The notes under the pieces are model-generated. The model did no database searches and was not told where the DNA came from. It saw only the letters and a program-made list of their open reading frames with translations. This document shows positions 1 through 64,000 of a stretch of DNA of 64,000 nucleotides, one piece after another. The first letter of the stretch is position 1; every line of letters begins with the position of its first letter. Made by a program: the position numbers and the translations under genes. Source of the stretch: Parvicella tangerina (GTDB taxonomy: Bacteria > Bacteroidota > Bacteroidia > Flavobacteriales_D > Parvicellaceae); contig NZ_OU015584.1 in assembly GCF_907165195.1 (NCBI RefSeq), positions 1,302,001-1,366,000 of the forward strand, read 5' to 3'.

Positions 1-24
1 CAATTAATTCCTAACTTTCAAGTT

Positions 25-567
25 ATGAAAGTGTTCTTATTCATCTTGACGCTGATATTTGCTTTCCAAGGTTATGCTCAGTCCAAGAATCAGGATTACG
101 CGTTTAGCTATAAAATTTTGGAGTTTGATAGGTCAAAAGAAAAGAAGGTCTTTGGTACAGCTTTTGTCGAGTTCAAGTTGATCAATAATACCAAAGATAC
201 ATTGTTCTATTTTTCACATACATGTGATGGTGACGCTTATTTGATTACAACAGATCGAGACGTTAAGAACATAATAGTTGAACCATGGTTCTTATGTAAT
301 GCCAGTTATCCTTGCGTAAATCATGTTTTGCCAGATTCTTCAGAGGTATTTTCTTTTGGTGTGTTATTTAGAAAAAAAGTTAAGTCATTGCGATTTGAGT
401 TTATTCTTGAACAAGTAATTTCTGATTATTACAGATACGGTGGCAAGTACTCTGGAAATCACTATATATTTAATACGCACGAAAACTTCAATAAACTTCC
501 TTTTAAGAAAGAAAATGTTATTCAACGAGAGTTGAAACTATCAGGATCTCAATTGGAAGTTCAATAG
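25..567 (+). CDS. Secreted protein of unknown function
   Basis: The 180-residue protein begins with a Sec signal peptide (hydrophobic residues 3-16, cleavage after GYAQ near residue 19). The rest is a soluble, probably all-beta domain rich in Phe and Tyr, with three cysteines in the central part (HTCDG and LCNASYPC) that could form a disulfide in the periplasm. No catalytic motif is recognisable. It stands alone, with the convergent fhs gene downstream, and the window begins only 24 bases upstream, so its promoter and any operon partner are out of sight. The function is unknown. The signal peptide and ATG start are clear. Confidence 0.7.
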   Translation: MKVFLFILTLIFAFQGYAQSKNQDYAFSYKILEFDRSKEKKVFGTAFVEFKLINNTKDTLFYFSHTCDGDAYLITTDRDVKNIIVEPWFLCNASYPCVNHVLPDSSEVFSFGVLFRKKVKSLRFEFILEQVISDYYRYGGKYSGNHYIFNTHENFNKLPFKKENVIQRELKLSGSQLEVQ

Positions 568-668
568 AGGATGGACTTTTTAGTGAAATGAAAAATCAAA
601 TAGTTGGTAAGGTTTCATATTCCCAACCTCTGATTTCATATTTCAAATTTCTGCTTTCGTACCCTCCT

Positions 669-2360
669 CTAGCTCAATCCAGAAATCTTTCCGCTATCGT
701 CAATGTTCATTCCCTCACTTGCTGGTGTAGCCGGTAGTCCAGGCATACGCATCATTTTCCCTAAAATAGGAATCAAAAATCCAGCTCCAGCAGCAAATTC
801 AAACTCTCTTACGTTGACCACAAAGTTGCTTGGTCTTCCAATTAAAGCATCATTGTCAGAGAAGGACTTCTGCGTTTTGGCCATACAAACGGGAAGTTTG
901 TTCAGTTTCAGACTTTCAATAGTTCTGAGATCCGTAATGGCTTTTTTGCTGAATTCCACTCCATCAGCTCCATAGATTTCTTTAGCGATGATTTCGATCT
1001 TTGTTTTAACGGATAGGTTCCACTCGTAAAGCGGTTTAAAATGACCTTTGCCAGACTCCACTTCTTCCACAACAGCTTCCGCAAGATCAGTCATTCCTTC
1101 TCCTCCTTGTGCCCACCCACGAGCCACCACCGCTTTAACGCCAAGTTCTGCACATCGCTTCTGAACAAACTCAACTTCTTCGTCAGAGTCAGTAGGGAAT
1201 GCATTGATAGCCACAACTGGGTTTAATCCAAATTTATGAATGTTCTCAATGTGCTTTTCTAAATTCGCAAAACCGTCTTTCACTCGCTTTAGACTAGCGG
1301 TGTTGTATTCCTCTTTTTGAGCTCCACCATGATGTCTTAAAGCTCTGATGGTAGCTACGAGAACAACCGCTTTTGGTTTTAACCCACTCGAAACACATTT
1401 GATGTCTAAGAATTTCTCAGCACCTAAGTCAGCCCCGAATCCAGCTTCTGTTACCACATAGTCAGAAAGAGACATTCCCATTTTAGTGGCAATGATCGTA
1501 TTGGTTCCTTGCGCAATATTTGCAAACGGACCACCATGAATGATCGCTGAATTTCCTTCAAGTGTTTGCACTAAGTTTGGTTTTATGGCATCCTTCAACA
1601 GAATAGCCATAGCATTCTCAGCTTTCAGGTCTTTGGCATAAACAGGCTGCTTATCGAAAGTAAAGCCGATGAAAATATTACCCAATCTTTCTTTCAGGTC
1701 AGAAAAATTCTCTGCCATACAAAGAATAGCCATCACTTCAGAAGCAGGTGTAATATTAAAACCGTCTTCTCTTGGGATTCCATTAGCGGTGCCTCCAAGA
1801 CCGATCACGATTTGTCTTAGCGCTCGATCGTTCATGTCCATTACACGTTTCCAAACCACAGTTCTTGGGTCAATTCCCAATGATCGTGTTTTACTTTGGA
1901 TGTTGTTGTCGATCAACGCACTTAACAAGTTGTTGGCTTTTTCAATCGCTGCAAAGTCACCTGTGAAGTGCAGGTTGATATCTTCCATGGGCACAACCTG
2001 AGCATAGCCTCCACCAGCAGCTCCTCCCTTGATTCCAAATACAGGGCCTAAAGAAGGTTCTCGCAGGACAACCGTGGTTTTCTTACCGATTTTGTTCAAT
2101 CCTTCGGTCAGACCTATCGATGTAGTAGTTTTTCCTTCACCAGCTGGGGTAGGAGTCAGGGCCGTCACTAAAACCAGATTACACTGCTCGATTTTTTTCT
2201 TGTCGATCAAAGAAAGTGGAAGTTTGGCTTTGTACTTACCGTACATTTCAATGTCATCCTCTTTGATGTCAAGTTTTGCAGCGATGTCCTTAATGTGCTC
2301 CATCTTTGCTGCCTGAGCGATTTCAATATCCGAGAAATTGTGTGTAGTTGGTTTTGCCAT
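669..2360 (-). CDS. fhs: Formate--tetrahydrofolate ligase
   Basis: This enzyme makes 10-formyl-tetrahydrofolate from formate, THF and ATP, feeding one-carbon units to purine and formyl-Met-tRNA synthesis in the cytoplasm. The P-loop PTPAGEGKTT lies near residues 70-79. The GIKGGAAGGGYAQV segment and the conserved C-terminal PGLPATPASEGMNID follow the family pattern over the full length. I chose the ATG at 2360 (MAKPTTHNF, 563 residues, close to the usual ~556) over an in-frame TTG seven codons upstream. It is monocistronic, and no strong terminator is visible before 669. Confidence 0.97.
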   Translation of the reverse strand: MAKPTTHNFSDIEIAQAAKMEHIKDIAAKLDIKEDDIEMYGKYKAKLPLSLIDKKKIEQCNLVLVTALTPTPAGEGKTTTSIGLTEGLNKIGKKTTVVLREPSLGPVFGIKGGAAGGGYAQVVPMEDINLHFTGDFAAIEKANNLLSALIDNNIQSKTRSLGIDPRTVVWKRVMDMNDRALRQIVIGLGGTANGIPREDGFNITPASEVMAILCMAENFSDLKERLGNIFIGFTFDKQPVYAKDLKAENAMAILLKDAIKPNLVQTLEGNSAIIHGGPFANIAQGTNTIIATKMGMSLSDYVVTEAGFGADLGAEKFLDIKCVSSGLKPKAVVLVATIRALRHHGGAQKEEYNTASLKRVKDGFANLEKHIENIHKFGLNPVVAINAFPTDSDEEVEFVQKRCAELGVKAVVARGWAQGGEGMTDLAEAVVEEVESGKGHFKPLYEWNLSVKTKIEIIAKEIYGADGVEFSKKAITDLRTIESLKLNKLPVCMAKTQKSFSDNDALIGRPSNFVVNVREFEFAAGAGFLIPILGKMMRMPGLPATPASEGMNIDDSGKISGLS

Positions 2361-2472
2361 GGCGTGTAAAGTTTGATACAAGTTTAAGAAAATTGTTGGA
2401 ATGAACCGCTAGTGGAACAGTGATAATCAAAATCCTAAAGAAATAGCCTGAATAGCATATTCTCTCAACGCT

Positions 2473-3618
2473 CTACTTGTTTAGTTTAGCCATCCATCTC
2501 TGCAGAAAACAGTCATAAACACTGTAGTAGTGTTCGTTTTCTGTGTTGATTTCAACGACCATTTCTTTTTCAGTTAATGAGTTTAAACTCCGCCTAACCG
2601 ATGAAGCGTTGCCAAGTTTATATTTGCCAATAAACTGAATTCCTGTTGGTTGGTATACGCGATCTTCTTTTGCTATTGCAATGAGTAGATTCCACTGCGA
2701 AGAAGTTAATAAGTTTCGATATTGGTAGAATATGCCTTCTTGTTCTTTGAGGATGCCGTCACAGATAAGCTGAACCTCTTCAACCCCCATCTCAGTCGAC
2801 TTAGCTAGAAAAAATGCCCTGTTACAAACCGCTTGGGTGTAAAACGTGTGACGTTTGGTCCAACTTAAAATAAAGTCTACAGCCGCTTCAGAAATTTTCT
2901 TTTTGTATTTTTTGAATTGCTTTAATATGAATGATTTGTAGTCTTCATGCTCAATTTTATCGAGATAAATCGATTGTGTGCTGGCAAAGAATGGGCGTTT
3001 TGCACTGTTGAACATTTCATGAATCAAATGCTTGTTGCTCCCGCAAAAAACAAAGGTGGTGTTTTTAAGACGTTGAATGATGGTTCTTAAACTTGCTTCA
3101 GTATTGCTTTCAGGGTACTCCGCAACTTGTTGAAATTCATCAATGGCGATGACCACTGGTTTGTTTTGGCTTTCTAAGTAACTAAAGAGTTTGGTGAGTG
3201 ATTTTTCAAAAGATAAGTTGGGGTTGAATTGTAGCGACAGTTCTGGTAATCCCGTTAGCTGATCGAAAGAAATGCTAGGGTTAAATGATTTAATGTATTC
3301 AACAAAATTATTAGTCGCTTGCTTTCTTTTTGGAAGCGAATTGAAAATAGCTGCAGCCAATTGGTTGAGAAATTCCTCATGGTTTTGCGTAGAATAGATA
3401 TCAAGATAAATACAATGAAAATCTTTTTGAAGGAAGTGAAACAGGTGTTTGATTAGTCCCGTTTTACCAATCCTCCTGATGGCGAAGAGGGTGATGTCTC
3501 TTTTTTGGCTGATATTCTCCTTAAGAATTTTAACCTCTTTCTCTCGGTTACAGAAATACTCAGGAGTTTCATATCCTTTTAGTAAGAAGGGGTTGGGTAT
3601 AGTGTGCTTTGCTGCCAT
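2473..3618 (-). CDS. AAA+ ATPase, archaeal-ATPase-like (STAND/MNS type)
   Basis: The N-terminal part is a P-loop NTPase: Walker A RRIGKTG at residues 48-54 and Walker B VVIAIDEFQQV near residue 155. An arginine-rich sensor region follows, and a C-terminal winged-helix-like region (from about residue 290) has the phrase NASSVRRSLNSL typical of this group. The family (PF01637-like) is common in Bacteroidota and archaea, and its cellular role is generally undefined. The ATG at 3618 (MAAKHTIPN, 381 residues) is preferred to a TTG two codons earlier. It is divergent from ettA with 186 bases between, and has no partner gene. Family assignment is good; the function is not known. Confidence 0.8.
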   Translation of the reverse strand: MAAKHTIPNPFLLKGYETPEYFCNREKEVKILKENISQKRDITLFAIRRIGKTGLIKHLFHFLQKDFHCIYLDIYSTQNHEEFLNQLAAAIFNSLPKRKQATNNFVEYIKSFNPSISFDQLTGLPELSLQFNPNLSFEKSLTKLFSYLESQNKPVVIAIDEFQQVAEYPESNTEASLRTIIQRLKNTTFVFCGSNKHLIHEMFNSAKRPFFASTQSIYLDKIEHEDYKSFILKQFKKYKKKISEAAVDFILSWTKRHTFYTQAVCNRAFFLAKSTEMGVEEVQLICDGILKEQEGIFYQYRNLLTSSQWNLLIAIAKEDRVYQPTGIQFIGKYKLGNASSVRRSLNSLTEKEMVVEINTENEHYYSVYDCFLQRWMAKLNK

Positions 3619-3698
3619 TTTCAACTACGAATTTAATCAATAGATCCTAATGTTACAAATTGCAATATACAAAGTGTAATATACAGATTGTAAAATGA

Positions 3699-3728
3699 TT
3701 GTTTTTCCAATAGAGCTAACTATATTTG
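3699..3728 (+). promoter_or_regulatory. Bacteroidota-type promoter of ettA
   Basis: TTG at 3699-3701, a 19-base spacer, then TATATTTG at 3721-3728. This matches the Bacteroidota primary-sigma consensus (TTG, about 19-21 bases, TAnnTTTG). It would start transcription about 70 bases upstream of the ettA ATG. Confidence 0.75.
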
Positions 3729-3804
3729 TAGGTGTAAAGAAAAAACAGAATAGGATAAGAACGTTGGGTTCTAAAATCCAAGTAAACTTTAAACTCATAA
3801 AATC

Positions 3805-5493
3805 ATGTCAGACGATAAAAAGATTATATTCTCAATGGTGAATGTAAGTAAGCAGACGCCACAAGGGAAACAAATATTAAAAGACATTTATTTATCCTTC
3901 TACTACGGAGCTAAGATTGGTATTCTTGGTTTGAATGGTGCAGGTAAGTCCACCGTGATGAAGATCATCGCAGGGATTGATAAAAACTATCAAGGGGAAG
4001 TGGTTTTTTCACCAGGGTATTCAGTAGGGTACTTACCACAGGAGCCAGAATTGGATGAATCGAAAACAGTGAAGGAGATTGTGCAAGAAGGAGTGCAAGA
4101 GATTGTAGATCTTTTGGCAGAATACGAAGACATCAATAATAAGTTCATGGATGAGGAAATCATGAATGATCCAGATAAAATGAACGATTTGATTGAGAAG
4201 CAAGGAAAAGTGCAGGAGAAGATCGATCAAATGGATGCATGGGATTTAGATTCGAAACTAGATCTTGCGATGGATGCATTGAGAACGCCAGAGGGGGATA
4301 CCCCGATCAAAAACTTGTCTGGAGGGGAAAGAAGAAGGGTAGCGTTGTGTAGATTATTGTTAAAACAACCAGATATCCTACTGTTGGATGAGCCTACCAA
4401 CCACTTGGATGCTGAGTCGGTACATTGGTTAGAGCAACATTTACAGAATTATAAAGGAACAGTGATCGCTGTGACGCATGACCGTTACTTCTTAGATAAT
4501 GTAGCAGGATGGATCTTGGAGTTGGATAGAGGAGAAGGAATACCTTATAAAGGAAATTATTCATCTTGGTTGGAGCAGAAACAGAAGCGTCTTCAGCAAG
4601 AAGAGAAGCAAGAGTCGAAAAGACAAAAAGCACTTGCTCGAGAGTTGGAGTGGGTAAGACAAGGTCCAAAAGGACGTCAGAGCAAAGGAAAAGCTCGTTT
4701 GAATAACTATGAAGCGATGCTGAGCGAGGATATCAAAGAAAAAGAGGCAAAAATTGAGATTCCAATTCCTAACGGACCGCGTTTAGGAAACGAGGTGATT
4801 GAAGCGATTAACGTAGCTAAAGGATATGGAGATCGCTTATTGTATGAAAACCTGAATTTCAAATTACCACCGGCAGGTATTGTTGGGGTGATCGGACCCA
4901 ACGGAGCGGGTAAGACTACCTTGTTTAGAATGATCATGGGGGAGGAAACGCCAGATGCAGGAGAGTTTAAAGTTGGTGAAACCGTGAAGATCGGTTATGT
5001 AGATCAGCGACATAAAGATGTTGATCCTGAAAAATCTGTTTATGAAGTGATCAGTGGCGGCAATGAAGTAATTGAAGTAGGGGGGAAGACAATCAATTCC
5101 AGAGCTTATTGTTCGCGATTCAATTTTGCAGGAGCCGATCAACAGAAAAAAGTTGGTGTGTTGTCTGGTGGAGAAAGAAACAGACTGCACCTAGCAATGA
5201 CACTAAAAACTGAAGCTAACGTATTGTTATTGGATGAGCCTACCAACGATATCGATGTGAACACATTGCGAGCATTAGAAGAAGGTATCGAGAGTTTTGC
5301 GGGTTGTGCAGTTGTGATTTCTCACGACAGATGGTTCTTAGATAGGATTTGTACACACATTCTGGCATTCGAAGGAGATTCTTCGGTTTATTATTTTGAA
5401 GGAGGTTACTCTGAATATGAAGAGAACCGTAAGAAACGTTTGGGTGGAGATATTATTCCAACCCGGGTGAAGTATAAGAAACTGGTTAGATAG
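3805..5493 (+). CDS. ettA: Energy-dependent translational throttle protein EttA (ABC-F)
   Basis: This soluble ABC-F ATPase binds the ribosomal E site and gates the first elongation step according to the ATP/ADP ratio (known of the family). It has two nucleotide-binding domains: Walker A GLNGAGKST at 42-50 and GPNGAGKTT near 363-371, LSGGERRRVAL and LSGGERNRLHL signatures, and Walker B LLLDEPTNHLD and LLLDEPTNDID. The arm insertion in domain 1 and the charged linker around residue 270 are both present. At 562 residues it has the normal length, and there is no membrane segment. A small lipoprotein gene overlaps its stop by one base, so the two are probably co-transcribed from the promoter at 3699. 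Confidence 0.95.
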   Translation: MSDDKKIIFSMVNVSKQTPQGKQILKDIYLSFYYGAKIGILGLNGAGKSTVMKIIAGIDKNYQGEVVFSPGYSVGYLPQEPELDESKTVKEIVQEGVQEIVDLLAEYEDINNKFMDEEIMNDPDKMNDLIEKQGKVQEKIDQMDAWDLDSKLDLAMDALRTPEGDTPIKNLSGGERRRVALCRLLLKQPDILLLDEPTNHLDAESVHWLEQHLQNYKGTVIAVTHDRYFLDNVAGWILELDRGEGIPYKGNYSSWLEQKQKRLQQEEKQESKRQKALARELEWVRQGPKGRQSKGKARLNNYEAMLSEDIKEKEAKIEIPIPNGPRLGNEVIEAINVAKGYGDRLLYENLNFKLPPAGIVGVIGPNGAGKTTLFRMIMGEETPDAGEFKVGETVKIGYVDQRHKDVDPEKSVYEVISGGNEVIEVGGKTINSRAYCSRFNFAGADQQKKVGVLSGGERNRLHLAMTLKTEANVLLLDEPTNDIDVNTLRALEEGIESFAGCAVVISHDRWFLDRICTHILAFEGDSSVYYFEGGYSEYEENRKKRLGGDIIPTRVKYKKLVR

Positions 5494-5912
5494 TGAAATT
5501 ATTCGTTTCGCTACTTTTTGTGGCTGTTTTATTATTTTCTTGTTCGAAAAAGAAGTTTGAAGGAGTAGAAGAGTTTGTTGAGTATTATTATGAGAACCAG
5601 TTCTCTCTAACTCTTGAAAAGTATTCCGATTTATATGATCTTAAGTTTTATGAATTGATGGGGGAGGCGGAACTTGAGAAAGGAAGACAACATACCTATT
5701 CTGATCTTGGAGAGTTTGAGAGTCTGGTTATTAACGATGTTCATCAAAATGATAAGAATTATAAGGAATCATTTTCGAATCAGTATAAAATACAGGTGAA
5801 CGCTAAATATGAATTCGGGACTTCGGTTGATACATTAATTATAAACGAATATAATGAAGGGGATTATAGGATTCAGATGCTAATAATGACAACAAAAAGT
5901 TATCCTCATTAA
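5493..5912 (+). CDS. Small putative lipoprotein downstream of ettA
   Basis: The 139-residue protein has a clear lipoprotein signal: a hydrophobic stretch followed by lipobox LFSC, with the lipidated Cys at residue 17 followed by SKKK. The mature part is polar, rich in Tyr, Glu and Lys, with no recognised domain. Its GTG start at 5493 uses the last base of the ettA stop codon, which implies translational coupling. It ends inside the last four bases of the convergent thioesterase gene. Function unknown. Confidence 0.7.
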   Translation: MKLFVSLLFVAVLLFSCSKKKFEGVEEFVEYYYENQFSLTLEKYSDLYDLKFYELMGEAELEKGRQHTYSDLGEFESLVINDVHQNDKNYKESFSNQYKIQVNAKYEFGTSVDTLIINEYNEGDYRIQMLIMTTKSYPH

Positions 5913-6352
5913 ATAGTTTTCACAGGCTTTTTTAGACCTCTTTTCTCCATAGGGTAGATGTTGAAGGTTCCAAGTGCTTTAGAAACTAACTCTCCAGTTT
6001 CTTCTTTAAAGATCTTAGCGCTGGTACAGATCAGGCTTTTTCCTTGGAATTCAATTTCACCCTTTCCAATTAACTTGTCTCCCAGAAAAGTTGGTTTGAA
6101 GTAATTAACCTTAAATTCTACCGTGCTCACTAGATTACCATCATCATAAACCGCTGTTAATGCAGTTGTTCCCAAAACAGCATCCATCATAGCGGCAGTA
6201 ATTGCTCCATGGCCAACACCTGGACTGCTCAAATGCTTTTCAGCAATCGTGGTTCTGTACTCAATGTCACCCGGACCGTGAACAGTAAGTTCAAAGTCTA
6301 AGCCTTTGTCCACATTGTTAAACTTGTCGTAGAGTCCCTTTACAGTATCCAT
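5909..6352 (-). CDS. PaaI-type hotdog-fold thioesterase
   Basis: The 147-residue protein fits a single hotdog domain. The region LSSPGVGHGAITAAMMDAVLG near residues 42-62 matches the PaaI/YigI thioesterase pattern (HGG/HGA followed by an acidic residue in the helix). The VEFKVNYFKPTFLGDKLIGKGEI segment is the usual beta-strand region with a double-displaced substrate site. It would hydrolyse acyl-CoA thioesters in the cytoplasm; the substrate cannot be read from sequence. It overlaps the convergent lipoprotein gene by four bases at its 3' end. Confidence 0.85.
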   Translation of the reverse strand: MDTVKGLYDKFNNVDKGLDFELTVHGPGDIEYRTTIAEKHLSSPGVGHGAITAAMMDAVLGTTALTAVYDDGNLVSTVEFKVNYFKPTFLGDKLIGKGEIEFQGKSLICTSAKIFKEETGELVSKALGTFNIYPMEKRGLKKPVKTI

Positions 6353-6461
6353 TTCTAATTGTTTTTTGCAAAACTAATCATTTGTTTAGTATGCATGCAT
6401 ACAGGTGGATAACTCTACAGGTGATTTTTTCGTTTGGCACAATTCATGATTCTTGTAAAGT

Positions 6462-6974
6462 ATGAAAGCAAAACTGGTTATTACTTTTATCGTTTTATTG
6501 ATGCTTTGCATAGGTGATTTTTTTGCTCAATCGGATACTTTGCAAGAAGATAATTGTACCTATCACTATTATTCTAATGGCGCTGTTTCTGTGAAAATCA
6601 CTCCATGGCAGGAACAAAAACGAACCATCACGTTATACAACCTTGAAGGAGGCGTCACTTTTTCTGCAGAAGATGTGCACATGAGTTACTCGGTGTCGCA
6701 CATGTTAAAGTTTCACCAAAATGGAGCCGTTAGCGAAATGGTGGAATCAACTAATCCTGGTGCTAGTAGGTATTCCTATAAAGCCACTATGACTTTTAAT
6801 ACAATCAACGAGCCGCTTAAAATGACCAAGAGTAAAACGCCTTCTTCACTGGAAGATCTCGTTGAAGATAATGCGCCTTGGTTCTGGGATAAGAAGTCTG
6901 GTGTTTGGAAAAAACAAGAAACAATTGAGTGTCAACCGGTAAAGCCTAATGAGCATTACCCTAACAAAAAGTAG
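6462..6974 (+). CDS. Secreted protein of unknown function
   Basis: The 170-residue protein has a signal peptide (residues 1-23, ending DFFAQ). The mature part contains short YHYYSNGAVSVKI and LKFHQNGAVSEMV repeats, which resemble the toxin-antitoxin YwqK/MORN-like beta-strand repeats found in Bacteroidota secreted proteins (weak similarity, inference). No catalytic motif is seen. It lies alone between the divergent thioesterase and purC. A TGGCAC word at about 6436 looks like half of a sigma-54 site but has no proper -12 half. Confidence 0.65.
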   Translation: MKAKLVITFIVLLMLCIGDFFAQSDTLQEDNCTYHYYSNGAVSVKITPWQEQKRTITLYNLEGGVTFSAEDVHMSYSVSHMLKFHQNGAVSEMVESTNPGASRYSYKATMTFNTINEPLKMTKSKTPSSLEDLVEDNAPWFWDKKSGVWKKQETIECQPVKPNEHYPNKK

Positions 6975-7042
6975 TTGTTTTTTCTGTTCAAAACAATTCA
7001 TAGATTTGAACAACTCCATCCATGCGATAATTGAGAACCACT

Positions 7043-7050
7043 TATCTTTG
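7043..7050 (+). promoter_or_regulatory. -7 box upstream of purC
   Basis: TATCTTTG matches TAnnTTTG, 20 bases before the purC ATG. No convincing TTG box is at the right distance, so this is only a candidate. Confidence 0.4.
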
Positions 7051-7069
7051 TGTATCAATTTATAATTCA

Positions 7070-8020
7070 ATGAACGCAATAAAAGATATCGCATTTAACT
7101 TCCCAGGGCAAACCAATCATTACAAAGGTAAAGTAAGAGATGTGTACAGTATCGATGAAGATTTGTTAGTGATGGTGGCAAGTGACCGTATTTCGGCCTT
7201 CGATGTGGTGTTGCCTAAGGGAATTCCCTATAAAGGTCAGGTTTTAAATCAGTTAGCAGCAAAGTTTTTGAAGGCTACTGAAGATATTTGTCCGAATTGG
7301 TTGATCGACTCTCCAGACCCAAATGTGAGTGTAGGTAAAAGATGCGAGCCGTATCGTATCGAGATGGTGATTAGGGGGTATTTGGCTGGTCATGCCTGGA
7401 GAACCTATAAAAGTGGAGAAAGAGTGTTGTGTGGAGTAACCATGCCAGAAGGGATGAGAGAAAACCAAAAGTTTCCTGAGCCGATTATTACTCCTGCTAC
7501 CAAAGCGGATGAAGGACACGATGAGGATATTTCGAGAGAAGAGATCATTGCTCAAGGAATTGTATCGGAAGCAGATTATATCAAATTAGAAGAATATACA
7601 CGCAAAATCTTTCAAAGAGGAACGGAGATCGCTGCAAAGCAAGGACTGATCCTAGTGGATACAAAGTATGAGTTCGGAAAAATAGGAGATGAGATCTTTT
7701 TAATGGATGAGATTCATACGCCTGACTCTTCGAGATACTTCTATGCGGATACGTATGATGAATTGTTGGAAGCAGATCAACCTCAAAGACAATTGTCTAA
7801 AGAGTTTGTTAGAGAGTGGTTGATGGCTGGAGGTTTCCAAGGGAAAGAAGGTCAAACGGTACCAGAGATGACAGATGAATTTGTACAATCGGTGACGGAT
7901 CGTTATATTGAACTCTACGAAAAGGTTACTGGAGAGAAATTTATTAAAGCGGATGTTTCAGATCCTGTGAATCGAATTCAAAAGAATGTGGAGGCTTGTC
8001 TAGCTGGTCTTAAAGTATAA
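7070..8020 (+). CDS. purC: Phosphoribosylaminoimidazole-succinocarboxamide synthase (SAICAR synthetase)
   Basis: It catalyses the ATP-dependent joining of aspartate to CAIR in purine synthesis (cytoplasm). The N-terminal KGKVRDVY, the [12 protein letters not shown] segment, the [15 protein letters not shown] loop, LVDTKYEFG and [12 protein letters not shown] are all family landmarks. The ATG at 7070 (MNAIKDIAF, 316 residues) fits. A longer frame from a TTG at 7031 would run through the -7 promoter box. The SUI1-like gene begins four bases after the stop and is likely co-transcribed. Confidence 0.96.
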
Positions 8021-8023
8021 ACT

Positions 8024-8365
8024 ATGGGGAAGAACAAGAATAAAAAGAATATAGTCTATTCTACCAATCCAGACTTTAACTATGAGTACGATGAAGATGA
8101 GGTAGAAGAAACGCTACCACCAGAAGAGCAGTTGCTTTATGTTTCTATCGATAGAAAGCAACGAGGGGGAAAGACCGTTGTCTTAATCGAAGGTTTTGTA
8201 GGTGAGGAAGATGACCTAAAGGATCTAGGAAAACTCCTGAAGTCGAAATGTGGAGTTGGTGGTTCTGCAAAGAATGGAGAGATTACTATTCAGGGGGATA
8301 AGCGAGATAAAGTAATTGAGATTTTAGAAAAAGAAGGTTATCAGACAAAGCGGAAAGGAGGGTAG
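8024..8365 (+). CDS. SUI1/YciH-type translation factor
   Basis: This 113-residue protein has a charged N-terminal tail followed by the SUI1 (eIF1-like) fold: KQRGGKTVVLIEGF, then the LKSKCGVGGSAKNGEITIQGD motif near residues 73-93, in which the Cys/Gly pattern is diagnostic. Bacterial members resemble eIF1 and may act on start-site fidelity; their role is not well settled. It starts four bases after purC, so it is probably in an operon with it. The family assignment is firm. Confidence 0.9.
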   Translation: MGKNKNKKNIVYSTNPDFNYEYDEDEVEETLPPEEQLLYVSIDRKQRGGKTVVLIEGFVGEEDDLKDLGKLLKSKCGVGGSAKNGEITIQGDKRDKVIEILEKEGYQTKRKGG

Positions 8366-8522
8366 TTGAAAATCTGAAATTAGAAATTAGAAAGCTGATT
8401 TGTTAGGTTTAATCAAAAGTCAAGCGTCTAATATCCAGTGTCCAACGTAGAAAGTCCAACTTCATTAATTAAAAGATTATTAAGTTTTTTCAACAATGAC
8501 AACCTATACCCATTACAATTAT

Positions 8523-8530
8523 TAAATTTG
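8523..8530 (+). promoter_or_regulatory. -7 box upstream of sucD
   Basis: TAAATTTG fits TAnnTTTG and lies 41 bases before the sucD start. No clear TTG box is found 19-20 bases upstream. The 205-base spacer 8366-8570 otherwise holds AT-rich sequence with short GAAATTAGAAA-like repeats. Confidence 0.4.
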
Positions 8531-8570
8531 AGACAATTAATTAATCAGAAACATTAAGTAACATAATAAA

Positions 8571-9449
8571 ATGAGTGTACTAGTAAATAAAGATTCAAAA
8601 GTAATCGTACAAGGATTTACAGGAAGCGAAGGAACATTCCACGCAGGACAGATGATTGAGTATGGAACTAACGTTGTGGGTGGAGTGACGCCAGGAAAAG
8701 GTGGTCAAACTCACTTAGACAAGCCAGTTTTTAATACGGTTGAAGAAGCTGTTCAGAAAGCGGGGGCTGATGTTTCGATTATCTTCGTTCCACCAGCATT
8801 TGCTGCTGATGCAATCATGGAAGCTGCTCAAGCAGGAATTAAAGTGATCGTTTGTATTACGGAAGGGATTCCAGTAGCTGATATGGTGAATGTAAAGGAA
8901 TACTTGTCAGATAAAGATTGTACACTTATCGGACCGAACTGTCCAGGGGTGATGACTGCTGGAGAAGCTAAGGTTGGTATTATGCCAGGGTTTATCTTCA
9001 ACAAAGGTTCTATCGGAATCGTCTCTAAGTCAGGAACTTTGACTTATGAGGCAGTAGATCAAATTAGTAAGGCAGGATTAGGTCAGACAACTGCAATCGG
9101 AATCGGAGGAGATCCAATTATTGGTACAACTACGAAAGAGGCTGTTCAATTGTTGATGGCAGATCCAGAGACGGAAGGAATCATTATGATCGGTGAGATC
9201 GGAGGGAACCTTGAGGCAGAGGCTGGAAAGTGGATCAAAGAGCATGGAACTAAACCAGTTGTAGCTTTCATCGCTGGAGAGACAGCTCCTGCAGGTAGAA
9301 CAATGGGGCACGCTGGTGCAATCGTTGGTGGGGAAGAAGATACAGCTGCTGCAAAGAAAAGAATATTGAGAGAGTGTGGAGTTCACGTGGTAGATTCTCC
9401 AGCTGAGATTGGAAAGAAAATGGTTGAAGTATTAGGTGTTACTGCTTAA
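8571..9449 (+). CDS. sucD: Succinyl-CoA synthetase, alpha subunit
   Basis: The alpha subunit of the TCA-cycle enzyme that interconverts succinyl-CoA and succinate with nucleotide phosphorylation. The CoA-binding Rossmann domain starts with [16 protein letters not shown]. The phosphohistidine loop GHAGAIVGG (residues about 246-254) is intact. IGPNCPGVM and [12 protein letters not shown] are conserved as well. At 292 residues it is full length. The beta subunit gene sucC is not adjacent, as is usual in Flavobacteriia. A terminator hairpin follows at 9474. Confidence 0.97.
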
Positions 9450-9473
9450 TTAGATACAACCTTTAAATAATTG

Positions 9474-9508
9474 AAAATCCTGATGCTCATTTTGAGTGTC
9501 AGGATTTT
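9474..9508 (+). terminator. Rho-independent terminator of sucD
   Basis: A 10-bp perfect stem AAAATCCTGA (9474-9483) / TCAGGATTTT (9499-9508), with a further T-rich run to 9515. Confidence 0.85.
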
Positions 9509-9521
9509 TTATTTTAGTGCT

Positions 9522-9668
9522 ATGCGTAAAGCTATTTCATACATGCTATTTACATCTCTTATGGTAACATTTGTAGGGTGTTATCAAGAACAAGGTGAGG
9601 TGGAGGAGAGTACACGCTGCCCATCAATTTCACGATCGACTAGCCACTACAGAGTAAACCATCGGTAA
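9522..9668 (+). CDS. Possible 48-residue lipoprotein
   Basis: An ATG at 9522 opens a short frame with a lipoprotein-like leader: MRKAISYMLF, a hydrophobic stretch, then VGC with Cys at residue 20 followed by YQEQGEVEES. The remainder is short and ends with basic residues. An in-frame TTG further upstream lies inside the sucD terminator and is unlikely. The 3' end overlaps the convergent methyltransferase gene by 39 bases, which is unusual. It could be a decayed lipoprotein gene rather than a real one. Confidence 0.35.
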   Translation: MRKAISYMLFTSLMVTFVGCYQEQGEVEESTRCPSISRSTSHYRVNHR

Positions 9669-10430
9669 CTTTCCTTCCATGCCTTTAATCTGATATTTTT
9701 TTTCTGAGATTTTTGTGGTATTCGCGAAGCAATCATAAGGAGAGTAATCATATTCGTTGAAATCTTCAATTTGCAAACCTTGACTTTTTAATGCTTGCAT
9801 GACCTCGCCTAAAGAATGGTTCCATGAAACAGTTTTCGGTTGACTTATTACCTCTCCATCAGTATAGGTTTCTATCGAAGATGTTATGATGTCTTCTCTG
9901 TTAAAATAGGAATAAGAAATTTCATTAAAATTGTCGTCAAACATCCAAAGTACAGGGTGGAATTCAACAAATATTAACTTACCTCCAGCTTTGAGTAGGT
10001 TTTTAATTGTTTCAGCCCATTTGTTGATGTTTGGTAACCAGCCTATTGTGCCGTATGTTGTAAATACGATATCAAAATCATTAGGTAAGAATTCATTTGC
10101 ACGATAGACATCTGCACACACAAAACGGGCGTCTAGCCCTAGGTCTGAATTAAGTTGCTTCGCTGTATTTATAGCCTTGTCAGAGAAGTCCAGCCCAGTT
10201 ACCTTAGCTCCCATGCGAGTTAAAGAAAGTGAGTCCAACCCAAAATGACATTGAAGATGAGCAATTTTCTTTGCTGTCACATCTCCTAGTAAACCTAGTT
10301 CAATTTCGTTAAGTGAAGTTTCGCCAATTCTGAAACTGTTAATATCGTAAAAATCAGAGTTGTAGTGAGTGTCAACTCTGCTATTCCAGTTTGATTTATT
10401 TATGTTCAAATAATCTTCGTTTGGCTTCAT
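9630..10430 (-). CDS. Class I SAM-dependent methyltransferase
   Basis: A Rossmann-fold methyltransferase of about 266 residues. Motif I is AHLQCHFGLDSLSLTRMGA, followed by the acidic TGLDFSDKAI strand end and the FDIVFTTYGTIGWL motif near the catalytic pocket. The C-terminal region fits the 'Methyltransf_25/11' family. Its substrate is unknown. The ATG at 10430 is one base beyond the stop of the upstream OmpP1 gene, so it is co-transcribed. A TTG six codons upstream is less likely. Confidence 0.85.
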   Translation of the reverse strand: MKPNEDYLNINKSNWNSRVDTHYNSDFYDINSFRIGETSLNEIELGLLGDVTAKKIAHLQCHFGLDSLSLTRMGAKVTGLDFSDKAINTAKQLNSDLGLDARFVCADVYRANEFLPNDFDIVFTTYGTIGWLPNINKWAETIKNLLKAGGKLIFVEFHPVLWMFDDNFNEISYSYFNREDIITSSIETYTDGEVISQPKTVSWNHSLGEVMQALKSQGLQIEDFNEYDYSPYDCFANTTKISEKKYQIKGMEGKLPMVYSVVASRS

Positions 10431-10431
10431 A

Positions 10432-11928
10432 TCAGAACTTAAATCCAACCGTTGCCATGATGTTACTGCTTATTTTAGTAAGTTGAGCAGCACTTGTAAT
10501 GAGTGGGTCATACTTGTAGTAATCACTTGTTCGTTGAGTCCAGGTGTAAGCAAAGTCTACATAAAAATCTTTAGACCTGTACCCAAATCCTCCACCGTAA
10601 GTCATCATTGGATCTGTGGTAGTGACGACACTCGGGTTATAACCGTTCTGGTAATAAGCAGCTCCGGCTCTGATCATCCATAGATTAGTAATTCGGTATT
10701 CTCCTCCTAATCTTATGTTTAGTGCTTGCTCAAAATTGTTCTGAACAGCAGTATTTTCTGAATCAAAAGCGTAGCTGTCGCCAGATCCTGGATGTGCTTT
10801 CAAATATCCAGATGAATAGTTTACTAATTCCACATCAGCACTGATAAGTCCTTTCTTTCTAACTACAAAAGCCAGGCTACCCATTAAGCGACTAGGAGTC
10901 CTCATACGATAGGTGAAGCGACCATCAGGAGAATTAGCCTGATAGGATTGTTCTGTTCTAATAGATGTGACATCATTAAAGTAGGTGTTGATTTGGGATG
11001 ACCATCGGTCTCTCATGCTATAGTAAACGGTTGGCGTATGATAAGCAATACCAATTCGTAACCATTGGGTAGGCAAGAAGATAGCACCTAACTTTAAATT
11101 AACCCCTTTCCCTCTTGTTTCAAGATTTTCAGAATATGTGAACGAGTGAATTGAAGTAGTATCGATCAAAGAAGTTTCCGTGTGCACTTTTTCCTGATCA
11201 AAAGAGAACCGCTGGAAATTAACTGAACCTCCGATGTATAGTTTGTCGTTATAATTACCTGAAATACCGAAGGACCATTCTCCAAGACTTCCTTTGTTGA
11301 TGTACTCGTGGTCTTGCTGAATGCTGTCAACATACATTTGTGTAGTGTAAACTTCTTTACCTCCTGTTCCGTTTAAGGGATCTATTAGCCATGCTTCATA
11401 GGCAGGAGCCGCCATAAATGGGGAGACCTGATAATTCCAAAGTTCGTCTTCTGTAGCGCCATAACCTTGATCAGCTAAAACCATGGAGAATGAGGTCGTA
11501 TCTACAGAGCTGATACTGGTGTGCTCGTGGAAATTTGCCAATTTGTTATATCCAAACCCGAACTGAACAGCTCTCCATAAGCTTGGACTTTCTGGGTGTG
11601 CTTTGCTTACAAATACAACTCCAAGGTTATTGATGTTAAAGTTTTCTTTAGCGGCCGTGGTGGTAAACCCATTGTGAGTAGCCGTTGTTTTCGATAGGTT
11701 CAGCGTAGGGGTGAAGGAGAAATCGGATTCTCGAAACCTTCCCATTCCAGCAGGGTTGGTAGAAAGAACTGAAAAGTCTGCCCCAACTGAACCAAACGCA
11801 CCAGCTACTGAATTATAGCGAGCTGTGCCGCCAAAATGCGTGTGACTATATCGGTAAACATCCTGTTCTGATTGCGCAAACGCAATTGCAGGACATAACA
11901 ATAGTAGGCTATAAATTAAATTTTTCAT
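10432..11928 (-). CDS. OmpP1/FadL/TodX-type outer-membrane channel
   Basis: The 498-residue protein has a signal peptide (ending AFAQ) and then the FadL hallmark region: RYNSVAGAFGSVGADFSVLSTNP-AGMG, the N-terminal plug with the NPAG motif near residue 58. The body alternates short hydrophobic strands with aromatic girdles, and the last residues IMATVGFKF form a typical C-terminal beta-signal. Family members transport long-chain fatty acids or other hydrophobic substrates across the outer membrane. It is the second gene of a run with the low-complexity lipoprotein upstream and the methyltransferase downstream. Confidence 0.9.
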   Translation of the reverse strand: MKNLIYSLLLLCPAIAFAQSEQDVYRYSHTHFGGTARYNSVAGAFGSVGADFSVLSTNPAGMGRFRESDFSFTPTLNLSKTTATHNGFTTTAAKENFNINNLGVVFVSKAHPESPSLWRAVQFGFGYNKLANFHEHTSISSVDTTSFSMVLADQGYGATEDELWNYQVSPFMAAPAYEAWLIDPLNGTGGKEVYTTQMYVDSIQQDHEYINKGSLGEWSFGISGNYNDKLYIGGSVNFQRFSFDQEKVHTETSLIDTTSIHSFTYSENLETRGKGVNLKLGAIFLPTQWLRIGIAYHTPTVYYSMRDRWSSQINTYFNDVTSIRTEQSYQANSPDGRFTYRMRTPSRLMGSLAFVVRKKGLISADVELVNYSSGYLKAHPGSGDSYAFDSENTAVQNNFEQALNIRLGGEYRITNLWMIRAGAAYYQNGYNPSVVTTTDPMMTYGGGFGYRSKDFYVDFAYTWTQRTSDYYKYDPLITSAAQLTKISSNIMATVGFKF

Positions 11929-11966
11929 AAGCTCAAGATAAATGGTGAAACAAATTAACGAGGCAA

Positions 11967-13379
11967 TTAACCTCCTCTTCCTGATGATTTTGCAGATGGG
12001 GTTTTGCTTCCGCCACCAGAGCTTCCTCCTTTGAAGCTACCACCACTTGAACTTGATCCTTTGAACCCACCAGAGCTACCTCTGCTACCAGAATACGATC
12101 CGCTTGAGCCAGATGATGACCCACTTCCTTTGTGCGTTCCGCTACTGTTGTAAGAACCTCCGCGAGAACCAGAATTGTATGATCCTGAACCAGAACCTGA
12201 ACCGCTGGAAGAAGGCTTATAATAGTTTCCTCCAGAGTTGTAGTGAGTATCTTTTTTTCCACTACTGCTTCCGCTACTATTGTAGTGATGACTTCCTCCT
12301 GAACCTTTATCGTACGTAGGTTTTGCTGGAGTGTACTTCACAGGTTTTGACGTAGACCATGAAGAATTTGTCTTATTTGGCTTGTTGTAGGTATTAGACG
12401 AACCGTTAGGCTTTTTATTCACTACATCTTTATAGTAGCCTTTTTCTGGTTGGTACGTAGTAGGAATTTTGTAAGAACTACCACTAGAAGCCGAATGCCC
12501 CACAGGCTTGGTGTCGGTCATACTAGACATCGAAGTATAATAATTTTGAGGAGCCTTAACTGATGTCCCGTCATTACCTACATTTACTCCAGGTTTGACA
12601 GGCTTTCCAGGTTCGTCATTGTTGTCGTTGTTATTGTTAACTACTGCACTCCCTATTTTCCCTTTTACATTTGACCTTGTGATGTTGTAATGTTCAATTG
12701 AAGTCCCTTCATTATTTGAACTGTTTGTGGTTCCCGAAGACATTCCGCTGCCGTGGTGACCACTGTAGGTATTATTATTAGAAGAATAGTCGCCATTAAC
12801 GTTACTTCCGTAGTTGTACCAGTTATTATACCCACTTCCATAACCATATCCATAATTGGTGAAATAAGGATTATAACCGTAGCCGTATGGATTGTTGTTG
12901 TAATAATTGTTGTATCCATAACCGTAACCTCCATAAGGATTGTAGTAGTTGTTGTAAGCACTAAACCCATAAGAAGAGCCACATCCATAGGAATTATTGT
13001 ACCATGAATTATAGCCATAGTTATTATTGTAACTGTAGGGGTAGTAATAGTTATTGTTCCAGTTGTTGCAATTGCAATTACAGTTGTTGTATCCTGGGGC
13101 ATTGTAACCGTAGCCACCATAGTAGTAATTGTTTTGCGTACTGTAATTCCCAGACTGAGATGGCGTGTAATAAGCAGAAGGCTGCTTGTTGTTCTGAGCA
13201 TAGTTCTCATCGTAGTAATCCTCATTCTCAAAATAGTCGTCAGAAGTTTCTGTTCCTGCTACTACTCTGGGTTTAAGGTCACCATACACATCATCATCGT
13301 AAGCGAGGTCTTTCGATGACGTACAAGAGGAAGCGCCTATAAGTGCAATTCCAAATGATATGAAGATTAATTTTTTCAT
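11967..13379 (-). CDS. Low-complexity (Asn/Tyr/Gly then Ser/Gly) lipoprotein
   Basis: The 470-residue protein has a lipoprotein leader (lipobox GASSC, Cys at residue 19). An acidic, tyrosine-rich stretch (about residues 25-65) is followed by a long Asn/Tyr/Gly region (about 70-225) with repeated NNYY, YGYG and GYNN units and a Cys-Asn cluster. A Ser/Gly-rich C-terminal third ends in basic residues (GRGG). No folded domain is recognised. The composition is prion-like. It is probably surface or periplasmic, attached by lipid. Large frames on the other strand here are composition artefacts. The OmpP1 gene follows 38 bases after its stop. Function unknown; adhesion or matrix building is only a guess. 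Confidence 0.8.
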   Translation of the reverse strand: MKKLIFISFGIALIGASSCTSSKDLAYDDDVYGDLKPRVVAGTETSDDYFENEDYYDENYAQNNKQPSAYYTPSQSGNYSTQNNYYYGGYGYNAPGYNNCNCNCNNWNNNYYYPYSYNNNYGYNSWYNNSYGCGSSYGFSAYNNYYNPYGGYGYGYNNYYNNNPYGYGYNPYFTNYGYGYGSGYNNWYNYGSNVNGDYSSNNNTYSGHHGSGMSSGTTNSSNNEGTSIEHYNITRSNVKGKIGSAVVNNNNDNNDEPGKPVKPGVNVGNDGTSVKAPQNYYTSMSSMTDTKPVGHSASSGSSYKIPTTYQPEKGYYKDVVNKKPNGSSNTYNKPNKTNSSWSTSKPVKYTPAKPTYDKGSGGSHHYNSSGSSSGKKDTHYNSGGNYYKPSSSGSGSGSGSYNSGSRGGSYNSSGTHKGSGSSSGSSGSYSGSRGSSGGFKGSSSSGGSFKGGSSGGGSKTPSAKSSGRGG

Positions 13380-13510
13380 GGTGTTAGTTTATTATGCTCA
13401 ATACGATAGTAAATATACGAAGAATTAATAGATTTGCCCATCATATTGAGGATTTAGTTTTAAATTCGTTTCAAATATTAACAATAAATTAACAAAAACT
13501 ATACCAAAAA

Positions 13511-14989
13511 ATGGCAAAGGGTTTACCAAAGAGAAGTGAGGATTTTTCAGGATGGTACAATGAACTCGTAGGAATGGCTGATTTGGCTGAGAACTCTGGA
13601 GTTCGAGGTTGTATGGTAATCAAGCCTTATGGGTTTGCGATCTGGGAAAAAATGCAAGATCAATTGGATCGAATGTTTAAGGAAACAGGGCATCAAAATG
13701 CTTACTTTCCCTTGTTTGTCCCGAAAAGCTTATTCGAAGCAGAAGAGAAGAATGCGGAGGGATTTGCTAAAGAATGTGCAGTTGTCACGCATTACAGACT
13801 CAAAACTGATCCTGAAGATGCGTCCAAATTGATTGTTGATCCAAATGCGAAATTGGAAGAAGAATTGATTGTTCGTCCAACAAGTGAAGCGATCATCTGG
13901 AATACGTATAAAGGATGGATTCAATCCTACCGAGATTTGCCCATCTTGATCAACCAATGGGCTAATGTAGTTCGATGGGAAATGAGAACACGTCTATTTT
14001 TAAGGACTGCTGAGTTCTTGTGGCAGGAAGGTCATACAGCTCATGCCACGAAGCAGGAAGCATTGGATGAAACAGCTCAAATGCTTGATGTTTATGCAGC
14101 GTTTGCAGAGAATTTTATGGCGATGCCCGTTGTAAAAGGATACAAAACAGAGAATGAGCGATTTGCAGGAGCCGATGATACTTATTGTATCGAAGCATTG
14201 ATGCAGGACGGAAAAGCATTACAGGCAGGTACAAGTCATTTTCTTGGGCAGAATTTTGCTAAAGCTTTTGACGTGAAATTTGCGGATAAAGATGGTAAGC
14301 AAGATTATGTATGGGCAACATCATGGGGGGTGAGTACTCGTTTGATGGGGGCGCTGATCATGAGTCATTCAGATGACTATGGATTGGTGTTGCCTCCAAA
14401 GTTAGCGCCAATACAAGTGGCAATTGTTCCAATTTACAAGGGAGAAGATCAGTTAGCTCAGGTGTCAGAAGTGGCCAATGAAATCAAGGATGCGCTGATA
14501 GCAAAAGGATTGTCTGTAAAGTATGATGATGATGATAAGCGTAAACCAGGATGGAAGTTTGCTGAGTATGAAGTGAAAGGGGTTCCGGTTAGAATTGCAA
14601 TCGGTGCACGAGATCTGGAAAATGGAACTGTGGAGGTCGCTAGGAGAGATACGATGAGTAAGGAAACGATGCCGAGAGAAGAGGTGGTTGATCATGTTGC
14701 CGGTCTGATGGATGAGATTCAGTGTTCGCTCCTGGTCAGAAATCAACAGTTTGTAAAAGAGAATACACATGAAGTGGAAACGTGGGAAGAGTTTGTTGAT
14801 GTGATCGAAAATAAAGGGGGGTTTGTATCTGCTCATTGGGATGGAACAGGAGAGACAGAACAACAGATAAAAGAAGCAACAAAGGCGACCATCAGATGTA
14901 TTCCTTTTGATGCACAAGAAGTTGAAGGAAAATGTATCTTTACAGGAAATCCTTCAAAAAGAAAAGTGCTTTTTGCAAAGGCTTATTAA
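13511..14989 (+). CDS. proS: Prolyl-tRNA synthetase, archaeal/eukaryotic-like (type 3)
   Basis: It charges tRNA-Pro in the cytoplasm. The class II motifs are all present: motif 1 at the start ([18 protein letters not shown]), the [24 protein letters not shown] stretch, motif 2 ([26 protein letters not shown]), and motif 3 near residue 275 ([15 protein letters not shown]). A HGTP anticodon-binding domain follows. The 492-residue length and absence of an INS editing insertion mark the archaeal-type ProRS usual in Bacteroidota. A conserved unknown gene follows after 13 bases. Confidence 0.96.
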
Positions 14990-15002
14990 ATAATAAGAAA
15001 TT

Positions 15003-15692
15003 ATGGAGACTAACGATAGCCAGGAACTGATCTTTAAAGTAATTCAGGAGAAATGCATTTTAAAACAAGATGTGTTTCACAATATTCAGTTGAACTTTAA
15101 AATCTTGAAGAATGTACTCAAGGAGGTGGGTGATGATCTCAAAGATAAGATGGATGGGATTGATGAACGAGTAGTTATAGAGTATCGTGATATTGATGAC
15201 TATGAGGCACACCTAAGAATCGGAGGAGATATCTTGATCTTTCACATGCATACCAATGTGTTCAAATTTGATGATAACCATTCGCTATGGCGAACTTCCT
15301 ACTTTAAAGAGAATGTGAACAGAGGCTATTGTGGTGTTATTAATGTTTACAACTTCTTGACGGATTCATACACGTATAATAGAGTAAATGATCTGGGGTA
15401 CTTAATAGCTCGTTTATTTATCAATAATGAGAATCACTACATGGTGCAAGGTAAGCGCCAATTGGGGTTCCTGTACAACGATATCATCAACTCAGTTATC
15501 GACAAAGAACAGATGAAGGCTGTTATTCAGTCTGCTGTGCTATATGCGCTTGATTTTGATCTTTATGTACCTCCTTATGATGAGATCAAAGAAGTCTCTG
15601 TTTTTGAAATGCAACGTTTGAGTGAAGGACTAAGAATGAAAACAGGAAAGAGACTTGGCTTCAGGTTTCAGGCAGATACGGATGAGGTTTAA
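15003..15692 (+). CDS. Conserved cytoplasmic protein of unknown function
   Basis: The 229-residue protein has no signal peptide or membrane segment. It looks alpha/beta, with conserved-looking IGGDILIFHMHTNVF and WRTSYFKENVNRGYCGVINVYNFLTDSY stretches and a C-terminal part rich in amphipathic helices. I do not recognise a named family. It lies 13 bases after proS, so the two are likely co-transcribed. The gene is genuine by coding character, but the function is unknown. Confidence 0.75.
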   Translation: METNDSQELIFKVIQEKCILKQDVFHNIQLNFKILKNVLKEVGDDLKDKMDGIDERVVIEYRDIDDYEAHLRIGGDILIFHMHTNVFKFDDNHSLWRTSYFKENVNRGYCGVINVYNFLTDSYTYNRVNDLGYLIARLFINNENHYMVQGKRQLGFLYNDIINSVIDKEQMKAVIQSAVLYALDFDLYVPPYDEIKEVSVFEMQRLSEGLRMKTGKRLGFRFQADTDEV

Positions 15693-15717
15693 AAAGATGA
15701 AAAAAAAACAATTTTTG

Positions 15718-15748
15718 TTTGGAGGTAATGATTTTAGTATTACATTTG
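15718..15748 (+). promoter_or_regulatory. Promoter of tRNA-Glu and rpsT
   Basis: TTTG at 15718-15721, a 19-base spacer, and TACATTTG at 15741-15748. This is an excellent match to the Bacteroidota consensus. Transcription should start about 25 bases before the tRNA. Confidence 0.8.
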
Positions 15749-15779
15749 CAGCCCAAATCAATTGAATGATTATTCAGTT

Positions 15780-15851
15780 GGCCCGTTCGTCTAGGGGTTA
15801 GGACGCCAGGTTTTCATCCTGGAAACAGGGGTTCGATTCCCCTACGGGCTA
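15780..15851 (+). tRNA. tRNA-Glu (anticodon TTC)
   Basis: A 72-base cloverleaf. The acceptor GGCCCGT pairs with ACGGGCT (one G-U), the D arm contains CTAGGGGTTAGGAC, and the anticodon stem CCAGG/CCTGG encloses loop TTTTCAT with TTC at 15813-15815. The T arm AGGGG-TTCGATT-CCCCT is standard. CCA is not encoded. It appears to be co-transcribed with rpsT, which starts 22 bases later. Confidence 0.95.
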
Positions 15852-15873
15852 CTAAAAAAAGATTAAAAGCAAG

Positions 15874-16125
15874 ATGGCAAACATTAAGTCAGCAATTAAA
15901 AGAACTAGATCTAACGAAGCGAAAAGAGTTAGAAATAAGTATCAACACAAAACAACCAGAAATGCTGTCAGAAAATTGAGAGCAACTACTGATAAAAAAG
16001 AGGCTACTGCATTGTATCCTGAGGTTGTGGCTATGTTGGACAAATTAGCGAAGAGAAACATTATTCACAAAAACAAAGCTTCTAACTTAAAGTCAAAGTT
16101 AGCTTTGCACGTGAACTCGCTTTAA
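15874..16125 (+). CDS. rpsT: 30S ribosomal protein S20
   Basis: The 83-residue basic protein binds 16S rRNA during small-subunit assembly. The N-terminal [21 protein letters not shown] and the central [17 protein letters not shown]-like segment are diagnostic. It has normal length and sits directly after tRNA-Glu, with a terminator at 16149. Autoregulation by S20 is known in other bacteria, but nothing in the short leader shows it here. Confidence 0.97.
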
Positions 16126-16148
16126 GCGATAGTAAAAAATACTTATAG

Positions 16149-16178
16149 AGATCCTGACCGCTCAGCGCGTCAGGATCT
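16149..16178 (+). terminator. Rho-independent terminator of rpsT
   Basis: A 10-bp perfect stem AGATCCTGAC / GTCAGGATCT around a 10-base loop, followed by TTTTG. Confidence 0.85.
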
Positions 16179-16211
16179 TTTGCTTTATAGAACCCCAAAA
16201 AATGTTTAACT

Positions 16212-16901
16212 ATGACCCTAAAACTAACCCTGAGGGAATTGGCTGAAGATGACCGTCCGAGGGAGAAAATGATTCAAAAAGGAACGCAATCATTAAGTGA
16301 TGCTGAACTCATCGCGATTCTAATTGGCTCTGGAAATAGACAAGAAACTGCTGTTCAGTTGAGTCAGAGAGTGTTGAATAACTATAATCACAACCTGATT
16401 TCGTTAAGCCGTTCATCCATTAAAGAACTGCAACAATTTAAAGGTATTGGAGAAGCTAAGGCAATCACGATAGCTGCTGCTATGGAACTCGGTAGGAGAA
16501 GAGCTGCTCAATCGGAAAATGTCGTTCAGCAAATCTCGTCTAGCAAAGCTGCGTATGAAGTGCTAAAAGCAAAGCTGGAGGATCTACCCCATGAGGAGTT
16601 CTGGGTGATGTTACTTTCTCGCAGTAATAAAGTCATTGATATTCAAATGATAGGAAGAGGAGGAATTAGTGGAACGGTTGCAGATGTAAGAGTGATTCTA
16701 AAACTGGCGATTGAAAGTCTTGCCTCAGGCATCATTCTTGGGCATAATCATCCAAGTGGCAACCTTTCTCCCAGTAATGCGGATATTACACTCACACATA
16801 AAGTAAAAGAGAGTGCTAAACTCATGGATGTCGCTGTGCTGGATCATTTGATCGTTACCGATACCTCCTACTATAGCTTTGCTGATAACGGCAAGATTTA
16901 A
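16212..16901 (+). CDS. radC: RadC/JAB-domain protein
   Basis: The 229-residue protein has the N-terminal HhH-like helical part (EDDRPREKMIQKGTQSLSDAELIAIL, then QFKGIGEAKA) and a C-terminal JAB1/MPN metal site, LGHNHPSGNLSPSNAD, near residues 176-191. Its His, His and Asp bind zinc. The historical DNA-repair role of RadC is doubtful; the JAB fold suggests a metal-dependent hydrolase. At 229 residues the length is standard. wecB begins 16 bases after the stop. Confidence 0.93.
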   Translation: MTLKLTLRELAEDDRPREKMIQKGTQSLSDAELIAILIGSGNRQETAVQLSQRVLNNYNHNLISLSRSSIKELQQFKGIGEAKAITIAAAMELGRRRAAQSENVVQQISSSKAAYEVLKAKLEDLPHEEFWVMLLSRSNKVIDIQMIGRGGISGTVADVRVILKLAIESLASGIILGHNHPSGNLSPSNADITLTHKVKESAKLMDVAVLDHLIVTDTSYYSFADNGKI

Positions 16902-16905
16902 TCGC

Positions 16906-16913
16906 TATATTTG
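16906..16913 (+). promoter_or_regulatory. -7 box immediately before wecB
   Basis: TATATTTG, a perfect TAnnTTTG, ends four bases before the wecB ATG. A TTG lies at 16879-16881 (24-base spacer, longer than usual). If used, the transcript would be leaderless or nearly so. Confidence 0.4.
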
Positions 16914-16917
16914 CCGC

Positions 16918-18063
16918 ATGAAAATCGTTACTATCATTGGGGCAAGACCGCAAATTATTAAGGCGGCAGGATTGAGCAGAGCAATCAAAAATAATTTCTC
17001 AGACAAGATTGAAGAGATTATTGTGCATACTGGACAGCACTACGATCAGAACATGTCTGAGGTCTTCTTTGAAGAGTTAGGTATTCCTAAACCGAATATT
17101 AATTTAAATGTGGGTTCAGGAAAGCATGGTGAGCAAACAGCAAAAATGATCAGTGGTATTGAAGATATCTTGATCAATGAGCAGCCAGATGCGATAGTTT
17201 TATACGGAGATACCAATTCAACATTGGCTGGAGCTGTTGCTGCCTCAAAAATTCACGTGCCAATCGTGCATATAGAAGCAGGCCTTCGCTCTTACAATAA
17301 ACAAATGCCAGAAGAGATCAACAGGATCATGTGCGACCACGCCAGTACATTATTGTTTTCTCCAACCAAAGCAGGCGTGGAGAATTTGGTAAAAGAAGGT
17401 TTTAAATTAGATAATATAGCTCCTTTTAATAGTGATCAGCCAGGTGTATTTCATTGTGGTGATATCATGTATGATAATAGCCTTTACTTCTCAGAATTAT
17501 CAGACAAGAAGAGTTCTGTTCTTCAGGATAATAAAATTAAAGCAGGAGGATATGTGTTGTCAACGATACACCGAAACGATAATACGGATCAACCAGAGCG
17601 ATTGTCTGGTATTTTTGAAGCAATCCTTGAATTGATTGATGTTTATGGTCTTGATTTTGTGCTGCCGTTGCACCCACGAACCGAGAAACAAATGAAAGTG
17701 AACCTTTCAGAGACTTTGCAAAAAAGAATAGAGGAGGAGGTACGATTAAAGTTAATCCCTCCAGTTTCTTTTCTCGATATGATCGCTTTAGAAAAGAACT
17801 CGAAAATTGTAGTTACGGATAGTGGTGGCGTTCAAAAGGAAGCGTTCTTCTTTCAAAAACCATGTGTGATTCTCCGTCCGGAAACGGAATGGGTAGAATT
17901 AGTTGCATGTGGAGCAGCGAAAATAGTAGGGTGGCATAAAGAGCAGATCATTGATGCTTTTAATGGCTATATGAATACTGAGCAAATAGACTTTCCACCA
18001 CTGTTTGGAGATGGTGAAGCAGGTAAGTTTATGTGTGAGAAGATGCTGGAAAGTTTAGGGTAA
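16918..18063 (+). CDS. wecB: UDP-N-acetylglucosamine 2-epimerase (non-hydrolysing)
   Basis: It interconverts UDP-GlcNAc and UDP-ManNAc for surface polysaccharide synthesis in the cytoplasm. MKIVTIIGARPQIIKAAGLSR opens a GT-B-like fold. HTGQHYDQNMS, YGDTNSTLAGA, HIEAGLRS and the C-terminal VTDSGGVQKEAFFFQKPCVILR carry the expected catalytic Asp, Glu and His positions. The ATG at 16918 gives 381 residues, the family norm. It stands alone, with no other polysaccharide genes nearby. Confidence 0.94.
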   Translation: MKIVTIIGARPQIIKAAGLSRAIKNNFSDKIEEIIVHTGQHYDQNMSEVFFEELGIPKPNINLNVGSGKHGEQTAKMISGIEDILINEQPDAIVLYGDTNSTLAGAVAASKIHVPIVHIEAGLRSYNKQMPEEINRIMCDHASTLLFSPTKAGVENLVKEGFKLDNIAPFNSDQPGVFHCGDIMYDNSLYFSELSDKKSSVLQDNKIKAGGYVLSTIHRNDNTDQPERLSGIFEAILELIDVYGLDFVLPLHPRTEKQMKVNLSETLQKRIEEEVRLKLIPPVSFLDMIALEKNSKIVVTDSGGVQKEAFFFQKPCVILRPETEWVELVACGAAKIVGWHKEQIIDAFNGYMNTEQIDFPPLFGDGEAGKFMCEKMLESLG

Positions 18064-18068
18064 AAAAA

Positions 18069-18088
18069 AGCACTTCATTTGAAGTGCT
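18069..18088 (-). terminator. Terminator of the ompH/bamA operon
   Basis: An 8-bp stem AGCACTTC / GAAGTGCT with a 4-base loop. On the minus strand it is followed by a run of eight Ts, so it terminates the minus-strand operon ending at 18121. Confidence 0.8.
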
Positions 18089-18120
18089 CCATATAATAAT
18101 AATGTATTACAGAATGCTGA

Positions 18121-18648
18121 TTATTCTCCAGTACCTGCTGATCCCTCAAGCAATTTTGCGAGTACCAAGTCAGTGATATCTTCTCCTCCTGCAACCATAA
18201 GGGAATTGACATCAAATACGTAAGTATAGCCTTTCTCTGTAGCGATTTCTTTTGCTGCTTTTTGAATCTTAGAGACGATGTTGTTGATCTTTGTATTCTC
18301 CAAATTTTGTAATTCCATCTCGCTCTTGTACTGGATGTCTTCAAAGTTCTTCATTCTATCGTCATACATTTGGTAAGCAAGTTGAAGACTTCCCTGATCG
18401 CAGTTCTCTGGATCTGCTTGACATTTCTTTTCAAGTTCTAAAGCTTCTTTTTGCTTCTCTTTCACCTTTTCTGCAAAGAACTCCATTTCTTCCTGAGACT
18501 TCTCCATAGCCGTTTGAAGTTCAGCTTGTGCCTTTTGATAGTCAGGCAGCTGAGGAATGATTTTTTGTGTGTCCATGTGTGCCATGTTTTGAGCACTGGC
18601 AAATAATGTAGCTAAGGTTAAGGTTATGGTAAATAATGCTTTTCTCAT
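18121..18648 (-). CDS. OmpH/Skp-family periplasmic chaperone
   Basis: The 175-residue protein has a signal peptide (ending FASAQ) and a long charged helical hairpin, as in Skp, which binds unfolded outer-membrane proteins on their way to the BAM complex. The helical region (about residues 38-125) is rich in Glu, Lys and Gln, followed by the short YVFDVNSLMVAGGEDITDLVLAKL end characteristic of OmpH. It is the last of two tandem ompH genes downstream of bamA, and a terminator follows. Confidence 0.92.
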   Translation of the reverse strand: MRKALFTITLTLATLFASAQNMAHMDTQKIIPQLPDYQKAQAELQTAMEKSQEEMEFFAEKVKEKQKEALELEKKCQADPENCDQGSLQLAYQMYDDRMKNFEDIQYKSEMELQNLENTKINNIVSKIQKAAKEIATEKGYTYVFDVNSLMVAGGEDITDLVLAKLLEGSAGTGE

Positions 18649-18676
18649 GTTTTCTTTTTATTGGTTTAATTCTCTC

Positions 18677-19186
18677 TTATTGTTCTAATTGTTTCAATAT
18701 ATAATCACTCTTATCGTATTTAGGGTCTACAAAAAGGATATTGCTGTTGGCGCCTTTGTCCAAAACGAAATCATAGCCTTTATCATCCGACATGTTTTTG
18801 ACTTCTTTGTAGATCTTATTCTGAATAGGTTCGATCAACTCCTTACGCTTTGCAAAAAGCTCGCCATTTACACCAAACTTTTGTTGTTGAAACATTTGAG
18901 CTTCTTGTCTTAGCTGGTCAATTTCCGCCTGACGTTGCTTTTTGGTTTCTGGAGGTAACAGAATCTCTTCTTGTTTTAATGCTTCTTCTTTCTTGGCTAT
19001 AGCCGCATACTTTGCTTCAATTTCTTTTTGATAACCTTCAGCAAGGTTATTGAGTTCTTTTTGAGCTTCCTTATATTCTGGCATCTGATTAAGGATGTAT
19101 TCCACATCTATAAAAGCGTATTTCTGTGCAGATGTATAAGGTATACTTCCGATAATTAGCAGAGCTGCAATCAATAATTTTTTCAT
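18677..19186 (-). CDS. OmpH/Skp-family periplasmic chaperone
   Basis: The 169-residue paralogue has a signal peptide (ending TSAQ). It opens with KYAFIDVEYILNQMPEYKEAQ, the typical OmpH N-terminal strand, followed by a coiled-coil arm (about residues 38-125) and the DFVLDKGANSNILFVDPKYDKSDYILKQL end. It lies 28 bases upstream of the second ompH and 49 bases after bamA, so one transcript is likely. Confidence 0.93.
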   Translation of the reverse strand: MKKLLIAALLIIGSIPYTSAQKYAFIDVEYILNQMPEYKEAQKELNNLAEGYQKEIEAKYAAIAKKEEALKQEEILLPPETKKQRQAEIDQLRQEAQMFQQQKFGVNGELFAKRKELIEPIQNKIYKEVKNMSDDKGYDFVLDKGANSNILFVDPKYDKSDYILKQLEQ

Positions 19187-19235
19187 TTAGTGTGATTTAT
19201 GAGGGTTCAAAAATACAATTAAAATACACGCACGT

Positions 19236-21800
19236 TTAGAGTTCTCCAAGATTCATACCAATTGTGAAATGGAACTGACCATGATAGCCTTTGTTGAGGA
19301 TGTCATAGTTGTGTCCTGGGGCTGCCCCGTGATTGGAATCTACAGGGTCGAAACCAAATCCATAGTCGAGTCCCATCAAACCAAACATAGGTAGGTAGAT
19401 TCTAACACCAAGTCCAGCGGATCGTTTCACTTTTAAAGGATTAAAGTCTTTGTAGTTCTGCCATGAATTTCCGGCCTCTGCAAAACCAAGGACATAAATA
19501 GTAGCTGAAGGATTTAAAGAAAGCGGGTACCTCATTTCTAAAGTATACTTAGCAATTAAAGGGTCTCCGTTTTGATCTGAAATAATCTGGTCATCATATC
19601 CTCTTAAGGCAATGATTTCTCTACCGCCAATGTTGTAACCAGTTAGACCGCTTCCTCCCATATAAAACCTTTCGAATGGAATAACGCCTTTTGATTTGTT
19701 CCATGGATTGAGCAATCCAACACCAAAGCGCGCATTCGCTACTAATTTTTTGTCTTTGGTCAGCGGTGCAAACCATGATGTTGTAAATTTTATCTTGTTG
19801 TATTCAAGCCATTTGAAACGTTTTTCGTCACTTAAGCCATCATAATTATCAACGCCATCAAACCAGCTATAGGGAGCTGAGGTTTTGAAGGAGAATGACA
19901 CTTTAGCACCTGTTCTTGGATAAAGCGGTTGGTCAATTGAGTTTCTTGAGATATTGAAATAGTAACTCAGGTTATTGGCAACACCATCAGAAAAAGATAG
20001 TACAGAGCCATAGTTGTTCACATTATACTTCTCAAACGAAAGTTGATGATAAACCTGAAAATAATCATCAGGCCACTTGAGTCGTTTACCTAAACCTACG
20101 GATACACCTGATATTTTAAGGTATTGACGATCTTCGGTTCTGATCGCTTTTCCATCAGCATCTCTTAATATGTTACCATTTCCATCTCTTTGAAAGATCG
20201 GCTGCGAGGACTGAACAGAGTGGAAAGCGGTGAAGCTAAAGGCTTGTGGTTTCTTACCTCCCAACCAAGGTTCTGTAAATGATAAATTATATGACTGGAA
20301 CCAATAACCGTTAGATTGCGCTCTGATACTCAGTTTTTGTCCATCACCAGCAGGAAGCGGATTCCAGGGGCCTTTAAATAACCTGCGCAGTGCAAAGTTG
20401 TTAAATGATACGCCAAGCGTTCCTACAATTCTTCCAGCTCCAAAACCACCCGATAGCTCAATTTGGTCGCTAGGACTTTCCTCTACTACATATTCAATAT
20501 CAACGGTTCCATCCTCAGGATTAGGAATTGGATTAACACCAAGCGTTTCTGGGTTAAAATATCCTTTCTGGGATAATTCTCGCTGACTTCTTATAACAGC
20601 ATCTCTGGAGAAAAGGTCTCCTGGTTGCGTGTAAAGGTCTCGGATTATTACGTGATCAGATGTTTTTGTGTTACCGGATACGCTTATCGTTCTAATACGA
20701 GCTTGTTTTCCCTCATAGATCTGAAATTCCAGATCAACCGAATCATTCGACACTTGTTTTTCGACTGGGTTTATTTGAAAGAATAAATAACCATTATCCA
20801 TGTATAGTGAACTCACATCACTTCCGCTTGGATTCATGTAAAGTCTGGTATCAAGCACAGATTGATTGTACTCATCTCCTGGTTTAATCCCTAATACCGT
20901 ATCTAACTGACCGTCTCTATATTTAGTGTTACCCACCCAGTTGATGCTTCGGATGTAATACTTATTTCCTTCGTTGATCTTGATGTCAATATTGATGGTT
21001 TTCTCGTCAAAGTCATAAACGGTATCCGAAACGATCTCCGCATCCCGATAGGACATGTCTACGTATTTGGCTATGATCTTTTTCTTGTCTTTTTCATAGT
21101 TTGACGTGATGAATTTAGATCGCCAGAACAACTTCCACCAATGCTTTTCTTTCGTGTCTTTCATCTGGCGTTTGATCTGTCCGTCACTTAAAGCCTCGTT
21201 TCCTTCAATGTTAATCGCATTGATCTTGTAGCGTTCACCTTTATCAAGTTTGACCATGATGTCATAACCGCCAACTAATGTGTCTGCTTTTAACCAGCTA
21301 TGTGCTTTTGCTTTGAAGTATCCTTTTTCAATAAAATAACCTCGAACCACTTTATTCACTTGTTTCAAGTTGTCTTGAGTAATTCTTTGATTGTCATAAA
21401 AACCTAGAGCCTCTTGAATGTCATCTAGCTCATTCTTAGAAACGTTCGGTTTGAACTTGAATTTTCCTGACCATCGTTCAAGCTCTTCAACTTTGATGAT
21501 AAGTACAATACTCGTCCCCTTTATCGTTTCTGAAAGAATCTGCACATCAGAAAAGCGATCTTGTTCCCAGAGTTTGTTAATTGCTGAAGCGATCTGTTGG
21601 CCAGGAACTGTAATCTCCTGACCTACTTTTAACCCCGAAACTGCGATCACCACATTGTGATCAATGTTATGACTACTTTCTACCTTAATGTCATGAATCT
21701 TATACTTTTTGGGGGACATGTAACTAAAGTCGCCAAAGTTTTGAGCCATGCCAATAGTTGAGAGCATAAAAGCAAATATGATTATTAGGAATTTAGTCAT
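19236..21800 (-). CDS. bamA: Outer-membrane assembly factor BamA
   Basis: It inserts beta-barrel proteins into the outer membrane. The ATG at 21800 gives 854 residues with a signal peptide (MTKFLIIIFAFMLSTIGMAQ). A longer frame would run far into uppS and is rejected. POTRA domains extend from about residue 30 to 450. The barrel follows with ELSGGFGAGRIVGTLGVSFNNF and the lid-lock-like RFYMGGSGLTGYN and GLLGLDYGFGFD regions, and ends in an aromatic-Leu beta-signal-like tail. It overlaps uppS by eight bases and leads the two ompH genes. Confidence 0.95.
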   Translation of the reverse strand: MTKFLIIIFAFMLSTIGMAQNFGDFSYMSPKKYKIHDIKVESSHNIDHNVVIAVSGLKVGQEITVPGQQIASAINKLWEQDRFSDVQILSETIKGTSIVLIIKVEELERWSGKFKFKPNVSKNELDDIQEALGFYDNQRITQDNLKQVNKVVRGYFIEKGYFKAKAHSWLKADTLVGGYDIMVKLDKGERYKINAINIEGNEALSDGQIKRQMKDTKEKHWWKLFWRSKFITSNYEKDKKKIIAKYVDMSYRDAEIVSDTVYDFDEKTINIDIKINEGNKYYIRSINWVGNTKYRDGQLDTVLGIKPGDEYNQSVLDTRLYMNPSGSDVSSLYMDNGYLFFQINPVEKQVSNDSVDLEFQIYEGKQARIRTISVSGNTKTSDHVIIRDLYTQPGDLFSRDAVIRSQRELSQKGYFNPETLGVNPIPNPEDGTVDIEYVVEESPSDQIELSGGFGAGRIVGTLGVSFNNFALRRLFKGPWNPLPAGDGQKLSIRAQSNGYWFQSYNLSFTEPWLGGKKPQAFSFTAFHSVQSSQPIFQRDGNGNILRDADGKAIRTEDRQYLKISGVSVGLGKRLKWPDDYFQVYHQLSFEKYNVNNYGSVLSFSDGVANNLSYYFNISRNSIDQPLYPRTGAKVSFSFKTSAPYSWFDGVDNYDGLSDEKRFKWLEYNKIKFTTSWFAPLTKDKKLVANARFGVGLLNPWNKSKGVIPFERFYMGGSGLTGYNIGGREIIALRGYDDQIISDQNGDPLIAKYTLEMRYPLSLNPSATIYVLGFAEAGNSWQNYKDFNPLKVKRSAGLGVRIYLPMFGLMGLDYGFGFDPVDSNHGAAPGHNYDILNKGYHGQFHFTIGMNLGEL

Positions 21801-22542
21801 CTGATAGTAATTGTGCGCTGGTTTTTCCAAACCTTCTTTCTCGCTTTTGATAGTTGTAAATTGCTTCAAAAAAATTTTCTTTTTTAAAATCGGGCCAAAG
21901 TGTTTCTGTAAAATATAACTCAGAATAGGCAAGTTGCCAAAGCAGGAAGTTGCTGATTCTCCTTTCTCCACTCGTCCTGATCAATAATTCCGGTTCTGGA
22001 AAATTAACCGTATTTAAATAGTTGTCTATGGTCTCAGTATCAATGTCATCGCTATTCAGGTCTCCATTTTGGACATCCTCAACAATGTTTTTGATCGCTC
22101 TGGTTATTTCCCATCGAGAACTATAGCTCAGCGCCAAAATGAGGTTGACACGTGTATTGTTCTTGGTTTCTTCAATGCTCTCTTCGAGAGCTTCTTTACA
22201 ACCTGGAGGCAAGCTATCTAAGTCACCAATAACATGCAGCCTTACGTCATTTTCATTGAGGGAATCAACTTCCATTGTGATGGTTTTAACGAGTAGATCC
22301 ATAAGTGCATCCACTTCTTCTTTTGGTCGATTCCAGTTTTCTGTGCTGAAAGCATATAGTGTAAGGTATTTTACTCCAATTTCTCCAGCGGCAGTAAGTG
22401 CTTCTCTAACTGATTCTACTCCTTTGGTATGACCGAATACACGATGTTCTCCTTTCTTCTCTGCCCATCTTCCGTTTCCATCCATTATGATGGCAACATG
22501 CTCTGGTATTTTGTTGGTATTTAGCTGGTCTTTAAATGACAT
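21793..22542 (-). CDS. uppS: Undecaprenyl diphosphate synthase (cis-isoprenyl transferase)
   Basis: It makes the C55 carrier for peptidoglycan and surface glycans. IIMDGNGRWAEKKG near residues 18-31 holds the catalytic Asp and GNGRWA phosphate-binding motif. AFSTENWNRP and the C-terminal RTSGERRISNFLLWQLAYSELYF are conserved. At 249 residues the length is normal. It sits between the PorG-like pair and bamA, a conserved Bacteroidota order. Confidence 0.96.
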   Translation of the reverse strand: MSFKDQLNTNKIPEHVAIIMDGNGRWAEKKGEHRVFGHTKGVESVREALTAAGEIGVKYLTLYAFSTENWNRPKEEVDALMDLLVKTITMEVDSLNENDVRLHVIGDLDSLPPGCKEALEESIEETKNNTRVNLILALSYSSRWEITRAIKNIVEDVQNGDLNSDDIDTETIDNYLNTVNFPEPELLIRTSGERRISNFLLWQLAYSELYFTETLWPDFKKENFFEAIYNYQKRERRFGKTSAQLLSDD

Positions 22543-22645
22543 AAGTCTTCTTCCCTGACAAGGTTGCGAATTTCTGAAAAATAACGGGATTCTTAAAGGA
22601 ATATTGGGGTATAAAAATTAAAAAATGTTAATGTTGTTAACAATT

Positions 22646-23479
22646 CTACTTTCTTCTCGGACAAGTAGAGTATTCTATTACTCTAAAACTTAGTGTTAAG
22701 CCAGCAAAAACATACCAATCTTTCGTGTTTGGATTACCTCTGGAGACACTTTGTCCATTGACGTTAGCAAAACTACCTTCACCGTTTAGGCTCTGGTCAG
22801 AAAGCTGTGCGGATAAAGCGCCATTTGTTTCTGCGAGTATAGCAGGGTTTACATAGTTGCCGCTTACGTCATCCAAAAAATCTGTAAACGTCTTTCGAAT
22901 GCCATATTCAAAACCAATTGCCCACCGTTCTGTCATGTTGAACTTCATTCCCAAACCAACTGGAATTGAGATCTGATTAAGCTTATACGCCTTTCGATCT
23001 GAGAATTCAGTGCCTTGACCTTCTGTGCTCAACGACTGCAATTCAATCCAAGAATCGTTATACTGCGTCATGGGGTTCATTTTGAAATAGGTTGCCCCAA
23101 GAAATAGGTACGGAGTGAACGGTCTTCTGTCACTACCAATTTCATAGGGGAGAAAATGAATCTCTAACATCGGACCAATCTCAAGGATCCGAGATCTAAA
23201 ACTAAGGTTTCTATTCAGACGTGCCGGGTCAGAGCTTTCAGCGTCAAAAGCTTCAACCGTTCCGAAACCGATCTGTAAACGATAACTCAGGCGATCGCTT
23301 CTGCCGATTTGGTCTCGATAGTAAAATGCTCCAGCAAATTTGGTGTTATTGAAGTGTTTGTAAGGATTGAGATCACCAATATAATAGCTTCCACCACCAA
23401 GCACTCCCACTTCAGGAACAGCCTGAGCCCGTGAATTAACCAACAGAAAAGATATGATAAATAGAACAAACCAGCGCAT
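22646..23479 (-). CDS. PorG-like outer-membrane barrel (DUF6089)
   Basis: The 277-residue protein starts at the ATG at 23479, giving a signal peptide (MRWFVLFIISFLLVNSRAQA). The motif VGVLGGGSYYIGDLNPYKHF opens the DUF6089 family, followed by YRLQIGFGTV, FLPYEIGSDRRPFTPYLFLGATYF and the GMKFNMTERWAIGFEYGIRKTFTDFLDDVSGNY stretch. Porphyromonas PorG, a member of this family, is a type IX secretion component encoded beside uppS (known). It is paralogous to the next upstream gene. A GTG three codons upstream is an alternative start. Confidence 0.85.
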   Translation of the reverse strand: MRWFVLFIISFLLVNSRAQAVPEVGVLGGGSYYIGDLNPYKHFNNTKFAGAFYYRDQIGRSDRLSYRLQIGFGTVEAFDAESSDPARLNRNLSFRSRILEIGPMLEIHFLPYEIGSDRRPFTPYLFLGATYFKMNPMTQYNDSWIELQSLSTEGQGTEFSDRKAYKLNQISIPVGLGMKFNMTERWAIGFEYGIRKTFTDFLDDVSGNYVNPAILAETNGALSAQLSDQSLNGEGSFANVNGQSVSRGNPNTKDWYVFAGLTLSFRVIEYSTCPRRK

Positions 23480-23517
23480 CGACTCCACAACGAAAAAAAA
23501 TGAAAGATATTGTAAGC

Positions 23518-24408
23518 TTAGAACTTAGGAAGATTGAGTTTCCCTCTTAAGAACTTATAGTTTGCAGTAAGTAGAGTAAATACATAAGCATCTTTATTGG
23601 AAGGATCTCCTCTTTGCATTCCTGGAGCGGTAGGGTCATAAGTGTAAGTTCCATCAGTATAAGAAGGAACAAGGTCTAAACTAGGGTCAGCAAGGTATTG
23701 AGTGGTAGCATCACTACCAGATTGATCTACATAAACATCACTCACATCGTCCACATAATCAGATGTGGTATATCGTAATCCGATTTCCAAACCAATGCTA
23801 AATTGCTTAGTAATTGCATATTTAACTCCTGCACCCATTGGAAATACAGCCATAATTCTTTTATAATCCACACCTTCTGTTTTCAAAGGTTGTAAAGCTA
23901 CCCAGTCACCGTTGTATTCAGCTTTAGGGTTGAACCAAGCACCTCCCACACCAGCAAACAGATATGGACTCCAATGATTAACACGTTTCCCAACAACACC
24001 ATTCGTACGGTAGAGGTGTCCGAAATATTCTTTCAAAGGATAGAATTCCAACCTACCAGCAAGTTCAATGACAGGCGATCTAAAATGTAAATTTCTGTTC
24101 TGACGGAATTGTTCAGTTGTTAAGGCATCATCGCCATTTAATCTTCCGTAAGAAATGTCTGCTTTTAAAGCGAACATCGGGCTGAGATAAAAACGATACC
24201 CGATAGCAACTGTTGGTCTGGTTAGCTTAAATTCAAGGTCTTTAAAACCTTTGATCCCACTAGATCCAATATCGTTAGCTCCCCCTAATTCTCCGAGGAA
24301 ATGGCTAGTCCCCAAACCAAAAGTTACTTCATGACGTAAATACTTCCAACTTTGAGAAAAGCTTGAAAAGGCTAGGAATAAGACTGGTAATAGTAGCAGT
24401 TTCTTCAT
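23518..24408 (-). CDS. PorG-like outer-membrane barrel (DUF6089)
   Basis: The 296-residue paralogue has a signal peptide (ending FSSFSQ), then EVTFGLGTSHFLGELGGAND and GYRFYLSPMFALKADISYGRLNGDD. GVGGAWFNPKAEYNGDWVALQPLKTEG matches the sibling gene's LGATYF...NDSWIELQSLSTEG region. GLEIGLRYTTSDYVDDVSDVYVD aligns with its C-terminal part. Two copies in tandem, 38 bases apart, suggest a duplication; whether both serve type IX secretion is unknown. nadK lies 100 bases upstream. Confidence 0.87.
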   Translation of the reverse strand: MKKLLLLPVLFLAFSSFSQSWKYLRHEVTFGLGTSHFLGELGGANDIGSSGIKGFKDLEFKLTRPTVAIGYRFYLSPMFALKADISYGRLNGDDALTTEQFRQNRNLHFRSPVIELAGRLEFYPLKEYFGHLYRTNGVVGKRVNHWSPYLFAGVGGAWFNPKAEYNGDWVALQPLKTEGVDYKRIMAVFPMGAGVKYAITKQFSIGLEIGLRYTTSDYVDDVSDVYVDQSGSDATTQYLADPSLDLVPSYTDGTYTYDPTAPGMQRGDPSNKDAYVFTLLTANYKFLRGKLNLPKF

Positions 24409-24508
24409 TGATACATTAGGGTTTCAGTACAAATCTAATATTCTATTTTAAAAAATCAAGTCGTTTAACGGTTAATTATTTAAAAAGATACATTTCTTAT
24501 TTAAAATT

Positions 24509-25387
24509 TTAATTACGCTTGTCTTGTCCCCAGAGTAATTTGTTTCGAATTGTTTTGAAAAAGTTCTGATCATCAAACTGAACCAGGTTAATGTGAAAGT
24601 CTGATTTGTACATTTTCAAGCGGTATTTACTTGCTATTGATTTTGAGCGACTATCCATGGTAACCAGGAATTCTTCGTCACGCCCTTCAACTTCTACTGT
24701 AATAACAGCTTCATCCGGAATAATAATTGGACGGGCAGTCAGGTTGTGTGGTGCAATAGGGTTGACAATGAAGCTATTGCTGGAGGGGTGGAGAATAGGT
24801 CCTCCACAACTGAGCGAATAAGCCGTTGAACCCGTTGGAGTAGAAATGATTAATCCGTCAGCCCAATAACTATTTAGGAACTCTCCATCAACGTACGTAT
24901 GCAAGGTGATCATCGAAGAGGAGTCTTTCTTGTGAATGGTGATTTCGTTGAGCGCAAAATTGTAATTTCCAAAGAGATTATCTTCCGTATCCAAAGACAG
25001 CAGCGAACGGTGTTGCAGATTATACTCGCCAGCAGCAAGTAATTCCAATACTTTCTCCACATCCTCTTTGGAATTATTGGCAAGAAACCCCAGTCTGCCC
25101 GTATTAATACCAACAATGGGAACTTCGCTATCTCCAATGGATGAAATGGTGTCGAGAATCGTTCCGTCTCCTCCAATAGAGATCAAAAAGTCAATGGGAA
25201 GATCAATGTCCTTAGGCTTTTCATAGGTAGGTCGATTAAAATCTGGAATAGCTCGGGTGCTTAAAAAACTAGCAAATCGATCATAGGTGATTGACTCAAC
25301 CCCCATTTGATCTAGTTTTCTGTAGAGTGTGCGAATGTGTTCATCCGCTTCTTCTCCGAACTTTTTTCCGTAAACGACAACTTTCAT
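24509..25387 (-). CDS. nadK: NAD kinase
   Basis: It phosphorylates NAD to NADP in the cytoplasm. The GGDGT motif (FLISIGGDGTILDTIS, near residues 90-105), NTGRLGFLAN, and the conserved TPTGSTAYSLSCGGPILHP segment are all present. At 292 residues it is standard. The start is seven bases after the stop of the acyl-CoA carboxylase gene, so both are probably in one transcript with the envelope cluster downstream. Confidence 0.96.
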   Translation of the reverse strand: MKVVVYGKKFGEEADEHIRTLYRKLDQMGVESITYDRFASFLSTRAIPDFNRPTYEKPKDIDLPIDFLISIGGDGTILDTISSIGDSEVPIVGINTGRLGFLANNSKEDVEKVLELLAAGEYNLQHRSLLSLDTEDNLFGNYNFALNEITIHKKDSSSMITLHTYVDGEFLNSYWADGLIISTPTGSTAYSLSCGGPILHPSSNSFIVNPIAPHNLTARPIIIPDEAVITVEVEGRDEEFLVTMDSRSKSIASKYRLKMYKSDFHINLVQFDDQNFFKTIRNKLLWGQDKRN

Positions 25388-25394
25388 ACATTAA

Positions 25395-27029
25395 TCAGGT
25401 TTGAATCACGCCAACATTGTAAGGCTTTTCTGCAGGAGCTTGATTGGCTGCTTCAATTCCCATGGAAATCCATTTTCGTGTATCCAAGGGGTCTATAATT
25501 GCATCTACCCATAATCTTGAAGCTGCGTAATATGGCGTGGTTTGATAATCGTACCTATCCTTGATCTTATTAAAAAGTTCTTCTTCTCGTTCTTTGGTAA
25601 TTTCTTCTCCTCTCGCTTTCATGCTGGCTACCTCTATTTGAAGTAAAACTTTAGCAGCCTGAGCTCCCCCCATAACGGCAACCTGAGCAGAGGGCCATCC
25701 AACGATCAGTCTTGGGTCGTAGGCTTTTCCACACATCGCATAATTTCCAGCTCCGTAAGAGTTTCCTAAAATAACGGTGAACTTGGGCACAACAGAGTTA
25801 GACATTGCATTCACTAGTTTAGCCCCGTCTTTAATGATACCTCCATGCTCTGATCGAGATCCTACCATAAAACCAGTCACATCCTGAAGGAAAACAAGAG
25901 GAATATTTTTTTGATTACAGTTCATGATAAATCGAGCTGCTTTATCTGCACTGTCGCTGTAGATTACACCTCCAAACTGCATTTCACCTTTCTTACTTTT
26001 GATGATCTCACGATTGTTAGCAACAATTCCAACAGACCATCCATCAATTCTTGCGTAACCAGTTAAAATGGTTTTACCATATCCTTTTTTGTACTCCGTA
26101 AAATCGGAGTCATCCACCAAACGCTTAATTATATCGATTGTCTTGTAAGGAGTCACTCTATCTTGTGGCAAGATCCCATAAATTTCTTTTTCGTCTTCTT
26201 TCGGAGCTTTTGATTTCTTTCTGTCGAAACCTGCATTTTCAGTTGCACCGATCTTATCCATAATCGCTTTGATGGTCGTTAAGCAGTCTTTGTCATCTTT
26301 TGAGCTATAATCGCAAACACCACTAATTTCGGTGTGGGTTGTTGCGCCTCCCAATGTCTCATTGTCGATCACCTCACCAATAGCGGCTTTCACAAGGTAA
26401 GAACCTGCCAGAAAGATACTTCCAGTTTTATCAACGATCAAACTCTCATCACTCATAATCGGAAGGTAAGCTCCACCTGCAACACAAGATCCCATCACGG
26501 CCGCAATTTGGGTAATTCCCATTGAACTCATCACTGCGTTATTTCTAAAAATTCTTCCAAAGTGCTCCTTGTCAGGAAAGATTTCGTCTTGCATGGGTAA
26601 GAACACACCAGCACTGTCAACCAAATAAATGATAGGCAACTTATTCTCTATAGCAATTTCTTGAGCGCGAAGGTTCTTCTTTCCAGTAATAGGGAACCAT
26701 GCGCCTGCTTTAACCGTAGCGTCATTCGCTACCACAATACATTGTTTTCCTGAAACATAACCTATTTTGATGACTACACCACCAGAAGGACATCCTCCGT
26801 ACTCTTCGTACATGCCTTCACCAGCAAAGGCTCCAATTTCAATGCTTTCGGAGTTTTTGTCTAATAAAAAATCAATTCTTTCTCTGGCTGTTAGCTTTCC
26901 CTTGGAATGGTGCTTGTCTATCTTCTTTTGACCTCCACCCAGGTAAACTTTTTCTAACTTTTGGTTCAGTTCAGCTGCTTTGAGCTTATTCACATCTTCA
27001 TTTTTATTAAACTTGATATCCTCTGCCAT
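25395..27029 (-). CDS. Acyl-CoA carboxylase carboxyltransferase (beta) subunit
   Basis: The 544-residue protein is a biotin-dependent carboxyltransferase of the MCC/GCC/PCC beta type. It has the N-terminal half (KLTARERIDFLLD, GGVVIKIGYVSGKQCIVVANDATVKAG) and the C-terminal half with FLQDVTGFMVGSRSEHGGIIKDGAKLVNAMSN. The acyl-CoA substrate (methylcrotonyl, propionyl or other) cannot be decided from sequence; the FMVGSRSEHGGII stretch is closer to methylcrotonyl-CoA type enzymes. The biotin-carrying alpha subunit is not adjacent. Confidence 0.88.
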   Translation of the reverse strand: MAEDIKFNKNEDVNKLKAAELNQKLEKVYLGGGQKKIDKHHSKGKLTARERIDFLLDKNSESIEIGAFAGEGMYEEYGGCPSGGVVIKIGYVSGKQCIVVANDATVKAGAWFPITGKKNLRAQEIAIENKLPIIYLVDSAGVFLPMQDEIFPDKEHFGRIFRNNAVMSSMGITQIAAVMGSCVAGGAYLPIMSDESLIVDKTGSIFLAGSYLVKAAIGEVIDNETLGGATTHTEISGVCDYSSKDDKDCLTTIKAIMDKIGATENAGFDRKKSKAPKEDEKEIYGILPQDRVTPYKTIDIIKRLVDDSDFTEYKKGYGKTILTGYARIDGWSVGIVANNREIIKSKKGEMQFGGVIYSDSADKAARFIMNCNQKNIPLVFLQDVTGFMVGSRSEHGGIIKDGAKLVNAMSNSVVPKFTVILGNSYGAGNYAMCGKAYDPRLIVGWPSAQVAVMGGAQAAKVLLQIEVASMKARGEEITKEREEELFNKIKDRYDYQTTPYYAASRLWVDAIIDPLDTRKWISMGIEAANQAPAEKPYNVGVIQT

Positions 27030-27140
27030 GTTATTTTATTTTACTGTTGCGAATATAGTATAAAGTTGGCGAAATGGGAGTGCATCCTTTGTTTTGATGT
27101 GATTAAAATTGTTTGTTTACCGTTCCAATTAAATCCAGTT

Positions 27141-27148
27141 TATATTTG
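27141..27148 (+). promoter_or_regulatory. -7 box upstream of bshA
   Basis: TATATTTG, a perfect TAnnTTTG, 18 bases before the bshA ATG. The nearest TTTG (27112-27115) gives a 25-base spacer, so the -33 half is uncertain. Confidence 0.5.
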
Positions 27149-27166
27149 TAGCTCAAACAGCATGGT

Positions 27167-28309
27167 ATGAAAATAGGAATTGTACTTTATCCTACTTTTG
27201 GGGGGAGTGGAGTAGTAGCAACTGAATTGGGCAAAGCACTGGCAAAGAAGGGACATGAGATTCATTTTATCACGTACAGCTTACCGGTAAGGTTAGATCG
27301 GTTGAGAGAGAATATCTACTTCCACGAAGTATCGGTTAGCGACTATCCGTTGTTTGAACACACGCCTTATGAGCAAGTGCTTACGAGTAAGTTGGTGGAT
27401 GTGGTGAAGTATGAAAAACTCGATTTGTTACACTGTCATTATGCAATACCTCATGCATCTGTTGCCTACATGGCGCAGCAGATTCTTCAAACGCAGGGTA
27501 TTGTCATTCCATTTATCACCACCCTCCATGGAACAGATATTACATTAGTGGGTAAAGACCCCTCTTTTGAACCAGTTATTACGTTTTCGATTAATCGATC
27601 CACAAAAGTGACTGCCGTTTCAGAAAGTTTGAGAAGAGATACGTTCAGGCATTTTGATATTACAAGAGAAATTGATGTGATTCCTAATTTTATTTGTTCT
27701 TTGGACTATCAGCTTGACAATGATGATAAATACAAGTGCAGGTATGCGCCCAACGGAGAACTATTGATTACGCATGTCTCCAACTTCCGTAAAGTGAAAA
27801 GGGTGGCTGATGTGCTTGCCGTTTTTAAAGGGTTGTTGGACAAAGGAGTAAAGGCAAGACTTATGTTGGTAGGAGATGGACCTGAGAGAAATAAACTTGA
27901 GCGCCAATGTAGAGAGTGGGGAGTATGTAGTGAGGTCGTTTTTCTCGGAAGTTTAAAATCTACTACGGAGGTGTTGACCATCTCAGATTTATTTATTTTG
28001 CCTTCAGAAACAGAGAGCTTTGGTCTGGCGGCTTTGGAGGCTTTGGCAAGCGGAGTCCCAGTAATAGCAAGTAATACTGGTGGAATTCCTGAAGTGGTAG
28101 AGCATGGGGTAAGTGGTTATTTATCGAATGTGGGAGATGTAGACGATATGATCGCCAACGCATCAAAAATTCTTGAATCTAAAGAGTCCTTGAAGAAGTT
28201 TAAATTGGCAGCGAAAAAGCAAGCCATGAAGTTCGATAAATCAGTAGTTCTTCCCTTATATGAGAGACTTTACGAGGAAGCTGTGGCAGAAGCTAGAGTG
28301 ATTGGTTAA
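27167..28309 (+). CDS. bshA: N-acetyl-alpha-D-glucosaminyl L-malate synthase
   Basis: A GT4 glycosyltransferase that makes GlcNAc-malate, the first step of bacillithiol synthesis. MKIGIVLYPTFGGSGVVATELGKALAKKGHEIHFITY is a strong BshA start. DLLHCHYAIPHASVAYMA, TTLHGTDITLVG and the C-terminal ETESFGLAALEALASGVPVIASNTGGIPEVVEHG (the EX7E glutamates) complete the fold. At 380 residues it has the family length. The other bacillithiol genes are not in the window. Confidence 0.95.
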   Translation: MKIGIVLYPTFGGSGVVATELGKALAKKGHEIHFITYSLPVRLDRLRENIYFHEVSVSDYPLFEHTPYEQVLTSKLVDVVKYEKLDLLHCHYAIPHASVAYMAQQILQTQGIVIPFITTLHGTDITLVGKDPSFEPVITFSINRSTKVTAVSESLRRDTFRHFDITREIDVIPNFICSLDYQLDNDDKYKCRYAPNGELLITHVSNFRKVKRVADVLAVFKGLLDKGVKARLMLVGDGPERNKLERQCREWGVCSEVVFLGSLKSTTEVLTISDLFILPSETESFGLAALEALASGVPVIASNTGGIPEVVEHGVSGYLSNVGDVDDMIANASKILESKESLKKFKLAAKKQAMKFDKSVVLPLYERLYEEAVAEARVIG

Positions 28310-28372
28310 AGGTTCCATAATTGAATTGAGGTCATTCGTCACATTAAATTTAGGGTTTAACAGAAAAAAACT

Positions 28373-28420
28373 TACATTTGCCATGATGATTCCTTTGGGA
28401 GGCAACCTTAGACCTCTCAA
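28373..28420 (+). promoter_or_regulatory. Promoter -7 box and leader hairpin of the sigma-factor gene
   Basis: TACATTTG at 28373-28380 fits the consensus. A hairpin TTGGGAGG (28395-28402) / CCTCTCAA (28413-28420) with one G-U pair starts just after the expected transcription start, in the 195-base leader of the sigma-factor gene. Confidence 0.45.
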
Positions 28421-28504
28421 ATAGTTATTAATACAAACGTTAAAATTCAACGCCTATAAATTAGACATCTACTTAAAAATGTATTAACCCTAATCTGAAG
28501 GATT

Positions 28505-29107
28505 ATGTATTTAGAACAAGTAGATGAAAAAATACTCGTTAAGGAGTATTTGAATGGAAATGAGGCTGCGTTTGAGAAACTCCTCCGAAAAAATCAAGGT
28601 AAAGTATTTGGTTACATCATGAAAATGGTTCGTGATGAAGATTTAGCTAACGATATCTTTCAGGATACCTTCGTAAAGGTGATACGCACCTTAAAGAAAG
28701 GAAAGTATAACGAAGAAGGTAAATTTTTGCCTTGGGTGATGCGAATAGCACACAACTTAATTATTGACCATTTCAGAAAGGATAAGAAAATGCCCATTGC
28801 AGGTCGTGGTAGTGGAAATGATGATGATGAGTTTGATATCTTCTCCATATTAAAAATGGAAGATGATAACGTGGAGGATGAAATGATCTATCAGCAAATT
28901 TTGGAGGATGTAAAAGGCTTAATCGATTTTTTGCCAGAAGATCAGCAAGAAATTGTTAAAATGAGAATCTTTATGGGGATGAGTTTTAAAGATATTGCAG
29001 ATCGCACGGACGTTAGTATTAATACGGCCTTAGGAAGAATGCGATATGCCTTGATCAATCTGAGAAAAATGGTAAAAGAGAGAAATTTGAACCTCACGTT
29101 GGTTTAA
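28505..29107 (+). CDS. ECF-type RNA polymerase sigma factor
   Basis: The 200-residue sigma-70-family protein has region 2 (NEAAFEKLLRKNQGKVFGYIMKMVRDEDLANDIFQDTFVKV, then FLPWVMRIAHNLIIDHFRKDKK) and region 4 (LPEDQQEIVKMRIFMGMSFKDIADRTDVSINTALGRMRYALINLR). The linker is acidic with Asp/Glu runs. There is no adjacent anti-sigma gene, so it may be a housekeeping accessory factor. A long leader with a hairpin precedes it, and a small conserved-looking gene follows. Confidence 0.92.
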   Translation: MYLEQVDEKILVKEYLNGNEAAFEKLLRKNQGKVFGYIMKMVRDEDLANDIFQDTFVKVIRTLKKGKYNEEGKFLPWVMRIAHNLIIDHFRKDKKMPIAGRGSGNDDDEFDIFSILKMEDDNVEDEMIYQQILEDVKGLIDFLPEDQQEIVKMRIFMGMSFKDIADRTDVSINTALGRMRYALINLRKMVKERNLNLTLV

Positions 29108-29185
29108 TTTTTTTTCACGGTAAGACAATATTGAGGTTCCTACCTCGTTTTGAAAAGGTAAATAATCACAAATTTGATTTTGCCT

Positions 29186-29359
29186 ATGCCAAAACATTCT
29201 ACTTTTTATTCAAAAAATCTTACTAAAAAAACAGCAGCCGAACCACTAGAAGGCGCGAAGCCTGAACGTTCGGTGATCCAATCGCTTTTAAACTACAGTA
29301 AGTCGTTAGAGTTCAAAAGATCGAACCACGTAAAACAAGTCGAACTAGTATTAAATTAA
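29186..29359 (+). CDS. Small basic protein of unknown function
   Basis: The ATG at 29186 gives 57 residues (MPKHSTFYSKNLTKKTAAEP, ending NHVKQVELVLN). It is basic and lacks membrane segments. The middle SVIQSLLNYSKSLEF may form an amphipathic helix. It lies 78 bases after the sigma-factor gene and is followed by its own terminator at 29365. That supports a real gene, co-transcribed with the sigma factor or independent. No function can be stated. Confidence 0.6.
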   Translation: MPKHSTFYSKNLTKKTAAEPLEGAKPERSVIQSLLNYSKSLEFKRSNHVKQVELVLN

Positions 29360-29364
29360 AACGG

Positions 29365-29388
29365 AAGTCCTGATTATGATCGGGACTT
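29365..29388 (+). terminator. Rho-independent terminator
   Basis: A 10-bp stem AAGTCCTGAT / ATCGGGACTT (one T-G pair) around the 4-base loop TATG, followed by TTTTTG. It closes the sigma-factor/small-protein transcript. Confidence 0.85.
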
Positions 29389-29441
29389 TTTGTTTAAAGC
29401 AATTCAGATCTATTGGCTTCCAAAGATGGCACAATTAACTA

Positions 29442-29597
29442 TTAAAAGTAATAGGAGGCTACAAAGACAACTCCAAAAATAATTAGAAGGATGAGCAAGA
29501 ACAGAATGATCTTGCTTTCAATGTTGGTATAATCCGGACGATATCTGAATCTGTTAAAAGGTTGAAAACTTTTGTCTTTGTCTATCTTATTTGCCAT
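29442..29597 (-). CDS. 51-residue single-span membrane protein
   Basis: Found by reading the minus strand. ATG at 29597 opens MANKIDKDKSFQPFNRFRYR, then one hydrophobic helix ILFLLILLIIFGVVFVASYYF at the C-terminal end, and TAA at 29442-29444. The start overlaps the last 11 bases of the thioredoxin-like gene (ATG within its last codons), typical of translational coupling. The hydrophilic N-terminus probably faces the cytoplasm. No function is known. Confidence 0.65.
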   Translation of the reverse strand: MANKIDKDKSFQPFNRFRYRPDYTNIESKIILFLLILLIIFGVVFVASYYF

Positions 29598-30171
29598 CTG
29601 CTTTAGCCTCTTTTTGACTTTCCTGCAAAGACTGATTCCAAATCTTGTTCAGGTAATTGTGATAATATTTGTATTGATCAGATGCGAAGAACACGAGAAT
29701 CCCTATAAGATCTTCTTGCGTTTTATACCCAGGGTAAATGGTTAGGCGGGTGAGTTGTTCGTCAAGGATCACATAAGAAGGGTAGGAGGTTGCTCCGTCC
29801 AGAATAGAGTAAGCAAACCAGTGTGTTTTGCCTCTTGCGTTGGGAGATGACTTCACAAATGATGGGTCAGAATTAGTAAAGGTATGTCCATTGAATTCAA
29901 TCGTGTCTCTGGTCTCTGCGTCAAATTTTACAGGATAGTACTTTTGGTTCATGTAATTGATAATGTTCGGATCTTTGAACGTGGTCGCGTCCATTTTTTT
30001 ACACCAGCCACACCAACCAGTAGTGAAATCAATGAATACTTTTTTCTTCACTTCGTCTTTTTCTCGCTGAGCAATCATTTCATCCCAGGTCATCCAGTTG
30101 ATGCCTTCAGCTTCCTGAGCAAATGAGTAAAAAGAACAGATCAATAAGGTAAAAGCAGTTAATAATCGCAT
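29587..30171 (-). CDS. Secreted thioredoxin-fold protein
   Basis: From ATG 30171 the protein has about 194 residues, with a signal peptide (ending YSFAQ). The thioredoxin active site CGWCKK (WCGWCKKMDATTF) lies near residues 55-65, after VFIDFTTGW. The DUF255/thioredoxin_7-like pattern suggests a periplasmic disulfide reductase or chaperone. The dpp4 stop is one base upstream of the start, so the two are co-transcribed; a TTG start five codons upstream is less likely. Confidence 0.88.
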   Translation of the reverse strand: MRLLTAFTLLICSFYSFAQEAEGINWMTWDEMIAQREKDEVKKKVFIDFTTGWCGWCKKMDATTFKDPNIINYMNQKYYPVKFDAETRDTIEFNGHTFTNSDPSFVKSSPNARGKTHWFAYSILDGATSYPSYVILDEQLTRLTIYPGYKTQEDLIGILVFFASDQYKYYHNYLNKIWNQSLQESQKEAKADGK

Positions 30172-30172
30172 A

Positions 30173-32389
30173 TTAAAGTTTTTCAATTAAAAAGTTAGTC
30201 ATTAAATTATACAGGTGCTCTCTCGTATTTCCACCGTAGATACCATGATTTTTATTGGGGTAGGCCATGAAATCAAATTGTTTATTTGCTTTGATTAGTG
30301 CATCCACCATTTCCATGGAATTCTGAAAATGCACATTGTCATCAGCGCTTCCATGGATAAGCAAATAATTACCTTTCAGCTTGTCTACGTGATTAATCGG
30401 AGAGTTCACGTCATAATTCTTCCCATTTTCCTGAGGAGTTCTCATGAAGCGTTCCGTGTAGATGTTGTCGTAAAACCTCCAGTTAGTAACCGGAGCAACA
30501 GCAATCGCACTTTTAAAGACATCAGCTCCTTTGGTGATGCATAATGAAGACATATATCCACCATAAGACCACCCAAAGATGCCAATTCTATCTTTATCAA
30601 TGTATTTTAGGTTGCCTAGCTCCTTTGCAGCAGCAATCTGATCTTCGGTCTCGTATTTCCCAAGTTGAAGGTAAGTACTGTGCTTAAAGTCTCTTCCTCT
30701 GTACCCCGTGCCTCTTGCGTCAACCGAGACAACAACATACCCTTGTTGAGCAAGTGACTGAAACCAAAAATAGTTACCATAACTCCAGGAGTCGTTAACG
30801 GTATTAATCCCAGGACCACCATAAACAAACATTAGTAGAGGATAGGATTGATCTTCCTCAAAGTTACTAGGTTTGATCATCCAAGCATTAAGGTCATCAC
30901 CAGCAGCTCCTTTAACTGTAAAGAACGTTTTCTTAGTCAGGTCATACGTTTCCATGGTCTTTTTCAGAGCTTTGTTGTCTTCAATGACTAATGGTTTTTT
31001 TAGTTTTGATTTTTTATGGTTCCCGTGAATAGAAACCGTGAAAGGAGTGTTTGCATCAGAATGATAGAGCAAGAAGTACTTAAAGTGATTGCTGAATTCC
31101 GCTTCATTTGTGCCTGGCTGAGTACTTAGTTTAGTAAGCTTTGAACCATCGGTATTGATGCTGTACACCTCTCGTTGTGTTGGACTCTCTTTAGCAGCCT
31201 GAAAATAAATAACACCTTTCTTTTCGTCAATACCGTAAACTTCTGTTACTTCCCATTCACCTTTAGTCACCTGCGTTTCTTTACCAGCTGACAAGTCAAT
31301 CAGGTAGATATGGTTGAAACCGTCTTTTTCACTTGTCCATAAAAGTGTGTTTCCATCGCTAAGAAGTTCTGTGTTGTCGTGAATATCGATGTACGTTTTG
31401 GCTTTTTCGGTGTATACCACTTCAACAGGAACAGGAATATTGGGTTGTCTTTCTGGAGAAAAATTCCCTGTTAGAATCTCTAACTTGTTTTGCAAGCGAT
31501 TCATACGTTGCACTACCAAGGTGTATTGATCATTAGACCAGGTGATTCTTGGGATGTAGATATCCGTATTTGCACCTAATTCAAACGGTTCAGTACGATT
31601 GTTTTCAAGTTGGAAGACATGGATGGTAACCACTGAATTATCCTCCCCAGCTTTTGGGTATTTGAACTTGTAGTGATCTGGGTATAGAGAACCATACATT
31701 TTCATCTGAAACTCTTTCACCTTACTTTCATCAAATTTGTAGTAGGCTATTCGATCACTGTTCGGTGACCAGTAGAAACCTCTGTGAAAACTGAATTCTT
31801 CTTCATATACCCAATCTGTTGCACCATTGATGATTTCGTTCATAGTACCATCAAAGGTTACTTGCACTTCTTCCGTACTGTTTAAGAAACGATAAAAGAT
31901 ATTGTTGTTTCTCACAAAAGCAACTTTTTCACCATCTGGAGAGAAGGCTGCCAGTCGCTGCTTTCCTTGGCTCATATCCGCAAGAGGTTCCAGCGTTTTA
32001 GTTGTTATGTCGTAGATAAAATAGAAAGATTTAGAGCTGTGTCTATAGATGCTTTCCTGATCAGACGCAATCAAGATCTTAGTTTCATCGTAATTGAAGT
32101 CATAATCATCGATAGAAATAGCCTTATTATTATAGGTAAGATCAGCTGACTTGACGATTGTTCCTACCTTTTCGTAGTTTTCATAACTATACTTCTCAAT
32201 GGAAGTTCCTTCTCTGGTGTAGTCCAGTCGTGTAAAGTATACCCCATCGTTCATACTTTCTACACCATAAACATTCGCAGCACTAAAGGTTCTTGTACTC
32301 CAAATCGTTTGGTTATCAATCTTCTTTTTCTCTTGAGCCACGATCCCTCCGAACAAGAAAAGACCGATCAATACTAAACTATATTTCAT
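30173..32389 (-). CDS. Dipeptidyl peptidase IV (S9B serine peptidase)
   Basis: It removes X-Pro or X-Ala dipeptides from peptide N-termini in the periplasm. From the ATG at 32389 it has 738 residues with a signal peptide (MKYSLVLIGLFLFGGIVAQ). The N-terminal half is the beta-propeller (DPPIV_N), with a glutamate pair WVYEEEFSF for substrate binding. The C-terminal hydrolase has the nucleophile in GWSYGGYMS (Ser about 608), with ADDNVH and NKNHGIYG providing Asp and His. Upstream CAAAGATA (32410-32417) reads TATCTTTG on its strand, a plausible -7 box. Confidence 0.95.
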   Translation of the reverse strand: MKYSLVLIGLFLFGGIVAQEKKKIDNQTIWSTRTFSAANVYGVESMNDGVYFTRLDYTREGTSIEKYSYENYEKVGTIVKSADLTYNNKAISIDDYDFNYDETKILIASDQESIYRHSSKSFYFIYDITTKTLEPLADMSQGKQRLAAFSPDGEKVAFVRNNNIFYRFLNSTEEVQVTFDGTMNEIINGATDWVYEEEFSFHRGFYWSPNSDRIAYYKFDESKVKEFQMKMYGSLYPDHYKFKYPKAGEDNSVVTIHVFQLENNRTEPFELGANTDIYIPRITWSNDQYTLVVQRMNRLQNKLEILTGNFSPERQPNIPVPVEVVYTEKAKTYIDIHDNTELLSDGNTLLWTSEKDGFNHIYLIDLSAGKETQVTKGEWEVTEVYGIDEKKGVIYFQAAKESPTQREVYSINTDGSKLTKLSTQPGTNEAEFSNHFKYFLLYHSDANTPFTVSIHGNHKKSKLKKPLVIEDNKALKKTMETYDLTKKTFFTVKGAAGDDLNAWMIKPSNFEEDQSYPLLMFVYGGPGINTVNDSWSYGNYFWFQSLAQQGYVVVSVDARGTGYRGRDFKHSTYLQLGKYETEDQIAAAKELGNLKYIDKDRIGIFGWSYGGYMSSLCITKGADVFKSAIAVAPVTNWRFYDNIYTERFMRTPQENGKNYDVNSPINHVDKLKGNYLLIHGSADDNVHFQNSMEMVDALIKANKQFDFMAYPNKNHGIYGGNTREHLYNLMTNFLIEKL

Positions 32390-32519
32390 ATATGATCTAT
32401 TAATATTTCCAAAGATAACGAAACCGTTGTTCTTCTGAAAACAATTAGCATTTGCAAGAATTGAGCCAGTTAATGACAGCATATATACGCTAGCTCAGTT
32501 TTATGTTAAGGAGATTTTT

Positions 32520-32738
32520 TTACTCACTATCGGTTAAAGCGCTTCCGTCTTGGTTAAAAGAAACCTTGAATAAGAAGAAAATATTAAGGATTGAAAAGCC
32601 GCCAATTATTAGAGGAACGGAATAGGTGATTATTGGGGCTTTCAAAGCTATATAAGTTGCTGCCATAATTCCAAGAATAATTCTTCCGACAAACTGAATT
32701 CCAGCAAGGACAATTGTGATAAGAATAATCATCTCCAT
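32520..32738 (-). CDS. Small two/three-span membrane protein at the end of the accessory array
   Basis: The 72-residue protein is strongly hydrophobic (MEMIILITIVLAGIQFVGRI, then IIGGFSILNIFFLFKV) and ends in the polar tail QDGSALTDSE. It starts 68 bases from the box TGCTAAC (32807-32813) of the first palindrome, which is consistent with it being a cassette. No palindrome follows its stop. Function unknown. Confidence 0.55.
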   Translation of the reverse strand: MEMIILITIVLAGIQFVGRIILGIMAATYIALKAPIITYSVPLIIGGFSILNIFFLFKVSFNQDGSALTDSE

Positions 32739-32806
32739 CCATTTTAATAGCGATGAAATATCTTTTTGTGTAAACCCCTTTTTACAATAATCTCCTGTAA
32801 TGTTAC

Positions 32807-33593
32807 TGCTAACGGTCTTGTATATGAAAAGTAGCGGATTTAAAGCACTAATTTTTCAGTTTAACAATGACCTCTAATTTATTCATTTTGTTTCGTTTAA
32901 GCGACTAAACCGCTATTTTTTATATACGGTGTGTGTGCCCTGCATGAGCAGGACACACCCGTTTGAATTTTGTTTTTGATATCAATAATGCAAATTATTG
33001 ATTAGAAACGAAAGAAAAGCGGGTGTTATTTTTCTAGAGGGTTAAAGTCCCTTGTGGGTTAGGGTCGTTCCTATAACCATTAGTAAGCTGCAAGGTTGTT
33101 AGTTGTGAAGCTAGGACTGAAGGAAGCAGGACTACAAAAGTCGGTACTGACGAACAGGAACCGCATACAGAGGCATAGCCAATTTGGGTAAGCAAGCACA
33201 TCATTGTAACGCCCACAAGAAAAGGTTGGTTATGTAGATGCGGCAGTTATTGACGGGAAGAAAAAGCTCTTACCGGGGGAGGTCTCCTTAGCTACGCGTT
33301 AGCATAGAGGAGAAGTCAGCAGAGGTCATAGTACATACAAGCAACGAGTCGGTGACCTAAGGGATAAGCATCGGAGGACTCACAGCGTATGGAAGGACCG
33401 AACGATACTCTTCTAGAAATTCGCATAGGAATACAAAAGTATAGCCTATGCTTAAAGTAAAAAGGAATAGCTACAAGGGTGAAAAGAGCTTTGTATTGAT
33501 GAGTATCGAACCGCCCAGTACGAGAACCGTACGCTGGGTGGTGTGAGAGGCTCACCCCGCTAGTCTTTAGCGGGGCAGTCTACTCGATTAGGT
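32807..33593 (-). repeat. attC-like palindrome A, interrupted by a group II intron
   Basis: On the gene strand (minus) the element runs from ACCTAAC (33589-33593 joined to 32931-32932 once the intron is removed) to GTTAGCA (32807-32813). Arms CCGCTATTTTTTATATAC (32910-32927) and GTATATGAAAAGTAGCGG (32820-32837) pair imperfectly. ACCTAAC is a perfect RYYYAAC. Without the intron the element is about 131 bases. It lies eight bases beyond the stop of the PLD-HA gene and before the small membrane gene. Confidence 0.65.
32933..33588 (+). mobile_element. ORF-less group II intron
   Basis: About 656 bases, on the plus strand, antisense to the surrounding genes. It opens GTGTG (GTGYG consensus), forming GTGTGCCCTGC/GCAGGACACAC at 32933-32958. 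A domain V candidate pairs ACCGCCCAG (33510-33518) with CTGGGTGGT (33534-33542), with a 2-base bulge and GAGAACC-type apex; the GGTGGTGTGAGAGG run follows. Domain VI pairs CCCCGCTA with TAGCGGGG (33555-33575), and the 3' end is TCTACTCGAT, with an unpaired A eight bases from it. Domain IV is only the short hairpin GCATAGG/CCTATGC (33423-33451). No reverse transcriptase is encoded, so any mobility would need a maturase in trans. The exact 5' end could be 32931 or 32933. Confidence 0.85.
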
Positions 33594-33601
33594 GCTGGCA
33601 T

Positions 33602-35209
33602 TTATTCTTTTTTATATGGAAATCCTACTTTGTCAACAAGTTCAAATTTCCATTTATTCTTTTCATTATTCCAACCTTTTGTTTGTCTTCTTAATTGTGC
33701 AATTTTATTGTTGTATTTTTTTAAAACTTCTGGTTTTTCTTCCCTGAACTTTTCGTAGTTGCCTTCAGTTTTTAACTTTTCAATAAACTGCCATATTTTT
33801 ATTTTATCTTCGATTCCTTCCCTTTCCTTTTGATTTCTCCATTCCCATTCAACACCATTTTTTATTAGAAGTTTTCCTAACATTTCTACTTTTTCAGAAC
33901 TGAGTAAGTCATTTCTGCCTTCTTTATCTTGTTTTGTTTTGAATGACATTTGGTCACTTAGCCAATGTCCAATGTATGTTTTTTGTGAAGGAACGGTTTT
34001 ATAATTTAATTTGATTTTATAATATTTTTCTAGTTCTTTCAAATTATCTTTCCATTCATCATCTTTGGCTCGTCTATACATTTGACTATCATATTCCCAA
34101 ATAAAATTTATAGAATTCATCCTCTTTTCTTCGTGAGGTGTAAGTAATGGTCCATAATTTTTATTTCCTTTTCTTCTTTGCTTTTGCCACGCACACCACC
34201 TGCCAACTTCGTAATAAGGATGATACTTATTTTTGAATTGTGGTACATAAGTATAAGGAGTATCAGGACTTACCTTGTTTTTATATTCTACTACTTTATT
34301 AAAGTTTTTTTCCCATTCGATTGCTCTTTTATTCTCTCTCCCAACACCATCGAAAGGAAATTCTGCTTCAAGTAACTTTTCAAAATATTCAAAAGGTAGA
34401 GAGTTTGTATCTTGGTTGTATAAAGCGTGCATTTTTTGATACCATCTAAATAACTCTTTATCTTGTTCATTTTCAAAGTGTTTACTCACTATGCCATCAG
34501 GTCGCTTTTCTTTTTTGTATGATATATATCTTACTAATAGTTTGTCAAAATTTTCCTTATCATTTTCTGTAAACTTTTGATCATAATCATAGGTCTTTTT
34601 AGTTTCGTTATTTTCATTAACATCATCATCTTCTTCTTCCTCTTCCTCTCCATTAGAGAGTAAACCTCGTTTTTTTAAAATTTCTAAATATTCTTTTGAG
34701 AGTAATTTTATATGAGGTGAAGAAAGGTCTAAGAGACTTGAATAATAATCTTTAATTTCAGAAAGTGCAGTTAAATCATCCTTTTTAATGTCCAATTGGA
34801 TTGATGCTTCTACATTGGAATGAAGTGCTTGATAAGTAAGGTTTGTGGAACCTATGATTATTCTAGAAATATCTCTGCCTTCAAACAAGAATAATTTAGG
34901 ATGGTATATTTTTCGATAACTAGATTCATCGTAATAAATATAAGTTTCTATACTTTCATTTAATAAAAACTCAAGTGCATCTTCGCTAGTAATTTTATGG
35001 TCAATGCCAATAAAGAATTTGATTTCTTCGTAATTTGATTTCGCTATTTCAAGCTCTAACATAAAAGGTTTAAACCCTGAAAGAGTTGCGAAAGCAACAA
35101 AACCATAAAATTTCTTATAATCTTTACTTTCAAAAGATTTAGCAAGTTGTTTTCCGACATTATTTTTTTTACCTGAATCGAGTCCGTTTCCGAGGAAAGT
35201 TGTTTTCAT
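33602..35209 (-). CDS. Phospholipase-D-like nuclease with four helicase-associated (HA) domains
   Basis: The 535-residue protein has an N-terminal PLD domain: IYHPKLFLFEGRD (His103, Lys105) and GSTNLT (120-125), a single HKD-type site, so it should act as a dimer. An acidic linker (about 187-200, Glu/Asp run) follows. Four tandem repeats then resemble the helicase-associated HA domain (PF03457-like): about 219-287, 299-374, 386-457 and 471-532, each with aromatic landmarks (GRWCAWQKQRRKG, IGHWLSDQ) and a hydrophobic end (NFIW, VEWEW, VGFPYK). No helicase is present. HA domains are thought to bind DNA. A restriction-like nuclease is inferred. It is a single-gene cassette between palindromes A and B. 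Confidence 0.8.
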   Translation of the reverse strand: MKTTFLGNGLDSGKKNNVGKQLAKSFESKDYKKFYGFVAFATLSGFKPFMLELEIAKSNYEEIKFFIGIDHKITSEDALEFLLNESIETYIYYDESSYRKIYHPKLFLFEGRDISRIIIGSTNLTYQALHSNVEASIQLDIKKDDLTALSEIKDYYSSLLDLSSPHIKLLSKEYLEILKKRGLLSNGEEEEEEDDDVNENNETKKTYDYDQKFTENDKENFDKLLVRYISYKKEKRPDGIVSKHFENEQDKELFRWYQKMHALYNQDTNSLPFEYFEKLLEAEFPFDGVGRENKRAIEWEKNFNKVVEYKNKVSPDTPYTYVPQFKNKYHPYYEVGRWCAWQKQRRKGNKNYGPLLTPHEEKRMNSINFIWEYDSQMYRRAKDDEWKDNLKELEKYYKIKLNYKTVPSQKTYIGHWLSDQMSFKTKQDKEGRNDLLSSEKVEMLGKLLIKNGVEWEWRNQKEREGIEDKIKIWQFIEKLKTEGNYEKFREEKPEVLKKYNNKIAQLRRQTKGWNNEKNKWKFELVDKVGFPYKKE

Positions 35210-35233
35210 TTACTGTCGTTTGTTTTTGCTTGC

Positions 35234-35430
35234 ACCTAACGCCTCGTATAAAACACGTAGGGTAGTGGAAAGTTACGATTTTTGTTTTTAGTCCTAAGCC
35301 GGATCACTGAATTTTGCTTTTAACTTTTGGTTGATCAAAAGCCAAATCGGTGATTTGGCGTTCACGATTAGGAAGTTCAAATTATCCTTTTTAGTTACTT
35401 AACCCTATGTGATTTTATACAATGTTGTGT
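35234..35430 (-). repeat. attC-like palindrome B
   Basis: On the gene strand it runs from ACACAAC (35424-35430) to GTTAGGT (35234-35240), a perfect GTTRRRY. The outer arms CTAACGCCTCGTATAAAACA and TTTTATACAATGTTGTG pair imperfectly around an ACCCTA/TAGGGT extension. An internal perfect hairpin GCCAAATC/GATTTGGC lies at 35341-35359. It is about 197 bases, between the stop of the TOPRIM-like gene (53 bases) and the start of the PLD-HA gene (24 bases). Confidence 0.65.
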
Positions 35431-35483
35431 TTAGTTATTTATTAAACTAAATCTGCAAATACTTAATGTATATTGTTGGAGTT

Positions 35484-36170
35484 TTAGGTAGTTTTCGCTT
35501 TAATATCGTTTAGCAGGTCTACAAACTGTTTGAATGAATTAATATGCCCAGTATCTGTTACTCTATTAGTGAGTTCTTGCAGATATGTTAAGTCCTGAAC
35601 TATTGTTGGTTTTGATTTCCTATAATTTAAGTTTTTTTCCCTCAAAACTTCTTTGAAATAAGAATAGTGAAATTGAGCTTTTGTTCTAAAACTATCGTTA
35701 AATATTTCTAAAAGTTCAGGATCTTCTAACCGAACATTGTAAAAAGATAGGTAGTCTTTAAGTAACTGCTTTTGAGGGTTTCTTTTAATAATTCTTCTAT
35801 TACCTAGGAACCATGTTTCTATGCAAACTTCTTGAACAACTATATGTAGTGTACAATCAATATTAAGTACCACTTCAGATTCTTCTATGTGAGCTAACAA
35901 TTCCTGAACTCTTTCCTCTACCCCAATTTCTTCTCCATCCAAGCAGACTATTAGCTTATTATATAGACGATGTTCGTTAATGTTTTTGATAGCATTTACA
36001 GTATGATTATAAATCGAAGGAATACCGCCTCCAGAGAACATGTAATAATTATGTTCGGTTGCATCGGTCTCAAAATAAACTTGACTAAAATGGGGTAAAA
36101 TAAATTCTAACCACTTAGGAAATACTTTGGGTTCTGTTTGGTCCCCTTCTAGAACAAAATAGAGATTCAT
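35484..36170 (-). CDS. TOPRIM/RloB-like protein paired with an ATPase
   Basis: The 228-residue protein begins MNLYFVLEGDQTEPKVFPKW. The EGxxTEP phrase (Glu8) is the mark of RloB/DUF4276-like TOPRIM proteins. A second acidic site is IVCLDGEE (Asp78, Glu81), and CIETWFLG (Glu117) matches the conserved ETW motif of those families. Metal-dependent nuclease activity is inferred. It starts one base after the stop of the ATPase gene. ATPase plus TOPRIM pairs occur in known anti-phage systems such as PARIS and the RloA/RloB pair; this one is not identical to any I can name. Confidence 0.7.
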   Translation of the reverse strand: MNLYFVLEGDQTEPKVFPKWLEFILPHFSQVYFETDATEHNYYMFSGGGIPSIYNHTVNAIKNINEHRLYNKLIVCLDGEEIGVEERVQELLAHIEESEVVLNIDCTLHIVVQEVCIETWFLGNRRIIKRNPQKQLLKDYLSFYNVRLEDPELLEIFNDSFRTKAQFHYSYFKEVLREKNLNYRKSKPTIVQDLTYLQELTNRVTDTGHINSFKQFVDLLNDIKAKTT

Positions 36171-36171
36171 A

Positions 36172-37311
36172 TTATGAAATACCTTCTTTATAAAAAGGGA
36201 GGTTAATAAGACTCATAAACTGATCGTGATGAGACATTCCTTTGTTAAATTGACTGGCGTCCACAGTTTTAATTTTGCTACCTTTTCTAGTGACAATTTT
36301 CCAGTAATCATAAGGGATTTTATTTATGATATATGGATGGTGGCTGGTTGCAATGAATTGCACATTCTTATTTTCATAAATTAGATCTTCTGTCAAGACG
36401 TCAATACAATTCACTCCAAGACTGTTTTCAAATTCATCGATTAAAATTACTGTTCCAGGGTTCCATAAATACATCTCTGCTATGTGAAGTAATGTCCGCA
36501 GCATTCCAGATGACATTCTATTGTGCGGAATCCATTTTTTAACACCTTTTTCCTTGATTTGAATTACTGTTGCTTCAAAAACAAAATTTGTGAATTCATC
36601 GTCTTTTATTGGTTCAATCTTTATGTTTTCGATTTGAGGAAAAACATCAATAAATCTTGCCTTAATATCTTCAAAAACATCTTTCGAAATATCATGAACC
36701 AAAGCAAGTTTATGAAAAGTATCTAAATCACTTTCTACAATTTGTTCAAAAGTGCCATATTTCTTTTTCAGTTTTTCTATACTTAAACTACTATATCTTA
36801 CTCCCTCTTTTTGTGTGTGATCCCTTAATACAATTGACTTAAAGCTATTGAAAGCATCTTTAATAAGATCTTCTTCTTTCAATATGTTCATAGCACTTTC
36901 TATAGAGGATAGCTTGGGCATTTCTTTATCATTGAAATTAAAACTACCTTCCTTTCTATCAATTATAACTTGGTTGCCATTCAGAATTATCCTTTCACTC
37001 AATATTTTTGGTTTCACTTTTTCAGACTCTGAATCAGCAAAATCTGGAATAAATTCACTTTTAGAAACAATATTCTCAAATTCCCCCTCCCATAAATATG
37101 ATTGGTTGTTGTTTGTTTCAAACTCCACTTGCCACTTTACTCCATTTTGACTTGCTCCATTCGCAATTCTCTTTAGGTTGTAAATTGCTCGGAGAATTTG
37201 AGTTTTACCAACTCCAGATACACCTACCAATAATGTGACATCAAAGAAGTTTATTTTTTCAAATTCCCACTCCTCTTCATTATTGCTGTATTTGATAGAT
37301 TTTAATTTCAT
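36172..37311 (-). CDS. ABC/OLD-like AAA ATPase (AAA_15/21 type)
   Basis: The 379-residue protein has Walker A GVSGVGKT at residues 30-37, the signature-like RMSSGMLRTLLHIAE at 265-279, Walker B VILIDEFENSLG (288-299) and a switch histidine ATSHHPYI (321-328). There is no nuclease domain, unlike full OLD proteins. The nucleotide-binding halves lie in one chain with a coiled-coil-like middle (about 140-230). It is the first gene of a two-gene cassette. It should drive or gate the TOPRIM-like partner encoded one base downstream (inference). Confidence 0.85.
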   Translation of the reverse strand: MKLKSIKYSNNEEEWEFEKINFFDVTLLVGVSGVGKTQILRAIYNLKRIANGASQNGVKWQVEFETNNNQSYLWEGEFENIVSKSEFIPDFADSESEKVKPKILSERIILNGNQVIIDRKEGSFNFNDKEMPKLSSIESAMNILKEEDLIKDAFNSFKSIVLRDHTQKEGVRYSSLSIEKLKKKYGTFEQIVESDLDTFHKLALVHDISKDVFEDIKARFIDVFPQIENIKIEPIKDDEFTNFVFEATVIQIKEKGVKKWIPHNRMSSGMLRTLLHIAEMYLWNPGTVILIDEFENSLGVNCIDVLTEDLIYENKNVQFIATSHHPYIINKIPYDYWKIVTRKGSKIKTVDASQFNKGMSHHDQFMSLINLPFYKEGIS

Positions 37312-37480
37312 TAAATAATGATTTTAAAGACGAAGATAAACAATGCAATCAACTAATGAAACTTTGATTAACGAAGAGTGAATTGTATCTTGGTAATTAA
37401 ACACAACGTTTCGGCTCGTATGTTTACAATCAGAACCAAATTAGACATTAAAAGTATACTAATAAACAAACAAAACCAAA

Positions 37481-37553
37481 ATAGAAGGGATAGGGAGCTT
37501 CGGCTAGATACATAGAGATATGATATCGCTTCATAGATTGACCACCCTTCTAT
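37481..37553 (+). ncRNA. Candidate IS110 bridge RNA core
   Basis: In the left end of the IS, ATAGAAGGG (37481-37489) and CCCTTCTAT (37545-37553) form a perfect 9-bp closing stem. It encloses AGC-TTCG-GCT (37496-37505) and a GATATGATATC inverted repeat. The internal TTCGGCT also occurs in the left flank of the insertion (TTTCGGCTCG), and TTCAT (about 37530) is the complement of the right flank ATGAA. These are the two kinds of match expected of target guides, but they are short. The full RNA probably extends beyond this core. Confidence 0.45.
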
Positions 37554-37657
37554 ATTTTTCTTAGAGCCTGAACAGTACCTAGGTCCAAAAACAAAGAGAT
37601 CGAATCAAAAGCGAGCAAAGGTTACAAAGGAAAATATTGGTAAAAAAAGAAATATTC

Positions 37658-38731
37658 ATGGAATTAAAAGTATTAAAACAAGCATTGGGACTAGATGTAT
37701 CGAAAGATACGTTGTCGATTTGTTTAGGTTTTTTGAGAAGTGATTTAACCAAGGAGTTTGTATCACGAAAAGATGTTGCCAATAACAAGGAGGGCTTCTC
37801 AGAGCTAGTAAAATGGTTAAAGCGAACAATGAAACAAGACCAGTTAATTGTAGTAATGGAGGCCACAGGAGTTTATCATGAAGGCGTTTCGCATTACCTA
37901 CACGATTTGGGTTATAATGTATGTATCATGCAATCAGGTCGTGTAAAGAAATATGCACAGAGTTTAAATCAACGTTCCAAAACAGATGCTCTAGATAGCA
38001 AGATGCTTTCGATGTTAGGATGTGAACGTGAGTTACAGATCTGGTCCCCTCCCAGTGAGACGCTTCAGGAGCTAAAGAGTTTGAGTAGAGAAAGGTCGAT
38101 GTTAGTAAAAGAACGGAGTGTAGAAAAGAATCGACTTGAAGCACTGAAGGTAGGCGTTCATACGGAGTCAAGAACGATAAAACGCTTTGAAAAAAGGTTG
38201 AAGTTGATCAACACTCAGATAGCAGAAATAGAAGAGGAAATGGGCAGATGTGTTCAAAAAGATGCAGAGTTAAGCAGAAAGATCAATTACCTAGAGAGTA
38301 TACCAGGAGTATCATTTATATCAGCAACTACGGTCGTAGCAGAGACAGGTGGATTTGCATTGATCAATAATAGGAAACAACTAACGAGTTATGCTGGTTA
38401 TGACGTGGTTTTACGAGATTCAGGGAGTTTTCACGGTAAAACAAAAATCAGCAAAAAGGGGAATAAACACATTCGAGCTGTGTTGCACATGCCTTCCATG
38501 ACAGCAGTACGATTAAATCCAACCTTAAAGCCTTTTTATCAACGTTTAAAACCCAAAAAAGAAAAGCCAATAGTCGCATTAGTAGCGGTGCAACGCAAAA
38601 TGCTATTGCTAATGTATACGCTGTGGAAAAACGAACAATATTATGATCCCGAATTTGAGCAAAAAAAAGCAGCAAAGAATCAAGTCTTTGCTGCGCAGGA
38701 TAGAAACAAACCGAAATTTGTAACTTCCTAA
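37658..38731 (+). CDS. IS110-family recombinase (DEDD transposase)
   Basis: The protein has about 357 residues from ATG 37658 (MELKVLKQALGLDVSKD). The DEDD RuvC-like domain has Asp in GLDVSKD, Glu in VVMEATGVYH, and the pair in KTDALDSKML. A coiled-coil linker follows (about 120-200). The C-terminal transposase_20 domain has YLESIPGVSFISATTVVAETG and KTKISKKGNKHIRAVLH with the catalytic serine. The frame is intact, so the element may be active. IS110 enzymes use an RNA guide from the element's end (known). Confidence 0.93.
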   Translation: MELKVLKQALGLDVSKDTLSICLGFLRSDLTKEFVSRKDVANNKEGFSELVKWLKRTMKQDQLIVVMEATGVYHEGVSHYLHDLGYNVCIMQSGRVKKYAQSLNQRSKTDALDSKMLSMLGCERELQIWSPPSETLQELKSLSRERSMLVKERSVEKNRLEALKVGVHTESRTIKRFEKRLKLINTQIAEIEEEMGRCVQKDAELSRKINYLESIPGVSFISATTVVAETGGFALINNRKQLTSYAGYDVVLRDSGSFHGKTKISKKGNKHIRAVLHMPSMTAVRLNPTLKPFYQRLKPKKEKPIVALVAVQRKMLLLMYTLWKNEQYYDPEFEQKKAAKNQVFAAQDRNKPKFVTS

Positions 38732-38940
38732 TATTTTTTATCAAAAATAGTTGTTTTTTGACACAGTACCTATGAAAAGTGCGGAATTGAGAAGCGATAG
38801 TTCTCAATTGAGCACGAGTGTAAGCCAAAGCTACGGTTTGTGTTTAGTTTATTCTTACAAAACGTCAAAGCGGAGCTTTGGCGCTTGATAGTAGTAAAGT
38901 TAATATTTAGTTCAACTGCCCGCATTTTTTATAGCTCTTG

Positions 38941-39804
38941 TTAGCCACAGTTATTTTTATATTCAAAAGTGGTGGTTTGCCTAAGATAGTCTCTTTGATA
39001 TATTTCCGTTTTTATGTGAAGTCCGTTTTTGTAGAAATATTTTGTAGTTACAATACCTTGTTTGTGAGTTACAAGCAGCCCTTCGTGATTAAATAAATAG
39101 GTTCTCCAAACCGCACCATCATTGTTCAACCATTCTACTCTAATAGTTGAAGAATCAGTAATACAAAATACAGTTTCTTCCTTACCTCTATGGTAATAAG
39201 ACAATATAGAATCAGATGCAAAGCATATAGAATCATTAATTTTTAATAAAAATTTTGGAATACTTAGTTGATGTCCTAATATTATAGTGTCAATAAGTAG
39301 ATTAGAGTCTTCACCACTTATTATGCTTATGCCATACTTATTTGGTTGCAAATCATCTACTTGAATAAGATTAGACATTGTTTCCATTTGCTCTTCAGTA
39401 TTACTTCTGAATTGATCATATTCAAAAATCGAAGATTGAGAACATTGCATATAAGACGGAATACCATCTTCATAAGACACGATTGAATCTTTTACTAAGC
39501 TTATTGCCATAAAACGGTCAGTATACCAACGTCTTTTGAACTTTTTTTTAATCATTGGGGTTTTCCAATAAGTCCGTTTTTCTATGATACCATTTTGGTC
39601 AATCTCATATTTAAATACAAAATTCGAGATTGCTCTGCTAGAAATACCCTGATAGTCAGAGAATGCTTGAACTTCACAAACACCACTTTCACTCAAGGTC
39701 TTTGCGTTGACAAATACATCTTCTTCATCATAGAATCCCTGACTAAATGTAGAGATACATACAAGTTGAATAACTAGGAAGTATATTAAGGTATGCTGTT
39801 GCAT
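38941..39804 (-). CDS. Secreted cassette protein of unknown function
   Basis: The 287-residue protein has a signal peptide (MQQHTLIYFLVIQLVCISTFSQ). The body is Tyr- and Ile-rich with no recognised catalytic motif. The C-terminal part (YLFNHEGLLVTHKQGIVTTKYFYKNGLHIKTEIY) recalls RHS/YwqK-like YD-type strand repeats. It starts 12 bases from the GTTAGCC box of palindrome D, and its stop codon is inside the GGCTAAC box of palindrome C. That is the tight packing expected of an integron-type cassette. Confidence 0.65.
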   Translation of the reverse strand: MQQHTLIYFLVIQLVCISTFSQGFYDEEDVFVNAKTLSESGVCEVQAFSDYQGISSRAISNFVFKYEIDQNGIIEKRTYWKTPMIKKKFKRRWYTDRFMAISLVKDSIVSYEDGIPSYMQCSQSSIFEYDQFRSNTEEQMETMSNLIQVDDLQPNKYGISIISGEDSNLLIDTIILGHQLSIPKFLLKINDSICFASDSILSYYHRGKEETVFCITDSSTIRVEWLNNDGAVWRTYLFNHEGLLVTHKQGIVTTKYFYKNGLHIKTEIYQRDYLRQTTTFEYKNNCG

Positions 39805-39816
39805 TTTTCTAATTGT

Positions 39817-39890
39817 GGCTAACGATCAGTCTAAAAAACGTAGCAACGGTAAGGTAGGTTTGGGCTATGTTTTTTGAGACATTGTTGTCA
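39817..39890 (-). repeat. attC-like palindrome D
   Basis: On the gene strand it runs from TGACAAC (39884-39890) to GTTAGCC (39817-39823). Its arms CAGTCTAAAAAACGTAGC (39827-39844) and GCTATGTTTTTTGAGACA (39864-39881) pair well. At about 74 bases it is the shortest of the four. It lies upstream of the 38941-39804 gene and marks the outer end of the array. Confidence 0.6.
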
Positions 39891-40285
39891 GTAGTATTTT
39901 TTTATTCTGCTAAAGATATAAAACTTGCAGCATAAAAAACTGCGGAGTAGAACTCAAAAGCTTCAGGTACATTTCGTAGGGATGTCAAGAGTTCCTATGA
40001 CCTTTTAGGGTTGCTAAGAGTCGTAGAAAAGAACGCCTGCCAACTTAATTATTTTTCGATTAATTTAATTGAATCTAAGTCAATCGCTTGACTTTGTGGT
40101 TTTTAACCCCTAACTTTGCAAAGTCTTAGAAGATGCTCTGCGACTTCCGAAAACAGTCTCCGACATGATTTTCAAGATCTTCGAGATCTAGACTTTGAAA
40201 AATTAATTCAATCAACTTACTCGAAAAATCTGGCAGGTTGACATCCCCCAGAAATCTGAAATTTTTGTTCTATTACTGACAACAA
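39882..40285. repeat. 404-base gene-free segment bounded by 12-bp inverted repeats
   Basis: TTGTTGTCAGTA (39882-39893) is repeated in inverted orientation as TACTGACAACAA (40274-40285). The pair overlaps the edge of palindrome D. No target duplication is visible. A non-autonomous element or an inversion junction is possible. A further hairpin GGAATAAC/GTTATTCC lies at 40287-40311, and CCGT...ACGG (40368-40392) beyond it. Confidence 0.45.
40036..40237. repeat. Nested long inverted repeat, possible structured RNA
   Basis: CCTGCCA (40036-40042)/TGGCAGG (40231-40237), ATTTTTCGA (40051-40059)/TCGAAAAAT (40221-40229), CAAAGTCTTAGA (40119-40130)/TCTAGACTTTG (40187-40197, one bulge), and AGATCT/AGATCT around TCG at about 40175-40189. 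All nest into a single 202-base imperfect hairpin. No protein-coding frame crosses it. Confidence 0.5.
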
Positions 40286-40502
40286 CGGAATAACAACATT
40301 GATGTTATTCCAATTATATCTATTGATTTGCTAAATTATTGAAAATTAGATATTAATTCGGATTTATCCGTAAATTACCAAGTAATACACGGAAAATATC
40401 GGATAATTTTGTTTTTAATGAAAACGAATTCTCCTTTGAAAAAGGAATACAATTGAGTTAAAGGAGCTTTTAATCTTATCCCTCCAAACCTAAGGAAAAA
40501 GA

Positions 40503-41866
40503 TCAAATCGTCATTGAAAAGATACGCGTGGTTGGCTTATTTCGAATTAGCCTGAGATCAAATGCCATACAGATGTTTCTTACAAAAGGACGTGCCTGCT
40601 CCGGTACTTTTAATCCTGTTGAAGTGATTTCTACCAGGCCGTCTTCTTTCATTTCTTGTAAACGTTCTAAGCATTCATCTAATTCTGGAAACTTCAGCGC
40701 ATCGTCTTCCCAACTCGTTTCAAAATGACACATGATCTCTAAAATGTGCTTTCGGATAATCAGGTCTTCTTCGGTTAAATGATGACCTCTAAAGATTGGA
40801 ATGCGTCCTTCGTTAACGATGTCTTGATATTCCTCAACGGTTTTGTCATTCTGAGCGAAACTGTACCAACTGTCACTTATTGAACTCATTCCCAAACCAA
40901 CCATTAATTGGGTTTTTCCTGCCGTGTAACCCATAAAATTACGGTGAAGTGATTTATTCTCCATGGCTTGATAAAGTGAGTCGGTAGGCAACGCAAAATG
41001 ATCCATACCAATTTCCACGTATCCTAGTTCTGCTAGCAGTGCTTTTCCAGTTTCGTATAGCTCTCGTTTTTCATCAGGTGATGGTAAGTCATTCTCGTCA
41101 TAACCGCGTTGACCTACACCCTTAATCCATGGCACATGTGCGTAACTGTAAAAGGCAATTCGGTCTGGCTTTAACTCTTTTGTACGGTTGATCGTGTTAA
41201 TTATGCTCTCTTTTGTTTGATGTGGAAGTCCGAAAACCAAATCATGGCTGATCGATGTATAGCCAATCTCTCTGGATTTAACCGTAGCTGCTTTCACCTT
41301 TTCAAACGGCTGAATACGATTGATGGTTTTTTGAACCTTGGGATCGTAGTCTTGTACTCCAAAACTATTTCTTCTAAAGCCAAGATCATAAAGGGTTTTA
41401 AGATGTTGCTCTGTAGTGTTATTCGGGTGCGCTTCAAAACTGAACTCATAGTCGTCACACTTATCGGCAGTTTTTAGAATCCCAGAGATCAGTTTGTCTA
41501 AACTTTCTGGACTAAAGAAAGTGGGTGTTCCACCTCCTAAATGAAGTTCTTTGATTCGTGGTCGTTCATCAAAAAGTTGACAATATAACGCCCATTCTTT
41601 GAGCACAGTATCAACATAAGGTTCTTCAACTTTGTGTTGCTTGGTGATGCGTTTATGACAACCACAGAAAGTACATAGCTTTTCACAGAAGGGTAGGTGA
41701 ATGTAAATGCTGATTCCTTCAGTTGCGTTAGACTCTTCAAAAGACTTTTTTACGGATTGTAACCAAACATCATAACGGATTCCTTCTTTGTCCCAAAACG
41801 GAACAGTAGGGTAGCTGGTATACCTCGGACCAGCGATATTGTATTTTTGAACTAAGTGTTGATTCA
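40503..41866 (-). CDS. hemN: Oxygen-independent coproporphyrinogen III dehydrogenase
   Basis: A radical-SAM enzyme of heme biosynthesis. The iron-sulfur motif is CEKLCTFCGC (CxxxCxxC) near residues 62-71, with PFCEKLCTFCGCHKR flanked by HLPF. GGGTPTFFS is the SAM-binding GGE-like loop, and the RIAFYSYAHVPW and DHFALPTDSL segments are HemN-specific. From ATG 41866 it has about 454 residues; a TTG two codons upstream is the alternative. It starts four bases after the SurA-like gene. Confidence 0.95.
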
Positions 41867-41869
41867 TCG

Positions 41870-43222
41870 TCAATTCTCTCTCGTCCAGTCAAACCTGAAC
41901 TCACAAGATTGGTAGTCTTCATCCAACCTTACAAAGATGTCGTTTAACTTTGTATTCACCCACTTTAACAAGTAATTGTTCTGTTTGTTTTGTTTCGCAA
42001 ACTGCTGAATCAACTGATAATCGTCTTTAAGATTAGCTCTGTGCGGTGCCGTTTTATCTAAAAGCTTGACCAGTTTGTAAGATTGACCGTCATAAGTTTC
42101 AAATAAGAACGATTTAGACATTTGTCCAACATCAATAGGATCAATTTGCTGAAAAGTAACAGGGTCAATATCTTCGATATCTAGAAACGAAGTTCCTGTG
42201 TTCTGATTATAAACAATTCCTTGTGTGCCTTTAGTCATCTCATCATCAGAGAATTCAGTTACGGCTTCTTCAAAGGTTATGCTACCGCTTTTAATAGCTG
42301 TTCTGATACTATCCAATCGCTTTTTACATACTGCTAACTGTTCGAAACTGGGTTTAAGACAAAGCAGAATATGTCTGCCGTAAAATTGTTCACCTCTTCT
42401 TTTTTCGATGCGAAGAATATGGTAGCCGTATTGAGTCTCAAATACAGGGCTCACTGAATCAATAGGTGTTTGATAAGCCATTGCTTCAAATTGTGGTACG
42501 AATTGACCTCTTCCTACCCACCCAAAATCACCGCCTTGCTCAGCCGAGGCTTTATCACATGAGTAAAATTTTGCTGCGGATTCAAATGATAATGAGCCTT
42601 TAACAATCTTTTTTCTTAGGTCAGTCAACTCATCCTTTACTTCTTTCTTTTCTTCGTCAGTGATATTCGGTTTTAAAATAATTTGCTGCAACTGAATTTG
42701 ACTTCCAACAAGCGGAACACTATCTAATGGAAAAGAATTATAAAACTCCTGAACTTCTTTTGGAGAGACTTTTACTTCAGAAGTAATGGATTGCTGCATT
42801 TGCTGTACTTTCATTCTGTTTTCAATCTGAACGTAAAATTCATCTTTGATCTCCTGAATGGACTTCTCATAGAATTTTTCAAGGTCAGCTACACCGTTTG
42901 GCATCTGACTCGCAAAATATTGGATCCGCTGATCAAGTTCTGCGTTTACTTGTGCTTCACCAACTTCAATGCTATCGAGTTCAGCTTGATGAAGAAGTAG
43001 TTTTTCTAGCATGAGGTCTTCTAGAATGGTACACCCAAGTTCATCGGTGACTTTTGTTCCTTGCTGATAAGCTTGAAGTTTTTGCGCCTCTACCTCAGAC
43101 ATCAGAATGGCGTGTTCTCCAACCACTGCAACTACTTTGTCGATCAATTTGTTTTGAGCAGAACTGACCAAACTTACAACGAGTAGCAGCACGGTAACGC
43201 TTGTTTTTTTTAGATTAATCAT
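41870..43222 (-). CDS. SurA-like periplasmic peptidyl-prolyl isomerase
   Basis: About 450 residues from ATG 43222, with a signal peptide (ending VSSAQ). A SurA N-terminal domain (KLIDKVVAVVGEHAILMSEVEAQK) is followed by two parvulin (PpiC) domains: IQLQQIILKPN...GGDFGWVGRGQFVPQFEAMAY, and the second with RHILLCLKPSFEQ and TEFSDDEMTKGTQGIVY. It helps outer-membrane proteins fold. It overlaps the upstream lipoprotein gene by eight bases, and hemN follows in the same direction. Confidence 0.92.
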   Translation of the reverse strand: MINLKKTSVTVLLLVVSLVSSAQNKLIDKVVAVVGEHAILMSEVEAQKLQAYQQGTKVTDELGCTILEDLMLEKLLLHQAELDSIEVGEAQVNAELDQRIQYFASQMPNGVADLEKFYEKSIQEIKDEFYVQIENRMKVQQMQQSITSEVKVSPKEVQEFYNSFPLDSVPLVGSQIQLQQIILKPNITDEEKKEVKDELTDLRKKIVKGSLSFESAAKFYSCDKASAEQGGDFGWVGRGQFVPQFEAMAYQTPIDSVSPVFETQYGYHILRIEKRRGEQFYGRHILLCLKPSFEQLAVCKKRLDSIRTAIKSGSITFEEAVTEFSDDEMTKGTQGIVYNQNTGTSFLDIEDIDPVTFQQIDPIDVGQMSKSFLFETYDGQSYKLVKLLDKTAPHRANLKDDYQLIQQFAKQNKQNNYLLKWVNTKLNDIFVRLDEDYQSCEFRFDWTREN

Positions 43223-44075
43223 TATAAACTTTAATAATATTGGCGTTTTGAGCATCCTTGTATAGTTCAGACTTCAACTCTTTACGCAATTCATTCATTT
43301 TAATATTCAATAAAATCCCTCTGATTTTGTCATGTTCAAATTCAATCGGAGATATTTCGTCTTGAAGCTTAGAGTCTACTACGTTCATGTAGTAAACCAT
43401 TCCTTCTTCTTCAAACGTAATGTTTTTCTTTTTTCGTATAAAAGTTTCCTTGTTAATATCTGTTAAGGGCACTTCTCCCAGTATATCGTCAAAGAAAACC
43501 CAGTTAGAGGTATCGTTAAAGAACTTCACACTGTAGAGATTAGCATGACTTTGGAGATTGATCCAGTCGTCCTCGTTTTTAAGCCTATACCACTGGTCAA
43601 CTTTCTCTAAGTCTGGTGTGTTGGGCGTATATTTAGCATAAACAACCTTGACAATATAATCCTTTAGCACAAAATCTTCCAGATTCTCATCGTAGTATTG
43701 CTGAATCTCACTCATAGGAACCACCGTATCTAATCGATCCTGGATATAATATTGTTCGTAGGTGTAAATCAATAGTGATCGTTTATAATCCTCTAACTGA
43801 TAATCTACATTCTGACTTTTGTCAGGAAGGACTTCTTTGGCCTTTTGATAAACCACCTGTTCTTGGATCCACTGCTCTGTATAGGTCTCCACAAACTGCA
43901 AACTGTCCGATTCTGAAAGTCCTTCTGGAAGGTGATAAAGCAGCTCTGACTCTGTAAGGTTTACATCATTGACTGAAGCGATGATTTTCTCGTCTTCAGT
44001 AGTTTCTTCCTCACCACATGAAATCAGAAGAGCTGAGATCGTCAGAAAAAATATGGAAAAACGAAACTTTATCAA
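43215..44075 (-). CDS. SurA-N-like lipoprotein folding factor
   Basis: The 286-residue protein has a lipoprotein signal (lipobox LISC, Cys at residue 20). KIIASVNDVNLTESELLYHLPEGLSESDS is a SurA/PpiC N-terminal helix region. EVPLTDINKETFIRKKKN suggests a degenerate PPIase-like end. The catalytic parvulin residues are not evident, so it may be a chaperone without isomerase activity (inference). It overlaps its 5' neighbour by four bases and its 3' neighbour by eight, the tightest coupling in this run. Confidence 0.75.
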   Translation of the reverse strand: MIKFRFSIFFLTISALLISCGEEETTEDEKIIASVNDVNLTESELLYHLPEGLSESDSLQFVETYTEQWIQEQVVYQKAKEVLPDKSQNVDYQLEDYKRSLLIYTYEQYYIQDRLDTVVPMSEIQQYYDENLEDFVLKDYIVKVVYAKYTPNTPDLEKVDQWYRLKNEDDWINLQSHANLYSVKFFNDTSNWVFFDDILGEVPLTDINKETFIRKKKNITFEEEGMVYYMNVVDSKLQDEISPIEFEHDKIRGILLNIKMNELRKELKSELYKDAQNANIIKVYND

Positions 44076-46030
44076 GGTTTTTCTTTAATCGAGTAGAGTA
44101 CATCCTTGTTCACGGTCACTTCATATTTGGCTTTCAATTCAGTGATCCATTTGTCTTCGAGGTACTCCTGATATGCAGCCGTAATAGCTCCTTTCGCTTC
44201 ACTCAATTTTTTGGGTTGCGCAGGGATCTTTTTATCGATCTTCACCAGAACGTACTTGCCATTAATAAGCACTGGCTTATTCAAGCCTTCTTGAAACTCT
44301 TGAGCGTCAAGGTATTCATTCTTTCCTTCCTCAAAGCGTCCGCTTTCAAAAGCAATATTTAGCTGCGAATCTCTATTCAAGTAATTGACGATACTATCAC
44401 TTCTTAGCTCACCTTTCTTTGCCAGTTTGTAAGCCTTTTTAATCACTTTTTTATCTTTAGCAGTAAAGATCTGAGCATCTACGCGATCCTTCCACATATA
44501 TTCTTCCTTGTGGGCTTCATAGAATTCTTTTAATCCTGCTGTGTCCTTTATAGCATAAGACCATACTTTTTGATCATTGATCTCGAAAAGCAGAATACCA
44601 TCTCTATACTCTTTTAATAGAGCTTTGTACTTTGGATATTTATCTTCAAGTCTGGTCTTTTCGAATTCGGTCATGTCATTGGTGACAAAGCTCTTGAATT
44701 GGGTGCTTAAGTAATCCTCTAATTTGAGCAGTTTATCTTTATTCCATCGAGGCTCTGCATAGGCAATGAAATCAGCAATTGTTTTTGTATTGCCCGCATA
44801 CGAGAAAAGTTCTTTATCACCAATCTCATTCTTCAGCGAAGTAATGTATGCTTTCGATAGATCATCTGAATCCTTTAGCTTTTTCAATAAGAGATCATAG
44901 TTCTTTCCGTTTTTACTGAAAGCGTATTCTTTCTTCAGTTTATTCACAAAACTTGACTTTGTTTTGGCTGAACGAACGGGATCACGTTGAATTTTATTCT
45001 TGAGCTCTAATTTTAGATCCTTATAGTTATCTATCGGTTGATATTCGATTCTTTTGATGATATGCCATCCTGCAGGAGTCTTGACAGGAGAAGTGTATTC
45101 TCCATCCTCTTTCAGGCTAAAAGCAGCATCTTCAAACTCCTGAAAGTATTTTCCTGCTTCTACCCAATCCAATTCACCATTTCTTCTTACGGAATTGCGA
45201 TCGTCTGAATAGTCCATCACGAGTGTGGCAAAATCTTCGCCAGCATTTAGCTTTTCGTGTATTTCGTTGATTTTTTGTTCAGCATTAGCAAGGTCTTGTT
45301 CTGTAGCTGATTTTTTAGTCAGCACCATGATGTGAGCAACTTTAACTCGACCTCTACTTTTTCGGGTATCGGTTGGTTTAACAATATGATAACCAAAACG
45401 AGTTCTAAACGGCATCGATATTTCTCCCATTTTAGTTTTGTAAGCAGCATCTTCAAAAGGGTAAACCATCCGGAAGGCTGAGAAGAATCCTAAATCACCG
45501 CCATTAGTTTTTGCTGAAGGATCAGTAGAGAATTTTTTTGCAGCATCCTCAAAGCTAATTTCATTGTTAATGATTTGATCTCTGATTTTCATGATCTTAT
45601 TATAGGCATTAACCGTATCTTTTGGATCTGCATCTTGCGCTACTCCAATAAGAATGTGAGAAGCTCTGAGTTCGTTAACCGTTCTGTAGTAGGCCTCTTT
45701 CATCAATTCATCCGTGACACTCGTATCTACCAGATAGGGTTTTTGCAGTTGAATTTTATAGCCATTGAACTCAGCTTTGAATTTGTTAGTAGTATCTAAA
45801 CCAGCCGCTTCAGCTGCTTCTACTTTCAGCCTGAAGTTGGTGAAAAGTTCAATATATTCATCAAGTTCTTCCTTGTTGGTGACATTTTCTTTTTTATTCT
45901 TCCAGAAAATCTGTTCGAACTCACTGATCGTAACATCTTCATTGTTTACGGTCATTACAACAGGCTCTTGTGCCATTAAGTTTCCTACAAAAGCCAATCC
46001 TGCAAATGTTAATCCAATCAATCTCTTCAT
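44072..46030 (-). CDS. Periplasmic peptidyl-prolyl isomerase with two parvulin domains
   Basis: The 652-residue protein has a signal peptide (ending FVGNLMAQ). A SurA_N-like region (MTVNNEDVTISEFEQIFWKN) is followed by two rotamase domains, with ASHILIGVAQDADP...GGDLGFFSAFRMVYPFEDAAYK and VAHIMVLTKKSATEQ...NGELDWVEAGKYFQEFEDAAF. A helical C-terminal half follows. Three folding factors in a row (this, the lipoprotein and SurA) imply one outer-membrane maturation operon. It overlaps the next gene by four bases. Confidence 0.9.
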   Translation of the reverse strand: MKRLIGLTFAGLAFVGNLMAQEPVVMTVNNEDVTISEFEQIFWKNKKENVTNKEELDEYIELFTNFRLKVEAAEAAGLDTTNKFKAEFNGYKIQLQKPYLVDTSVTDELMKEAYYRTVNELRASHILIGVAQDADPKDTVNAYNKIMKIRDQIINNEISFEDAAKKFSTDPSAKTNGGDLGFFSAFRMVYPFEDAAYKTKMGEISMPFRTRFGYHIVKPTDTRKSRGRVKVAHIMVLTKKSATEQDLANAEQKINEIHEKLNAGEDFATLVMDYSDDRNSVRRNGELDWVEAGKYFQEFEDAAFSLKEDGEYTSPVKTPAGWHIIKRIEYQPIDNYKDLKLELKNKIQRDPVRSAKTKSSFVNKLKKEYAFSKNGKNYDLLLKKLKDSDDLSKAYITSLKNEIGDKELFSYAGNTKTIADFIAYAEPRWNKDKLLKLEDYLSTQFKSFVTNDMTEFEKTRLEDKYPKYKALLKEYRDGILLFEINDQKVWSYAIKDTAGLKEFYEAHKEEYMWKDRVDAQIFTAKDKKVIKKAYKLAKKGELRSDSIVNYLNRDSQLNIAFESGRFEEGKNEYLDAQEFQEGLNKPVLINGKYVLVKIDKKIPAQPKKLSEAKGAITAAYQEYLEDKWITELKAKYEVTVNKDVLYSIKEKP

Positions 46031-46072
46031 AATTCAAACTTTTAAAAAATCAACATAATTAAACGAACAAAA

Positions 46073-47548
46073 CTATTTGATATTATAGTTAGGTGCTTCA
46101 CGCGTAATAGTTACATCGTGAGGGTGACTCTCTTTAATCCCTGAATTAGTAATACGCACAAATTGTGCCTTTTCGATCAGGTCTTCTACAGTAGCCGCGC
46201 CACAATATCCCATTCCTGCTCTTAAACCACCTATCAATTGATGCATAACCTCTTTAAGCTTTCCTTTAAAAGGTACTCTTCCAGAAATACCTTCTGGTAC
46301 AAGTTTTTTAATATCGTCTTCCATATCCTGGAAATAGCGATCCTTCGAACCTTTTTGCATAGCTTCCAATGAACCCATTCCTCTGTAGGACTTAAATTTC
46401 CTACCTTCAAAGATGATTGTTTCACCAGGTGACTCTTCAGTTCCGGCAAACATACTTCCCATCATCACCGTATTTGCTCCTGCAGCAATCGCCTTAACGA
46501 TGTCTCCTGTAAATCGAATCCCTCCATCAGCGATCATCGGCACACCTGTTCCCTCAAGTGCTTTAGCTACATTCATAACTGCTGAGAATTGAGGAACACC
46601 AACTCCGGCAATCACTCGGGTAGTACAAATGGAGCCAGGTCCAATACCTACTTTAACCGCATCAGCCCCTGCGTCAACTAATGCTAAAGCAGCTTCGGGG
46701 GTAGCAATGTTTCCAACCACAATCTGCAGGTCATTGTGAGCTGCTTTTACACTTTTCAATACCTCTATCACACCTCTGGAATGTCCGTGAGCAGTATCGA
46801 TGATTACGGCATCCACTCCCGCTTTGACCAAAGCTTCAATTCTTTCCATGGTATCTCCGCTTACTCCTACAGCAGCTGCAACCCGCAAACGACCATAGCT
46901 GTCTTTACATGAATTTGGGTGCTCTTTTACCTTGATAATATCTCGGTAAGTGATCAAACCGATCAACTTGTTTTCACTATCGACAACCGGAAGCTTTTCG
47001 ATTTTGTGCTCTTGGAGGATATCCTCCGCTTGCTCCAAACTTACACTGTCTTTGACCGTCACAAGATTTTCTGAAGTCATGACGTCTTTCACCATTCTCC
47101 CTACATTCTTTTCAAATCTCAAGTCTCGATTTGTAATGATTCCTTGCAAAACGTTTTGGTTGTCAACTATTGGAATTCCGCCAATTTTATTCTCAGACAT
47201 CATGGTTAGTGCATCTTGAAGAGTAGCATCTAAACCAAGAGTCACAGGATCTAAGATCATCCCACTTTCAGAACGCTTCACTTTTCTTACTTCATGAGCT
47301 TGTGATGCAACACTCATATTTTTATGGATCACACCAATTCCTCCTTGCTGCGCAATAGCGATTGCGAGAGCACTCTCAGTAACCGTATCCATTGCTGCAG
47401 ATACGATAGGTGTTTTAAGGTCTATTCCTCGTGTAAATTTAGTACTAAGGTTAACTTCTCTAGGTAATACTTGAGAATAGTTAGGAACCAATAACACATC
47501 GTCATAGGTTAATCCTTCTCCAATAATTTTTCCAGTGTTGAATGACAT
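46073..47548 (-). CDS. guaB: IMP dehydrogenase
   Basis: It oxidises IMP to XMP, the committed step of GMP synthesis. The TIM barrel contains [17 protein letters not shown] with the catalytic Cys (about residue 310), [25 protein letters not shown], and the flap [23 protein letters not shown] pair is inserted at about residues 95-210. At 491 residues it is standard. CAAAGGTA (47596-47603) reads TACCTTTG on its strand, a plausible -7 box with no clear -33. Confidence 0.97.
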
Positions 47549-47783
47549 AAAGCTTCTTGTTGACGGTTTGTTTTTACTTTATTTATTTGAAGGTGCAAAG
47601 GTATAAAAATGATTCACATAAACCCCAGCCTTTATCGTTTTAGCATTGGTCTGTTTTTTTAGTCTTTATCTACTAATTTCCATTGGTTTTATCTTCTTGA
47701 AAATGAGCTGAATTAAAATAATCCTTCCTATTTTTGAACCTAACTGAAATCGACTTGTATTTCTACTAAACGAAATCACTATT

Positions 47784-50700
47784 ATGAGATATAGCTATTT
47801 GATTATTGCACTTGCCTTATTCTTTCTAACACTTACTTCAGAAAAATGCATGCCGTCTAAGCACACGCAGCCAGAAGAAGTAATTACATCGCCATCTCCG
47901 GGAGATCAACCAGAAAATACAGATCCGATCAAATATGAATTCATAGGGGATTATCCTGATCGCTGGAAGAAAATAGACTCATTGAATAACCTAGGGTTGT
48001 ATAAATCGGCTTTGCAAGAGGTAAATGAGATTTATGAACTTGCGAGAAAGGACAAAAATTATCCTCAAGTGATCAAGGCTCAAATGCATCGTCTAAAGTA
48101 CAATACTTACCTCACCGATGACGATTATATTCAGGCTATCTATGAGATGGATAGTCTTACAGAACATGCCGAGTTTCCGTTGAAGCAGATCTCTCACTTA
48201 CTCACAGCAAAAATCTACCACGGTTTTTACAATTCTAATAGGTGGACGATCATGAACCGGACGAATACACAAGACTTTGACAACAAGGATGTCCGAACGT
48301 GGGACTTGAGAAAGATCGCTCAAACCATAACCTACCATTATACGATGGCAACTTCAGAATCAGATAGGTTGAGCAAAGTTAGCACGGATGATTTTAAAGA
48401 TATTTTGGCCAATAGAACGGCAGAGAATTATGAAAATATGCTTAAGTATCGTCCTACGCTACTTGATTTTATCGGACAAGAATGCTTGACTTTTTTCCAG
48501 TCGGCTGAGTTTGGTTTATCTCAAAGCGACTTGCGATGTACGCTTGATGATGTGAATTTGCTGCGTAATAACAAGGATTTTTTGAAAGTAAATATTCATT
48601 GTCAGGATAGTTTGGCAAATAAGATTTATGCAGCTCAACTTTTACAACAACTCACTACCTTACACCTCAATGATGAGACTCCTGAAGCGCTAGTCAACCT
48701 GACTATTCAACGATTAAAATTCATTAAAAACAACCTGACTGTTGAAAACAAAGAAAAGGTCTATGTCAACACCTTGGATGAATTGATTACAAAATATCTT
48801 ACTAACCCAGTGGCTGCTGAGCTCATGTATGAAAAAGCGCAGTGGTTTTATTCCAATAGAAATGCTAATAGTCAGGATGAAAAGGAAAAATATGGTTATA
48901 AGACAGCTCATCAAATCTGTAGTCGTGCGATCAAATTGTTTCCAAACTCTTTTGGAGCCAAGCAGTGTCAATACTTACTCGATCAAATAGAGGCAAAAGA
49001 ACTGTCGATCAACCTGGAAGGAGTAATGCTCCCCAACACGAATCATCGATACAAGGTGAATCATAGAAATGTTGATGAACTCCATTTCAAACTGTATCAG
49101 TTACCCAAGGATTACATGTTGCCGTATGAGTTTGATAAAGATGTGAAGAATGTGGTTGAACAGATCATGTTAGACGGAGAAGAGCTGAAGTCTTGGGAAG
49201 AAACACCTCCCAAAACACAAGATTATGAGTCACACAGTTATGAGAAAATCTTGGAAGGATTGCCACTTGGGAGGTATTGTCTTTTTGTTGCTGATCACGA
49301 GCAATTTGTTGTTGAGAATGGAAAAAATACGCAACATGCATTTTTTCAAGTGTCTAACTTCGCATTAGCATCGAATAATATTGGAGAACACAATACAAGA
49401 GAGATTCGTGTTTACGATCGGTATAGTGGTAAAATGTTGTCAGGTGTCAAGGTTCAACTCTACGAGTACGTTTACAACAAGTTTAAGAAACGAAGTGAGT
49501 ATCAAAAGTTATCTTCACATACCACAGATGCAGAAGGTAAGATCAGGTTTTCTACAAAGCATGACTATAAATCAGTTTATGCAGAACTAACCAAGGGAGA
49601 GGACTATTATTTTGACGGAGCAGGAATTTATGTAAATGACTATCGTTATAATTACGATAACAACTACACCACTACACATTTCTTTTTAGATCGTAAAATT
49701 TACCGACCTGGACAAACCATATATTTTAAAGGGATTGTAGAGAGTAACTCAAATGGGAATCACAAAGTGATCGCCAATAAAAAGATTACGGTAACGCTTT
49801 ATGATGTTAATTATCAAAAAGTGAAATCACTAGAAGTAACCACAAACGAATATGGTTCATACGCTGGTGAATTTACAGCTCCTGATGCTGGTCTGAACGG
49901 ACAAATGCGTATCGCAGATAATTACAATAGCGTTTATTTTCAGGTGGAGGAGTACAAACGACCTAAGTTTCAGGTTGACTTTGACCCTGTGAAAGGCTCT
50001 TACAAGTTAAACACGGATGTTAAAGTGGTTGGAAATGCGGTGGCGTATGCGGGTAACCAAGTCGATGGTGCTGCAGTGAAATACCGTGTTGTGCGTAACG
50101 CGTACTTTCCTTATTGGTGTTGGTATAAATGGGGTTATCAGCCATACTCCGGTTCCTTTGAAGTTGCACAGGGAGAAGTTACTACCGATGAGAATGGGCA
50201 ATTTGAGATTGTTTTCAATGCCAAAGAAGATAAGTCGGTAGATCGAAAATTTTCGCCTACTTACACTTATCAGATTGTTGCAGACGTAACGGATATTAAC
50301 GGTGAAACCAGGTCAGGACAGACTTATGTTTCTGTTGGTGTCAATGCCATGAACCTTGCGCTTAATATTCCTGATGAGATGGACAAAGCTAAGATGTCGC
50401 ATTTTAAGGTGTCTACTACTAATCTCAATGGAGAACCAATTGATGCGGATGTGAACATTACCATCACCAAATTAAAAGCTCCCGATCAGGTCTTTAGGAC
50501 TCAGCTTTGGGATGTTCCTGATCAAAAGCTAATTCCGATTGGAGAATATCAAAAGAACTTCCCTCAAGATGTCTACGATCAGGAAAATTTACCTCAAAAT
50601 TTCTTGAAGGAAAAAGGACTACTGAATTTTTCTGTAAATACGGCCGAAAACGATTCCGTAAACTATGGCAACAAGAATCACTGGGATCCAGGCTACTATC

Positions 50701-53700
50701 ACGTACTTGCTAAGTCTATCGATGAGTTTGGTGAAGACGTGCGCTATGAAAAATACATAAGGATCTATGACTCTCGAGACAATAAAGTACACAATAATGA
50801 TGTGCTCTGGGTGAAGCAAATTTCTGGGGCAGTTGAACCTGGTGAATATGCTGAGTTCCTGGTTTCTTCAAAAGATGAGATTAAATTGAACTACAAGGTA
50901 GTTAAAGACAACAAAAAGGTGGAGGAAAAGACCATCGCACTCAAAAATGAACAAAAGAAACTGTCCTTCAAGATTACTGAGGAAGACCGAGGCGGCTTTG
51001 AGGTCTATTTCTCTACTGTCAAAAATGAACGATCTTATTATCAAACGCAATTTGTTTCAGTTCCTTTCACGAATAAGGTGTTGAAGATGGAGTTCGAAAC
51101 CTTCAGAAATAAGATGCTGCCCGGTAGCAAAGAAAAATGGAAAGTAAAGATCTCAGGCGCTAAAGGCGAAAAAGTTGCTGCAGAAATGGTAGCTGCCATG
51201 TATGATGCTTCGTTGGATGAATTCGCAAGTAATTACTTCTCCATGTACCTTGATTATAGCAAAGGGTACTACTACAATTACACTGGTGGTGGTTTTGCCG
51301 AATCGTTCAAAGGATTCAAATTAGCTTATGCTACGGTGCACAATTATCAATGGAATACCTATTCAAGTATGCCCTATCGAAACTATCCCTATATGGATAT
51401 GTTTGGTTATTATCCTAGTTATTACTTGCGTAATGGTGGTTATACCTATGGATGGGGAGGCGGTTACCGAGGTGATGCTGATTACTACAGTAACGCAGAG
51501 GTGACCACTATGGCAGTTTCTGGTGCTACATCTGCGGATGAAGGAGGAATGGATGTGGTAATGGAGGAGAGTGAGTCTCGCAATGCTCCAATGGCGGATA
51601 TGCCAGTGACTGAGAGCCAAAAAGAAGTGTCAGGCGAAGTGGCTCAGCAAACATCTCCTGGTGTCGGTGGTGGTTTATTTGATGGAAAACTGGAAGGCAA
51701 TAAAGACAAGACAGTTGACCTATCGAATGTGAAGGCTAGAACAAACTTTAATGAAACGGCTTTCTTTAAGCCGCACCTGGAGACGAATAGTAAAGGAGAG
51801 ATCATTTTTAGTTTTGAAATGCCTGAGAGTTTGACAGAATGGAAATTCTTGAGTATGGCACACACCAAGGATTTGTCTGTTGGCTACCTATCCGAAACAG
51901 CAATCACGCAAAAGGACCTCATGGTAGTTCCAAATGCACCTCGCTTCTTTAGAGAGGGAGATAAAATTGTGTTAAGCACGAAGATTTCGAATTTGACGGA
52001 AGAAGGTATGGCAGGACAAGTACAGCTATTCCTCACAGATGCTATATCTGGAAAAGAGATTGATGTGGCATGTAAAAATGTCAATGCACAACAATCGTTC
52101 AGGGCAGAGGCAAAACAAAGTACTTCAGTAGAATGGGAGTTAGAAATTCCTATGGATTTGCAGGCCTTGACGTATAAAATCGTTGCTAAGGCGGGTGATT
52201 TCTCTGATGGTGAGGAAATGACCTTGCCCGTACTTACTAACAGAATGATGGTAACTGAGAGTATACCTCTCTACATCAATAAAAAAGGAGAAAAGACCTT
52301 TAAACTTCAGAATTTAATAGATAGCGAAGATTCTGAGACGCTAACTCATCATAAATTGACTATTGAGTATACTTCTAATCCTGCCTGGTATGCTGTTCAA
52401 GCATTACCTTACATGATGGAATATCCATACGAATGTGCTGAACAAACTTTCTCCAGATATTATGCCAATGCAATTGCAGCGCATATTGTGGATGCACACC
52501 CCAAAATAGAGAAAGTGTTTGAGGAATGGAAAAATAGTTCTCCAGAAGCATTGTTGTCAAACCTAGAGAAGAATCAAGAGTTAAAATCTTTGATTCTTGA
52601 AGAAACGCCATGGGTGCTCAATGCAAAGTCTGAAAGTGAGAGCAAAAAGAGAATTGCATTGTTATTTGACATGCACAAGATGAAGAAGGAGTTGAACAAA
52701 GCGATGAAAAAACTAAGGGGGATGCAGCTTGGAAATGGTGCTTTTCCTTGGTTTCATGGTATGAATGAATCGCGATACATTACGCAGCATATTGTATGCG
52801 GTATGGGACATCTAAACAACCTAGGTGTGATCAACTCTAAAGTTCATTTCAGGGAATGGCAAATGATCAAAAAAGCGATGTACTATTTGGATATGGAAGT
52901 GTTGGATGATTACGAGTACATGTTAAAACACTATCCGAATTACAAAGATTCTAAGCATATCAGTTACACCCATTTGCATTGGTTGTATGCAAGAAGCTAT
53001 TTTGATTTCCCTGTGCCAAGTAACGTAGAACCAGCTTATGAATTTTATCTGAATCAAGCTAAAAAGTACTGGCATACGGATAATCTCATGACTGAAGCAA
53101 TGACAGCGCTGCTATTAGAACGTCTTGATGAGGAGGGTAAAGTACAGGACGATATCATGAAATCACTATCAGAACTTGCTATTCATGACGAAGAGATGGG
53201 GATGTATTACAAGCGAAACCTGATGGGGTACTATTGGTATCAAGCGCCCATTGAAACGCAAGCTCTATTGATCGAAGCGTTTGATGAGGTAGCAAAAGAT
53301 GATGAGGCTGTTGAGGAGCTCAAGGTTTGGTTATTGAAGCAAAAACAAACCACGCATTGGAAGACAACCAGAGCAACTGCAGAGGCATGTTACGCACTAC
53401 TATTAAGAGGGACAGATATTTTAGCAAACGATGAGATTGTTGAAGTGAAGTTGGGTGACATGAAAGTTGAGCCTTCCAAAACACAGGCTGGAACAGGTTA
53501 TTTTAAGGAGTCATATCAGCCTGATGAGATCAAACCAGATATGGGTAATGTAACGGTGACAAAACAAACAGATGGTGTTTCTTGGGGCGGACTTTACTGG
53601 CAGTATTTTGAGAATTTAGATAAGATAAAAACACATGAATCGCCTTTAGCAATCAGTAAGCAATTGTTTATAGTTCAATTGAATGAGAATGGCGAATACA

Positions 53701-54062
53701 TGACACCGATTAAAGATGGTTCTGAGTTAAAAGTCGGAGATAAGGTGCGTGTTAGAATAGAGATTCATACGGATAGAGATTTAGAATACGTTCACCTGAA
53801 AGATATGCGTGCAGCTGGGTTTGAACCCGTAAATGTAGTGAGTAGATATAAGTGGCAGGACGGACTAGGGTATTACGAATCTACGAAAGACGCTTCCACG
53901 AACTTCTTTATGGATTACTTGAGTAAAGGAACGTATGTGTTTGAATACGATCTGAAAGTCTTCCATAAAGGTGATTTCTCCAATGGTATTACAACCATGC
54001 AATGTATGTACGCTCCTGAATTTAGTTCGCATTCAGAGGGGGTGAGAGTTGTGGTGGAATAA
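47784..54062 (+). CDS. Alpha-2-macroglobulin family protein with intact thioester
   Basis: A 2092-residue secreted or anchored protease-trapping protein (known role of the family). The leader MRYSYLIIALALFFLTLTSEKC ends at a Cys not in a clean lipobox. An unusual tetratricopeptide-like helical region (about 40-420) precedes the macroglobulin domains. MG2 has IYRPGQTIYFKG near 635, and the A2M domain starts FNETAFFKPHLETNSKGEIIFSFEMPESLTEWKF near 1317. The thioester motif CAEQ lies at residues 1551-1554 in YPYECAEQTFSRYYA. A C-terminal receptor-like domain follows. It is alone, with no PbpC neighbour. Tyr/Gly-rich insert around 1160-1240. Confidence 0.92.
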   Translation: MRYSYLIIALALFFLTLTSEKCMPSKHTQPEEVITSPSPGDQPENTDPIKYEFIGDYPDRWKKIDSLNNLGLYKSALQEVNEIYELARKDKNYPQVIKAQMHRLKYNTYLTDDDYIQAIYEMDSLTEHAEFPLKQISHLLTAKIYHGFYNSNRWTIMNRTNTQDFDNKDVRTWDLRKIAQTITYHYTMATSESDRLSKVSTDDFKDILANRTAENYENMLKYRPTLLDFIGQECLTFFQSAEFGLSQSDLRCTLDDVNLLRNNKDFLKVNIHCQDSLANKIYAAQLLQQLTTLHLNDETPEALVNLTIQRLKFIKNNLTVENKEKVYVNTLDELITKYLTNPVAAELMYEKAQWFYSNRNANSQDEKEKYGYKTAHQICSRAIKLFPNSFGAKQCQYLLDQIEAKELSINLEGVMLPNTNHRYKVNHRNVDELHFKLYQLPKDYMLPYEFDKDVKNVVEQIMLDGEELKSWEETPPKTQDYESHSYEKILEGLPLGRYCLFVADHEQFVVENGKNTQHAFFQVSNFALASNNIGEHNTREIRVYDRYSGKMLSGVKVQLYEYVYNKFKKRSEYQKLSSHTTDAEGKIRFSTKHDYKSVYAELTKGEDYYFDGAGIYVNDYRYNYDNNYTTTHFFLDRKIYRPGQTIYFKGIVESNSNGNHKVIANKKITVTLYDVNYQKVKSLEVTTNEYGSYAGEFTAPDAGLNGQMRIADNYNSVYFQVEEYKRPKFQVDFDPVKGSYKLNTDVKVVGNAVAYAGNQVDGAAVKYRVVRNAYFPYWCWYKWGYQPYSGSFEVAQGEVTTDENGQFEIVFNAKEDKSVDRKFSPTYTYQIVADVTDINGETRSGQTYVSVGVNAMNLALNIPDEMDKAKMSHFKVSTTNLNGEPIDADVNITITKLKAPDQVFRTQLWDVPDQKLIPIGEYQKNFPQDVYDQENLPQNFLKEKGLLNFSVNTAENDSVNYGNKNHWDPGYYHVLAKSIDEFGEDVRYEKYIRIYDSRDNKVHNNDVLWVKQISGAVEPGEYAEFLVSSKDEIKLNYKVVKDNKKVEEKTIALKNEQKKLSFKITEEDRGGFEVYFSTVKNERSYYQTQFVSVPFTNKVLKMEFETFRNKMLPGSKEKWKVKISGAKGEKVAAEMVAAMYDASLDEFASNYFSMYLDYSKGYYYNYTGGGFAESFKGFKLAYATVHNYQWNTYSSMPYRNYPYMDMFGYYPSYYLRNGGYTYGWGGGYRGDADYYSNAEVTTMAVSGATSADEGGMDVVMEESESRNAPMADMPVTESQKEVSGEVAQQTSPGVGGGLFDGKLEGNKDKTVDLSNVKARTNFNETAFFKPHLETNSKGEIIFSFEMPESLTEWKFLSMAHTKDLSVGYLSETAITQKDLMVVPNAPRFFREGDKIVLSTKISNLTEEGMAGQVQLFLTDAISGKEIDVACKNVNAQQSFRAEAKQSTSVEWELEIPMDLQALTYKIVAKAGDFSDGEEMTLPVLTNRMMVTESIPLYINKKGEKTFKLQNLIDSEDSETLTHHKLTIEYTSNPAWYAVQALPYMMEYPYECAEQTFSRYYANAIAAHIVDAHPKIEKVFEEWKNSSPEALLSNLEKNQELKSLILEETPWVLNAKSESESKKRIALLFDMHKMKKELNKAMKKLRGMQLGNGAFPWFHGMNESRYITQHIVCGMGHLNNLGVINSKVHFREWQMIKKAMYYLDMEVLDDYEYMLKHYPNYKDSKHISYTHLHWLYARSYFDFPVPSNVEPAYEFYLNQAKKYWHTDNLMTEAMTALLLERLDEEGKVQDDIMKSLSELAIHDEEMGMYYKRNLMGYYWYQAPIETQALLIEAFDEVAKDDEAVEELKVWLLKQKQTTHWKTTRATAEACYALLLRGTDILANDEIVEVKLGDMKVEPSKTQAGTGYFKESYQPDEIKPDMGNVTVTKQTDGVSWGGLYWQYFENLDKIKTHESPLAISKQLFIVQLNENGEYMTPIKDGSELKVGDKVRVRIEIHTDRDLEYVHLKDMRAAGFEPVNVVSRYKWQDGLGYYESTKDASTNFFMDYLSKGTYVFEYDLKVFHKGDFSNGITTMQCMYAPEFSSHSEGVRVVVE

Positions 54063-54132
54063 GAGCTGTGCAATTATTGTTACAAAGTTTCTCTTGATTT
54101 GTGGTTAGCTTTGTTTTCTAATTGATTACAGT

Positions 54133-54663
54133 ATGCGGTTTGGAGAAATGATACCTGGTAAGGCTTATAGGGTGGTAGATGAGAATGTGATGAGATTAAA
54201 TGCTTTCTTCATTTTCATGATAGCTGCAGCGTCTTTTGTGATAGGATTTGGCTTGAGAAAATTTGAGTTATTGCCTTTTTTTGTTGGAGTGGTTTGGTTG
54301 AATTTTATTATTGGTCTTTTCGTCAATATGAACCATGCTCCAACAATATTCATCTCTAGGCTGATCTTGGGAAAAAAGATCAAAACACCAATTGGAGCCA
54401 TCCAGAAGAAGTTCGCCTGGGGATTAGGTTTAGTCCTTTCGTCTGTAATTCTGATCCTTTCACTGTTTCTTGTAACAAACCCAGGATTGTTCAATTTAGT
54501 CTGTATGCTGTGCTTGATTTGTTTAGGGATTACTTTTTCTGAGGCTGCGCTCAAAGTTTGTGTTGGATGTGAGTTATATCGATATGCGCAAGAGTTTAAC
54601 TTGATTTCGAAACCCAAGCCTGAGGAAAAACCGAATTGTATGGGAGATTCCTGTAATGTTTAA
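54133..54663 (+). CDS. DUF4395 membrane protein
   Basis: The 176-residue protein has about four transmembrane helices (roughly 23-40, 45-62, 92-112, 118-138) and the conserved PGKAYRVVDENVMRLNA start and FSEAALKVCVGCELYRYA region near 140-160. The family is widespread, and its function is unresolved. Cysteine-rich end (NCMGDSCNV). It overlaps the convergent SprF-like gene by four bases. TAGCTTTG (54106-54113) is a possible -7 box. Confidence 0.88.
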   Translation: MRFGEMIPGKAYRVVDENVMRLNAFFIFMIAAASFVIGFGLRKFELLPFFVGVVWLNFIIGLFVNMNHAPTIFISRLILGKKIKTPIGAIQKKFAWGLGLVLSSVILILSLFLVTNPGLFNLVCMLCLICLGITFSEAALKVCVGCELYRYAQEFNLISKPKPEEKPNCMGDSCNV

Positions 54664-55469
54664 AATGAGACACCTCCAGGTAGATGGTGAAAAACTCTTC
54701 GATGATACCTTCTTTTGGAGTATATAATTCCAATTTGTAAAGTAGGAAATTGATCATTTTCAAAGAATACAGTTCCAGAAAAGCTAAGTGATCCTAAATC
54801 CTTTAAAGCAACCCCAATATTGGGGTTTATTCCTTTGTTGCTTTGGTGTAGCCCTACACTCAAACTGAGATCCTTTTTAGAGATGGAAGCTTGAAAATAG
54901 TTATTACTCTCGGCTAGATACCGCTCACCAAAAGCCCAGTTACCCTGAAAAGAAAGGTTAATTGTTGATCGGTATTTATTGTCCTCACTTTTGAAAGGAT
55001 AAATAGGTTCTACTTTGAATTGAAAGGTATGAGAGAGCGCTTTATTACTACCAAAGAGGTGATAGCTAATTAATATAAACTCTTTGTGTAGGGCCGCTCC
55101 TCCTGAGTATATAAAAGCTTGATCATTGCTATTAACTAACCCTGCACTCCCACTAAGAATAAGAGAAGATTTTCTAGTTACCCTCATGTAGTAATTACCT
55201 TTTAATCGAAGGCTTTCAGAGTTGCCTTGTGTGGAGTAGAAGGACTGATTCAAGTAGCTTGCTGCGAACTTCATGTTCGGATATCTAAATGAAAGTAGGT
55301 CTGCTTGCGTAAATAATTTGGCCCCATCATTATTTAGACTAGTAGTAACGTAATAAAAGCGATAGAAGTTACTCCTGGCATGACTAACTACGAAGTGAGG
55401 TAGGTTAATTGATTGACAAAAAACTAAGTTAATACAAGAAATGAATAGAACTGTAAGTATTGATTTCAT
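54660..55469 (-). CDS. PorP/SprF-like outer-membrane protein
   Basis: The 269-residue protein has a signal peptide (ending LVFCQ) and a beta-barrel pattern with alternating residues. It resembles the Bacteroidota PorP/SprF family, whose members anchor secreted adhesins to the cell surface, but the usual FNPA-like start is weak here (FVVSHARSNFYRFYYVTTSLNNDG). The end RRVFHHLPGGVSF is short and not an obvious beta-signal. Probably an outer-membrane barrel; family uncertain. It overlaps the convergent DUF4395 gene by four bases. Confidence 0.6.
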   Translation of the reverse strand: MKSILTVLFISCINLVFCQSINLPHFVVSHARSNFYRFYYVTTSLNNDGAKLFTQADLLSFRYPNMKFAASYLNQSFYSTQGNSESLRLKGNYYMRVTRKSSLILSGSAGLVNSNDQAFIYSGGAALHKEFILISYHLFGSNKALSHTFQFKVEPIYPFKSEDNKYRSTINLSFQGNWAFGERYLAESNNYFQASISKKDLSLSVGLHQSNKGINPNIGVALKDLGSLSFSGTVFFENDQFPTLQIGIIYSKRRYHRRVFHHLPGGVSF

Positions 55470-55706
55470 GTCCTACAGGTTCTGTCAGGCATTGAATTCC
55501 ATAAAATCAATAACTGATCGATGAAGGTACTTAATAGTGATGTCGACTCAGAGGTTTTATTTCTTTCAGTCGGACGGACAAAACCTTCCAGACTACCTAA
55601 CCTTCAATTTTAACAGAGACCCTGATATCCTGATCACTTAAAGTGATTAAAGTTTGGGTTTTTTATTCACCTTCCTGCAGTACCATGATATTTTGGTAAT
55701 AACATG

Positions 55707-58700
55707 TCACCAAATTACATAATCCAGTTCCTGATTCTGAATTCTGGCAGTTGGTGTCTGCTTACCGTGAGACAATTTTGTTACCATCTCAGAAACATAG
55801 ATCTGTAACTCTGAAAGCATGATTTGCCCATCTTCATTCAGGTCTGCAGAACCATTGCGTAGTCCAAATAACAAACTGTAAGTAAACAATCCATTTTTCC
55901 ACTCTGAGCTCTCCATGGCAAATTCAGCTCCTCCAGCAGAGGAAAGAACAGTAGCTCCAGTACCTCTTCTAAGGTCTGTAAATAACTCTTTCATCATTTT
56001 TGAAGGACTCGCTTCTATTTCGGATAAAGAAGGTCCTACAGATCGGAACATGACATCTTCTTCCTCAACAACATCTTCATTACTAACTAACAACTCTTCC
56101 TTTTCTACCTCACCAGAGTGACAAGTGTCCATGATCAAAATACGTTTTAATGGAGCTATATTGTCCAGTAATGCCTCCAGAAGGTTGTAAGCAAGACCGT
56201 TTTCAGATGGCTGGTTAAAATTAACATCATGGGTACCATAGTAATAATCATAATTTGCATCTAATAACCCATGTCCGGCAACAAAAACCATTACTACATC
56301 GTCTATTCCCGCCTGATCAAAGAAAGACTTTAATGACGTAATGTTATCGATAACGGCTTCATCATTGGTGATCGTTTTGGTATATACATTATCGTAAGTA
56401 GTGTTACTCCCTTCAAAAATAGCAGCGAGATCACGAGCATCTTTAGCCGCATAGTTCAGATTAAATCGCTCGTCCTTATATTCAGAAGTTCCAATCGTAA
56501 CCAGATATAAGTTTGGCTTGGCCTCATCTGTGCAAACCACTTCAATGGTTTCTTTAAGACTTTCTAAACCGTTTTTTCCAGCCACAGCAACTTGTATCTT
56601 GTTACTTCCAGAGGCTAGTTCTACCGTGATCTTTTCATTAAGTGTATTTCCCGATATTACTTTGCCTTGCATACCGTAAATAGGCACATCATTATTCCAA
56701 ACCTTTAACCTGCCTAATGATCCATCCTTAGCATTTGCCGTAATACTAAACGTCAATTTCCTCTGATCCGTAGTTAATGGGATAGATTCGAAGCCATTGA
56801 TCGTCAGTTCAGGTAAAGTACTGATGTTACCAAGGTCAGCCTCCTTTAAACCTAATTTCTTTAGTCGCTTTTGGTAAGCCATGTAATAAAGCTCTTTTAA
56901 TGCTTCATCTTCACTGTTCATGGCTTCTAATACAATGTCTGGTCTGTTGTATTTAGCATCAAACTGCTCAAAAGGGTAAGCTTCACTTCCTATTTTAAAG
57001 GTAACCAGCTCTTGCCCTTCTTTAGTAACCTTGTAATACTGCTCTGGTGTTTTGAAGATCGCATTTTCGTTTTCGCCCACCATCACAAAACGTTCTTTAC
57101 CCGTCTCTGGATCAAAAACCGTCAGCGAACCATCTTTAGAACTCACGCCAACATAGCCAAACTTATTTACCTGAACATCCGTAACCAAATTGCATGGAAT
57201 TGGAGGCGTACGGTTGATCTTATTGTCCATAATGTCCATGAAGTTGATATTATTATCATCAATAGTAATGACATGATCCAAGGGCGTATGAGTCATTACA
57301 GGAAAACCAGCAACCTTCTCTTTTTTAACACCAGTAATATTAGATAATGTTTCCTCAGAGTTGTAAGGACTCCCTAGCACCGATTCAAAGTCGTATGAAT
57401 AAATACCGAGTCCTGTATTTACAAAGAGTTTATTTCCGTCTTCACTGAAACCAATGAACGGCTTTCTCGACATGGTTAAGCGCATGTTGAAATCTAAAAC
57501 ACGATACCAGCCACTTGTTCTCCAGGCCACAATTCTTCCTGTGTTAAAGGCGGCAACCAAATACCTTCCATCATTCGATAGGGTAATTGCATTGGCAGCT
57601 TGAAACATTCCATTCATTTTAAGATCTTCCGTCTCATTTACCTCCAGTTGATTTTTAGTGGTATTCTGAATATCTTCAATGTAAACAATAGATAGAGGCG
57701 TTTTTCCACTTCCCCCAACCGCAATAAACTCCTCTTCCTGATCAAATATGATATCGTAGAACTCTTTTTGCCCAGTTTTTACATAGTCAATGTAAGTTGG
57801 AAGTCCATCTTCTAAACTATAAAGTCTCACTTCATCGTTCTTAAAAACCGTTAGCATGTAATTCCCTTTCGGAGAGATAATGATTTGATCCTCTTGAAAA
57901 CCAAACCTCCTGAAAGCAGCTTTTCCTGCTAATTTACTTTCTTCTTTGGCGTAAGTTTTCGCAGCAGTGGTTTTTTCTTCAATTTTGTCTTTGGCCTTTT
58001 CGGTTATTGAACTAAAGTCTCCAGAAGCAATTTGCTTCCATTTACTCACTTTTCCTTTTGTGATGGTGGTATTTTCCACTTTGTCTTTCGCATCTTCTTT
58101 AGCTTCCTCTGTTTTAGCAACTACATTGTCTTTTCCTCTATCTTTAAGTTCTAGTTTCCTTTCAGGAAAAGTGTAAGATCCCAGACGCTGAGCACTGTTT
58201 AGTGACCAAATATCTAGCTGTTGTCCTCTAAGCGTGTACAAATAGTTATCCGCCTGACTAAAGGCAAAAGCATCGATTGGATTAACATTTCCTTTGAGCA
58301 TCTTGGTGATGCTTCCTCTATTTACATTCCAGAGTTGGATTACGTTATTTTTAGAGTAGATCTTGTCAAAGAGTAAAGTTTTGTAACCTGCTGAGGCAAT
58401 ACTCTCTCCCTGGTAATTGAAGGAGATAACCTTGACTTTTTCTCCAGATTCCTGATCCTTCAGGTTAGCAATGGTTTCTCCTTTACTGTTCCAAATCTTG
58501 ATACTACCGTCATCATCGATCATGGCAAGTCGAGCAACACCTTGTGGGACGTCTATGTCTAGCGGATCTTTGATCGTCATAAATTCATGAATGATCTCAC
58601 CCTCCTCACTTAATACAAATACTTCTCCTTTAATGGTTGTAGCAAAAGCGACTTTTTCTTTCGTGCCAAAAATATGCTTCAGCGGATACTGTGTATCGGG

Positions 58701-59273
58701 CTTAAACGATTCTACTTCATCTCCAGAAGTGATTGATATCAAGTATGCTCCCTTTGAAGATGCTACCCACCACAGTTCTGGATTTGATGACACAGAAGAA
58801 ATGTCGTTGATACCACCCTTACTTTTATAGATGGTGCGTTCTTCCTCCCCTTTAAGTGTAATAAGTTGATTAGCCTTATAAGAGATTAAGTATTCACCAC
58901 TGGGATCGTATGAAATAAGTTCTTGACCATAGCTCAATTGAGAACTATCCGCTTTTTGCCAGGTATTCAGATCCCAATAAAAACACTTGTTGTCTTCATC
59001 CAACGAAGCAATTTCATTCTTTTTCGGGTTAAAAAAGAACTTTGTTATTGGCTTTTCATGTCCGATGAGCTGACCGATTAACTTGGCAGAGCGAACGTCC
59101 CAGATCATGATGTTGTTATCTCTTGAGTTCGTAGAGGCCACATACTTACCATTGGGGCTGTACTTAAGGTTGTTAATAACTCCCAGTACTTTCTCTTGTG
59201 TCACCAGCTCAACATCCTGAGTGAAGTAGGGTAGGCTAAGTGAAATTAGGATAGAAAATAAAAGTAATCTCAT
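55707..59273 (-). CDS. WD40-repeat caspase-family (C14) protein with an EF-hand-like loop
   Basis: The 1188-residue secreted protein has a signal peptide (ending PYFTQ). WD40-type propeller repeats span about 30-350 and 450-720, separated by a Lys/Glu/Ala-rich helical linker (about 370-450). The caspase fold begins near 925 (NLYLVTIGTSEYKDERFNLNYAAKDARDL). The catalytic dyad is His1001 in VAGHGLLD and Cys1051 in MDTCHSGE. Near the end DLNEDGQIMLSE (from Asp1144) looks like an EF-hand or dockerin-type calcium loop. Activation by calcium is inferred. It is monocistronic. CAAAGTTA (59294-59301) reads TAACTTTG, a possible -7 box. Confidence 0.9.
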   Translation of the reverse strand: MRLLLFSILISLSLPYFTQDVELVTQEKVLGVINNLKYSPNGKYVASTNSRDNNIMIWDVRSAKLIGQLIGHEKPITKFFFNPKKNEIASLDEDNKCFYWDLNTWQKADSSQLSYGQELISYDPSGEYLISYKANQLITLKGEEERTIYKSKGGINDISSVSSNPELWWVASSKGAYLISITSGDEVESFKPDTQYPLKHIFGTKEKVAFATTIKGEVFVLSEEGEIIHEFMTIKDPLDIDVPQGVARLAMIDDDGSIKIWNSKGETIANLKDQESGEKVKVISFNYQGESIASAGYKTLLFDKIYSKNNVIQLWNVNRGSITKMLKGNVNPIDAFAFSQADNYLYTLRGQQLDIWSLNSAQRLGSYTFPERKLELKDRGKDNVVAKTEEAKEDAKDKVENTTITKGKVSKWKQIASGDFSSITEKAKDKIEEKTTAAKTYAKEESKLAGKAAFRRFGFQEDQIIISPKGNYMLTVFKNDEVRLYSLEDGLPTYIDYVKTGQKEFYDIIFDQEEEFIAVGGSGKTPLSIVYIEDIQNTTKNQLEVNETEDLKMNGMFQAANAITLSNDGRYLVAAFNTGRIVAWRTSGWYRVLDFNMRLTMSRKPFIGFSEDGNKLFVNTGLGIYSYDFESVLGSPYNSEETLSNITGVKKEKVAGFPVMTHTPLDHVITIDDNNINFMDIMDNKINRTPPIPCNLVTDVQVNKFGYVGVSSKDGSLTVFDPETGKERFVMVGENENAIFKTPEQYYKVTKEGQELVTFKIGSEAYPFEQFDAKYNRPDIVLEAMNSEDEALKELYYMAYQKRLKKLGLKEADLGNISTLPELTINGFESIPLTTDQRKLTFSITANAKDGSLGRLKVWNNDVPIYGMQGKVISGNTLNEKITVELASGSNKIQVAVAGKNGLESLKETIEVVCTDEAKPNLYLVTIGTSEYKDERFNLNYAAKDARDLAAIFEGSNTTYDNVYTKTITNDEAVIDNITSLKSFFDQAGIDDVVMVFVAGHGLLDANYDYYYGTHDVNFNQPSENGLAYNLLEALLDNIAPLKRILIMDTCHSGEVEKEELLVSNEDVVEEEDVMFRSVGPSLSEIEASPSKMMKELFTDLRRGTGATVLSSAGGAEFAMESSEWKNGLFTYSLLFGLRNGSADLNEDGQIMLSELQIYVSEMVTKLSHGKQTPTARIQNQELDYVIW

Positions 59274-59321
59274 ATCAATTGGCTATTTGATTGCAAAGTT
59301 AAGGTAGAATAAAACAAAAAA

Positions 59322-59351
59322 AAACCCATCCGTCATAAGACAGATGGGTTT
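59322..59351 (-). terminator. Terminator of the barrel gene at 59374
   Basis: AAACCCATC / GATGGGTTT with a GTC/GAC inner pair (one mismatch). On the minus strand it is followed by a long T run. Confidence 0.8.
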
Positions 59352-59373
59352 CGAAAAAATGATTTTCTTCTGA

Positions 59374-60222
59374 TTAGAAGTGGAACATCAATCTGATAGC
59401 ACCACCCCAGTTGTCAGTGTCAATATTGAAGCTGCTAGACTTACCAGTCATAGTAGTAACTTCAAATACTGAAGCTGTTCCTGCTACTGCATCAGAAGCA
59501 GTTTCGAATCCGTAGTTTTCAGTTACTGTCTCTCCTGCACCAGTAGTGCTCCAAGAAAGTCCCCATCCGTATTCAGCAGCGATAGAGATCTTAGGAAGAA
59601 TGAAGTATTCAGCTCCAATGAAACCTCTTACCCCAATTCCAAAAGTAGATCCTGATTTAGAAGAAAGTGTTCTTCCGTTAGTAACAAGACCTGCGTTTAG
59701 GTTTGCTGTATCCATTTCTAAAGCATACTCATACTTCATGTTTGGAGACGTACCACCTAGAGTGATCAATGCTTCACCACCGTAGTAACCCTGAAGTCTG
59801 TTGTGACCTCTTCTCTTTTCGATACCAGCACCTAAAACAATACCAGCACCACTTTGAGTTACTTTGTTCTCGATGTAATCAGGAGCTGCATCTACTGTGT
59901 TAGTATCTTGCAACATTACTGAAGATCCAGAACCATACATCAATCTAACAGACGCTCTGTAAGCAGTGTTCTCATCTACAAACATTTTACCGTAGATAGC
60001 GTTGTTAGTGTTTACGAACTGTGTAGATAAACTGTTTCCAGTAGAACCGTTAAACATGTTTCCTACGTAATCAAAAACAGGCGCAGCGTTGAAACCGATC
60101 GCCCAATCGTTAGCCTCAGGCGTAACCACTGTACCAGCTTCGTTAGTCACCTGAGTAGTCTGTGCATTAGCAAAAGATCCTAGACCTACTAATGCTGCAA
60201 CAAAAAGTGCTTTTCTTTTCAT
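59374..60222 (-). CDS. Secreted beta-barrel-like outer-membrane protein
   Basis: From ATG 60222 the protein has 282 residues with a signal peptide (ending SFANAQ). It shows strongly alternating strands, Gly-rich turns (GAGIVLGAGIEKRRGHNR, FGIGVRGFIGAEYFILPKI) and the C-terminal GGAIRLMFHF, a typical outer-membrane beta-signal ending in Phe. A TTG eight codons upstream is less likely. It has a strong promoter at 60249-60278 and its own terminator, consistent with high expression. Function unknown. Confidence 0.8.
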   Translation of the reverse strand: MKRKALFVAALVGLGSFANAQTTQVTNEAGTVVTPEANDWAIGFNAAPVFDYVGNMFNGSTGNSLSTQFVNTNNAIYGKMFVDENTAYRASVRLMYGSGSSVMLQDTNTVDAAPDYIENKVTQSGAGIVLGAGIEKRRGHNRLQGYYGGEALITLGGTSPNMKYEYALEMDTANLNAGLVTNGRTLSSKSGSTFGIGVRGFIGAEYFILPKISIAAEYGWGLSWSTTGAGETVTENYGFETASDAVAGTASVFEVTTMTGKSSSFNIDTDNWGGAIRLMFHF

Positions 60223-60248
60223 AATGATAAATTTATAGTTTTTCAATT

Positions 60249-60278
60249 CAAAGGTAAATCTTAAACTTTCCTACTCAA
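60249..60278 (-). promoter_or_regulatory. Promoter of the 59374-60222 barrel gene
   Basis: On the minus strand, TTG (60278-60276), a 19-base spacer, and TACCTTTG (60256-60249): a good consensus match 27 bases before the start codon. Confidence 0.7.
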
Positions 60279-60394
60279 TTTAGCTTAAATCGTTTTGTTA
60301 ACCAAATATTGTTAATTGTAGAATAAAATTTTAAGTATTTACATGTTCGGTGACCTGAAACGGCACTGCTTAGAAAAGGTTGCAAAATTTTTGG

Positions 60395-61057
60395 TTAAAA
60401 TTTCCATCCAACTCTTAAAACCCCCATGTTTACTAAGGAAAGAGATGTTGATTTTTTTTCTGGGATAGGGGTGGTGGTAGAAGAATCAGTAGTTGAAGAG
60501 GCGTCTTCAGTCTGCAGTTCACCTCTTAAGTATTTAGTGTTTAAAAAACGCAACCCGATTTCAGTACCGAGATAAAGTCCTTTGTAAAGATTAAAATCAA
60601 AGCCAGAAAACACATCTACATAAATGGCAGAGATTTTTTGTTGCTGGTTATAGTTAAAGTCATTAATAAAGGTTAGCCCATCTGTTCTGGAGCCATATTC
60701 ACTTTCATTGCCAAAGCCATATCCCAAGGCACCACCAAGATAGGGAGCCATTTTGTCAAACGCAAAATGCCTTTCATAACCTAAAGATACATAGTGAGCT
60801 GCTGTGACCTCTTCAATAGATCCTACACCATCACCATCTGTTTCAAGGATTTCATTAGTTGCCGAATTATACATGAAAGACCAGTTGGTTCTGAGAACAT
60901 GTTTTTCATTAAAGTGATACCTGATTTTTAAATTATTCTGAGAGGCTCCAGTATCGCTGAGTAACCTGAACTGGGTTTCAATACTCACTTTTTTACCTTC
61001 TTGGGCGCAGAAGAACGCAGAAATGAGTACCAAAAAACTAAAAAGACAAATTCTCAT
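60395..61057 (-). CDS. Outer-membrane beta-barrel protein
   Basis: The 220-residue protein has a signal peptide (ending FFCAQ). YHFNEKHVLRTNWSFMYN and YVSLGYERHFAFDKMAPYLGGALGYGFG are typical of small Bacteroidota barrels. The end LVNMGVLRVGWKF is a beta-signal. A low-complexity Ser/Thr stretch (about 183-200) lies in a loop. It lies 172 bases upstream of the other barrel gene. Function unknown. Confidence 0.78.
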   Translation of the reverse strand: MRICLFSFLVLISAFFCAQEGKKVSIETQFRLLSDTGASQNNLKIRYHFNEKHVLRTNWSFMYNSATNEILETDGDGVGSIEEVTAAHYVSLGYERHFAFDKMAPYLGGALGYGFGNESEYGSRTDGLTFINDFNYNQQQKISAIYVDVFSGFDFNLYKGLYLGTEIGLRFLNTKYLRGELQTEDASSTTDSSTTTPIPEKKSTSLSLVNMGVLRVGWKF

Positions 61058-61092
61058 AAGGTTAAGGTTTAGTCAGTAACGTGTACTATTCA

Positions 61093-61749
61093 TTAATATT
61101 GTCTGTCATTTAACATGGGTACAAAGCTAAAATTACCAAACGATTCTTCATTAAGATCTCCATTATCGAGCTTTTCAATAAGTTTCATTACTTGGGTTTT
61201 ACCTTCTCCAACAGGAATGACCATCTTCCCTCCAACAACTAATTGCTCAACTAATTTAGGCGGAATAAAAGGGGCACCACAAGTTACAATGATTTTATCA
61301 AAAGGAGCGAAGGTCGGTTTGCCTTCAAAACCGTCTCCAAAATAAAGGTTGGCTCGATAGCTCAGTCGTTGCAAGACTTTCTTTGTCGTATTAAAAAGTT
61401 CTCGCTGACGTTCAATGGAATATACCTTAGCACCCATTTCCAGCAAAACAGCCGTTTGGTAACCGCTGCCAGTACCAATCTCTAGTATCTTATCTCCTTT
61501 TTTAATGGATAAGAGCGTGCTTTGAAAGGCTACCGTTGAAGGTTGAGAGATGGTTTGTCCTGCACCTATTGGAAAAGCGAGATCCTCATAAGCAAAATTA
61601 TTGTGGAACACACTGTCGAAAAACATGTGACGAGGAATCTTTCCAATTGCCGATAAGACCTCTTCTGAAGCTACTTCCTTCTCTCTTAATAGGTTTACCA
61701 GCCCCTTTCGCATACCTTGATGCTTATATGTATCCTCTGTTTGAAACAT
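61093..61749 (-). CDS. pcm: Protein-L-isoaspartate O-methyltransferase
   Basis: It methylates isoaspartyl residues for protein repair. ILEIGTGSGYQTAVLLEMGAKVYSIERQ (SAM motif I) and the conserved PIGAGQTISQPSTVAFQ substrate loop near residues 57-75 identify it. VTCGAPFIPPKLVEQL is motif II-like. From ATG 61749 it has 218 residues, a normal length; a TTG three codons upstream is an alternative. It is divergent from the oxidoreductase gene. Confidence 0.94.
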   Translation of the reverse strand: MFQTEDTYKHQGMRKGLVNLLREKEVASEEVLSAIGKIPRHMFFDSVFHNNFAYEDLAFPIGAGQTISQPSTVAFQSTLLSIKKGDKILEIGTGSGYQTAVLLEMGAKVYSIERQRELFNTTKKVLQRLSYRANLYFGDGFEGKPTFAPFDKIIVTCGAPFIPPKLVEQLVVGGKMVIPVGEGKTQVMKLIEKLDNGDLNEESFGNFSFVPMLNDRQY

Positions 61750-61842
61750 GGGTAACAAAAATAGTTCATAAGACCTTATGAAAGGTAAATTCTCTTTTGG
61801 TAAATGCTAAAACAGGGTTGTTAATAAGAATAACCGCGATGA

Positions 61843-61873
61843 TTGAAAATAGTTGGTTGAGTAACTATTTTTG
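61843..61873 (+). promoter_or_regulatory. Promoter of the Gfo/Idh/MocA oxidoreductase gene
   Basis: TTG (61843-61845), a 20-base spacer and TATTTTTG (61866-61873), 17 bases before the ATG. Confidence 0.65.
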
Positions 61874-61890
61874 GAGTAAAATCACTTATA

Positions 61891-62856
61891 ATGTTAAAAA
61901 TCGGAGTTGTTGGAGCGGGACATTTAGGAAAGATTCATATCAAAATCTTAAAAGCTTCTGGCTTTGCAGAACTAATAGGCTTCTACGATGTTTCGGCAGA
62001 GGTACGAAAACAAGTGGAAGAAGAGTATGGTGTAAGAGCCTACGATGATCTTAATAAGTTGATCGATGAAGTAGATGCTATTGACATTGTTACGCCCACC
62101 GTATCTCATTTTGAGATTGCACAACAAGCCATGAGGTCCTTTAAGCACGTATTCGTTGAAAAACCATTAACCCAAACAATAGAGGAATCTAAAAAGTTGA
62201 TCCGACTGTCTCGGGAAGCAGATGTACAGGTTCAGGTTGGGCATGTAGAGCGATTTAATCCTGCTTTTGTGGCCGTTAAAGATGAACTGAAAGATCCCAT
62301 GTTTATAGAGACTCATCGTTTAGCCCTGTTCAATCCTCGTGGCACAGATGTTTCCGTTGTACTTGATCTGATGATTCACGATATAGATGTAATTCTCAGC
62401 GTGGTGAATAGTAATGTGAAAAGTGTGTCCGCCAGCGGAGTAGCGGTTGTGAGTGATACTCCTGATATAGCGAATGCACGCATCGAATTTGATAACGGTT
62501 GTGTGGCGAATATCACCGCGAGTAGAATGAGTATGAAAAATATGCGTAAAGCAAGATTTTTCCAGAAAGATGCCTATGTAGCCGTGGATTTTCTGAACAA
62601 AGAAAAGGAAGTGATCAAAATGAAAGATGTTAGAGCTGATCAGATTGATCCATTTGCATTGACAATAGATTTGGGGGATAAAGGTCATAAGCAGATCGAT
62701 GTGATCAAAGAAGAAGTGGAGCAGGTCAATGCTATTGAAGAAGAGCTAAAAGCTTTTACACAGTCAATCGAAACAGGAGTTGAACCACCCGTCAGCATCT
62801 CCGATGGTGACAGAGCGCTTAGAGTGGCGCTTGAAATCATGAAGAAGATCAGTTAG
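61891..62856 (+). CDS. Gfo/Idh/MocA-family oxidoreductase
   Basis: The 321-residue protein has an N-terminal Rossmann fold (IGVVGAGHLGKIHIKILKASG, residues 4-24, GxGxxG) and the EKPLTQTIEESKKL motif near 90-103, where the Lys contributes to catalysis. The C-terminal part fits the family's second domain (ALFNPRGTDVSVVLDLMIHDIDVI, in which the His is conserved). NAD(P)-dependent reduction or oxidation of an unknown sugar or polyol is inferred. It overlaps the convergent methyltransferase by eight bases. Confidence 0.88.
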   Translation: MLKIGVVGAGHLGKIHIKILKASGFAELIGFYDVSAEVRKQVEEEYGVRAYDDLNKLIDEVDAIDIVTPTVSHFEIAQQAMRSFKHVFVEKPLTQTIEESKKLIRLSREADVQVQVGHVERFNPAFVAVKDELKDPMFIETHRLALFNPRGTDVSVVLDLMIHDIDVILSVVNSNVKSVSASGVAVVSDTPDIANARIEFDNGCVANITASRMSMKNMRKARFFQKDAYVAVDFLNKEKEVIKMKDVRADQIDPFALTIDLGDKGHKQIDVIKEEVEQVNAIEEELKAFTQSIETGVEPPVSISDGDRALRVALEIMKKIS

Positions 62857-63406
62857 AACAACGGTAGACAAAGGCAGGAGGTATGTTCGCTGCTGTAAAA
62901 TCAATCTTTACATCATCAAATCGCTCTTCTAGAAGTTTTTTCGCGTTCAGTGTATACTGAAACTGAATAAAAGCCCCATCCTCAGCTAAATGTGCTTTAG
63001 CATTGTCAAGAATTCTTGTCTTTACTTCTGTGGGAATCACCGTTAAAGGAAGTGAAGAAACAATATAGTCAGCTTTTTCAATATTGTCAGCTTGCAATAC
63101 TTCACCAATTTTTTCCGCAGTTTCATTCAGTAGAGTTAAACGATGGTCGCTTAACTCAGACTTTATGTGTTGATAAAAGGTTTCATTTAATTCAAAGCTG
63201 TACAAACGTGCATCACTACTCATTCGTTCAAGAATACCTTTTGTGAAAATTCCATTTCCAGGTCCTAACTCTACAATTACCTTTGCTTTACTAAAGTCGA
63301 TGGGTTTTACCATTTTTCTCATTAAGAATTTTGAGCTTGGAGATATCGCCCCAACCTGTCTTCTCTCTTTAAAAAACTCCCGAATGAACTTTGCTTGTTT
63401 TGCCAA
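62849..63406 (-). CDS. Class I SAM methyltransferase (phospholipid/rRNA-type)
   Basis: The 185-residue protein has motif I VIVELGPGNGIFTKGILERM near residues 43-62 and an N-terminal basic segment (MAKQAKFIREFFKERRQVGAISPSSKFL), typical of the phospholipid N-methyltransferase/KsgA-like group. IVSSLPLTVIPTEVKTRIL replaces the NPPY-like motif, which argues for a lipid rather than an adenine substrate. Its exact substrate is unknown. It overlaps the oxidoreductase gene by eight bases at their 3' ends. Confidence 0.8.
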   Translation of the reverse strand: MAKQAKFIREFFKERRQVGAISPSSKFLMRKMVKPIDFSKAKVIVELGPGNGIFTKGILERMSSDARLYSFELNETFYQHIKSELSDHRLTLLNETAEKIGEVLQADNIEKADYIVSSLPLTVIPTEVKTRILDNAKAHLAEDGAFIQFQYTLNAKKLLEERFDDVKIDFTAANIPPAFVYRCSN

Positions 63407-63521
63407 TGGTAAATAATTTTCGGCTACAAAAATAAATTTTCAGAGGGCTGACTGTGTGTCATCCAGTCAAAAGTTTTGCACAATCCTTGTTCCTCAAATT
63501 ATGAAACTCCTAAGAATTAAG

Positions 63522-63529
63522 TACATTTG
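63522..63529 (+). promoter_or_regulatory. -7 box upstream of the last gene
   Basis: TACATTTG, a perfect TAnnTTTG, 21 bases before the ATG at 63551. No properly spaced TTG is visible. Confidence 0.5.
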
Positions 63530-63550
63530 TTCACTAAATTTTACTACGAA

Positions 63551-64000
63551 ATGAAGCTATCTATCCTCATCTTATTGACCGTGTTTTGTGTTGTTGGAAC
63601 CTTCGGACAAGATAAAAAACTGGCTGCAGACCTTTTTGAAGTGGGTAACTTTGAAGAGGCTTTGGAAGAGTACCTTCTATTGGTCGAAGAAGATCCAGGA
63701 AGTCTCGAGTACAATTATAATCTGGCGGTTTGTTACCTCAACACCAATATCGACAAGTCGCTGGCTATTGAACCTTTAGAAAGGGTAACTAAGAACCCGA
63801 AGATCATCGCAGACGCTTATTACCTGCTTGGTCGTGCTTATCATTACGGTTATCAGTTTGATAAGGCTATCGATGCTTTCAATGAGTTTATTGCAACTGG
63901 AAAAGGAAGCGACCTTAATCGTGAGAACGTTGATAAGCAAATCGAGTATTGTGAAAACGCCAGAGAGCTCATGAAATTTCCTAAAAGTGTTGACTTCGAG
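63551..64000 (+). CDS. TPR-containing secreted protein, possibly of an OmpA/PorE-like family (partial)
   Basis: The first 150 codons run off the end of the window. MKLSILILLTVFCVVGTFGQ is a signal peptide ending in GQ. Tetratricopeptide-like helices follow: ADLFEVGNFEEALEEYLLLVEEDPGSLEYNYNLAVCYL and ADAYYLLGRAYHYGYQFDKAIDAFNEFI. The end, ARELMKFPKSVDFE, recalls Bacteroidota OmpA-type proteins in which TPRs precede a PD40 propeller and a C-terminal OmpA domain, but those parts are outside the window. Confidence 0.75.
   Translation, partial: MKLSILILLTVFCVVGTFGQDKKLAADLFEVGNFEEALEEYLLLVEEDPGSLEYNYNLAVCYLNTNIDKSLAIEPLERVTKNPKIIADAYYLLGRAYHYGYQFDKAIDAFNEFIATGKGSDLNRENVDKQIEYCENARELMKFPKSVDFE

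Follow-up and report, generated by a model that had tools for sequence, protein, structure and literature searches.

The window analysed here, a 64,000-nucleotide stretch of the Parvicella tangerina genome, carries an ATPase gene and a TOPRIM-like partner gene. Judged by their sequences, the two do not make up a new class; they belong to the known two-gene AAA-TOPRIM class, as a separate branch for which no model exists as yet. We consider it probable (roughly 0.7) that the pair is an AAA-TOPRIM defence module, with the ATPase as sensor and the TOPRIM protein as effector, which is triggered by phage and travels as a single cassette. The pair was placed in the class on the grounds of architecture, catalytic residues, and homology, the architecture being that of an ABC/OLD-type ATPase gene directly before a separate TOPRIM-like gene.

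The preliminary description of this DNA had proposed a two-gene ATPase/TOPRIM-like module. An ORF check found both genes on the minus strand at the coordinates given there (Table 1), with the single base 36171 between them, and all the motifs that had been read were recovered at their residues: GVSGVGKT (30-37), VILIDE (288-293), and H324 in the ATPase, and EGDQTEP (8-14), IVCLDGEE (74-81), and CIETWFLG (116-123) in the partner. Together with a gene order conserved in about 20 loci, these results bear out the module.

Table 1. Features of the cassette and its surroundings (window coordinates).
Feature	Position	Strand	Remarks
ORF-less group II intron, 658 nt	32931-33588	+	Rfam RF02001 (112 bits), RF01998
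Next cassette, PLD-like + helicase-associated (HA) domain protein	33602-35209	-	535 aa; PF13091 4.6e-7, PF03457 2.3e-11
attC closing the pair's cassette	35234-35430	-	R'' ACACAAC 35430-35424, R' GTTAGGT 35240-35234; palindromic
TOPRIM-like partner gene	35484-36170	-	228 aa; RloB-like; proposed nuclease effector/toxin
ATPase gene	36172-37311	-	379 aa; AAA_21/OLD-AbiLi-AriA type; proposed sensor/antitoxin
Candidate Bacteroidota-type promoter (TTTC-N19-TATCTTCG)	37331-37361	-	in cassette, upstream of ATPase gene; weak
R' box GTTGTGT of preceding attC = cassette 5' end	37401-37407	-	perfect complement of R'' ACACAAC
IS110-family transposase	37637-38731	+	NF033542 209.9 bits, above cut-off
Preceding cassette ORF	38941-39804	-	287 aa, no family; R'' GGCTAAC at 38947-38941

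In the ATPase, the Walker A motif is followed by an ABC signature (SSGM, 267-270), a Walker B motif (LIDEFEN, 290-296), and the switch histidine, and K36, S267-S268-G269, D292-E293, E295-N296, and the HHP around H324 were invariant in 19 of 19 ATPases. Pfam matches were to PF13304 (AAA_21, E 1.2e-18) and PF13175 (E 1.4e-8). The PADLOC models for AriA (3.8e-20), AbiLi (2.8e-18), and HEC-01A (8.7e-15) were also matched, with scores far below those of true members (e.g. 1.4e-92 for AbiLi and 2.6e-138 for HEC-01A). Profile comparisons gave 98% with HEC-01A-type ATPases (E 1e-14) and 97% with both the RloA and the AriA types, and the predicted model (pLDDT 79) matched PtuA, AriA, Rad50, and SMC heads in the PDB with Z 15-18. 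By these comparisons the protein is a generic relative of the AbiLi, HEC-01A, and AriA ATPases.

The motifs of the partner are E8-G9..E13, D78-x-E80, Q113, and C116-x-E118-T-W120. The TOPRIM catalytic acids (an N-terminal Glu and DxD/E) are conserved in it: E8, G9, E13, D78, Q113, C116, E118, and W120, among others, were invariant in all 20 partners and position 80 was always E or D, and E8 with D78-x-E/D80 is the acid pattern of TOPRIM nucleases. For the window protein, NCBIfam gave no match, Pfam one spurious sub-cut-off match and neither RloB nor PF14491, and PADLOC a best match to HEC-01B at E 0.004 and none to AbiLii. Within the family, PF13707 (RloB) was matched by 10 of 20 members (best 2.4e-5), PADLOC AbiLii by 10 of 20 (best 1.3e-7), and DUF4276, weakly, by 8 of 20 (best 4.8e-7). 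Profile-profile comparison of the partner with RloB using hhalign reached 96.2% (E 2.1e-9), over 124 columns only, and brought together EG..TE, the D, and the C/F-x-E-x-W motif; an unrelated ATPase profile, run as a control, gave 0.2%. The same program gave only 5% for DUF4276 and 1.6% for DUF4435/AriB (against a three-sequence profile), and both assignments were rejected. The profile-profile match with RloB upholds the initial naming of the second protein as RloB-like, and the partner is a remote relative of RloB/AbiLii.

The AlphaFold model of the partner (mean pLDDT 76, with low confidence after residue 120, in the C-terminal half) has its predicted strands and helices arranged in a TOPRIM-like order. 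When solved structures were searched by sequence, nothing was returned for it, and Foldseek gave no significant match. A second fold comparison listed PH0156 (Z 8.4) and the OLD TOPRIM structure 6nk8 (Z 7.4), both within the range of common arrangements; the 6nk8 match, to the C-terminal region of the Burkholderia OLD protein, was weak and the best informative one. An OLD/Gabija-like direct action was weighed here, in which the ATPase would recognise DNA structures and the TOPRIM protein would nick phage or plasmid DNA while the cell survives. The same two domain types are joined in OLD and GajA, and the Rad50 and SMC heads among the ATPase fold matches point the same way; we nevertheless judge this mode of action distinctly unlikely, since sequence homology links the partner with RloB/AbiLii rather than with OLD TOPRIM domains, and since the partner is encoded as a protein of its own, like that of PARIS, where tRNA is the target.

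In trees whose reference sets were sampled from Bacteroidota genomes only, the new ATPases formed one clade beside the RloA, HEC-01A, and AriA ATPases (support 100/99) and the partners one clade beside RloB and DUF4276 proteins (98/98). Both proteins form clades of their own next to RloAB/AbiL, HEC-01, and PARIS; long branches meet at this point, so separateness alone is claimed.

Both genes were found in the same order at about 20 further loci in Bacteroidota, Cyanobacteriota, and Proteobacteria, several of them plasmid-borne. The ATPase gene lay directly 5' of the partner gene in every true homologous locus, and in most of them the two genes overlapped or were only a few bases apart. Searching with the partner protein revealed relatives on plasmids of Bernardetia, Nostoc, Planktothrix, Methylovorus, and Acinetobacter; others lay in contigs of Flavobacterium, Tannerella, Emticicia, Bacteroidales, Dolichospermum, and Tychonema, and in four other Bacteroidota genomes among 395 sampled. 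One weak partner match (L014, genome G005) proved by its own sequence to be a translational GTPase and was dropped. The pair was also present on one short, unverified scaffold of a phage collection; a single-sequence query of the IMG/VR viral contigs returned no relatives. The closest ATPases were those of Flavobacterium bernardetii (74% identity) and a Tannerella MAG (72%), and their partners were 55-57% identical to that of the window. Nearer to P. tangerina, the pair was found neither in three congeneric genomes nor in 21 others of the family; among 15 genomes of the order a single one was positive, with an ATPase relative at 47%. Pairwise identities of ATPases and partners correlated between loci (Spearman 0.81, 18 loci, the distance pairs not being independent).

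The pair is distributed in the manner of a horizontally moving accessory module. The mobility suggested beforehand is borne out by its patchiness, by the plasmid-borne relatives, and by the integron cassette described below. The same features, together with the absence from congeners, render a housekeeping or repair role unrelated to defence highly improbable, even though ABC/SMC-type heads such as those of the ATPase are common to repair proteins. Around the pair, most neighbour genes tested across the loci had no PADLOC match. On a Planktothrix plasmid the pair adjoins a GmrSD-like DUF262 protein and a XamI restriction-modification system, and at another locus (L011) a PADLOC candidate lies among its neighbours. 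On the Methylovorus plasmid pMsip02, a distant pair adjoins an integrase; this plasmid encodes a Zot-domain protein and looks like a filamentous-phage element.

The pair occupies a cassette of about 2.17 kb that holds both genes and is flanked by recurrent attC sites with R'' and R' boxes, as is typical of an integron cassette. Across the 3.98-Mb genome, the attC family recurs at some 24 sites. Thirteen copies are near full length and 80-90% identical; they can be aligned from one end to the other, and their conservation ceases exactly at the seven-base boxes. These boxes read xxxxAAC and GTTxxxx, mostly RYYYAAC and GTTRRRY, and boxes of this type belong to the anatomy of integron attC sites. 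Within an array, the R'' of a cassette's attC is expected to complement the R' that precedes that cassette. Full complementarity was observed in all six readable adjacent pairs and in 10 of 250 non-adjacent combinations, with two provisos: for some window boxes the expected complement guided the search, and one of the six pairs was read through a group II intron. The term 'one cassette', used in the preliminary description, thus holds in the strict integron sense, from the attC family and from R''/R' complementarity. A home-made stem scan for attC reached its score of 12 in shuffled sequences as well and was replaced by these two lines of evidence. The candidate promoter was found with a loosened consensus that 48 of 2000 shuffles also matched.

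Two attC sites of the array have been invaded by other elements. IS110 elements and group IIC introns prefer attC sites, and here the IS110 element interrupts the attC that precedes the pair, leaving attC halves on both sides of it, and the group II intron sits in the R'' box of the attC of the PLD-HA cassette, where the joined flanks restore ACCTAAC. For group IIC introns, this preference is described in PMC7923331. The PLD-HA cassette likewise has complementary R''/R' boxes; its protein is weakly like ZacB/DrmC and is possibly another defence effector.

Cassette arrays built on this one attC family were seen in the window (32795-40280) and near 0.07, 0.17, 1.52, 1.56, 1.72, 1.87, 2.58, and 3.94 Mb of the same contig, with ORFs for LRR, YitT-family, and cNMP-binding proteins and many without a family. 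A canonical IntI was not found in the genome: no protein exceeded the TIGR02249 cut-off, and the best matches to this model skip its positions ~180-240. A complete integron, which takes an integrase with the IntI-specific patch and an attI site, was not assigned, and the arrays are CALIN-like in IntegronFinder terms. Complete integrons are reported to be very rare in Bacteroidetes (PMC9024848). The protein nearest to IntI is a 381-aa XerA-like tyrosine recombinase (3916162-3917524, ~20 kb from an attC cluster) that scored 219.2 bits with NF040815 (cut-off 220) and 206.8 with TIGR02249 (cut-off 265). This XerA/IntI-like recombinase is a possible integrase of the arrays.

Sensor-effector or toxin-antitoxin action has been published for the AAA-TOPRIM class (PMC12409363, PMC10440598). 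In PARIS, the AriA ATPase sequesters the TOPRIM tRNase AriB, which needs the TOPRIM glutamate E26, and frees it on sensing a phage protein such as Ocr (PMC12409363). AbiL is a pair that works by abortive infection, and among the pairs with toxicity-neutralisation assays in E. coli there is one made up of an RloB-type TOPRIM (D44) and its AAA partner (PMC10440598). Because of its homology and the layout it shares with PARIS and AbiL, the pair is most likely an abortive-infection sensor and effector. We propose that the ATPase assembles via its ABC-type heads and would bind the TOPRIM protein and keep it inactive, until a phage-made signal alters the ATPase and the TOPRIM protein is freed or switched on. 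With two metals on E8, D78, and E80, the latter would cut nucleic acid, most likely host RNA such as tRNA and less likely DNA; cleavage would stop phage growth at a cost to the infected cell, and the whole module would move as one integron gene cassette. Defence genes in some neighbourhoods (the DUF262 GmrSD-like protein, the XamI system, and the L011 PADLOC candidate) were counted in favour of defence. On the other side, one published screen found no protection by an AAA-neutralised toxin-antitoxin pair (A. guerrae; PMC10440598).

A toxin-antitoxin addiction module, in which the ATPase would be the antitoxin and the TOPRIM protein the toxin, acting without a phage trigger and mainly stabilising the array or plasmid, has to be set against this proposal. 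The pair lies in a cassette array and has relatives on small plasmids, and stabilising toxin-antitoxin cassettes are usual in chromosomal integrons, a point we counted for addiction. The ATPase, however, is large and has a full ABC catalytic set, needless in a simple antitoxin, and the closest characterised relatives are abortive-infection systems. AAA proteins do neutralise TOPRIM toxins in E. coli (PMC10440598). On balance, pure addiction seems unlikely to us; the two roles can coexist. Going beyond the preferred reading of a phage-triggered defence module, one may speculate, with considerable doubt, that the pair represents a defence family of its own, with a trigger and a nucleic-acid target unlike those of AbiL, HEC-01, and PARIS, and that it is moved about as a self-contained two-gene cassette by a Bacteroidota integron-like system whose recombinase is XerA-like and lacks the IntI patch.

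Seen against the known systems, the claim of a 'new defence operon' stands in part: the pair has its own clade, but the AAA-TOPRIM class of AbiL/RloAB, HEC-01, and PARIS, in which it falls, is already known, so it is no new class. Two other statements in the same description proved sound, namely that the pair, as an ABC-type ATPase with a separate TOPRIM-like gene, has the layout of PARIS and RloA/RloB, and that it is not obviously one of the named families, the partner having no convincing call in PADLOC, Pfam, or NCBIfam. What is added is a well-bounded, phylum-spanning branch uncalled by PADLOC 2023, Pfam, and NCBIfam, for which a short list of residues is now available for testing.

AbiL and RloA-RloB share with the pair the gene order, ATPase then TOPRIM-like, a partner homologous over the TOPRIM core (EG..TE, DxD, xxExW), and a related ATPase (the 97% profile match). 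In contrast to AbiL/RloB, the partner has no N-terminal basic extension, the ATPase is ~60 residues shorter, and the clades are separate in both trees; on RloB/AbiLii models the new family reaches 1e-5 to 1e-7 at best, against 1e-22 to 1e-31 for true RloB proteins. Assignment of the partner to RloB/AbiLii by family models was rejected, as the window protein has no match and its clade is its own, and so was membership of the ATPase in the RloA/AbiLi clade, on its AbiLi score and its own clade. HEC-01 (the HEC-01A ATPase with HEC-01B, DUF4276; a PADLOC candidate) resembles the pair in layout, ATPase size, and ATPase profile (98%), but the partners have no significant profile relation (5%) and the clades are separate; true HEC-01B/DUF4276 members score 1e-74 to 1e-76 where the window partner scores 0.004, and this identity was rejected.

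PARIS (AriA with AriB, DUF4435) likewise joins an ABC-type ATPase to a separate TOPRIM protein, and AriA is matched by the ATPase in PADLOC and in structure (Z 15-17). It differs in that the partner is unrelated to the DUF4435 profile (1.6%) and the ATPase is shorter than AriA and in a separate clade; with no PF14491 match in the partner, membership by AriB was rejected. Elsewhere in this genome (2015355-2015972) lies a 632-aa ATPase that carries a fused DUF4435 (AriB-like) domain and may be a PARIS-type fusion. The best structural matches of the ATPase were to PtuA of Septu and of retrons Ec78 and Ec83 (Z 17-18), but in those systems the companion is PtuB, an HNH nuclease, or a retron, and none is present here: at every locus the gene next to the ATPase encodes the TOPRIM-like protein, the five ORFs scanned contained no HNH or RT family, and Septu/retron membership was rejected.

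The carriage of a defence-type module as an integron cassette recalls the sedentary chromosomal integrons of Vibrio, where integrons have been described as stores of anti-phage systems (PMC12409362, 2025); the present case differs in lying on a Bacteroidota chromosome, in a genome in which no canonical IntI was found. It offers an example of a two-gene AAA-TOPRIM module inside a single integron cassette from Bacteroidota, a group with hardly any record of integrons, and extends the idea of cassette arrays as anti-phage stores beyond Vibrio.

Follow-up and report, generated by a model that had tools for sequence, protein, structure and literature searches.

The gene described here is encoded on the reverse strand of the analysed window, a 64,000-nucleotide stretch of the Parvicella tangerina genome (contig NZ_OU015584.1). 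Its product contains an N-terminus that, on inspection and in its hydropathy, resembles a signal peptide, two WD40-type propellers, an Ig-like beta sandwich, and a C-terminal caspase domain that includes an EF-hand-like loop. The features and their positions in the window are collected in Table 1.

Table 1. Features of the gene and its protein, with positions counted from the first nucleotide of the window.
Feature	Residues	Position	Strand	Basis
Whole gene (ATG start), from signal peptide through both propellers and beta sandwich to the caspase domain that includes the EF-hand-like loop	1188 aa	55707..59273	(-)	
Signal peptide, end estimated	1-18	59220..59273	(-)	Hydropathy; helix 2-17 in AF2 model
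First WD40-type propeller	about 22-368	58170..59210	(-)	Pfam WD40, AF2 model, Foldseek double-propeller matches
Charged helical insertion between propellers	376-456	57906..58148	(-)	AF2 model, low confidence, block pLDDT 41-61
Second propeller	about 463-761	56991..57887	(-)	AF2 model, Foldseek
Ig-like beta sandwich, preceded by helices 769-814	822-914	56532..56810	(-)	Strands in both models
Caspase fold (peptidase C14)	920-1188	55710..56516	(-)	Pfam, VIA-align
Catalytic His	1001	56271..56273	(-)	Sequence motif, alignment
Catalytic Cys	1051	56121..56123	(-)	Sequence motif, alignment
Disordered linker following the catalytic Cys	1053-1087	56013..56117	(-)	pLDDT under 50, AF2 full-length model
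Conserved basic residue in linker (Arg), candidate self-cleavage site	1077	56043..56045	(-)	Alignment
Helix preceding the EF-hand-like loop	1129-1140	55854..55889	(-)	Both models
EF-hand-like loop DLNEDGQIMLSE	1144-1155	55809..55844	(-)	Sequence, conservation, Pfam EF-hand_1
Helix following the EF-hand-like loop	1153-1167	55773..55817	(-)	Both models

The assignment to the WD40 proteins is based on a Pfam WD40 match of 54.5 bits (cut-off 27) and on two propellers in the full-length AF2 model, which was built from an alignment of 34 sequences and has a pLDDT of 80.2. Both WD40 regions described in the initial annotation are thereby recovered. The Foldseek matches listed from the PDB include the double propellers 2ymu, 5i2t, and 1nr0. 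The segment joining the two propellers (residues 369-466) ranges in length from 31 to 100 residues across the 24 aligned rows listed. A second model covers residues 815-1188 (alignment of 79 sequences, pLDDT 86.2), and its residues 273-287, corresponding to about 1087-1101, also have pLDDT under 50. A profile search with the same fragment found no Pfam Ig family at E <= 0.05 and nothing in Pfam that covers the beta sandwich, and Big_13 was matched in 2 of 79 relatives in that search. The beta sandwich, the charged insertion, the linker, and the other seven C14 proteins of the genome are features absent from the initial annotation.

Peptidase_C14 (PF00656) matches residues 926-1176 at 42.6 bits (cut-off 21.4). 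The C14 dyad proposed earlier is found where it was claimed, with His1001 in a GHG motif at 1000-1002 and Cys1051 in a DTCHSG motif at 1049-1054, and it is intact in all eight C14 proteins of the genome. The Cys motif belonged to the search pattern by which 78 named relatives were retrieved, so its conservation among them proves little. Structural comparison by VIA-align gives Z 21.5 and 2.7 A over 219 residues to plant metacaspase 4 (6w8s_A), Z 21.3 to GSU0716 (3bij_B), and Z 20.2 to MALT1 (3uo8), and the matched ranges extend to the final residue of the protein. D945 and D1049 are conserved in 78 of 78 named relatives in the alignment, and by analogy with metacaspase structures they presumably line a basic S1 pocket. 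Because these acidic residues are conserved, the predicted protease most likely cuts after Arg or Lys.

A simple signal-peptide rule is passed by 67 of the 71 named relatives whose chosen start is Met (71 of 78), and a lipobox is present in none of the 71. The description of the protein as secreted is consistent with this predicted export signal. Two locations had been offered for it, periplasm and cell surface. The NCBIfam matches of the protein at E <= 0.1 include no type IX sorting-domain model, and the C-terminal sorting domain that marks type IX cargo was not found. Given the signal peptide and the lack of both a lipobox and a type IX sorting-domain match, the periplasm fits better than the surface, and the protein is probably periplasmic.

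The DLNEDGQIMLSE loop lies at the C-terminus as initially annotated, and it is positioned inside the Pfam caspase match, not C-terminal to the caspase domain. It is thus a built-in part of the caspase fold and not an appended module. Both models place it as a connection between two helices at pLDDT of about 90-95, a helix-loop-helix arrangement. At this level of secondary structure and model confidence, the outcome that the initial annotation named as refuting its proposal, a loop buried and lacking calcium geometry, was not obtained. The loop has the 12 residues of an EF-hand, with ligands at positions 1, 3, 5, and 12, and is flanked by the modelled helices. EF-hands are generally paired, and a single one is present here.

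Conservation of the loop was evaluated in 79 sequences, the window protein and the 78 named loci, drawn from the best 80 of 460 matches; the loop was absent from the patterns used for their retrieval. Position 1 is D in 78 of 79, position 3 is N or D in 79 of 79, position 5 is D or N in 78 of 79, and position 12 is E in 79 of 79, in a set of close relatives, some sharing one genome or genus, where shared descent inflates conservation. Position 8 is I, V, or L in all 79. The entropy is 0-0.75 bits at the ligand positions versus 1.9-3.0 bits at positions 2, 4, 6, 7, and 9 (n=79), and Gly is found at position 6 in just 50 of 79 sequences. By alignment, such fixed ligand positions amid drifting neighbours are the signature of a metal site. 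Pfam EF-hand_1 matches 60 of 79 sequences at E <= 0.05, and the window protein itself falls below the cut-off of that family (15.6 vs 25.4 bits). In 20,000 shuffles of the protein, the strict pattern D.[DNS].[DNS]G.[ILV]...E occurs in 0.44% and the loose ligand pattern in 36%. The loose motif is thus common by chance and is weak evidence alone, and the case for the loop is carried by its conservation.

The ligand set is present in seven of the eight C14 proteins of P. tangerina, of which five have the strict form (Gly6 and Glu12), and in the remaining one, L011, the loop is degenerate. A phylum search yielded 26 further Bacteroidota loci, where the ligand set is present in 11 by alignment and the strict form in none; the dyad is kept in all 26, as found with a profile that favours it. 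A pattern search downstream of the G.FT motif located the loop in 19 of 49 loci chosen from the listed matches. Among plasmid loci, nine of 44 matching records were inspected by eye: three carry the loop (Sulfitobacter L174, Nonomuraea L177, and Rhizobium L180), five have none, and L181 is ambiguous. The loop is also carried by a Gemmataceae genome locus, L155. Since it is found in some C14 relatives of several phyla and not in others, the loop is, on these alignments and patterns, a recurrent and optional part of C14 domains.

The initial annotation proposed that calcium gates the protease, with metacaspases as the precedent. In an explicit form of this proposal, the loop would be empty in the low-calcium cytoplasm with the caspase core unfolded or inert, and the enzyme would become active only after export to a calcium-rich compartment. 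The strong constraint on the ligand positions is in its favour, as is the majority of retrieved C14 proteins that look exported (39 of the 47 with an intact 5' end). Moreover, the available text on CgMCA-I, a metacaspase of Candida glabrata, describes metacaspases as activated by calcium, and in CgMCA-I the ion is bound by Gly196, Asp198, Asp214, Thr242, Asp245, and one water (PMC9622860). The side-chain ligands Asp198, Asp214, Thr242, and Asp245 align to H1015, Y1029, E1055, and K1058, respectively. The first place (H1015, adjoining D1016) is sure to one residue only, and D1016 is D in 67 of 78 named relatives; Y1029 is Y in 74, E1055 is E in 77, and K1058 is K in 66 of the 78. With its ligands mostly replaced in the alignment, a metacaspase-like p20 calcium site was rejected. 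In addition, a review, in the text available, describes the activation of orthocaspases as calcium-independent (PMC5756287).

A role of the loop in checking export predicts that the loop should accompany export, and it does not. A signal peptide is predicted for 17 of the 19 loop-bearing proteins versus 22 of the 28 that lack the loop, by a permissive hydropathy rule in which every start within the first 80 codons was tried; this covers 47 of 49 loci, the other two having truncated 5' ends. Leaving out four loci from the P. tangerina genome and its order gives 17 of 19 with the loop and 19 of 24 without. A tie between loop and export was rejected in this comparison, which is a weak test as most of the proteins are exported. 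Calcium gating is thus not upheld, as the metacaspase ligands are mostly replaced and many relatives that lack a canonical loop keep the dyad, and the explicit form given above is considered unlikely. The replaced ligands and the failure of the loop to track export favour a structural calcium site over a calcium gate, and the loop, as a predicted calcium site, probably steadies the enzyme.

The reading preferred here, with a probability of roughly 60%, is that of an exported, probably periplasmic orthocaspase-type protease with a built-in EF-hand as a structural calcium site. The signal peptide would take the protein across the inner membrane, and the two WD40-type propellers and the beta sandwich would carry the C-terminal caspase domain. 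The caspase domain would employ His1001 and Cys1051, most likely cutting after Arg or Lys. In the last helix-loop-helix of its fold, DLNEDGQIMLSE would form the built-in EF-hand and most likely hold one calcium ion permanently, which would stiffen the C-terminal helix outside the low-calcium cytoplasm.

Alternatively, the loop could be a turn and helix cap retained by inheritance, in which metal binding has been lost and the polar residues serve capping and packing only. The poor conservation of Gly6, the sub-threshold EF-hand_1 score of the window protein, and the ability of other C14 domains to cope with shortened or different loops are consistent with such a remnant. On the contrary, positions 1, 3, 5, and 12 are jointly fixed and positions 2, 4, 7, and 9 drift, which is the pattern of a metal site and makes a simple cap quite improbable.

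The candidate calcium site is located at the p10-like end of the caspase domain. The Asp at the start of p10, a mark of most bacterial metacaspases, aligns to Gly1115, which is G in 76 of 78 relatives, and at this residue the protein departs from the metacaspases. The available text of a survey reports that a few Bacteroidetes metacaspases also lack the p10 Asp (PMC6426788), so its absence alone does not exclude a metacaspase. On the lack of a metacaspase-type p10 domain, as expected of an orthocaspase, alignment and fold comparison point both ways: the structural matches run to the last residue of the protein, yet the p10 Asp is replaced by Gly1115.

In the linker that follows the catalytic Cys, Arg1077 is R in all eight C14 proteins of the genome, in 74 of 78 named relatives, and in 26 of 55 further rows, some of which duplicate the named relatives or are gapped in the linker. 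CgMCA-I is cut in its linker at Lys263 and Arg307, and single alanine changes there did not abolish maturation, according to the available text (PMC9622860). Self-cleavage near Arg1077 may occur in the window protein.

The P. tangerina genome has eight C14 loci, encoding proteins of 986-1296 aa with alike caspase domains, C-terminal in each, and diverged N-terminal parts. WD40 is above the Pfam cut-off in seven of the eight. A WD40 region in every paralog was rejected, as the matches of L012 are limited to C14 and a weak one to CHAT, with no WD40 at E <= 0.05. Most of the eight are predicted to carry an export signal; L011, whose start is unsure, lacks a clear signal peptide. A tree built from 86 C14 domains, with an unsettled bootstrap and L011 on a very long branch, places the window protein in a 23-row clade (99/91) whose members are Flavobacteriales, Crocinitomicaceae, and Bacteroidota loci with less precise names. 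The eight proteins are scattered across this tree (7 changes, all 7 required by supported branches), and since they occupy separate places, the splits among them are old as judged by the tree. Across the phylum, 75 of 296 genomes sampled match the caspase profile.

At a caspase identity of 44-56%, the N-terminal identity is 29% among orthologs (median of 77 pairs, range 23-35) versus 16% among paralogs (11 pairs, range 12-21), with L011 excluded, L012 included despite having no WD40, and one 'ortholog', L060, outside the tree clade. The N-terminal parts of the paralogs are thus, by an alignment that is shaky at 16%, far more diverged than those of orthologs of like caspase identity. This divergence makes it somewhat likelier that the propellers act as readers of partners or substrates, as the initial annotation suggested. 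A broader proposal is an exported caspase repertoire in which one protease engine is combined with different recognition heads, and in which the EF-hand replaces the metacaspase site and arms the enzyme only after its exit from the low-calcium cytoplasm; in this full form the proposal is speculative and rather doubtful.

Several known systems resemble the window protein. WD40-caspase fusions have been published, and WD40 is given as the commonest partner domain of orthocaspases (10.9%, 73 sequences) in the available text of PMC3501461. As far as the accessible parts of the reports describe them (PMC3501461, PMC2853523, PMC8283722), WD40 orthocaspases are similar in having a C14 domain with the dyad, WD40, and several copies per genome. 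In contrast, the caspase domain of the window protein comes last, after the export signal, both propellers, and the beta sandwich; cyanobacterial orthocaspases mostly have their partner domains C-terminal to the caspase (PMC8283722, available text). Archaeal orthocaspases include seven C14 proteins with an annotated EF-hand motif and 15 with an N-terminal Big_7 Ig-like domain, and in the available text the motif is neither placed inside the caspase fold nor examined for constraint (PMC6426788). The window protein is therefore a variant of arrangements already in print, namely WD40-caspase fusions and archaeal EF-hand orthocaspases, as far as the available texts show (PMC3501461, PMC6426788). 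A literature search, with most subscription papers beyond its reach, found no report of an EF-hand inside a Bacteroidota caspase domain.

Type I metacaspases such as CgMCA-I (7qp0) and TbMCA2 (4afr) share the caspase fold and dyad, and the cutting of CgMCA-I at basic residues of its p20-p10 linker (PMC9622860, available text) has a candidate counterpart here. However, their calcium is bound in p20 near the dyad, whereas the candidate site of the window protein belongs to the p10-like end. Another bacterial C14 fold, GSU0716 of Geobacter sulfurreducens (3bij), has an Arg aligned to Arg1077; in contrast, its matched chain is a single domain of 285 residues, and the sequence match stops before the loop. 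The paracaspase MALT1 (3uo8) is similar in having a caspase fold adjoining a beta-sandwich domain, and differs in that the Pfam Ig domain expected of a paracaspase is not matched in residues 815-1188 of the window protein. MALT1 carries a death domain, and the window protein has propellers in its place.

The literature on bacterial caspase-like proteases mostly treats them as acting inside the cell, in cell death or defence. Among the Bacteroidota C14 proteins retrieved here, most look exported, with several per genome, and if active they would constitute a family of proteases in the cell envelope whose targets differ. The EF-hand, if the enzymes are active, would be a second route tying calcium to the caspase fold.

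Bacterial caspases of the EACC type have been proposed to belong to conflict systems that act against phage or in cell death. Such a place for the window protein is very improbable and was set aside, as the weak matches that point to it (NCBIfam caspase_w_EACC1 at 80.1 bits, under its cut-off of 140, and the PADLOC caspase model at E 1.2e-6) are opposed by the signal peptide, by the lack of an NTPase domain among the 25 listed of 29 matching Pfam families, and by the gene neighbourhood. Neighbours were clustered for the window locus and 23 loci chosen by BLAST coverage, with many flanks cut by contig ends. A fixed partner gene was rejected, as the widest neighbour family besides the caspase is present in 7 of 24 loci, several with flanks cut short. 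Eleven genes flanking the window gene or one of six paralogs show no mutual similarity (best E 0.58). The window locus, L046, and L047 have four upstream neighbours in common, and other lineages have other common neighbours.

In the window, an alpha-2-macroglobulin family gene is separated from the WD40-caspase gene by two genes, and its protein carries CAEQ, a thioester-like motif. At L046 and L047, two related loci, flank comparison found no alpha-2-macroglobulin gene in the 6 kb downstream of either caspase gene. The window also encodes a protein weakly matching PorG, a type IX secretion protein.

Transfer between phyla may be the origin of the caspase on the Sulfitobacter plasmid (L174); other plasmid matches, among the 40 of 44 listed, have at most 27.6% identity to the window caspase domain. 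In the caspase-profile search of sampled genomes, eight C14 (caspase family) matches lie close together in one genome (G159:C96:329062-348480), and five further matches do so at G163:C1:215454-242131.

L012, L013 and L010 hold C14 paralogs from the genome of the window. At L012, the paralog has a long N-terminal part without WD40 or any other Pfam match at E <= 0.05, and upstream of it lies the gene of a Tudor/Agenet-like protein, the N-terminal start of which resembles a signal peptide. At L013, the genes of a sigma-70 region 4-like protein (a weak match, below cut-off) and a TonB_C protein are divergent from the paralog. Immediately upstream of the L010 paralog is the gene of a protein with its own EF-hand-like loop at the C-terminal end.

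Features in the window and at related loci
Feature	Locus	Position	Strand	Evidence
Alpha-2-macroglobulin family protein, 2092 aa	window	47784-54062	+	bMG10, A2M, MG2, bait region domains (Pfam)
Weak PorG match, 220 aa	window	60395-61057	-	E 0.0042, 16.9 bits vs cut-off 130 (NCBIfam)
Sulfitobacter plasmid caspase	L174	901-5319	+	37.7% identity to window caspase domain
C14 paralog, 1296 aa	L012	5876-9766	-	Pfam search
Tudor/Agenet-like repeats, 294 aa	L012	12369-13253	-	PF05641, E 1.7e-12
Sigma-70 region 4-like protein, then TonB_C protein, 1142 aa	L013	8872-12864	+	Pfam
Protein with EF-hand-like loop, 447 aa	L010	7871-9214	+	PF00036, E 3.5e-4, below cut-off
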